A stretch of 29,968 nucleotides of DNA from an uncultured Lachnospiraceae bacterium. GTDB lineage: Bacteria > Bacillota_A > Clostridia > Lachnospirales > Lachnospiraceae. Shown here piece after piece: positions 1 to 29,968 of the stretch. The notes beneath the pieces are model-generated. The model searched no databases and was not told where the DNA came from. It saw only the letters and a program-made list of their open reading frames with translations. A program made the translations under genes and the position numbers. The stretch's first letter is position 1. Each line of letters begins with the position of its first letter. Location: assembly GCA_947178085.1 (NCBI GenBank), contig CAMWWS010000003.1, positions 1 through 29,968 of the forward strand, in the 5' to 3' direction.

Positions 1-87
1 AATGATATAAGCAAAACATAATACAGCAGAAATCACAGTGCTTTTTTTCTTCCACAATTTTTTATGTTCTGCTAAAAACAGTTCCAT
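1..87 (-). CDS. Partial ABC-2-type permease-like membrane protein (N-terminus only)
   Basis: The gene starts at the ATG complementary to 85-87 and runs off the left edge, so only 29 codons are visible. They read MELFLAEHKKLWKKK and then a hydrophobic stretch, STVISAVLCFAYII. A short basic cytoplasmic lead followed at once by a membrane helix is typical of ABC-2 permease subunits, but the fragment is too short to prove it. A ribosome site (GGAAGG) lies 8 nt before the ATG. The start sits 26 nt inside the preceding membrane-protein gene, so the two are probably translationally coupled in the sigma-factor operon. Confidence 0.55.
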   Translation of the reverse strand, partial: MELFLAEHKKLWKKKSTVISAVLCFAYII

Positions 88-877
88 ACATTTTTCCTTC
101 CTTTCTCATAGCTAAAATAAAATTAATTTCCTTTATAAAAAACGCTGCAAAAAATATAAAGGCAACAATCCATATACTAAAAGCGGACGCTTCATACAAC
201 CATTGTATATTTATTGCAAGCAATCCCCAGCAAACACAGGAGCCAAGCATTAAAACTATACATATTTGCATATTCTCTTTCCGGCTAAGCCGAATCATGC
301 GTAACATAACGGACATACAAACTAAATATGGAACCAGACAGTATAAAATCATCCGGCTTATTTCACTGCATGAATTTTGAAGATATACCTCCAAAGAAAT
401 AAGAACCGTCATGCATACAAGGTTTGCAGCCCCCGCCAGAACCAGCTTTGCCAATACAATCTGCGCATTAGATGCCCTTGTAGCAGCTTCAATCTCACTC
501 ATTCCATAATACTGGCATCTGAACATATCCGGTATGACAGCCAGTACAAACAGCGGCATAAAAATCGGAAGATATTCAGGAACATCAGCTGCTGTAGAAA
601 TTGTCAGGCATGTGATACATAATACAACAGCCTGTAATCCAAAAATAGATATTCCCTCAAAGCGGAAAATATCCGATAAATACTGAACAAAACCTGTCCG
701 CGGCTCTTTATGCTTCTTTTGCGCTAATTTCTGCTCCCTCATTATTTCGGTACATAATTTTATAGTTTCTTCAAGCCTGACGCCATTTTCGTCAGGATTC
801 TTTTCAGCTTCCGTCCCCAGCTGCGCGGACTGCTGCAAATACTTATGCAAATACTTCTTTAAATCCCTATCTCCCAT
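62..877 (-). CDS. Six-helix membrane protein, probable anti-sigma partner of the adjacent ECF sigma factor
   Basis: This 271-residue protein has a hydrophilic, charged N-terminal part of about 70 residues and then about six membrane helices (roughly 73-93, 100-117, 140-162, 172-190, 203-222 and 228-247). It starts 11 nt inside the 3' end of the sigma gene, an overlap typical of sigma/anti-sigma pairs. A cytoplasmic N-terminal domain on a membrane anchor fits a regulator that holds the sigma factor at the membrane. I see no zinc-binding HxxxCxxC anti-sigma motif, so the role is inferred from position and topology. It could instead be a transporter subunit working with the ABC-2-type permease that overlaps its 3' end. 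Confidence 0.6.
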   Translation of the reverse strand: MGDRDLKKYLHKYLQQSAQLGTEAEKNPDENGVRLEETIKLCTEIMREQKLAQKKHKEPRTGFVQYLSDIFRFEGISIFGLQAVVLCITCLTISTAADVPEYLPIFMPLFVLAVIPDMFRCQYYGMSEIEAATRASNAQIVLAKLVLAGAANLVCMTVLISLEVYLQNSCSEISRMILYCLVPYLVCMSVMLRMIRLSRKENMQICIVLMLGSCVCWGLLAINIQWLYEASAFSIWIVAFIFFAAFFIKEINFILAMRKEGKMYGTVFSRT

Positions 878-1400
878 ACCTCTGCTCCTTTCTCATAGCC
901 GCTAATGCATTCCTGACCCTGCTTTGGGCTGTCCGCATATTGCATCCTGTTATTTCCGCAATCTCGGCGAAACTCAGCTGCTCGCCAAACCGCAGAATGA
1001 CCGCTTCTCTTTGCTCCGATGATAAAACACTTAAAAGATATTGTATCTCCTCCTTATCGTCTATCCGGGATATCTCGTTACGCTCATTTACTATACTTTC
1101 TTCATCTTCAAGCGGATAAATCTTCTGTTTTCTGCTTTCATCTATGCACAACCGGTTCGCAATCATATATAAATAGGCTTTGAATTTTTGAGAGGTACGT
1201 CCTTTCTTTTTACCGTCATAATGCGGCAGATTCCTGAATAACTTAAGGAAAGTCTCCTGAGTCAAATCCTCCGCCTTTTCCAAGCCGGAACAATGCCATC
1301 TGCAATATCTGAATATGGAAGAATAATAGCGTCTGATCAGTTCTTCCGCCGCATTTTCGTTTCCAAGCTTTATCTGTTCAACCAATTCTTCATCGCTCAC
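867..1400 (-). CDS. ECF-type RNA polymerase sigma factor
   Basis: This 177-residue protein has the two-domain build of group IV sigma factors. Region 2 spans about residues 25-92 and includes AEDLTQETFLKLF and AYLYMIANRLCIDESRK. Region 4 spans about 121-172, with the helix-turn-helix LSFAEIAEITGCNMRTAQSRV. It directs RNA polymerase to a small regulon. The start is GTG (complement of 1398-1400), preceded by AGGAG about 10 nt upstream. It is the first gene of a minus-strand cluster with a membrane protein and a permease-like gene, which suggests control of membrane or envelope functions. A possible ECF-type promoter upstream could make it autoregulated. Confidence 0.93.
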   Translation of the reverse strand: MSDEELVEQIKLGNENAAEELIRRYYSSIFRYCRWHCSGLEKAEDLTQETFLKLFRNLPHYDGKKKGRTSQKFKAYLYMIANRLCIDESRKQKIYPLEDEESIVNERNEISRIDDKEEIQYLLSVLSSEQREAVILRFGEQLSFAEIAEITGCNMRTAQSRVRNALAAMRKEQRYGR

Positions 1401-1452
1401 ATTTCCGGCTCCTTTCTAATAATTTTGGAGTATATATATAATAACGATTGAC

Positions 1453-1477
1453 TTCGCAAAATGATTCAAGAGTTTCA
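1453..1477 (-). promoter_or_regulatory. Candidate ECF-type autoregulatory promoter for the sigma operon
   Basis: On the minus strand TGAAAC (1472-1477) is followed 15 nt later by CGAA (1453-1456). This resembles the TGAAAC...CGTA pattern of Bacillus ECF promoters, although the spacer is about 1 nt short. It lies about 53 nt before the sigma-factor GTG. A vegetative-type alternative nearby is TTGCGA with TATATA about 17 nt on. Evidence is motif similarity only. Confidence 0.35.
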
Positions 1478-1501
1478 GATTTTTTTAATTTGTAGTATCA
1501 T
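1474..1501 (+). promoter_or_regulatory. Weak candidate promoter for the DUF1848 gene
   Basis: TTCAGA (1474-1479) is separated by 16 nt from TATCAT (1496-1501) on the plus strand, about 68 nt before the DUF1848 start. The match to a housekeeping promoter is only moderate. It overlaps the candidate minus-strand ECF promoter, so the two divergent units would share this stretch. Confidence 0.3.
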
Positions 1502-1568
1502 AGAATAAGAATCAACGAAATTCAGGAAGATTAAAGAAAACAAATTACAATGAAGGGGTAATGGTGAA

Positions 1569-2501
1569 ATGATACTGAATACAGGCAGCAGAACGGATAT
1601 CCCGGCTTTTTACAGCGACTGGTTTTATAACCGTATAAAAGAAGGCTACGTGCTTGTCCGCAATCCCTACAATCCGGCACAGGTCAGTAAATACATTCTG
1701 TCTCCTGAAATCATAGACATTATGGTATTCTGTACGAAAAATCCTTTCCCAATGCTTGAGCGGATTTCTTTGCTATCCGCATTTGATATGTTTTGGTTTG
1801 TGACGATCACTCCGTACGGAGAGGATATTGAGCCCTATGTACCGCCCGCAGAACAGGTTATGGAATCTTTTAAACAGCTCTCCGCATTGGTGGGAAAAAA
1901 TCGGACAAGCTGGCGGTATGACCCCATTTTCATTACTGACAAGTATTCCGTTTATTATCATATAGAGAAGTTTCATAATATGGCAAAAGAACTTTCGGGA
2001 TATACAGATCAATGCGTGGTGAGTTTTATAGATTTGTATGAAAAAACCTTGCGGAATTTTCACGGGGTTCGCAGTGTCACAGACAAAGAGCAGGAAAAAC
2101 TGATAGCTGCCTTTTCCGAAACTGCAAAAGAGTTTGGCTTGCAGATACATTTATGCTGCGAAAATGCGGCGCTTGTTAGGGAAAATGTGGACGCTGACGG
2201 CTGCATGTCAAAGCCGGTGTTTGAGAAAGCCTTGGACTGTAAGCTTGATGTGCCGCAAAAGAAAACGGCAAGAAAGGAATGCTCCTGCCTGCTCGGAGCA
2301 GATATCGGCGCATACAACACTTGTGCTCACGGCTGTCTGTATTGTTATGCAAACTATGACAGGAAAACTGTTATAAAAAACATGAAATTACATAATAATA
2401 CCTCCCCGCTTCTGATTGGGGAGGTATGTGAAAACGATGTTATAAAGCAGGCTGAACAAAAATCCTGGAAGAACGGGCAATTAGATATTTTCGACTTATA
2501 G
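1569..2501 (+). CDS. DUF1848 family protein with C-terminal cysteine cluster
   Basis: This 310-residue protein matches what I know of DUF1848: an N-terminal IPAFYSDWFYNRIKEGY segment, a central SWRYDPIFITDKY motif, and a C-terminal cysteine cluster C252-AHG-C256-LY-C259-YAN. CX3CX2C is the spacing used by radical-SAM proteins to hold an Fe-S cluster, but here it lies near the C-terminus, and two further cysteines are at 238 and 240. The biochemical function is unknown. The ATG is preceded by AAGGGG about 10 nt upstream. It is monocistronic and converges on the chemotaxis-like gene with only 9 bp between them. Confidence 0.82.
   Translation: MILNTGSRTDIPAFYSDWFYNRIKEGYVLVRNPYNPAQVSKYILSPEIIDIMVFCTKNPFPMLERISLLSAFDMFWFVTITPYGEDIEPYVPPAEQVMESFKQLSALVGKNRTSWRYDPIFITDKYSVYYHIEKFHNMAKELSGYTDQCVVSFIDLYEKTLRNFHGVRSVTDKEQEKLIAAFSETAKEFGLQIHLCCENAALVRENVDADGCMSKPVFEKALDCKLDVPQKKTARKECSCLLGADIGAYNTCAHGCLYCYANYDRKTVIKNMKLHNNTSPLLIGEVCENDVIKQAEQKSWKNGQLDIFDL
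2399..2426. terminator. Strong hairpin inside the 3' end of the DUF1848 gene, possible terminator of the opposing operon
   Basis: TACCTCCCC (2399-2407) and GGGGAGGTA (2418-2426) form a perfect 9-bp stem with a 10-nt loop. On the minus strand the stem is followed by TTATTATGT, a poor but T-rich tract, so it might end transcripts from the EAL-FIST-MCP operon, which stops at 2511. It is within coding sequence on the plus strand and may be coincidental. Confidence 0.3.
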
Positions 2502-2510
2502 TCAGACGGT

Positions 2511-3434
2511 TTACTTGCCGGTATATTCATTAACAATGGGAGGAATCTGGGATATCATATTGTCGATGTCCTCAAACATAGCGCTTTTTGTCGTTCCCAT
2601 ATTACTCGCTACGTTGATGTGTTTCATTACTTCCCGATACCGGTCTTTCATCCCATCAAAAAAGCTGCACACAGTATGAAGTTCCGATTTTGACTGTTCA
2701 ATAACTTGAGCTATCTCCGTCTGTACTGATGTTGCGCCTTCCGCTGCCTGTGTGATATTGTCAAACATTTGATAGGTTTCATCTACTCTGGAAAGACTCT
2801 GCTTCAATGCCTGATTAGATGTCCGGATACTGGAACTGAGTTTATCCGTTCCCTGTTCCACATCATTGATGCTTGAATCCACCACTGCAACAAGATTTCT
2901 GATTTCATCTGACAGGTTTTTCACCTCACCGGCTACTACAGAAAATCCTTTTCCCAGTTCGCCTGCCCTTGCCGCCTCAATTGAGGCATTGAGCGAAAGA
3001 ATATTGGTCTGGTCAGCTATGGAAGCTATTTTGCCTATACAGTCCTTAATTTCCTTTAATGCCGATTGGAATTCGTCGAAAGTGCTTTGCATTTCAACAA
3101 AATAAGACTCTACCATGGCAGAACTGTTTTTCAGTGCTTCCACTTCATCCTGCGCCTGAACCACGGAATTTGATATATTATCTTTTACGGCTGCAAACTG
3201 ACCTGATACCTCATTAATATTAGAAAAGCTCTGTTCAAAATTCTGTAAAGTTCCCCTAAAATTTTCTGAATCCCTTAGTACATTTCCAAAAGATTTTCTC
3301 ACCATGCTCAATTCATTCAGAGTATCTACTTCGCTTTGCACAAGCGCCTGCTGATATTCTTTCAGGCTTTCTGTTACATACAATACCGGATAGAGACTTT
3401 TTGTATTATTCTGGGATTTTTTATTTATTTTCAT
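2511..3434 (-). CDS. Soluble methyl-accepting chemotaxis-like signalling protein
   Basis: This 307-residue protein has no membrane segment and no recognisable ligand domain. It is nearly all coiled coil, with the conserved MCP hairpin-tip sequence IASIADQTNILSLNASIEAA followed by RAGELGKGFSVVAGEVKNLS, the region that contacts CheA and CheW in the family. The start at 3434 is preferred over an upstream in-frame ATG (3461) because GGAGG lies just before it; the longer form would also overlap the preceding gene. It follows the FIST gene by 13 bp. This suggests that FIST is the ligand sensor and this protein the output. No cheA or flagellar genes are in view, so the target could be chemotaxis or c-di-GMP control. 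Confidence 0.88.
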   Translation of the reverse strand: MKINKKSQNNTKSLYPVLYVTESLKEYQQALVQSEVDTLNELSMVRKSFGNVLRDSENFRGTLQNFEQSFSNINEVSGQFAAVKDNISNSVVQAQDEVEALKNSSAMVESYFVEMQSTFDEFQSALKEIKDCIGKIASIADQTNILSLNASIEAARAGELGKGFSVVAGEVKNLSDEIRNLVAVVDSSINDVEQGTDKLSSSIRTSNQALKQSLSRVDETYQMFDNITQAAEGATSVQTEIAQVIEQSKSELHTVCSFFDGMKDRYREVMKHINVASNMGTTKSAMFEDIDNMISQIPPIVNEYTGK

Positions 3435-3447
3435 CTTCTTCCCTCCA

Positions 3448-4503
3448 TTACTCAAATACAACGCAAGTCATTGACTGATTGACGAAGCGGTTGTTATAGT
3501 GCTCTCCATACCCGACCAGACCCGCATGATTGTTTAACGCGCTCATTTCATGCAGGTATTCCTCCATATAGTGATTTTCACTAAACAGCAGATATCTGAA
3601 CAGGCAGTTCACGGAAAACACAGCCGAAATTTTAGGAAAATCTCTTTTGATTGTCCGAATAGTATCTCTTACAATCTCTTTATAATCTCCCAGTTCCAAC
3701 ATAATAAGCACATCCGAATCATTTACCTGACGATAGCATGTCAGAGCATTTCCATTTACTTCTTTAATCGATATGATACAAGTATCGTCTCCGTTGATTT
3801 TTCCAAAGGGATTCTTAAATGTCTGTGACTGTATTTCTTTTTCTGATATATGAAGAATATCCTGATAGACCTGTTTTGCTGGTCTTCCATTCAGCTGTCC
3901 TATTATGTATTTCGCCTTATCCGTCTTAGATGCTATGAAACGGTAATTTCCCATTTGATGATATATATTTTCCTTATAGGCTTTTACCTTACCATTATTA
4001 TTTTTAATCAGAGCATAAGCTACAGCATCCTCATAAACTCTGCCATTAGCGGATACTTTTCCTGCATCGCCCGTTCCACCGACCAGAGTAATGTTCTTCC
4101 TCTTTAATGTACTATAAATTGTAGTCAGTGCACATGCGTCATTGCCTGAACAAAAATCAATACAAACGGTATCCTCATAAGAACTGTTTATTTCACGTAC
4201 ATCTTTTTCCAACCGCTCAATATATTTTACCGGCATAACCGATACTTCTTCCAATACATTGGCTACCGCACTGACGCCGTCGCAAAATGCAATGATACCT
4301 ACGCCTTTTTCAACCACCTTCGTATCATAGCTCATTCCGATGCACCCTATGCTTGGTACCTTGGGATAAAGCGCTTCCAATGTTTTCACATGTGTTTCGA
4401 ATTGTTCAGTATTGGACAGCAGCATGATCAACTGAGGATTCTTTAATCCGTCTACCGCTTCCTTTAAATTGCCATTCTGACTCATCCCATAAAATTGTTT
4501 CAA
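3448..4503 (-). CDS. FIST domain sensory protein
   Basis: This 351-residue cytoplasmic protein has the layout of FIST_N followed by FIST_C. The N-terminal half carries SIGCIGMSYDTKVVEKGVGI and LVGGTGDAGKVSANGRVY. The C-terminal half contains NDSDVLIMLELGDYKEIV and ends with NNHAGLVGYGEHYNNRFVNQ, typical of FIST_C. FIST domains are predicted intracellular ligand sensors, possibly for amino acids, and often sit beside MCP or c-di-GMP proteins. Here it lies between an EAL phosphodiesterase (34 bp upstream) and a soluble MCP (13 bp downstream), so it is probably the sensory input shared by both. The ligand cannot be read from sequence. Confidence 0.88.
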   Translation of the reverse strand: MKQFYGMSQNGNLKEAVDGLKNPQLIMLLSNTEQFETHVKTLEALYPKVPSIGCIGMSYDTKVVEKGVGIIAFCDGVSAVANVLEEVSVMPVKYIERLEKDVREINSSYEDTVCIDFCSGNDACALTTIYSTLKRKNITLVGGTGDAGKVSANGRVYEDAVAYALIKNNNGKVKAYKENIYHQMGNYRFIASKTDKAKYIIGQLNGRPAKQVYQDILHISEKEIQSQTFKNPFGKINGDDTCIISIKEVNGNALTCYRQVNDSDVLIMLELGDYKEIVRDTIRTIKRDFPKISAVFSVNCLFRYLLFSENHYMEEYLHEMSALNNHAGLVGYGEHYNNRFVNQSMTCVVFE

Positions 4504-4537
4504 ACTTTAGCCCTCTCTTCCTCATTGCTTTTCCATC

Positions 4538-6469
4538 TTAAATACTATTCCGTATAAATGTCACAAACTCATCCTTCGGCAGCGGCTTGGAGTAATAATA
4601 TCCCTGAATATATTCGCATTCCATATCAGAAAATTGTTTTACCATATCTTCCGTCTCTACTCCTTCTACTACAATCTTCATATTCATCGCCTTAAACATT
4701 CTAATTGTATTCCTGAGCATAATCAAAAGTTTGGAATTAGCTTCTCCGCCAACGAAGCTCTTATCAAGCTTAACAATATGAAACGGAAGCGAAGCAATAC
4801 GAATCATATTGGAATATCCTGTTCCGAAATCATCCAGAGAAAAGCTGATTCCTGCTTCACTCAAAACATTCAGATTCTGAATCAGGGCTTTCTGTGAATA
4901 AGATGCCGCTGTTTCTGTAATTTCCAGATTAACCTGCTCCGGTCTGATTCTAAAGCGTTTAAGAATATCCATAACCTGATCCGCTAAATCGCTGCGCATG
5001 CACTGAACCACGGATAGATTGATTTCTACATAATCGAGATTCAATGCCTGATATTCTCCGCTGGCAATGAATCTGCAGACCTCCTCCAACACGAATGTAC
5101 CGATTTTGTGAATAGCGCCGCTCTTTTCAGCTGCCGGTATGAAAATATCCGGTGGAACAAATCCGTACTTTTCATCCTTAAGCCTGAGCAGGGCTTCCGC
5201 TGAATTAAAACGTCCTTCTTCCACGGAATAAATCGGTTGATAATATACGGAAAAATTATGGTCCGCCAAAGCTCTCTCTATAATGCTGTCCATATCTTTT
5301 CTGATGTCATAATAATTCTTCTTAAAAATTTTTGAAGCGTAAAGAACCTCGCCGGTATATGGAATTGTATTCAACTCATTTCCAAATGCAAGCAGAGACT
5401 CAACATCCGGAATATCTTCCGGACATCTTGTAATACAGACACAGTGTACAAGGTTTAAATCCATCTGATTAAGCGAAAATCCGCCCTTCATAAGCTCATT
5501 AATCATCCTTGCATTTTCTTCTGTCTTATCAAAATGACGCTCGTCAATCACAAGCCGGAATTTACCTGCTCCCAGATAATAAAGTTCTGCCTGTATCATT
5601 TGCTTTCTGTCAAAGTCAACTATTTTATCAGCAATCTCCTTCAATACTTTATTTATGCCCTCGTATCCCAACATATCACGAACAACATAATAGTTAGTTA
5701 TATTTATCATTATGATTTGTACTGGCTTTTTATTGGCAGCCGCCCTTTTTACATCAGAAACATATGCGCTTAGTTTGCAAAGGCCCGTCTCTGTATCAAT
5801 GATTTCTTCCGGTCTCTGAATGACCACGCATATCAGAAGGATACCACAGGAAAGTGAAAACATTTCCACTAAAAGATCCGGATAAAAGAACTGGATTACA
5901 ACTGCAATAAACATTATCGGAACCAAAGATATTAATGCGGCGAACCTGTCACTGTCAAACAGCTTTTTATATTTAAAAGCATAATAAAGACCTAATACGG
6001 CCAAAATAACAGTCACGATATACAGAAGCAAAAAACAGCTTCCTCTGGTATATGCATCATTTTCATCCAGATAAAACATTATATGTGTGAATGGATTGGT
6101 TATCAGTGCGGCCGCCACGACAAGAATCGGTCCATAGAGCAGTATCTTTTGAAGACGGCTTCGTCTTAATCTATGCCAGACATCCACCTGTGCGATAATA
6201 TATATAACATAAGAAAAAGGCGTCAGAATATGAAGCATAAGGTACATGGTATGCGTAATATATTTCATGGCAACATACCCGGCTCCTGCATATTCCAGAT
6301 GAATGGTTCCGATATCTGCCATATCGGATAAAAGCACCACTATCAACATCGCTAAAAAACAACGATTTAATTTGCCCTTCGTCATTCCCCGAATTATCAT
6401 GGCAATAAATATAACTATCAAAATGATAAGTGCGCAATAGTCGAAATAAGCCGCTGTTTTCATCCCCAT
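4538..6469 (-). CDS. Membrane c-di-GMP phosphodiesterase (membrane sensor, degenerate GGDEF, EAL)
   Basis: This 643-residue protein has about seven helices in residues 10-217 as a putative membrane sensor, then a GGDEF-like domain (about 225-375) and an EAL domain (about 395-640). The GGDEF signature is replaced by LGAGKF (299-304), so cyclase activity is unlikely. The EAL domain keeps its catalytic set: EAL 425-427, N484, E516 in LEITE, DDFGTGYS 546-553, K568, E602 in VEGVE and Q622. It should therefore hydrolyse cyclic di-GMP. It is the first gene of an operon with FIST and MCP genes. The start could be the annotated ATG or an ATG two codons later, since AAGGA lies only 4 nt before the first. 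Confidence 0.92.
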   Translation of the reverse strand: MGMKTAAYFDYCALIILIVIFIAMIIRGMTKGKLNRCFLAMLIVVLLSDMADIGTIHLEYAGAGYVAMKYITHTMYLMLHILTPFSYVIYIIAQVDVWHRLRRSRLQKILLYGPILVVAAALITNPFTHIMFYLDENDAYTRGSCFLLLYIVTVILAVLGLYYAFKYKKLFDSDRFAALISLVPIMFIAVVIQFFYPDLLVEMFSLSCGILLICVVIQRPEEIIDTETGLCKLSAYVSDVKRAAANKKPVQIIMINITNYYVVRDMLGYEGINKVLKEIADKIVDFDRKQMIQAELYYLGAGKFRLVIDERHFDKTEENARMINELMKGGFSLNQMDLNLVHCVCITRCPEDIPDVESLLAFGNELNTIPYTGEVLYASKIFKKNYYDIRKDMDSIIERALADHNFSVYYQPIYSVEEGRFNSAEALLRLKDEKYGFVPPDIFIPAAEKSGAIHKIGTFVLEEVCRFIASGEYQALNLDYVEINLSVVQCMRSDLADQVMDILKRFRIRPEQVNLEITETAASYSQKALIQNLNVLSEAGISFSLDDFGTGYSNMIRIASLPFHIVKLDKSFVGGEANSKLLIMLRNTIRMFKAMNMKIVVEGVETEDMVKQFSDMECEYIQGYYYSKPLPKDEFVTFIRNSI

Positions 6470-6531
6470 ACCATCCTTTTATGTAGTCTAACCTTATATC
6501 CCAATGTACACTTTTTTTAAAATATATAAAT

Positions 6532-6560
6532 ATGATAGCATTATTTTGGTACAATATCAA
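6532..6560 (-). promoter_or_regulatory. Housekeeping promoter of the EAL-FIST-MCP operon
   Basis: On the minus strand TTGATA (6555-6560) is separated by exactly 17 nt from TATCAT (6532-6537), a good match to a vegetative promoter. It lies about 60 nt upstream of the EAL start codon and is the only good candidate in the gap before this operon. Confidence 0.65.
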
Positions 6561-6605
6561 GATATTGGAATTTATGACATTGCCGTCATTATCATTAGTA
6601 CCTGT

Positions 6606-9053
6606 TTATTTTACCTGCATTCGTTTATCAATCAAATGGTAAATCATACTGATTACGAAGCATAATATGCCACAGATAAAGAAGCTTAAAGCGTGCCCTA
6701 ATGTATTATCGTAGCTTATATCAATCAAAATCAATTTTGCTACGCTGAGCATTGAAAGGAACAAACCATATAATCTAAATGACTTAACGTAAAATCTAAA
6801 GCCAAGCACAATGCTGATAATGGCGAATAAAAATGCTGATATGCTGATTACATAATTTGCAGCTTCATAAGAACATAATATGGTAATAAGCAGAACGGTA
6901 AGTTTAACTCCAATGTAGATTCCCGACCATAATGTTTTATATTGCTCAATCAGATTCTTTGAATTAACCATAAAAATCAGTATCGCCAGCAAAACAAGAA
7001 TGAAATGGCATATCTCATTGTCAACCACCATAACTTTATATAAGCTTACAACCATGAGTATTGCATTAATTGTCCGGGTAACATTTACACTGTGTTTTTC
7101 TGTTTGCAGCGTTTGAAAATCCTTTACAAACCTGCTCTTCATCGCAAACATATTCAAAGCCGATACAACGGTAAGCGTGATTGTCGTATCAACATCGTAA
7201 CTTACATTCAGATCATCAAACATATATGTCAGGCTTATAATAATGAAGAAAAACCCTGCCACGTAGGATAGAAGCTTGAATATACTGTTGTATTGCTCTT
7301 TTTTAACATACATACAGACTCCCAGAATGGCAAAAAACAACAGCCCGAGGCAGAGATACTCGACAGAATACTTTAAATCGGATAAACAATAAATTACTGC
7401 CGTCAGTAGACTCATATATTTATAGACGCAATCATCTTTATAATATCCCAGCAGTATAAAAAGAATCATCACAAATGACACTCCGATATGACTAAGGAGA
7501 AATGGAATCATAGATACGGATATGATAAATACCGGCAGGGTGAAACACTGTATCAGGACTTTTCCGTCGTCTTTCCTGTTGTCAAATTTTTTCTCCGCTA
7601 CGGCGAGCAAGGCAACGCCTATTATTATAAAAATATATCCTCTAATCGTATCCCAGCAATATCCTATATTATAAATTCCTATATTATCCGGGCCACGCCA
7701 AGATATTGACCTATATGTCATATTACTGATATACAGCATCATCAATATGGTATTTATAATCATAAAAACGCCGAAGCCTATATTTTTTTCTTTTAGCTTC
7801 GCAGCAAGGAAAAGTACGAATTGCAGTATCAGGAAAAACAGCATTATCCCCGCTATTGCCTCTACCTTATACTCAGCCCACCAATTCCTGTTATATCCAG
7901 GCGCTTCTGCCCAACCGGCCCACGAGAATGCGGGGCGCAAACTATAAGCTCCCACCCATATCTGAAATACATTAATGCAGTTAAAAACATTGTTTACGAC
8001 ATTTTTATGGAATTCCCTGCTATAATTGGTTACATAGAAAATAGAAGCAGTCACCACGAAGAACAGACTGAGCAGAAACATCATAGCATAGTCAAATTCT
8101 TCCACGCACAGGACAACACCGAAGAACAAAGCAATCGTAATACCGCACTGCCCTATTATCTGAAATATCCTGTCCTGCCATTTTGATAAATAACAGACAA
8201 ATACTGCCCAGACCAAAATGAAAATGTATAGCGTAATATCTCCTATCGCCTTAAAATACAGATTAGTCAGAAGCAGCGATATGTAAACCGCACCGACGCC
8301 GCAACCGCTGATTGCCAGATACAGCTTGTTATTATTCTTTCTTAATTTCAACAGACCAAATGCCGTAAGCATAATACTCACAACATACATCGCTATCATT
8401 TTAATCGTATCTGTAATGAATGGCGCTAATAAAGTTGCAAATAAAATAAAGCTTATAAAAATCAGAACCGAAGCAAATATCCCCATCCATGATTTTCCGA
8501 TCATGTTTTCCAAATCTTTTGGCTTATTCACCTTATTCTGAAGCTGAATGTATGGAGCTTGCGGCTGCGGCATTGCGCTCTGATACTGAATATTCGATGC
8601 CTGCTGTTGTGGCATTGCATTCTGATAAGGAATATTTTCTGCTTGCATTTGCGGCATTACACCCTGATACTGATTATTTTGTACTTGCGGCTGTGGTATT
8701 GCACCTTGATACTGAATATTCAATGCCTGTGGCTGCTGCTGTACATTCTGAGGCTGGATATATGGTTCTTGAATCTGCGGTTTTACACTCTGAGGCCGGA
8801 TATCCTTTATCTGCTCCTGTATACCCTCCCTCAGCATATTCAGCTGATTATTCATATAATCGATTTCCGTCTGTAAATACTTGATTTTATAATTCAGTAT
8901 CGAATTGCTGACATTCTGATTACTACACTCATAAATCAAATCATTCAGCTGTTTTCTGTCTGCAAGCAGACGGTTTTCGTAATTTAGGATTGAAGCTTCA
9001 ATATTATTCAGATTTTTATTATGTGCATTATCGCTATTTATATCTTTAAACAT
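6606..9053 (-). CDS. DUF2339 family polytopic membrane protein
   Basis: This protein of about 815 residues starts with a coiled coil (about 12-85), followed by a Pro/Gln-rich linker (about 88-173) with 14-residue repeats. The membrane part opens at ENMIGKSWMGIFASVLIFIS (182-201) and contains about 20 helices to the C-terminus. This layout and the conserved entry sequence match DUF2339, whose function is unknown. The ATG at 9053 is preferred to an in-frame ATG at 9158 because a good promoter (-10 at 9104-9109) lies between them. The ribosome site is weak (GGGGAG about 14 nt away). It is transcribed alone, divergently from the SCP2-like gene. Confidence 0.85.
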   Translation of the reverse strand: MFKDINSDNAHNKNLNNIEASILNYENRLLADRKQLNDLIYECSNQNVSNSILNYKIKYLQTEIDYMNNQLNMLREGIQEQIKDIRPQSVKPQIQEPYIQPQNVQQQPQALNIQYQGAIPQPQVQNNQYQGVMPQMQAENIPYQNAMPQQQASNIQYQSAMPQPQAPYIQLQNKVNKPKDLENMIGKSWMGIFASVLIFISFILFATLLAPFITDTIKMIAMYVVSIMLTAFGLLKLRKNNNKLYLAISGCGVGAVYISLLLTNLYFKAIGDITLYIFILVWAVFVCYLSKWQDRIFQIIGQCGITIALFFGVVLCVEEFDYAMMFLLSLFFVVTASIFYVTNYSREFHKNVVNNVFNCINVFQIWVGAYSLRPAFSWAGWAEAPGYNRNWWAEYKVEAIAGIMLFFLILQFVLFLAAKLKEKNIGFGVFMIINTILMMLYISNMTYRSISWRGPDNIGIYNIGYCWDTIRGYIFIIIGVALLAVAEKKFDNRKDDGKVLIQCFTLPVFIISVSMIPFLLSHIGVSFVMILFILLGYYKDDCVYKYMSLLTAVIYCLSDLKYSVEYLCLGLLFFAILGVCMYVKKEQYNSIFKLLSYVAGFFFIIISLTYMFDDLNVSYDVDTTITLTVVSALNMFAMKSRFVKDFQTLQTEKHSVNVTRTINAILMVVSLYKVMVVDNEICHFILVLLAILIFMVNSKNLIEQYKTLWSGIYIGVKLTVLLITILCSYEAANYVISISAFLFAIISIVLGFRFYVKSFRLYGLFLSMLSVAKLILIDISYDNTLGHALSFFICGILCFVISMIYHLIDKRMQVK
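8571..8738 (-). repeat. 42-bp tandem repeats encoding a Pro/Gln-rich linker
   Basis: Four imperfect units begin at 8571, 8613, 8655 and 8697, exactly 42 bp apart, with degenerate partial copies on both sides. Each encodes 14 residues close to PQPQAxNIQYQxAM. The repeats link the coiled coil to the membrane domain of the DUF2339 protein. A repeat count that is a multiple of 3 nt would vary linker length without breaking the frame. Confidence 0.9.
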
Positions 9054-9095
9054 TTTTAAATTTTCTTCTCCCCGTAAAACAATATTGACCTGTAT

Positions 9096-9132
9096 TTGAA
9101 TAAATGATACTCTAAATATATAAAAAACGCAA
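9096..9132. promoter_or_regulatory. Overlapping divergent promoters (DUF2339 / SCP2-like genes)
   Basis: Plus strand: TTGAAT (9096-9101), 17 nt, TATAAA (9119-9124), leading to the SCP2-like gene. Minus strand: TTGCGT (9127-9132), 17 nt, TATCAT (9104-9109), leading to the DUF2339 gene. The two core promoters share most of their bases, so polymerase could occupy only one at a time. The minus-strand promoter also fixes the DUF2339 start at 9053. Confidence 0.6.
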
Positions 9133-9195
9133 GTTTGGAGAGACTGTTTTCCACTCATGCTTATAACTAAATACTTTTAAAATGGGGGAATAAAA

Positions 9196-9555
9196 ATGAC
9201 ATATGAAGAATTATTTTCAAGCGTAAAATCCGAATTCATGAACGCAGACGTAAGCGACGTGAATGAGCATCTGGCGTATCAGTTCAATATTACCGGCGAA
9301 GCGCAGGGAATTTTTTATGCGGAAGTAAAAGACGGAAAACTGTACGTAGAACCGTATGAGTACTATGACAGAGACGCCATGTTTACATGTAAAGCGGAAA
9401 CACTGATAAAAATTGCAAAAGGAGAACTCGACCCGATTATGGCCGTCACCCTTCAAAAACTGAAAGTAGAAGGAAATATCGACAAAGCATTGAAACTAAA
9501 GGGTCTGATTGAAAGTAAAAAGAAAAAAGGTTCTAAAAAGGGTTCTAAAAAATAA
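9196..9555 (+). CDS. SCP2 sterol-binding-domain-like protein
   Basis: This 119-residue soluble protein has the SCP2-like fold signature: an early hydrophobic beta region (HLAYQFNITGEAQGIFYAEV), then DAMFTCKAETLIKIAKGELD and PIMAVTLQKLKVEGNIDKAL. Families of this type bind hydrophobic ligands such as lipids or acyl chains; the bacterial ligand is unknown. It ends in a lysine-rich tail with GSKKGSKK, which may bind nucleic acid or acidic membrane. GGGGGA lies about 7 nt before the ATG. Its TAA overlaps the next gene's ATG by one base (TAATG), so the two are probably translated together. Confidence 0.85.
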   Translation: MTYEELFSSVKSEFMNADVSDVNEHLAYQFNITGEAQGIFYAEVKDGKLYVEPYEYYDRDAMFTCKAETLIKIAKGELDPIMAVTLQKLKVEGNIDKALKLKGLIESKKKKGSKKGSKK

Positions 9556-9962
9556 TGAACATATTAGTAATTGACGCCCAGGGCGGTGGTGTCGGCAGGC
9601 AGCTTGTTACCGCTATAAAACAAAATATGCCGATGGCTTCCGTCACCGCAGTTGGCACAAACAGTACCGCCGCTTCCGTTATGCTTAAAGCTGGCGCCGA
9701 CCATGCGGCTACCGGCGAAAATGCCGTAGTCGTTGGCTGCAGGAATGCAGATATCATTGTCGGTCCCATAGGAATCATCATCGCTGACGCCATGTATGGA
9801 GAAGTTACTCCGAAAATGGCGGAAGCAGTTGCGCAAAGCAGTGCAAAGCGTGTGCTTATTCCGTTTAACCACTGTGATAATATCATCGTGGGAGTTTCAG
9901 ATTTTTCGATGAGTAAGCTTGTACAGGAAGCCGTTGATGAAATCAGGAAGATGATGGATTAA
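9555..9962 (+). CDS. DUF3842 family protein
   Basis: This 135-residue protein begins MNILVIDAQGGGVGRQLV, a Rossmann-like glycine-rich loop, and continues with AVGTNSTAASVMLKAGADHA, ATGENAVVVGCRNADIIVGP and KRVLIPFNHCDNIIVGV. This matches DUF3842, which I know from Clostridia without an assigned function. The glycine-rich loop suggests nucleotide or dinucleotide binding. It is coupled to the SCP2-like gene through a TAATG overlap, so the two may act together. No membrane segments or signal peptide are present. Confidence 0.85.
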   Translation: MNILVIDAQGGGVGRQLVTAIKQNMPMASVTAVGTNSTAASVMLKAGADHAATGENAVVVGCRNADIIVGPIGIIIADAMYGEVTPKMAEAVAQSSAKRVLIPFNHCDNIIVGVSDFSMSKLVQEAVDEIRKMMD

Positions 9963-10021
9963 CTATAAAAGCATCTAAAAATTAACGCTAAAAATTAACT
10001 ATAAATGCATCTAAAAATAAT
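9959..10021. repeat. AT-rich direct repeat after the DUF3842 gene
   Basis: Two 27-nt copies (9959-9985 and 9995-10021) begin TTAACTATAAA and share GCATCTAAAAAT, with about 24 of 27 positions identical and a 36-nt period. A shorter 12-nt repeat, CTAAAAATTAAC, occurs at 9975 and 9988. The first copy includes the DUF3842 stop codon. I see no hairpin terminator here. Confidence 0.75.
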
Positions 10022-10022
10022 A

Positions 10023-10050
10023 TTGACAAATAACTAATTTCAGGTAAAAT
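10023..10050 (+). promoter_or_regulatory. Promoter of the small membrane-protein gene with flanking inverted repeat
   Basis: TTGACA (10023-10028), a perfect -35, is followed after 16 nt by TAAAAT (10045-10050). TTGACAA at 10023 and TTGTCAA near 10058-10064 form a 7-bp inverted repeat bracketing the -10, which could be an operator. Confidence 0.6.
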
Positions 10051-10100
10051 ATTTTATTGTCAAAAGCTGCTATGGCGTGGTTTTAAGTTAAACAAACAGC

Positions 10101-10640
10101 ATGAAGCTGACAGAGAATGCAGAAGCATTCCATTACTATGTACCGCCATACAATAGCTTGACAAGTGAGGCAAAGCTCATGCGCAAGGCCAAATTTAAAA
10201 AAATCGTTATAACAGTTCTAGCTTTAGCTATTGCATCTTACTTACTATGCTTGATTTTTTGTACAGTATATATTTTTAAGATGCATACATTAAACTATAA
10301 TTCCAGTGGTTGGGGTGTAGTTTTGTCAGAATATAAACTCGATTTTGATAATGATTTGGCCGAAGTAAATTATTATGATTTTGACGGAACTCTTAAAACC
10401 CATAGGGAAGATACCTTTTCCGCAGAACAACAAAGAAAGGTCCGACTTGCCTGCGCCATCTCCCTTATGCCTGTTTGGAAATCTCGCTATATTAATCCGA
10501 ATGTTATGGACGGCGCCCAATGGGAATTAACAGTAACTTATTATGAAAAAGAAAAGCGAACATACGGCAGTAACGCGTATCCTCTTTTGTACCGTTTCGC
10601 CTATGATGCAATCAGGTCGGTTATTGATACAACTGAATAA
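10101..10640 (+). CDS. Small single-pass membrane protein of unknown function
   Basis: I do not recognise the family. The 179-residue product has a polar N-terminus, one membrane helix at about residues 34-60 (KKIVITVLALAIASYLLCLI and onward), and a soluble C-terminal domain of about 120 residues predicted to be outside the cell. That domain contains KLDFDNDLAEVNYYDFDGTL and QWELTVTYYEKEKRTYGSNA, which look beta-rich. Start choice is uncertain: the first ATG has no clear ribosome site, whereas the ATG at 10179 has GAGG about 8 nt upstream and would give a 153-residue protein starting MRKAKFKK. It has its own promoter and is followed by a strong terminator-like hairpin at 10698-10740. Confidence 0.7.
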   Translation: MKLTENAEAFHYYVPPYNSLTSEAKLMRKAKFKKIVITVLALAIASYLLCLIFCTVYIFKMHTLNYNSSGWGVVLSEYKLDFDNDLAEVNYYDFDGTLKTHREDTFSAEQQRKVRLACAISLMPVWKSRYINPNVMDGAQWELTVTYYEKEKRTYGSNAYPLLYRFAYDAIRSVIDTTE

Positions 10641-10697
10641 ACATAATCTGGATGGATAACAAATCCAATTATAAATTTTAAATTAATGTATATCACG

Positions 10698-10740
10698 AAG
10701 GTATACGCTTTCTCAGAAGAGAAGCCGTGTACCTTTTTTT
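10698..10740 (+). terminator. Strong intrinsic terminator or attenuator hairpin before the ECF S component
   Basis: GGTATACGCTTTCTC (10700-10714) pairs with GAGAAGCCGTGTACC (10719-10733): a 15-bp stem with one C-C mismatch and two G-U pairs, a four-base AGAA loop, and seven T residues (10734-10740). It either ends the gene at 10101-10640 or acts as an attenuator in the leader of the S-component gene, whose own promoter is not obvious. Confidence 0.85.
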
Positions 10741-10782
10741 CATGACAATAGAATCCCCGTGGAGCATTGATTCTATTGCATG
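10741..10782 (+). promoter_or_regulatory. Second hairpin in the leader of the ECF S-component gene
   Basis: CAATAGAATC (10746-10755) and GATTCTATTG (10769-10778) form a perfect 10-bp stem with a 13-nt loop. Flanking CATG sequences can add four pairs across a single bulged A. There is no T-run after it, so it is not a terminator. It ends about 33 nt before the S-component start. I could not match the leader to a known riboswitch class. Confidence 0.5.
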
Positions 10783-10815
10783 CAACTCGTTAATAGTATG
10801 AAAGGAGATTAACTT

Positions 10816-11394
10816 ATGAACGAAAATCTAAAAACAACCACCAAAAACTTAACCTTATCTGCCATGTTCCTTGCCTTGGGTCTGGTTCTCCCATTTTTAA
10901 CCGGACAAATTCAGCAGATTGGCAACATGCTGCTTCCCATGCACATACCGGTATTCCTCTGCGGACTAATCTGCGGTTGGAAATACGGCGCAGTTGTAGG
11001 ATTTATGATGCCGCTCATGCGCTCCATGCTTTTTGGAATGCCTAAACTTTTTCCGTCAGCATGCTCTATGGCGTTTGAGCTGGCAACATATGGTCTGGTA
11101 GCAGGACTTATCTATGGTATGTCCCATTGGCAGTGCATACGTGCGCTTTATCGCTCCATTATTGCCGCAATGGTTGCAGGCCGTGCTGTCTGGGGCATAG
11201 TCCAGATTATTCTGCTCGGAATAACCGGCAGCCGCTTTACATGGCAAATGTTTATGGCAGGTGCATTTTTAAACGCAATACCGGGTATTATTGTACAATT
11301 GATTCTGATTCCTACCGTTATGGTGGCATTACACCGTACCGGACTTATAAGGTTCCATCAAACAGAAAAAGTTCCAACAACTACCGAAGGATAG
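10816..11394 (+). CDS. ECF transporter S component (substrate-binding membrane subunit)
   Basis: This 192-residue, about six-helix protein has the ECF S-component pattern: a short polar start, LTLSAMFLALGLVLPFLTGQ, then LLPMHIPVFLCGLICGWKYG and a small-residue-rich MPLMRSMLFGMPKLFPSACS region. S components bind a vitamin or similar micronutrient and dock with a shared EcfA-EcfA'-EcfT module, which is not in this window, so it is an orphan (group II) subunit. The substrate cannot be assigned. AGGAG is 10 nt before the ATG. The 3' end overlaps the convergent reductase gene by 14 bp. Confidence 0.85.
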   Translation: MNENLKTTTKNLTLSAMFLALGLVLPFLTGQIQQIGNMLLPMHIPVFLCGLICGWKYGAVVGFMMPLMRSMLFGMPKLFPSACSMAFELATYGLVAGLIYGMSHWQCIRALYRSIIAAMVAGRAVWGIVQIILLGITGSRFTWQMFMAGAFLNAIPGIIVQLILIPTVMVALHRTGLIRFHQTEKVPTTTEG

Positions 11395-12559
11395 CTTTCG
11401 CTTCCTCTTCACGCTGTCTGCAGATATCCGCCCAGCTTGGAAGTTTCCCTACCATATCGGTTAATTCTTCCAATGCGCTTGTAATATCGATATTCTGCGG
11501 ACAGCTGTTTTTACATTTTCCACACTTTATACAAGCTGAAGGCAGATGTTCCCTATCAACGGCATCTAACGACATACCTATATTAAAGGAAGGCGCAACC
11601 TTCATTTCATTGTAATATCCTATCATTTTGGGAATATCAATTCCCTTCGGGCAGCCGTCGCAGCAATATCTGCAGCCTGTACACGGAAGTGAATCCTTCA
11701 TGGTTTCCGCCAATTGCATCAGCGTTTCTTCTTCATTTTCACTCAAAGGATTTTCCTGTTCAAAAGTATGTACATTATCTATCATCTGTTCCATGCTGCT
11801 CATACCGCTTAATACCATCTTCACATTCGGTAAACCCTGAAGCCAGCGGAAAGCCCATGAAGCAACCGATTCTTCAGGACGCAGCTCTTTAAGCTTTTCT
11901 TCATTCTCCTTATCCACTGCTGCGAGTTTACCTCCCCTGACAGGCTCCATAACCCATACGGGAATATTTCTTTCCGTAAGCAGCTCATATTTTGCCTTTG
12001 CATCCTGCAATGTCCAGTCGAGATAATTCAGCTGAATCTGGCAGAATTCCATTTTATCGCCATATCCGTCTAAAAATTCCTTAAGCAGCTCCGTGCAGCC
12101 ATGACACGAAAATCCTAAGTGCTTAATTCGTCCCATTTCCTTCTGCTTAATAAAGTAATCAATGATTCCCCATTTTGAGTCCGTATATACCTGTATGGAA
12201 TTTTCATATACATTATGAAGAAGATAATAATCAAAATACTCCACGTCACACTTTTTTAGCTGTATCTCAAAAATTTCCGCAGGATTATAACTGCTTGCAA
12301 TCTGATGTCCCGGATACTTTGTTGCAAGACAATAGCTCTCTCTCGGGAATTGCTTTAACGCTCTTCCCATTACCAATTCCGAATTGCCCTGATGATAAGG
12401 ATATGCCATATCATAATAGTTCACGCCATGCTCTCCGGCATACTTAACCATTTCAAATACCTGTTTTTCATCAATAGAACCATCTTCATTTAATGGCAGC
12501 CTCATTGCTCCGAATCCCAGAAGGGATAATTCTTTGTCATGGATTTTATTTGTAATCAT
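11381..12559 (-). CDS. Aldo/keto reductase with C-terminal 4Fe-4S ferredoxin domain
   Basis: This 392-residue protein has an N-terminal TIM-barrel reductase with the usual tetrad: D50 and Y55 in YYDMAYPY, K81 in ATKYPG and H115 in LLHN. It also carries VMEPVRGGKL and a C-terminal Fe-S domain. Two cysteine clusters are visible: C293-TG-C296-RYCCDG-C303-P and C343-IK-C346-GK-C349-KNS-C353-P. This is the anaerobe COG1453-type fusion; substrate and electron partner are unknown. AAGGAG lies 9 nt before the ATG. A close paralogue is at 17738-18844, and the two flank the ABC exporter operon. Confidence 0.92.
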   Translation of the reverse strand: MITNKIHDKELSLLGFGAMRLPLNEDGSIDEKQVFEMVKYAGEHGVNYYDMAYPYHQGNSELVMGRALKQFPRESYCLATKYPGHQIASSYNPAEIFEIQLKKCDVEYFDYYLLHNVYENSIQVYTDSKWGIIDYFIKQKEMGRIKHLGFSCHGCTELLKEFLDGYGDKMEFCQIQLNYLDWTLQDAKAKYELLTERNIPVWVMEPVRGGKLAAVDKENEEKLKELRPEESVASWAFRWLQGLPNVKMVLSGMSSMEQMIDNVHTFEQENPLSENEEETLMQLAETMKDSLPCTGCRYCCDGCPKGIDIPKMIGYYNEMKVAPSFNIGMSLDAVDREHLPSACIKCGKCKNSCPQNIDITSALEELTDMVGKLPSWADICRQREEEAKAILR

Positions 12560-12636
12560 AATTTGCTCCTTTTAAATGTTATACTTTTTAAATATTTTAT
12601 TTTCAGAATTATAACACAATTTCGTATTCACCGCTA

Positions 12637-14523
12637 CTATTCCAACTCACTAATCTCATGATACAAATCCGCATATCTCCCACCCTGCGCCAACAACTCC
12701 TCATGCGTTCCGCGCTCTATAATGCGTCCATGCTCGAGCACCATAATGGCGTCTGCCTTTCTGACCGTGGAAAGGCGATGGGCAATGACAAATGTGGTGC
12801 GGTTCTCCATCAGCGCATTCATGCCTTCTTCAATATGTCTTTCAGTTCTCGTATCGACAGAACTAGTTGCCTCGTCAAGAATCAATATTGGTGCACGGCT
12901 GATGGCAGCGCGGGCAATACCCAGAAGCTGTCTTTGTCCCTGTGAAAGGTTTGCACCGTCATTTTCAAGCTTTGTGTTGTACCCGTCCGGCAGCTGCAAA
13001 ATGAAAGAATGCGCAGATGCAATCTTTGCCGCTTCCATAACTTCATCATCCGTCGCATCCAGCCGTCCATATCGGATATTTTCCATAACTGTCCCCGTAA
13101 ACAAATGCGTATCCTGCAAAACCATTGCAATATTGGAACGAAGAAATGCCCGGTTAATCTTTTCAATAGGTACGCCGTCAATCGTAAGCGTTCCGTCTTC
13201 AAGGTCATAAAACCGTGAAAGCAGGTTGGTGACGGTAGTCTTCCCGGCTCCGGTAGAACCGACAAAAGCAATCTTCTGTCCCGGTTTTGCATAAAGGGAA
13301 ATGTCATGCAGTACAGGCACACCGGGAACATAACCGAAGCATACTTTATCAAGAACGATATGTCCCTTGATTTCTTTCATATCCGCCGCATCGATATCAG
13401 GTTTTTCTGAAGGAGCATCCAACAGACTGAATACTCTCTCAGCGCCGGCAAGCGCAGAGAACACGGTATTCATCTGCATGGAAATCTCATTGATAGGCTG
13501 ATTGAACTTGCGGGTGTAATTAAGTGAAATCGTAAGTCCACCGATATCAAAACCCTGTGTAATCACAAGAATACCGCCAATACAGGCTGTCAGCGCATAA
13601 GACACATTACATAGCTGATGTGTAACAGGTCCGATAATACTGGAGCGGAACTGTGCCCTAATCTGCGCTTCAACCAATACTCCGTTTATATAATCAAACT
13701 CTTCCATAGCAATCTGTTCGTGGTTAAATACCTTTACTACTTTCTGCCCAGAGAGCATTTCCTCCGAGAAACCGCCCATCATTCCCAGCGCCTGCTGCTG
13801 TGCGGAATAGGCATTCCTGCCTTTCTTAATAATAGTTTTGCTGGCAAATACAAGAACCGGCGCCATAATAAGCGTAATCCCACCCAGAATAAGATTGGTA
13901 TAAAGCATCAGAATAACCGTTCCGGTAATAGTAATAGCACCGGAAATAATCTGAATAAGTGTCGTGTTCAGCATTTCTCCGACAGCGTCAACATCATTTG
14001 TAAAACGGCTCATAATATCTCCGACAGGATGCGCGTCGAAAAACCTGACCGGCATAGTCTGAAGCTTATCCATAAGTTCACGGCGCATTTTTCTAAGCGA
14101 ACGCTGTGATACCGTAAGCATAATACGCTGCTGTAACCACTGAGTCAAAACGGAAACTCCGTAAATCACTGCCATAAGAGCTATACCGCCTGCAAGTCCG
14201 GCAATCCTTCGCGACAAATCAGATTCTTCCGGATCATAATAAAGAAATTTATTCATCACAGGGCGAAGCATATATGCCGCAGCAAGTGCAGTAACCGTAT
14301 GCAGGATTACACAGATAAATGCGGAAATAAGCAAAGCACGTTCGCCTGACAGATAGCGAAGCAGACGCATTATCGTCCTTCCCATGTTTTTCGGTCTGCC
14401 CTTTGCACTCATGGCAGCGCCCATATTTCTTCTGTTACCAACGTTGATTACCTTTTTACTATCTGAGGTGGCCGCCGTGGATGCATATTTTTTTCGGAGT
14501 CTTTCTTCTCTTTTACTGTCCAT
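12637..14523 (-). CDS. ABC exporter half-transporter, catalytically competent subunit
   Basis: This 628-residue protein is a six-helix transmembrane domain (about 60-340) fused to a nucleotide-binding domain. A basic cytoplasmic extension of about 50 residues comes first. Motifs are Walker A GSTGAGKT (422-429), Q-loop Q470, signature LSQGQ (526-530), Walker B ILILD with catalytic E551, and H582 in the H-loop. The signature departs from LSGGQ while the catalytic Glu and His are intact. Its partner just upstream shows the opposite pattern, as in heterodimeric exporters of the TM287/288, BmrCD or LmrCD type. The genes are 2 bp apart. Probable substrates are drugs, lipids or peptides; none can be read from sequence. 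Confidence 0.93.
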   Translation of the reverse strand: MDSKREERLRKKYASTAATSDSKKVINVGNRRNMGAAMSAKGRPKNMGRTIMRLLRYLSGERALLISAFICVILHTVTALAAAYMLRPVMNKFLYYDPEESDLSRRIAGLAGGIALMAVIYGVSVLTQWLQQRIMLTVSQRSLRKMRRELMDKLQTMPVRFFDAHPVGDIMSRFTNDVDAVGEMLNTTLIQIISGAITITGTVILMLYTNLILGGITLIMAPVLVFASKTIIKKGRNAYSAQQQALGMMGGFSEEMLSGQKVVKVFNHEQIAMEEFDYINGVLVEAQIRAQFRSSIIGPVTHQLCNVSYALTACIGGILVITQGFDIGGLTISLNYTRKFNQPINEISMQMNTVFSALAGAERVFSLLDAPSEKPDIDAADMKEIKGHIVLDKVCFGYVPGVPVLHDISLYAKPGQKIAFVGSTGAGKTTVTNLLSRFYDLEDGTLTIDGVPIEKINRAFLRSNIAMVLQDTHLFTGTVMENIRYGRLDATDDEVMEAAKIASAHSFILQLPDGYNTKLENDGANLSQGQRQLLGIARAAISRAPILILDEATSSVDTRTERHIEEGMNALMENRTTFVIAHRLSTVRKADAIMVLEHGRIIERGTHEELLAQGGRYADLYHEISELE

Positions 14524-14525
14524 GA

Positions 14526-16265
14526 TCAGTTATCCTCCTTTTCTTCACGGTCCTTCTGCGACCAATATATTTCGGCATAAACAGGGCAGTTGTCCATCAG
14601 TTCGGAATGCCTTCCGCAACCGACAATCTGTCCGTGCTCAAGAACGATAATTTTGTCCGCATCCATAACGGAATTAATACGCTGCGCAATTACCAGCTTG
14701 GTAACGCCCGGCAGTTTTTCACAAAAAGCCCGACGAATAGCGGCGTCAGTTGCCGTATCAACAGCACTTGTAGAATCATCGAGAATCAGTATTTTTGGGT
14801 TTTTCAGCAAGGCTCTTGCAATACAGAGGCGTTGTTTCTGCCCTCCTGACAGATTTGCTCCGCCATGTTCAAGCTCCGTATCGTAACCGTCCATAAAAGA
14901 TTGTATGAATCCGTCAGCCTGTGCAATTTTAGCCGCTTCCATTATTTCCTTATCACCGGCGTCTTCATTACCCCACCTGAGATTTTCCGCGACAGTACCG
15001 GAAAACAGCGTATTATTCTGCAACACTACGGAAATACTCTCTCTCAGATTATAGAGCGACCATTCCTTTACGTTTTTTCCATCAATAAGGATTTCTCCTT
15101 CATCCGCATCATAAAGTCTCGGAATCATTGAAACAAGAGTTGTCTTACCGCTTCCGGTAGAACCGATGATACCGACAAATTCACCCGACAGGATTTCAAA
15201 GCTTACATCGTCAAGTACCTTTTCGGTATTATTCTTGAAATAACGGAATGTTACGTTCTTAAACTCAATTTTCCCATGTTCTACTACTGCATTTTTATCC
15301 GTAACCATATCGTCATTCAATTCCACTTCCGCATTCAGAACAGCCGAGATACGTTTATCGGAAGCCGCAGCCCTTGTCCCCTGCAATACGATATTGGCAA
15401 GAAAATTAAGCGCATTAAGTATCTGTGTAAGATATGTAATAAACGCCGTCAGCGTACCAAGCTCCATATCGCCGACCATAATCTGTTTCCCCGCAACCCA
15501 AACGACAAGAAGCGTCGTAACATTGATTGCCAGTGCAGATGCCGGCTGTATAAGCATCATCATTTTAAGTGCAGCGATACTTTTTTTAACCAACATATCA
15601 TTTACGCCGGAGAATTTCTCTTTTTCATATTCTTCACGCACAAACGACTTAATAACACGGACATTAGTCGCCGTTTCCCTCACATTAATATTAAGCCTGT
15701 CAATCTGCTCCTGCATTTTCGTATAGCGGGGCGAGGCAATAAGAATGATTGACGCAATTGCCGCAGCAAGAATCGGAATCACAATCAGGATAATCAATGC
15801 GAGCGATTTATTCAGAGTAAAGGACATCATAACTGCTCCAATCAGCATGACCGGACTGCGGAACATACCACGTAACAGATTCCGTGTAAAATTCTCTATC
15901 TGCGTAACATCATTTGTAATACGGGTAATCAGAGAGCCAGTGGTAAAATCATCGATATTGGAAAAAGAAAAGCTTTGTATTTTACAGAAAGTATCTTTAC
16001 GAATGCCTCCCGCCAGCCTCGCCGCCCCGCGGATTGCAAAGTTAGCGCCCAACACACCGGTAACAAGCATCCCCAGAGCTATGAGCGCCATAAATAAGCC
16101 ATTTTTTATTATATAGGGAATGTCGCCGTTTGCGGCTCCTATATTTATGATATTAGCATTAATATACGGCAGTATAAATTCTCCGCTCGCTTCCATTACC
16201 ATAAATAGCGGACCGAGAATAAAGCTGTACCAGTACTTTTTAACATAGGGTATGTATTTTTTCAT
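14526..16265 (-). CDS. ABC exporter half-transporter, degenerate-site subunit
   Basis: This 579-residue protein has a six-helix domain (about 10-300) followed by a nucleotide-binding domain. Walker A is GSTGSGKT (368-375) and the signature LSGGQ (472-476) is canonical. After Walker B (ILILD) the catalytic glutamate is replaced by D497, and the H-loop histidine is Q528. One composite ATP site, using this Walker A/B and the partner's LSQGQ, should therefore be degenerate. The other, using this LSGGQ and the partner's intact Glu and His, should hydrolyse ATP. It lies 18 bp after the uridine-kinase-like gene and 2 bp before its partner. Confidence 0.93.
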   Translation of the reverse strand: MKKYIPYVKKYWYSFILGPLFMVMEASGEFILPYINANIINIGAANGDIPYIIKNGLFMALIALGMLVTGVLGANFAIRGAARLAGGIRKDTFCKIQSFSFSNIDDFTTGSLITRITNDVTQIENFTRNLLRGMFRSPVMLIGAVMMSFTLNKSLALIILIVIPILAAAIASIILIASPRYTKMQEQIDRLNINVRETATNVRVIKSFVREEYEKEKFSGVNDMLVKKSIAALKMMMLIQPASALAINVTTLLVVWVAGKQIMVGDMELGTLTAFITYLTQILNALNFLANIVLQGTRAAASDKRISAVLNAEVELNDDMVTDKNAVVEHGKIEFKNVTFRYFKNNTEKVLDDVSFEILSGEFVGIIGSTGSGKTTLVSMIPRLYDADEGEILIDGKNVKEWSLYNLRESISVVLQNNTLFSGTVAENLRWGNEDAGDKEIMEAAKIAQADGFIQSFMDGYDTELEHGGANLSGGQKQRLCIARALLKNPKILILDDSTSAVDTATDAAIRRAFCEKLPGVTKLVIAQRINSVMDADKIIVLEHGQIVGCGRHSELMDNCPVYAEIYWSQKDREEKEDN

Positions 16266-16283
16266 TAGCTGGCAGTCCTTTCA

Positions 16284-16895
16284 CTAAAAAAGCTCATCGG
16301 TATCAATAACCATAGTACTGTTTTCTTCTATATTATAACATTTAAAATAATTTTCTTCTAATGGAATCCACTTTAGTTCAAAAGCCTGAAATTTTTTACC
16401 TTCTCGAACCTTAAGGCGCATTTGCTGCACTTCCTTAGAACAAGTCAGGAAAATCCTGATATCATACTTATCCGCCAGTAATGGATGCGCCGAATAGCTT
16501 CCTTCCACTACTGTCAGCATACATGGCTTTATCTGTTCGCATCTTGCAATTGTTCCTGTCTGGCAATCATAAGACCTGTATGTAATCGACTCACCTCGGA
16601 CTGCCGGCAAAAGTACTTCTTTTTTAAAGCGCTCAAAATCTATGTTTCCGCCGGGAATCTGCTCCCAATTCTCCTCTCTCTTATCCATAGGCAGATAATA
16701 GTCATCCATGTGGAAAACATTGCATGTAAAAGCCTTGCGGATTACATCTGCCAGACCGCTCTTTCCACTGCCACAGCGACCGTCTATAGAAACGATTACC
16801 TGTTTTCCCGTATCGAGCTGTTTTTGTACTGCTGTAAGCACCTGCTGATAGCAATATTCATACTGCCTGTTTGTTTCTGAATACCCATCTTCCAT
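16284..16895 (-). CDS. Uridine kinase-like P-loop kinase
   Basis: This 203-residue protein has a Walker A motif in SIDGRCGSGKS (about 36-46), then NVFHMDDYYLP, the acceptor-binding segment of the uridine kinase/phosphoribulokinase group, a substrate-loop region NIDFERFKKEVLLPAVRGES, and VVEGSYS as the Walker B-like strand. It probably phosphorylates a nucleoside or another small alcohol. The C-terminus (residues after about 165) is divergent, so uridine is not certain. AGGAGG is 9 nt before the ATG. It opens the operon with the ABC exporter pair, an unusual partner. Confidence 0.85.
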   Translation of the reverse strand: MEDGYSETNRQYEYCYQQVLTAVQKQLDTGKQVIVSIDGRCGSGKSGLADVIRKAFTCNVFHMDDYYLPMDKREENWEQIPGGNIDFERFKKEVLLPAVRGESITYRSYDCQTGTIARCEQIKPCMLTVVEGSYSAHPLLADKYDIRIFLTCSKEVQQMRLKVREGKKFQAFELKWIPLEENYFKCYNIEENSTMVIDTDELF

Positions 16896-16919
16896 TTATG
16901 CAAACCTCCTGAAACATAC

Positions 16920-16948
16920 TATATAAAATGATTTACGCTGTAGCACAA
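16920..16948 (-). promoter_or_regulatory. Promoter of the kinase-ABC exporter operon
   Basis: On the minus strand TTGTGC (16943-16948), 17 nt, TATATA (16920-16925). It lies about 25 nt upstream of the kinase ATG and just downstream of the Fic terminator, which supports an independent transcription unit. Confidence 0.6.
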
Positions 16949-16962
16949 TTTCTTATAAGGTG

Positions 16963-16984
16963 AAAAAGCAGCATCTCTGCTGCT
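16963..16984 (-). terminator. Intrinsic terminator after the Fic gene
   Basis: On the minus strand AGCAGC (16979-16984) and GCTGCT (16967-16972) pair around a six-base loop and are followed by a T-run (16963-16967). It lies 16 nt past the Fic stop codon. Confidence 0.75.
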
Positions 16985-17000
16985 CCTTTCTTCCAGTACC

Positions 17001-17708
17001 TTAAAAAGTTACTTTTCTCTTAAATCTATATTTCCCTTTTCCATATCCTGATATTGGTTCAATTACATCCGCTTCAAGCAATTTCTTCAATAATTCCGAT
17101 ACAGTTGAATCTTTTAAACCTAAAATGGTTTTAGCATCGCTTCTCCCAAATATTTTCTCTTTACCAAAACAGTCAAAAAGTTTTCGTATGTGAGACATTG
17201 TCTTTTTTGTAAATTTAATTCCAATGTCCGGTTTTTCCGTTCTAATGTACGGTTTTTCCATTCCAATGTCCGGTTTTTTATACCCCTTAAATACTCCGCT
17301 GATATGCATTGACCTGTTATGCAATTCATTTTGCTCATCTAGAAGCAGATTTCCAAGAAACAACTCTAAAAATTCTGTTGTCGCATGAACACCATTTTTC
17401 AAATCGTTATAATTGGCTCTTACAAGTGCATTTCTGAAATACCATGCATTTTCAGCAAAAATATCATTAGTTATATCAAAACCCAGCATTCTGAGATACT
17501 TAATGAAAAACACGGCGGTTGTTCTTGTATTTCCTTCAGCAAAAATATGAATCTGCCATAATTTAGATACAAAAACAGCAAGGTGGTGAATGATTTCATC
17601 CATCGCCAATCCTTTATAACTATAATTTTTTTCCTGTAAAAAGTCATACTCCAATGTTGCACGAAGTTCTGAGGCGCTGCCATAAAGAACCGTTGCCCCA
17701 TCTAACAC
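17001..17708 (-). pseudogene. 5'-truncated Fic family protein with C-terminal winged helix
   Basis: The 235-residue frame holds the Fic active-site loop H54-IFAEGNTRT, a variant of HxFx(D/E)GNxR, and downstream a winged-helix-like domain (about 170-230) with DAKTILGLKDSTVSELLKKL. Fic enzymes usually transfer AMP to proteins. The N-terminus appears missing: the frame stays open from the GTG back through NSIKEW to a TAA directly after the upstream reductase stop, with no ATG, no promoter and about 29 bp between genes. The GTG has AAGGA only 4 nt away. Loss of a 5' segment by deletion fits, but expression of a short form cannot be excluded. A terminator follows. Confidence 0.7.
17223..17284 (-). 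repeat. Three 21-bp tandem repeats in the Fic gene
   Basis: Units at 17223-17243, 17244-17264 and 17265-17284 encode the 7-residue repeats KPDIGIK, KPYIRTE and KPDIGME between the Fic domain and the winged helix. The period preserves the frame, so it is a likely variable-length linker. Confidence 0.85.
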
Positions 17709-17737
17709 CCATTCCTTAATACTATTGTCAATTTTGT

Positions 17738-18844
17738 TTATTTAGACAGCTTTGCAAGTTCTGACATAATCTCCGGAATCCGAATGCTCTGCGGACAATG
17801 TCCCGCACAGGCGCCGCATCCGATACAGTCAGACGGCTTTCCCTCGCTGTCGATATCGTTAAGTCGACCTAACACCCACGGACCATCTATCTTATATCCG
17901 TTATATATTTCAAGACATGCCGGGATATTAATCTTTTTCGGGCAATCGTCACAACAGTAACGACATGCAGTGCACGGAACACAAATCTGGTTTTTGAATG
18001 CTTCGCATGCCTGCATCAGTAATTCTGTATCCGCGTCGGTAAGTCCCTCCGGCTCCTGAAAAGTACTGACATTGTCGCGGATTTGTTCCATATTAGACAT
18101 ACCACTTAAGATTACCTGCACCTGCGGCAGACGTTTTACCCACCGCAGCGCCCATGACGCCATACTCCAATCAGGATGTGCAGCCTTTAACATTTGTTCC
18201 GCCTCGCTAGAAAGACTCGCAAGTCTGCCGCCGCGAACCGGCTCCATAACCACCACAGGGATATTCCTTTCCTCCAACACCTTGTATTCCTTGGCTGCAT
18301 TTCCATACTTCCAGTCAAAATAATTAAGCTGAATCTGTGCAAAATCCCACTGATGATGGTCAGCCGCCTTCGTCAGTGTATCCACACTGGCATGCGCTGA
18401 AAAACCAAGATAGCGGATACGTCCTGCCTTTTTCTGCTCCAGAAGATATTCGATGCACCCATTATTCAGATAAGTCTGGCAGTGTTCATCATTAATTCCG
18501 TGAAGCAGGTAAAAATCAATATAGTCTGTCTGCAGCCGTGCAAGCTGCTCTTCAAAAACAGCCTTATAATCCGGATTGACAAATACTAAATATTTCGTAG
18601 CTAAATGATAGCTTTCCCGTGGATATTTCTTCATCGCTTCCCCGAGGAACTTTTCCGATTCACCGCCGTGATACACATAGGCGGTGTCGTAATAATTTAT
18701 ACCGTTTTCCATGGCGTAATCAATGATTTCCTGCGCCCTGACACGGTCTATAGGTGCGCCGGCTTTATCTCCCTGCACCGGCAGCCTCATGTTTCCCATT
18801 CCCAGTCTGGAAAGGGATATGTCCTGAAAAGGTTTATAAATCAT
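17738..18844 (-). CDS. Aldo/keto reductase with C-terminal 4Fe-4S ferredoxin domain (second paralogue)
   Basis: This 368-residue protein has the same build as the gene at 11381-12559. The barrel tetrad is D53 and Y58 in YYDTAYVY, K84 in ATKY and H115 in LLHG; VVMEPVRGGRLASL follows. Two Fe-S clusters lie at the end: C-VP-C-TA-CRYCCDDCP (about 284-298) and C-IG-C-GA-C-AGHCP (about 338-349). It is a probable NAD(P)H/ferredoxin-linked carbonyl or alcohol oxidoreductase of unknown substrate. AGGAGG lies about 8 nt before the ATG. It has its own promoter. The truncated Fic frame follows 29 bp downstream. Confidence 0.92.
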   Translation of the reverse strand: MIYKPFQDISLSRLGMGNMRLPVQGDKAGAPIDRVRAQEIIDYAMENGINYYDTAYVYHGGESEKFLGEAMKKYPRESYHLATKYLVFVNPDYKAVFEEQLARLQTDYIDFYLLHGINDEHCQTYLNNGCIEYLLEQKKAGRIRYLGFSAHASVDTLTKAADHHQWDFAQIQLNYFDWKYGNAAKEYKVLEERNIPVVVMEPVRGGRLASLSSEAEQMLKAAHPDWSMASWALRWVKRLPQVQVILSGMSNMEQIRDNVSTFQEPEGLTDADTELLMQACEAFKNQICVPCTACRYCCDDCPKKINIPACLEIYNGYKIDGPWVLGRLNDIDSEGKPSDCIGCGACAGHCPQSIRIPEIMSELAKLSK

Positions 18845-18919
18845 ACTGTTTCCTCCTTATCATATCTTAAAGCTTCCTGTCACCAAGCGTCTTAATCATG
18901 AATAGATTATGTAATGTAT

Positions 18920-18948
18920 ATTATACTCAATCAAATATCTTTCTTCAA
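18920..18948 (-). promoter_or_regulatory. Promoter of the second aldo/keto reductase gene
   Basis: On the minus strand TTGAAG (18943-18948), 17 nt, TATAAT (18920-18925), a strong vegetative-type match about 75 nt before the start codon. Confidence 0.7.
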
Positions 18949-19011
18949 TGATTTCCTTCTTACAAATTTACGAAATTTATAAGCTTCTGGAAATGATGTA
19001 TTGTCATCATA

Positions 19012-21831
19012 TCACTCCAAATATGGCACAATAAACACATAATCCCCTGCCGCACTGCAATCGATTGCATTTCTTCTATAATATAATCCAATTCCCTCCG
19101 GAAAAAGGAAAAATTGTTCCGGGATAAATCTTTCCGTCAGAACATCCTCATTTTTCAAAAAATATTTTGCGCCATATCCTTCCCCGCTTTCCATGTATTT
19201 ATAAATGGAAGCCGTTGCTATGGCGACAGCTTCTTCCTGAGAATTCCCGAAAAATTCTTCCAAAGAGACAACTCTCCCCGTTTTCCGCTCAAATGTCACC
19301 GGTTCTTCCGCATTCCAGCCTCGTTTGCCGCCCCAGTAGCCATACCGATACTTCGCAACAGTAATATATTTTTCTCCGATATACACATAATCATAATCGG
19401 TGCCCTCATACAAATTAGGATTAGGAAAACCCTCCTCTTCCTTTCGACTCTCCTCATCCAGCATGTCAAAAAAATCTTCCTTATACCCTAACGCCTCCTG
19501 ATAGGCATTCTGAAAATAGGCATTGATTTTCCGATAGCCTTCGATTTTCTCATTAAACTGAGGCAGGCGGATTGTATAGGGATTGTAGTCTTTCCCACTG
19601 GTATAAATATCCGTTCCATCCTTTCTATAAAATTCTTCATAAGTAAGGTCTTCTCCCAGATATTCTTCATATCCGTTCGTCGATTTGAATTCCGGTTTAA
19701 TGCTGATATGGTCTCCCGTATACTCCATCCTGGAAGCCTGTATTGTTATGGGAATCTCCTTTTCATTCTCCCACATTTCAACGTTTTCTCCTTCTCCGAG
19801 CGAAAACCATTTAGCACCCTCCTCATGAGAAACAAACTGCCGGAAAAAAATCCCCTGCTCCGTAGCATAAATATCCGTCGTATTACCTACATAAACATAA
19901 CCTCTGGAAACTACACAGTCCGTATCATTGCTGTATATCTCCTCCCACTGCGTTTCACCATAGTATTCCATACTGAATACTTTCGTTGAAAGACCATTCT
20001 CATCCATATCCTCTCTCACTCCATATAAAGTGCCTTTATAAATACAGTAATCCGTCAATTTCATATTAGGAAGGTATTTCATCTCTTTTTTCCATGCGGT
20101 ATATAACCCTACCTTACCTTCATCTTCCAGACCATAGGTATTACTATAACAATAAATTCGGTCACCGCCAAACACAAGGATATCCCCTCTAAAATCAAAA
20201 CAGCATATCTCTTCCTCATTTTCTCCATCCAAGTCATATCGCGCAACTGCAGTAATCCATTTATCGCTTTCCTCACTCCATCGATACCTGCCACAGTAAA
20301 TATATCCGTCATACATTACTTTTCCGCCATTTTCGGTATTAATCATGTAATTCTTTGCATCTGTCAGAATCAGTTCCTTACCGGAACCATCTTTTCGGAT
20401 ACGATAAAGGAACTCATCATCCCACGAAGACAGTTCTTCCGCTTCAGCCTCCGCGACCAGTCCGCGAATATCCGCTTCACGTTCATATGTATCAAGGAAA
20501 TAGATATATTCCGCGCTCATTTGTATGTTATTGTATGAATTATCGCATATTTTCTGCATATCGGAGCCGTCTGTGCCGATTCTGTATATGGCTTTGCTAT
20601 CACTGAGATTCACAAAGTAAATAACGTCTTCATCCACAAAAATTGTACCGGGATGCACCTTCGCCAGACACACCGGCTCGCTTCCATCTTCTTTCACACG
20701 GTACAAAAAATAGTTATCCAACTGGCTGGCATAATAGTAATATCCATTTTCGTATGTAATGCGGTTTCCCTGCAGATTCGCATAATAAGTCTCTTCTTCA
20801 TGAATCCACCACTTATCTATATAAGCATTTCCATTCTCATCCCATAGGATAATAAACTTTGCTGACGCTACATTATGCCAGGCTCCGCCTTCTCCATACA
20901 GATATTCGGAAGCCTGCAATGCATTTTTTCCTTTATATTTCACCGGACGCAAATCGTCAAAGCCTCTCCTATTAGCTCCTACGCATACAGCTTCTTCTCC
21001 AGGTTCATGAGCATTCTCCGCATCAAAATAAATCTTCTCATTCAGATAATCACTGTAAGCGCTATATCGGTTCTTCGCTGTCTCCTGATATACAGAAATG
21101 CGGATTCCAATGTCAGAATAATCCTCTGCAAAATCCGAAGGCAGCTCCATCCACTCTATATTATGATTCTTATACTTAAAAATTGCTTTATAATAATCCG
21201 CTATACCGACGCCGGAGCCCTGCATACTGAGTACAATTTCCACACTCCCGTCATTATCAATGTCTTCCGCAAAGAACTCAAATAACCCATAATAGCAAGC
21301 GTCATCTTCCTCAAAACAATACGGCTCGTCCTCATTCATATAAAGCCATACACAACCGAAACCGTAGGAAACGTAAGGGAGCTTTTTCACCTCACTGTCC
21401 AAAAGCATAACCATCAAATCTTTCTGTCCGTTGCCGTCCATATCCTCTATGACAAGTCCTGTAAGCTCCATGCTTTCATCTTGAAAAATATTGTCTGTAA
21501 GAAGCCTCTCCCAATATTCTTCCGCTTCTTTCCGCTCAATTCCCTGTTCCTTGGCCTTTTCGTAAAAGTAAGTCTCGCTGTCTTCTTCCTGCGCATCGTT
21601 CTGTTCCGACACAATATCTGATTCATCCTGCGTCTCATCAGTCTGCGCTTTCTCAAGTTCATCCGCTTCTGATTTTTCCTGTCCGTCTATCATTGATTCT
21701 TCAAGCTGTTCTATCGACGCATCAGAGTTATTAATTTCATCAGAAGTCTGCTCTTTCCCACACCCAAAGATACCCAAAATACAGAATAAAATACATGCAG
21801 TCAGAATACCTATTTTGAAATGTTTTTTCAC
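19012..21831 (-). CDS. Large secreted lipoprotein with DUF5050-like propeller and C-terminal DUF3298-like domain
   Basis: This 939-residue protein has a lipoprotein signal: a basic start, a hydrophobic core and the lipobox IFGC with Cys24. An acidic linker (about 25-90) follows. Two aspartate-rich loops, DMDGNGQKD and DIDNDGSVE, resemble FG-GAP or EF-hand-like calcium sites. The middle has repeated YFLYRVKEDGS- and AIYRIGTDGSD-type strands typical of DUF5050 propellers. The end has GYWGGKRGWNAEEPVTFERK and FFLFPEGIGLYY, typical of DUF3298, the domain of RsiV-like lysozyme-sensing proteins. The likely role is an envelope-anchored sensor or binding protein. The start is GTG with GGGAGG 8 nt upstream. 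It lies just after the two-component operon, behind a promoter with 11-bp direct repeats. Confidence 0.85.
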   Translation of the reverse strand: MKKHFKIGILTACILFCILGIFGCGKEQTSDEINNSDASIEQLEESMIDGQEKSEADELEKAQTDETQDESDIVSEQNDAQEEDSETYFYEKAKEQGIERKEAEEYWERLLTDNIFQDESMELTGLVIEDMDGNGQKDLMVMLLDSEVKKLPYVSYGFGCVWLYMNEDEPYCFEEDDACYYGLFEFFAEDIDNDGSVEIVLSMQGSGVGIADYYKAIFKYKNHNIEWMELPSDFAEDYSDIGIRISVYQETAKNRYSAYSDYLNEKIYFDAENAHEPGEEAVCVGANRRGFDDLRPVKYKGKNALQASEYLYGEGGAWHNVASAKFIILWDENGNAYIDKWWIHEEETYYANLQGNRITYENGYYYYASQLDNYFLYRVKEDGSEPVCLAKVHPGTIFVDEDVIYFVNLSDSKAIYRIGTDGSDMQKICDNSYNNIQMSAEYIYFLDTYEREADIRGLVAEAEAEELSSWDDEFLYRIRKDGSGKELILTDAKNYMINTENGGKVMYDGYIYCGRYRWSEESDKWITAVARYDLDGENEEEICCFDFRGDILVFGGDRIYCYSNTYGLEDEGKVGLYTAWKKEMKYLPNMKLTDYCIYKGTLYGVREDMDENGLSTKVFSMEYYGETQWEEIYSNDTDCVVSRGYVYVGNTTDIYATEQGIFFRQFVSHEEGAKWFSLGEGENVEMWENEKEIPITIQASRMEYTGDHISIKPEFKSTNGYEEYLGEDLTYEEFYRKDGTDIYTSGKDYNPYTIRLPQFNEKIEGYRKINAYFQNAYQEALGYKEDFFDMLDEESRKEEEGFPNPNLYEGTDYDYVYIGEKYITVAKYRYGYWGGKRGWNAEEPVTFERKTGRVVSLEEFFGNSQEEAVAIATASIYKYMESGEGYGAKYFLKNEDVLTERFIPEQFFLFPEGIGLYYRRNAIDCSAAGDYVFIVPYLE

Positions 21832-21864
21832 AACGCTTTCCTCCCTATCGTACCTATCTTTTTG

Positions 21865-21924
21865 ATTATATAAAAGAAAAGCATCATAGTTGTATCATAA
21901 TTGCATCAAAACTGCATTATTTTA
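21865..21924 (-). promoter_or_regulatory. -10 element with 11-bp direct repeats upstream of the lipoprotein gene
   Basis: On the plus strand, units GCATCATAGTT (21881-21891), GTATCATAATT (21892-21902) and GCATCAAAACT (21903-21913) follow one another without gaps, with a weaker fourth (21914-21924). TATAAT on the minus strand (21865-21870) lies 10 nt from the first unit, so the repeats cover the -35 region and no -35 is recognisable. Direct repeats at 11-bp spacing are typical of OmpR/PhoB-family activators, and such a regulator is encoded about 2.5 kb away. Confidence 0.6.
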
Positions 21925-21946
21925 TCTATTCCATTTGTTTCAACAT

Positions 21947-22324
21947 TTACTTCATCAATTCGTCAGTCAGCCGTATGATTTCCGGTGCAACCTTTTCCCG
22001 CTGCTTTTTTGTAATATGAATATAGAGCGGATAGGCGAGAACAATTCCGATAATTCCCACTATACCTATAACTATACCGGGAAGCATCAATCCCTCCCAC
22101 ACCATAGTACAACTCATGCCAACGCCGAAAACCAAAGTGCTTATAACACCGACAATAATGGACACAGCCGTGCCGGTTTTTGTCACGCTCCGGTCAAGCC
22201 TGCGCAGCCGTTCCATCTTATCTTCCTCTTCCGTAGGCGGCATATATTTTTCACGGATACTCTTTATTTCAGCCTGCTGTGAAGCTGAATAGGTATAATT
22301 GAAAACTTCTTTTTTCTCTTCCAT
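21947..22324 (-). CDS. Small two-helix membrane protein sharing a module with the protein at 25620-25991
   Basis: I do not recognise a named family. The 125-residue protein has a charged N-terminus (about 1-48, with EEEDKMERLRRLDRSV) and two membrane helices at about 50-100. They contain GVGMSCTMVWEGLMLPGIVI followed by GIVGII. The same GVGMxxTMVWEGLMxxGI pattern occurs in the protein at 25620-25991, so the two are paralogous over this module. The C-terminal tail (HITKKQREKVAPEIIRLTDE) is basic. It is the last gene of the two-component operon, 31 bp after the eight-helix membrane gene. Confidence 0.78.
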   Translation of the reverse strand: MEEKKEVFNYTYSASQQAEIKSIREKYMPPTEEEDKMERLRRLDRSVTKTGTAVSIIVGVISTLVFGVGMSCTMVWEGLMLPGIVIGIVGIIGIVLAYPLYIHITKKQREKVAPEIIRLTDELMK

Positions 22325-22355
22325 TACAATCGGCTCCTTTACTCATAAAAACACT

Positions 22356-23267
22356 TTATAACTTATTGATTTTCTTTAACTGCAATGACGACTTTACAAT
22401 CATATACACAGCAATACCCAATACAAATGTACAAACTCCGCCTCCTGTCGCGCCCGTCATGGCCTGCCTGAATGAAAAATCATCTTTATCCCCAAACCGG
22501 GTGACCATAGCCGTCTCAAGCGACAGGATTGACACCATTGCAGATACAAGATTGATTACTTTTGCTGCCGACAAAACAGGGCTCCCATGCCTGCGGAACT
22601 TAATAACATTTACGCTCGCAATTATCACACAATAAAAAGAATATGCAGCCATTGCATAAATCAATACTCCCGGATAATCGTAACTTTTATTTTGGTGTAC
22701 CATAAAAACAACAATTCCGGTTAATGCCTGATTCATCAACAACAATATAATACCACACATACGGTAACGCCTTATCTCTGCTTCCAGATGATTCACAGCT
22801 GTTCTAACCTTCCCACGGCGAAAGAGCAGAAAACGCATAACCGCCAGCAGAATATAGTAGACAGCAACAGAAATAAACCATATAGAGCGATAATAAATTC
22901 CCGATGCCATTTTCATAACAATATAAAGCAGATTAATTACAAAACCCATATAAAGGGAAATTTCAGTACGAAACCTTACATCCTCTAAAAATCGGGCGCC
23001 TAATGAAGTATTTGACAGTTTTTCCATCAGCGGATGCTTTTCAATGCCTGACTGGACAGACTTCACGATACCGACCATACGTGGTATACTCGTACAGGTA
23101 ATGACCAAAGCATAAGCGGACATAACATATGATAAGTAAGCAAGTGCCCCTTCGTTTTCTGTTACCAGTATAAAGGTCACCAATGCAAAAGACGGCACGG
23201 CAATTAAAACTGTGGGCAGCGGCGGCAGGAAAAATATTTTTTTCAGAATCTGTTTAAGCTGTACCAT
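22356..23267 (-). CDS. Polytopic membrane protein of the two-component operon
   Basis: This 303-residue protein has about eight membrane helices from residue 15 to 295. I do not recognise its family. The segment PRMVGIVKSVQSGIEKHPLM lies between helices 2 and 3, and ATGGGVCTFVLGIAVYMIVK forms the last helix. The start overlaps the end of the histidine kinase gene by 14 bp and carries its own GGAG about 8 nt upstream, so translation is coupled. The position suggests that it assists or is regulated by the kinase, possibly as an accessory sensor or effector. No transporter or enzyme motif is visible. Confidence 0.78.
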   Translation of the reverse strand: MVQLKQILKKIFFLPPLPTVLIAVPSFALVTFILVTENEGALAYLSYVMSAYALVITCTSIPRMVGIVKSVQSGIEKHPLMEKLSNTSLGARFLEDVRFRTEISLYMGFVINLLYIVMKMASGIYYRSIWFISVAVYYILLAVMRFLLFRRGKVRTAVNHLEAEIRRYRMCGIILLLMNQALTGIVVFMVHQNKSYDYPGVLIYAMAAYSFYCVIIASVNVIKFRRHGSPVLSAAKVINLVSAMVSILSLETAMVTRFGDKDDFSFRQAMTGATGGGVCTFVLGIAVYMIVKSSLQLKKINKL

Positions 23268-24351
23268 TTTCTTTTCTCCTGACCCTTACGGTAAAAGTGC
23301 TGCCTTTTCCTACTTCACTCTGCACCGATATATCCCCGTCTACAATATCCACTACCCTTTTCACCAGAGCCAGCCCCAAACCGTTGCCCTGTGTTGAGTG
23401 GGATGTATCTCCCTGATAGAACTTTTCAAAAATATGTCTGCCGACCTCTGAGCTGATACCGCAGCCTGTATCACTCACCTGCACAACTGCAAAACCGCCG
23501 TCCGATTTCAAACTCACCGAAACGCATCCTCCCGGTTCCGTGAATTTCATAGCATTGGAAAACAGGTTATTCCATACCAGTGTCAGAAGTTCCGCATCAG
23601 AATCAATGAAAACCTCCTCCTCAATATCCGTATCAATCTCGATTTTTTTCTTCTCCCAAACATTTTCAAAATTTAAAAGACATTCGCAAATCTGCTCTCC
23701 AAGGTTGTAGGTCTGCCACTGTGGGTATATCTGCTGGTTTTCAAGCTTATTCAGCTTCAAAATATTTGTGATCAGATCAGCAAGCCTGCGTGATGTTTCC
23801 GTGATTGCTTTTGCATACTCCAGCCGTTTTTCTTCCGGCAAAATCGGGCTTTGCAGCATTGTCCCATAATTCTGCATAACAGATAACGGCGTCTTCAACT
23901 CATGAGATACATTGGCAATAAAGTCTGTGCGCAGCGTTTCTGTCCCGGAGAGTTCGCCTGCCATCTTATTAAAATATTCAATAATGACATTAAATCCGGC
24001 TGCATCATAAATAGCAGGAAGCGGTTCAATCCTCACTGAAAATTCACCACGCATAATCCTTTCAGCCGCATTGACAATCCGCCTGACCGGACGCTCAACC
24101 ATAAACTTACGACGAACTGCATCTATTATTGTAAAAAATATGCTTATCATAATAACATTGATAAAGGTTATAACCGCAGCATGGCTGATATTGCCTTCCG
24201 TGTAAGCCACGCCCAAATCCTGCTCTATCAGTCGTAAAAACACAATCATACAGCCTGTAATGGCAAAAGCTATAACTGAGAAAAAAGTAAGATACCGCCA
24301 CAAGACCGCCAGTAAGCGGTCTTTGGCTGTTTTTTTATCATTTCTGCTCAT
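23254..24351 (-). CDS. Membrane sensor histidine kinase
   Basis: This 365-residue kinase has two membrane helices (about 21-42 and 57-79) with only a short external loop of about 15 residues, then a HAMP region (about 80-135). The H-box is FIANVSHELKTPLSVMQNY with H150. The N-box (NNLFSNAMKF), G1 (DTGCGIS), F-box (FEKFYQGDTS) and G2 (GNGLGLALV) are all intact, so it should be active. The short external loop suggests sensing in the membrane or through a partner, such as the adjacent membrane proteins. It overlaps the regulator gene by 4 bp. Confidence 0.95.
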   Translation of the reverse strand: MSRNDKKTAKDRLLAVLWRYLTFFSVIAFAITGCMIVFLRLIEQDLGVAYTEGNISHAAVITFINVIMISIFFTIIDAVRRKFMVERPVRRIVNAAERIMRGEFSVRIEPLPAIYDAAGFNVIIEYFNKMAGELSGTETLRTDFIANVSHELKTPLSVMQNYGTMLQSPILPEEKRLEYAKAITETSRRLADLITNILKLNKLENQQIYPQWQTYNLGEQICECLLNFENVWEKKKIEIDTDIEEEVFIDSDAELLTLVWNNLFSNAMKFTEPGGCVSVSLKSDGGFAVVQVSDTGCGISSEVGRHIFEKFYQGDTSHSTQGNGLGLALVKRVVDIVDGDISVQSEVGKGSTFTVRVRRKENGTA

Positions 24352-25019
24352 TTCACCACCGCCTTATATCCCAAACCGTGGACAGTGACAATTTCAAAGT
24401 CATCACAGCCGGAGAATTTATCCCGCAGCTTTGTCATATATACATCTACAGCACGCGGCGCGGCATTTGATTCCGTATCCCAAAATTCGTCCATAAGCTG
24501 TGAGCGTGTAAAGGTTTTTTTCGGATAAGAAAGCAGCTTATAGAGAATATTGAATTCCCGCATCGTCAGCGGAATCTCTTCATCGCCCACAACAGCCGTA
24601 CGCTCGTCGGAATCCAGTACCAGACTGCCGATTTCCAGCCTATGGCTGTTTGCTATCTTCGCACGGCGCAGAAGTGCGCCAATCCGTAAGCACAGTTCAT
24701 CAAGATCTACCGGTTTTATCATATAATCGTCAATGCCGATACGATAGCCTTTCTGTTTGGAAGCAAAATCGTCCCTCGCCGTCATAAAAAGAATAGGAAT
24801 ATTTTCATCCAGTCCCCGCACCGTCTTTGCGAACTCATAACCATCAATCCCCGGCATCATAATATCAGACACAATCAGATCAAAGGAATTATTATACATG
24901 GTATCATAAGCGCTGCCGGCATTCAGACAGCCGGTTGCATCATAACCGTTCTGATTTAAAAAAGAGCAGACGGTATGATTCAGTTCCGTATCATCCTCAA
25001 CCACTAAAACTTTGAGCAT
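24348..25019 (-). CDS. OmpR/PhoB-family response regulator
   Basis: This 223-residue protein has a receiver domain with acidic D9/D10, the phosphoacceptor D52 in LIVSDIMMPGIDGYEF and the TARDD switch, then a winged-helix DNA-binding domain (about 125-223) with LTMREFNILYKLLSYPKKTF and the ending IVTVHGLGYKAV. It activates or represses genes once phosphorylated by the adjacent kinase. The ATG at 25019 is preferred to an in-frame ATG at 25061 because GGAGG is 8 nt before it. Its probable targets are direct-repeat promoters nearby. Confidence 0.95.
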   Translation of the reverse strand: MLKVLVVEDDTELNHTVCSFLNQNGYDATGCLNAGSAYDTMYNNSFDLIVSDIMMPGIDGYEFAKTVRGLDENIPILFMTARDDFASKQKGYRIGIDDYMIKPVDLDELCLRIGALLRRAKIANSHRLEIGSLVLDSDERTAVVGDEEIPLTMREFNILYKLLSYPKKTFTRSQLMDEFWDTESNAAPRAVDVYMTKLRDKFSGCDDFEIVTVHGLGYKAVVK

Positions 25020-25039
25020 AGTGAGTACCTCCGACTTTT

Positions 25040-25055
25040 TTCTATATTTTATCAT
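25040..25055 (-). promoter_or_regulatory. Extended -10 promoter of the two-component operon
   Basis: On the minus strand TATGATAAAAT contains a TGA-TAAAAT extended -10 about 30 nt before the response regulator start. There is no clear -35. Confidence 0.45.
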
Positions 25056-25102
25056 AGCCATAGAAGCAATAAAAGTACGTCACTCCATTTTCAATACTTT
25101 TG

Positions 25103-25147
25103 AAAAATTAACCCACACTGCATAATAACTGTGCGGGTTAATTTTTT
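25103..25147. terminator. Bidirectional intrinsic terminator after the 11-mer repeat gene
   Basis: AAAAATTAACCCACAC (25103-25118) and GTGCGGGTTAATTTTTT (25131-25147) form a long stem with one mismatch and a 12-nt loop, flanked by A/T runs on both sides. On the minus strand it ends the 25620-25174 operon before the regulator promoter. Confidence 0.85.
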
Positions 25148-25173
25148 CTTTACGCTATGTGTTAACAATCCAC

Positions 25174-25572
25174 TTAATGTTTACCCGCATTTTTGCTTGC
25201 CTCAATACTCGCTCTTGCAATCTCCTGACTTGCTTTTATGCTTTCCTGTCCGATGTCAGTACCGGTACCCATTTTAGTCCGATTTTCGATTTTTCCTTTA
25301 CCGGCAGCTTCGCGTGCAGCCTGTTCGTTTTCAAGGCGCTTCTTCGCATCTTCCACAGTCTCTCCCTCATGAGTCAGGAACTTATCGACAAACTTATCAG
25401 TCATCTTATTAAAACCTTCTACAACTCCATTTTCAATCTTCTTATAGCCGCCGACAACACCATCCTCAATCTTCTTATATCCACCAACAACTCCATCCTC
25501 AATTTTCTGGAAACCTTCCGTAACACCCTCTGCTATTTTTTCATTAGTTTTTTTCAAATTAGATTCTGACAT
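25174..25572 (-). CDS. Amphipathic 11-residue-repeat protein
   Basis: The 132-residue soluble protein has four consecutive 11-residue repeats at about residues 12-55: KIAEGVTEGFQ, KIEDGVVGGYK (twice) and KIENGVVEGFN. Similar motifs are known from Gram-positive proteins of unclear function and resemble LEA or lipid-droplet 11-mers, which form amphipathic helices lying on membranes. The rest is charged (THEGETVEDAKKRLENEQAA) with a glycine/threonine-rich end. AGGAGG lies 7 nt before the ATG. It follows the membrane-protein gene by 47 bp and ends with a terminator, so the two form one operon under the cls-like promoter. Confidence 0.8.
   Translation of the reverse strand: MSESNLKKTNEKIAEGVTEGFQKIEDGVVGGYKKIEDGVVGGYKKIENGVVEGFNKMTDKFVDKFLTHEGETVEDAKKRLENEQAAREAAGKGKIENRTKMGTGTDIGQESIKASQEIARASIEASKNAGKH
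25411..25542 (-). repeat. 33-bp tandem repeats in the amphipathic-repeat gene
   Basis: Four successive 33-nt units encode the 11-residue repeats. The two central units encode identical residues but differ at synonymous positions, which suggests selection on the protein and argues against a very recent duplication. Confidence 0.8.
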
Positions 25573-25619
25573 CTTTTTACCTCCTAGATTTTATTTTTAG
25601 ATTTTTTACTAATATTTAC

Positions 25620-25991
25620 CTACTTCAAACCCTTACAAAGCGGAATCAGACAGAGCAACAATACAATACCGATTATGCCGACAATAATGCCCTGAACCAT
25701 CAGACCTTCCCAAACCATAGTCATGCACATACCTACACCGAGCACCAATGCGCCGACAATGCCAAGTGCCACGGTTCCCACGGCTTTACCGCTAACCTTT
25801 ATTGCCGGCTTGCCTTTCATTTTGCGGCGCACAACAAGCATCACAAGCAACACTACAATGCCGACAGCTGCCATAACAACGCCCTGCGTAAATGCGTTCC
25901 ACTCCGGCAGCAGACACATGCACATACCGATTGCAAACATGATTCCTCCTATAGTGCTAAGAATCAGTGTAACAAAATTTTCTTTCTTCAT
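25620..25991 (-). CDS. Small membrane protein with two copies of a two-helix module
   Basis: The 123-residue protein has about four membrane helices. The N-terminal half (GGIMFAIGMCMCLLPEWNAF, then TQGVVMAAVGIVVLL) and the C-terminal half (GALVLGVGMCMTMVWEGLMV, then QGIIVGIIGIVLLL) align with each other, so the protein is an internal duplication. The second half also matches the protein at 21947-22324. A basic loop (RRKMKGKPAIKVSGK) joins the two halves. Family function is unknown. The ATG at 25991 is chosen over 26027 because GGAGG is 8 nt upstream and the promoter -10 lies at 26039-26044. It opens the operon with the repeat protein. Confidence 0.82.
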   Translation of the reverse strand: MKKENFVTLILSTIGGIMFAIGMCMCLLPEWNAFTQGVVMAAVGIVVLLVMLVVRRKMKGKPAIKVSGKAVGTVALGIVGALVLGVGMCMTMVWEGLMVQGIIVGIIGIVLLLCLIPLCKGLK

Positions 25992-26038
25992 GATAAATAC
26001 CTCCATATGTTTTTTGTTTTCTTTCATTTGATGTTTGT

Positions 26039-26078
26039 ATCATATACCCTAAATGTTTTTAAAAGTTTTGTGAAATGT
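26039..26078 (-). promoter_or_regulatory. Conserved promoter/operator of the 25620-25991 operon (copy A)
   Basis: On the minus strand an ACATTT box (26073-26078) starts 34 nt before the -10 TATGAT (26039-26044). Three 11-bp units fill the interval: ACATTTCACAA, AACTTTTAAAA and ACATTTAGGGT. The expected -35 is AACTTT, no match to TTGACA, suggesting activator dependence. The same layout occurs before the cardiolipin synthase gene. Confidence 0.65.
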
Positions 26079-26112
26079 TTCTGTTTTATTAAAATAATGG
26101 GGAAAATACTTT
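26053..26112. repeat. About 60-bp repeat, copy A
   Basis: Positions 26053-26112 match 27671-27730 with about 7 mismatches in 60. The repeat spans the last codons of the cardiolipin synthase gene and the operator boxes of the following operon. Confidence 0.85.
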
Positions 26113-27618
26113 CATTATTTCTGCCAGTAATCTTTGCCAGCTGCGCATAATGCCCCTGTCTTTTCTTATTTCGCCTGACTGCCTCAATGTTTCCAAAAAA
26201 TCTGCCTTTATATCGGTAATACAATCCGTATCAAACATCCACGCACCACACTCAAAATGATGGACAAGGGAACGGTAATCCATGTTGATGGTTCCACAGA
26301 CAGCAAATTTATCATCACATATATAATTCTTGGCATGAATGAAACCAGGAGTATATTCATAAATTTTTACACCGTCTTCCAGAAGCACTTTATAATTTGA
26401 ACGAGTCATTAAGAATACGGTCTTTTTATCCGGAATATGCGGAGTAATAATCCTAACATCCACACCTTTTTTAGCAGCAAGGCGTAATGCAGACAATATC
26501 TCCCGGTCGCAGATCAGATAAGGTGTTGTGATGTAAAGATAGTCTTTTGCGGCATTTATCATATTCAGATATACATTTTTGCCGATGGTATCTGTATAGA
26601 TTGGCGTAGGACCTGAACCAAACGGAATCACAATTCCCTTGCCATTTTCTAAACCGGGTTTTATATCCATATACTCTGCATAGTCAATCGGCTTTTTACT
26701 CTGTGTATTCCAGTTTACAAGGAACATCGACATTAGGTTTTTCACTGCTTCGCCTTCAATTTTTACTGCGGTATCTTTCCAATGTCCATGTTTTTTAATA
26801 GCATTTATATATTCATCCGCCAGATTAATGCCGCCAGTAAATCCCACACGGCCATCAATCACAGTAATTTTGCGGTGATCACGGTTGTTGTGGATGTGAG
26901 AAAGGACGGGAGCAAACTTGTTGGCAATAGCACACTGAATTCCTTCATTACACAGTATTTTATGGTAATGCCACGGAAGTGTCGCAATACACCCAAAATC
27001 ATCATACATAAAATAAACCGAAACACCCTGCGCAGCCTTTTCCTTTAATATTTCATGAATAGGATTCCACATCTGACCTTCCTGCACAATAAAATATTCC
27101 ATAAAAATAAATCGCTCTGCTTTTCTCAGTTCATCCAATAGCGCGACGTGAAAATCTTCACCAACCGGATAGTAAGTCGTTTTGGAATTTCCATAACAGG
27201 GCATCCCGGCAGTATCATATAAATAATTTGCCTGCAGCCATGCATCTGTGTCCTGTTCCTTCAAATCATTAATCAGCGTAGTCTGCTGCTGGTATTTTTT
27301 CATGCATTTCGCTGCCTTTTCTGCGCGGGCATACTCTTTCCTGCTTGTATCATTACTTGAAAGAAGCATAAAAATAAATGCGCCTAAAACAGGAAGAAGA
27401 AAAAGAATAATAAGCCACGGCATTTTAAATTCCGGTATTTCATCCCTGTTAATTAAATAAATCAAAACCCCAAAATGAAATATCCATGCCATAATCGTGA
27501 TAGGTAAAAAGAATTCATACAATAGAACAAATACTGCTAAAAGTTGCGCAAACTCTAGCAAAATGCAAAATATCCCTACAAAAAAACGCGAACTGATAAA
27601 TCGAAATAACTTACCCAT
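26089..27618 (-). CDS. cls: Cardiolipin synthase (phospholipase D family)
   Basis: The 509-residue protein has hydrophobic segments at about 11-35, 37-56 and 66-86, then two phospholipase D catalytic motifs: H248-R-K250...D255 in RDHRKITVIDG and H428-A-K430...D435 in FIHAKNYICDDKF. Each is followed by the usual GG(I)N or GTIN. This matches Cls, which joins two phosphatidylglycerols to make cardiolipin at the membrane. The ATG at 27618 is preferred to 27648 because AGGAGG is 7 nt upstream and the promoter -10 lies at 27657-27662. It sits next to membrane-protein and two-component genes, suggesting envelope stress control. Confidence 0.95.
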   Translation of the reverse strand: MGKLFRFISSRFFVGIFCILLEFAQLLAVFVLLYEFFLPITIMAWIFHFGVLIYLINRDEIPEFKMPWLIILFLLPVLGAFIFMLLSSNDTSRKEYARAEKAAKCMKKYQQQTTLINDLKEQDTDAWLQANYLYDTAGMPCYGNSKTTYYPVGEDFHVALLDELRKAERFIFMEYFIVQEGQMWNPIHEILKEKAAQGVSVYFMYDDFGCIATLPWHYHKILCNEGIQCAIANKFAPVLSHIHNNRDHRKITVIDGRVGFTGGINLADEYINAIKKHGHWKDTAVKIEGEAVKNLMSMFLVNWNTQSKKPIDYAEYMDIKPGLENGKGIVIPFGSGPTPIYTDTIGKNVYLNMINAAKDYLYITTPYLICDREILSALRLAAKKGVDVRIITPHIPDKKTVFLMTRSNYKVLLEDGVKIYEYTPGFIHAKNYICDDKFAVCGTINMDYRSLVHHFECGAWMFDTDCITDIKADFLETLRQSGEIRKDRGIMRSWQRLLAEIMKVFSPLF

Positions 27619-27656
27619 ATGGTTTCCTCCTATAAAAGAATCAAGCATATCGATTT

Positions 27657-27696
27657 ATTTTATCGCGTCTTTGTTTTTAAAATATTTGAGAAATGT
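27657..27696 (-). promoter_or_regulatory. Conserved promoter/operator of the cardiolipin synthase gene (copy B)
   Basis: On the minus strand ACATTT (27691-27696) starts 34 nt before the -10 TAAAAT (27657-27662), the same distance as in copy A. The units are ACATTTCTCAA, ATATTTTAAAA and a diverged third. No -35 is visible. Confidence 0.65.
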
Positions 27697-27730
27697 TTCA
27701 GTTTTATTAAAATAATGGTGAAGATACTTT
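27671..27730. repeat. About 60-bp repeat, copy B, with remnant of a cls 3' end
   Basis: This stretch matches 26053-26112. On the minus strand it contains AAA GTA TCT TCA CCA TTA TTT TAA, encoding KVSSPLF-stop, against KVFSPLF-stop at the real end of cls. It lies between the phosphatase-family gene and the cls promoter, where no such gene exists, so it looks like the tail of a lost second cls copy. Confidence 0.7.
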
Positions 27731-27740
27731 TTATATATAA

Positions 27741-28523
27741 TTATACGTCACAACACCCTCTCAACTCATCATGAACCTTCCCATTCGTAGCCACAACGCT
27801 GCTTTTTTTCAGAAGATTCAACGGCTCTCCCGCGAAATCCGTTATCCGCCCTCCTGCTTCCACAACCAGCAGCATCCCCGCAGCAAAATCCCACGGACTA
27901 AGAAGCGGTTCAAAGAATCCTCCTGTACGGCCACACGCCACATAAGCCAAATCTAACGCTGCCGAACCTGTCCTGCGAATATCCTGACCTTTTTCAAAAA
28001 CTCTTTGAATACGCCGAAAATTTTCGTCTGCCAATTCCTTATTATAGGGAGATGTACCAACAGCAATAATGGTTTCGCTTAAAGACCCAGCTTCGGACAC
28101 ATGAATAGGATTTCCGTTTAAAAAGCTTCCCCTGCCTTTTTTAGCATAATAAATATCCTCTCTGAAAGGGTCATAAATGACCCCCATAGTAATCTCTCCC
28201 TTGTCATATAATCCCAAGGACACAACACTGTGCTGATAGTCATGGATGAGATTCGTCGTTCCATCTACCGGGTCCAAAATCCAGTAGGTGTCCCCCGTCA
28301 TCTCATGCAGCCCTTCCTCCTCGCCTAAGAATTGAATCTCCGGAGCCAGACTGCCCAATTCCTCGGACAGAAACTTCTGAATGTCCGTGTCCACCTGCGT
28401 AACATAATCTGCCGGACCTTTCACTTTAATATGCGCTGCCCTTTCCCTGTTTTCTATAAAAGCTTTTGTTCTCTTAATCAATTCAAGAATATCTTCCATT
28501 GCAGTCTTATCTTTTACTTCCAT
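27741..28523 (-). CDS. suhB: Inositol monophosphatase family protein
   Basis: The 260-residue protein has the Mg-dependent sugar-phosphatase motifs: GEEEG around E69-E70, DPVDGTTNLIH (84-94) and SPWDFAAGMLLVVEAGG (from about 209), with D212 as the other metal ligand. Members hydrolyse inositol phosphate or related sugar phosphates, and some are nucleotide phosphatases or act on NADP, so the substrate is open. The first ATG has a weak ribosome site (AAGGATGG, some distance upstream). It is apparently a single gene. Confidence 0.88.
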   Translation of the reverse strand: MEVKDKTAMEDILELIKRTKAFIENRERAAHIKVKGPADYVTQVDTDIQKFLSEELGSLAPEIQFLGEEEGLHEMTGDTYWILDPVDGTTNLIHDYQHSVVSLGLYDKGEITMGVIYDPFREDIYYAKKGRGSFLNGNPIHVSEAGSLSETIIAVGTSPYNKELADENFRRIQRVFEKGQDIRRTGSAALDLAYVACGRTGGFFEPLLSPWDFAAGMLLVVEAGGRITDFAGEPLNLLKKSSVVATNGKVHDELRGCCDV

Positions 28524-28575
28524 ATTATTTTATCCATCCTTCTTACACTGTACTGTACATACCACTGTCTTGTAT

Positions 28576-28620
28576 GTATACTTTATTTATAGTATACTCT
28601 ACTAAGCACTATCCACACAA
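28576..28620 (-). promoter_or_regulatory. Promoter with GTATAC inverted repeat, phosphatase-family gene
   Basis: On the minus strand TTGTGT (28615-28620), 18 nt, TATACT (28591-28596). A perfect 7-bp inverted repeat, GTATACT (28576-28582) with AGTATAC (28591-28597), overlaps the -10 and could be a repressor site. The long spacer lowers confidence. Confidence 0.4.
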
Positions 28621-28659
28621 TCAGATTTTCTTAGGTGATAATGTGAAATTACTATGTAA

Positions 28660-29554
28660 TTAAGTCCATTCCTTTTTATCTTTATCCCATTGTAAATGAA
28701 ACTTGTCATTTTTAGAAATAGTCTCAACAACCGGCATCAGTAAAGCTTTCGACAGCTCTATCGCTTCCGTGAATTCTACCTTTACCATTGCGCTCTTTTT
28801 CTTGATAAAAGAATTCCATCTATTTTTCCTGCTTAAGTCTTCGGTAAATTCTGGTTCAAATGCGACAATATCATCAAAGCCTGTCCCTCTATGTGTAAAG
28901 GTTTCTATGATAGCATTTTGAAGCTTTTCCCCATCCAAATTATAATTAGCGGACAATACAAAAATGTCATAGAAATCCTTGTATCTTCCATTTGCAAGAC
29001 CAAGGGACACAAACACTTCAAACTTTTCTGCAATCACAGAGTAGATTGAGTATGCATACACCTCTGGCACATCCATATCAAGAAGTACAGGGAAATTCAT
29101 CTTCATTCTTTCCGGAAATACTATATCTCCAAATCCAATATCAATCGACACCGGCACCTTGGTTCTATCCAAATAGGCAGTTATAGACACATTAACGCCA
29201 TGATACTCCTTGAATTCTATAATATTGATAACCTCCAATGAATCCAAATCAAATCGAAGTGCATCATCACACTCTATTGAAAAAATATTTTTGAACACTC
29301 TCTTCATTTCCTCGGCATCATTTGGAATATGTTGCGCTAATAAGTCTATGTCCATTGTTGCTCTAGCAAAATTACCATCAAACAATGCATAAAAAAATAC
29401 CGTCCTTTAATGTAAATCGCTCTGCATATTCTGAAATAGACAAGCGATAAATCGTCCGCTCTAAACCATACGTTACTAATTCATCCTGCATGGTTCTTCC
29501 ATCTTCTTTTGCCAGATTCTTTAATCTATCCTTTACCGATATTGCACTTATCAT
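28660..29554 (-). pseudogene. abiEii: AbiEii/AbiGii-type nucleotidyltransferase toxin, frameshifted
   Basis: The gene starts at the ATG complementary to 29552-29554 with MISAISVKDRLKNLAKEDGR and reads to RFTLKDGIF before a stop. The remainder, ALFDGNFARATMDIDLLAQH and on, continues in the +1 frame (28660-29385). The junction is a run of seven T on the minus strand (29391-29397); six would restore GIFYALFDG. The metal-binding D-x-D (MDIDL) is in the second part, so frame 1 alone is inactive. This is the toxin of type IV AbiE systems, which nucleotidylates targets such as tRNA. It may be a real lesion, a phase-variable run or a sequence error. A TTG restart could make an N-terminally short form. 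Confidence 0.8.
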
Positions 29555-29968
29555 ACGAGTACCTCCAGATATGTCTTCATTATGTCACTGCACTTAAGCA
29601 GCTCTGCATACCGTAGCAGTCTATTCAGATTTCTGTCCTTTCTTCTGAGATAATTGACAAGAATTTCTTTGGTTTCCTCAATTCCTACCTTCTCTCTGTA
29701 AAGCACAATATCAACTACTGTTTTTTCTATATCATAAATTTTAAATTGATTCTTTCCTTCCTGTACATTCCTTATCCCAGTCTCATACCGCTTATTTGCA
29801 TAATAATAGACCGAAATCACCGGCCAATCCGGCATTGTGGAAATTTTAGTTTTTCTATGAATCGCCACATCTACTGCATCCGGTATATAGGTCGTCAGAT
29901 TATAATACGCTGCCGCACTCATCAGACATACCACTCCCTTTGGAGCGTATGCAGAAACATAATAAATT
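29551..29968 (-). CDS. abiEi: AbiEi-type antitoxin/transcriptional repressor, 5' end beyond the window
   Basis: About 139 C-terminal residues are visible. The frame stays open to the window edge, so the gene continues beyond it; internal GTG or ATG codons near 29934 are not the real start. APKGVVCLMSAAAYYNLTTY, KTKISTMPDWPVISVYYY and KIYDIEKTVVDIVLYREK match the AbiEi antitoxin C-terminal domain; the winged helix is presumably outside the window. The antitoxin represses the operon and counteracts the toxin. Its TGA overlaps the toxin ATG (ATGA, 29551-29554), as is typical of the pair. Confidence 0.85.
   Translation of the reverse strand, partial: IYYVSAYAPKGVVCLMSAAAYYNLTTYIPDAVDVAIHRKTKISTMPDWPVISVYYYANKRYETGIRNVQEGKNQFKIYDIEKTVVDIVLYREKVGIEETKEILVNYLRRKDRNLNRLLRYAELLKCSDIMKTYLEVLV

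Follow-up and report, generated by a model that had tools for sequence, protein, structure and literature searches.

The promoters of a cardiolipin synthase gene (cls) and of the membrane-protein operon that follows it in the window (the whole 29,968-nt stretch of DNA analysed) are very probably targets of one and the same OmpR/PhoB-class response regulator, most likely the local one acting with its partner histidine kinase, and would form part of a membrane/phospholipid regulon. A shared OmpR-class activator at 11-bp repeats, possibly the regulator encoded nearby, had been proposed in an earlier, sequence-only reading of this DNA, and the proposal gains support from conservation of both operator and spacing, from the genes lying downstream, from the co-occurrence of operator and regulator orthologues, and from a changed recognition helix. 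The repeat units, their spacing, the lack of a -35, their conservation, the gene set and the co-occurrence can all be read directly from the DNA; what the regulator would do at these sites is predicted from them.

Operator, promoters and genes in the window

Both window promoters lie on the minus strand and have the same layout, in which an operator of four 11-bp direct-repeat units (consensus ttTTAAcAattC-nnAAACAtttC-ttaAanaTTTc-naAAACA) is followed by 9 nt and then by a TATAAT-like -10 element (Table 1). The sequence-only reading had placed ACATTT exactly 34 nt before each -10 hexamer, and the distance holds at both places (ACATTT at 27696 and 26078), with equal spacing for two hexamers that differ from each other, as it had said. 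Its 11-bp phased repeats are likewise present, but they extend further than it described, since there are four units and these reach 5' of the ACATTT taken as the start. Neither promoter has a -35 at 16-18 nt from its -10: compared with TTGACA at that spacer the best agreement is 1/6 for cls and 0/6 for Mem123, in keeping with the earlier statement that no -35 is recognisable. A sigma-70 scan of 24900-27800 returned 9 matches, against 10.2 in shuffled sequence, none of which uses either of the described -10 elements. Two of the nine are on the plus strand, one within each operator copy (26068-26095 and 27686-27713, with 9 and 10 of 12 positions agreeing). Mem123 promoters also have in common a ACAGACATCAAGTGAG-like block just 3' of the -10 (window 26018-26044, and the related loci L001, L074, L075 and L080), presumed to be their first transcribed bases.

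Table 1. Features of the cls-regulator locus, in window coordinates
Feature	Position	Strand	Description
24-nt copy of cls 3' end	27707..27730	-	Last codons and stop; 22/24 nt identical to 26089-26112; extends into first operator unit
cls operator	27672..27712	-	Four 11-bp units TTTTAATAAAAC TGAAACATTTC TCAAATATTTT AAAAACA; full sequence (27712-27672) TTTTAATAAAACTGAAACATTTCTCAAATATTTTAAAAACA
cls -10	27657..27662	-	TAAAAT, 9 nt downstream of cls operator
cls, cardiolipin synthase	26089..27618	-	TIGR04265 349.8 (cut-off 290); PLDc domains
Mem123-operon (membrane-protein operon) operator	26054..26094	-	Overlaps the cls stop codon at its first bases; full sequence (26094-26054) TTTTAATAAAACAGAAACATTTCACAAAACTTTTAAAAACA
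Mem123-operon -10	26039..26044	-	TATGAT
Mem123 (label used here)	25620..25991	-	Small membrane protein by inspection
ApoL132 (label used here)	25174..25572	-	Small protein with 11-residue repeats (33-nt repeats in the DNA)
Strong hairpin between ApoL132 and regulator gene	25103..25146		Inverted repeat; fold z-score -5.64
OmpR-class response regulator	24348..25019	-	PF00072 and PF00486; proposed operator reader
Partner histidine kinase	23254..24351	-	PF00512, PF02518
g303	22356..23267	-	No Pfam family; next to kinase also in L001 and L004, elsewhere in cluster in L003
g125	21947..22324	-	Small protein related to Mem123; relatives with own operator, e.g. L004

The genes run in the order cls, Mem123, ApoL132, response regulator, kinase, g303, g125. 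The cls product scores above the TIGR04265 cut-off and is a cardiolipin synthase on that measure; by inspection its likely start is the second ATG, at 27618 and after AGGAGG, while the listed open reading frame starts at 27648. No family was found in Pfam or NCBIfam for Mem123 or for ApoL132; homologues of Mem123 number 4991 at E<=1e-3 among 5379 candidates. A GVGM-C-TMVWEG motif is common to Mem123 and g125. The regulator belongs to the OmpR/PhoB class, having a receiver domain (PF00072, 85.8 bits; cut-off 30.2) and a Trans_reg_C output domain (PF00486, 66.3 bits; cut-off 26.2), and a tandem direct-repeat operator with units of about 11 bp has the form expected for that class, its binding by the local regulator being predicted. 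Autoregulation in the window is doubtful, and co-transcription of the regulator gene with the operon uncertain, because a terminator-like hairpin (probably a terminator or attenuator) precedes the regulator gene and no operator of its own was found in the window, where only two sites exceed the threshold. A similar hairpin is seen in L001 at about 7020-7047, and in L001 and L020 the regulator gene has, by inspection, its own TATAAT-like element without an operator.

Conservation of operator and spacing

The locus order of the window is fully kept in L001 and, except for a recognisable ApoL132, in L004, while L003 keeps the locus in part, in another order and with a more distant regulator (61%). 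A clear operator precedes cls in L001, L002 and L003 and a weak one in L005 (16.6); none lies before cls in L006. The L004 operator precedes PlsY, the gene directly before cls, and further sites in that locus precede an ABC-transporter pair (22.6) and g125 (19.2). Genomes G002 and G005 have cls on one contig and the Mem123-ApoL132-regulator block on another, with an operator at each. A partial operator (29/62 columns) remains behind cls in G002 (L002; C2:55639-55667), which together with the full operator on the other contig perhaps reflects a rearrangement that broke within the operator.

The sequence-only reading suggested searching the genome for the pattern; such a search, run in relatives, recovered spacing-conserved operators in both a family and a class sample. 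Model R1, built from 13 training sites with the -10 included, was searched in the six source genomes and in 200 genomes of the family, and model R2, which comprises the operator only (41 columns, the -10 left out), was searched in 391 genomes of the class; the filters were stricter in both samples, so weak sites may be lost. With R1 the source genomes yielded 27 matches at E<=0.1, and 27/200 family genomes had matches at E<=0.001; with R2, 19/391 class genomes had matches at E<=0.001. R2 produced 25 matches, two of which had served as training sites (both from G001); among the remaining 23, 13 reach a position weight matrix (PWM) score of at least 30, and these are spread over 10 genomes other than G001. 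TAnnnT is present at offset 50 in 12 of the 13, and in 11 a homologue of a locus gene follows within the next 250 nt. The corresponding counts for sites scoring below 30 are 0/10 and 0/10; at such low-scoring sites the highest-scoring PWM position does not always coincide with the model match. When the TAnnnT offset is profiled for the 14 class-sample sites scoring above 25, offset 50 accounts for 12 and any other offset from 41 to 65 for at most two. The R1 family sample at PWM>=25 yields 24 rows (28/41 sites beyond G001 covered), 21 with a -10 and 19 with a locus-gene homologue, although R1 includes the -10 and these rows are not an independent test of it; L046 and L071 scored one identical site, counted once, which leaves 23 distinct sites, and a second L046 site, before g125, lies outside the PWM scoring.

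The two samples together, with L064 included, provide 32 distinct non-training sites at PWM>=30, those from R1 having come from a model that contained the -10. TAnnnT stands at offset 50 in 29 of them, and a TTGACA-like hexamer (at least 4/6) at a 16-18 nt spacer in none (0/32), a layout that fits Class II activator-dependent promoters, in which the predicted activator site would lie over the -35 region. Likeness to TTGACA of 4/6 does occur at other spacers (18 sites at 13 nt, 3 at 20 nt and 2 at 14 nt), and the hexamers at 13 nt are within unit 3, nearer to the -10 than a -35 would lie. A set of 35 sites gives the same unit consensus as the window promoters, followed by 9 variable nt and TAtaAT; the set was hand-picked, omitting L064, L062, L065, L069 and L070 and including L020, L023 and L028, which are from model source genomes, yet are not training sites.

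In single relatives the genes behind the operators are PlsY and the ABC-transporter pair (L004) and a PlsC-like acyltransferase (L061, from genome G137, which showed no regulator orthologue). Counting against the regulon reading, different genes follow some sites: a CmpB-like ABC protein and a radical SAM protein (L054), an epimerase (L065) and a SnoaL-like protein (L076). L064 scores 33.5 but has neither a -10 nor a locus gene behind it, and no fitting gene was found downstream of the site in L064 or L068. The genes behind the L023 and L079 sites have no family; they encode similar-looking proteins of 484 and 454 aa, with no Pfam match, each after an operator and in different genomes (L023:1578-3032, L079:28-1392). 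The gene set (cls, PlsY, the ABC pair, the PlsC-like enzyme and the small proteins) suggests a membrane-stress or membrane-remodelling regulon, perhaps one responding to membrane or peptide stress.

Which regulator reads the operator

Orthologues of the window regulator in the family sample share 59-94% identity with it, the next matches reaching at most 50%; they occur in 37/200 genomes, the operator in 27, and both in 23. With G001 left aside, the family sample contains 22 genomes with both, 4 with a site only, 14 with an orthologue only and 159 with neither (Fisher 4e-16), and the class sample 11, 7, 15 and 357 respectively (Fisher 3e-10); the Fisher values ignore kinship and are therefore too small, but the pattern of co-occurrence is still clear. 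All 10 class-sample genomes with a site at PWM>=30 have an orthologue. In the family sample sites are found in 16/18 genomes with a close orthologue (at least 70%) and in 7/19 with a more distant one (59-66%). All 16 aligned orthologues carry Y194 and K197 in the recognition helix, where all 6 paralogues carry H and R; from PhoB, we take these positions to be DNA contacts.

That another OmpR-class regulator, not the neighbour, reads the operator is unlikely in the light of this co-occurrence and helix signature. It would be consistent with the many OmpR-class regulators per genome and with the exceptions on both sides: no site at E<=0.001 was found in 14/37 orthologue-bearing genomes of the family and 15/27 of the class, and site genomes without an orthologue number 4/27 and 7/19, the latter seven scoring at most 25.5. 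Within 2.7-6.5 kb around the regulator, 5 of the 14 site-less family genomes have operator-like sites scoring above 12 (scores 14.1 to 29.2, the L103 site being downstream of the regulator) and 9 have none. Operators also lie 48-122 nt 5' of the orthologous regulator gene itself in L058, L069 (weak, only 23.9) and L070 (without TAnnnT), whereas none scoring above 12 was found within 2.0-2.2 kb of six paralogues (44-50% identity), an uneven comparison in that these stretches are shorter than those around the orthologues. A reading of the sites as Pho boxes, with the phosphate regulator PhoB/PhoP binding them and the genes forming a phosphate response, is quite improbable. Tandem TTAACA-type boxes are Pho-box-like units, and the operator units resemble them; PhoB is the best NCBIfam match of the local regulator, but both matches fall under the curated cut-offs (NF053854 165.6 against 270, TIGR02154 151.3 against 296.2). 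The 11-nt direct-repeat units are also the format of the PHO box as given in an excerpt of PMC4415409. Against this, no phosphate gene is among the annotated downstream genes (a subset of the sites is annotated), and the sites accompany orthologues of the local regulator.

ECF sigma promoters have a spacing of about 16 nt. An ECF promoter with the GAAAC in unit 2 as its -35 has a practically negligible probability, as GAAAC lies about 32 nt from the -10, and the -10 is TATAAT-like and at a fixed place. There remains the thought that the window similarity is mere sequence duplication or gene conversion around cls, with no shared regulator, which is highly improbable as an account of the operator and yet explains part of the likeness. 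The repeat (26054-26112 against 27672-27730) is identical at 53/59 positions, a level far above the best self-matches of that length in dinucleotide-shuffled versions of the 4.4-kb region (40 shuffles; maximum 37, mean 34.0), and the likeness ends before the -10 (11/24 identical after nt 59). The earlier figure of 88% over 60 bp thus describes a real similarity but overstates the regulatory likeness, because the upstream 24 nt duplicate the 3' end of cls. Outside the operator this copy has 18 nt, which match at 16/18, and no such copy is present in the 300 nt preceding cls in any of the six close relatives L001-L006 (best match 10-12/18), so that recombination between the flanks is probable. 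About 30 of the 59 nt look recombination-derived; most simply, a short gene conversion or duplication between the cls flanks transferred the end of cls together with the first unit. The third unit of the window cls operator is of the cls type, AAATATTT, as before cls in L001 and L002, and that of Mem123 is AAAACTTT, as in L001 Mem123; each being kept as in relatives, the third unit was evidently not copied by conversion. Relatives that lack the cls-end copy (L001, L003) have the operator at both places, unlinked loci have it too, and the -10 spacing is kept where the intervening 9 nt differ. For the operator itself the relatives' sequences thus refute duplication, which stands for the left ~30 nt. 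The ECF, Pho-box and pure duplication readings were accordingly set aside, on the evidence of the spacing, the PhoB cut-offs and the relatives.

Predicted mechanism and related systems

Under control by the local regulator, phosphorylated molecules would bind head to tail on the four 11-bp units, as two dimers, and would cover the place where a -35 hexamer would sit. Given a TATAAT-like -10 placed exactly 9 nt beyond the operator and the lack of a -35, the promoter would fire only upon contact between regulator and RNA polymerase. The output would be cardiolipin synthase and small membrane proteins, joined in single relatives by phospholipid acyltransferases and an ABC exporter. Binding, phosphorylation and an inducer are all presumed in this scheme, and the presumed activation could be repression.

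The type of mechanism is already known from OmpR/PhoB-class regulators; for the regulon itself no description was found among the titles and abstract beginnings of the open-licence literature. In PhoB/pho box promoters the -35 is replaced. The PhoB/pho box systems of E. coli and others resemble the present one in their receiver plus winged-helix regulator, in their 11-nt direct-repeat units and in the strict spacing from box to core promoter, as an excerpt of PMC10294691 puts it. In contrast to PhoB, the unit sequence here is different, there are four units per promoter, and the genes concern membrane lipids instead of phosphate. The recognition helix is changed as well (H to Y, R to K, at contact positions of PhoB), and regulator and kinase score under the PhoB/PhoR cut-offs.

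The control of membrane or antimicrobial-peptide genes is a feature in common with the Firmicute envelope-stress two-component systems GraSR, BceRS and LiaFSR, and the kinase here has, by inspection, a short loop between two hydrophobic stretches, as in systems of that type. LiaR is of a different output class from an OmpR/PhoB-type regulator, and the gene set here differs from those of the envelope-stress systems, as does the operator in a comparison covering LiaFSR. Excerpts of the literature describe control of membrane or antimicrobial-peptide genes by GraSR (PMC3128592) and a part for LiaFSR and cls in the enterococcal daptomycin response, with LiaFSR linking membrane damage to lipid remodelling and cls1 transcription unaffected in daptomycin-treated E. 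faecalis (PMC13123819). We regard as evenly balanced the broader proposal that this is an undescribed and widespread membrane-homeostasis regulon of gut Clostridia, in which a regulator clade with its own helix code (Y194, K197) reads a four-unit operator and controls cardiolipin synthase, phospholipid acyltransferases, ABC exporters and two unnamed small-protein families, as a counterpart of LiaFSR-type systems. Such a counterpart would fall in a group where these responses are little studied: Lachnospiraceae and related gut Clostridia encounter bile acids and host peptides, and little was found in print on their membrane regulation. The predicted operator, regulator and gene set are directly testable, two large unnamed sets of small proteins gain a working context, and an operator set at a constant distance from the -10 turns out to be recognisable throughout a class by its sequence alone. 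Elsewhere in the window (28660-29934), an AbiEii-type nucleotidyltransferase (PF08843) lies beside a second open reading frame (29551-29934), possibly as a toxin-antitoxin pair.
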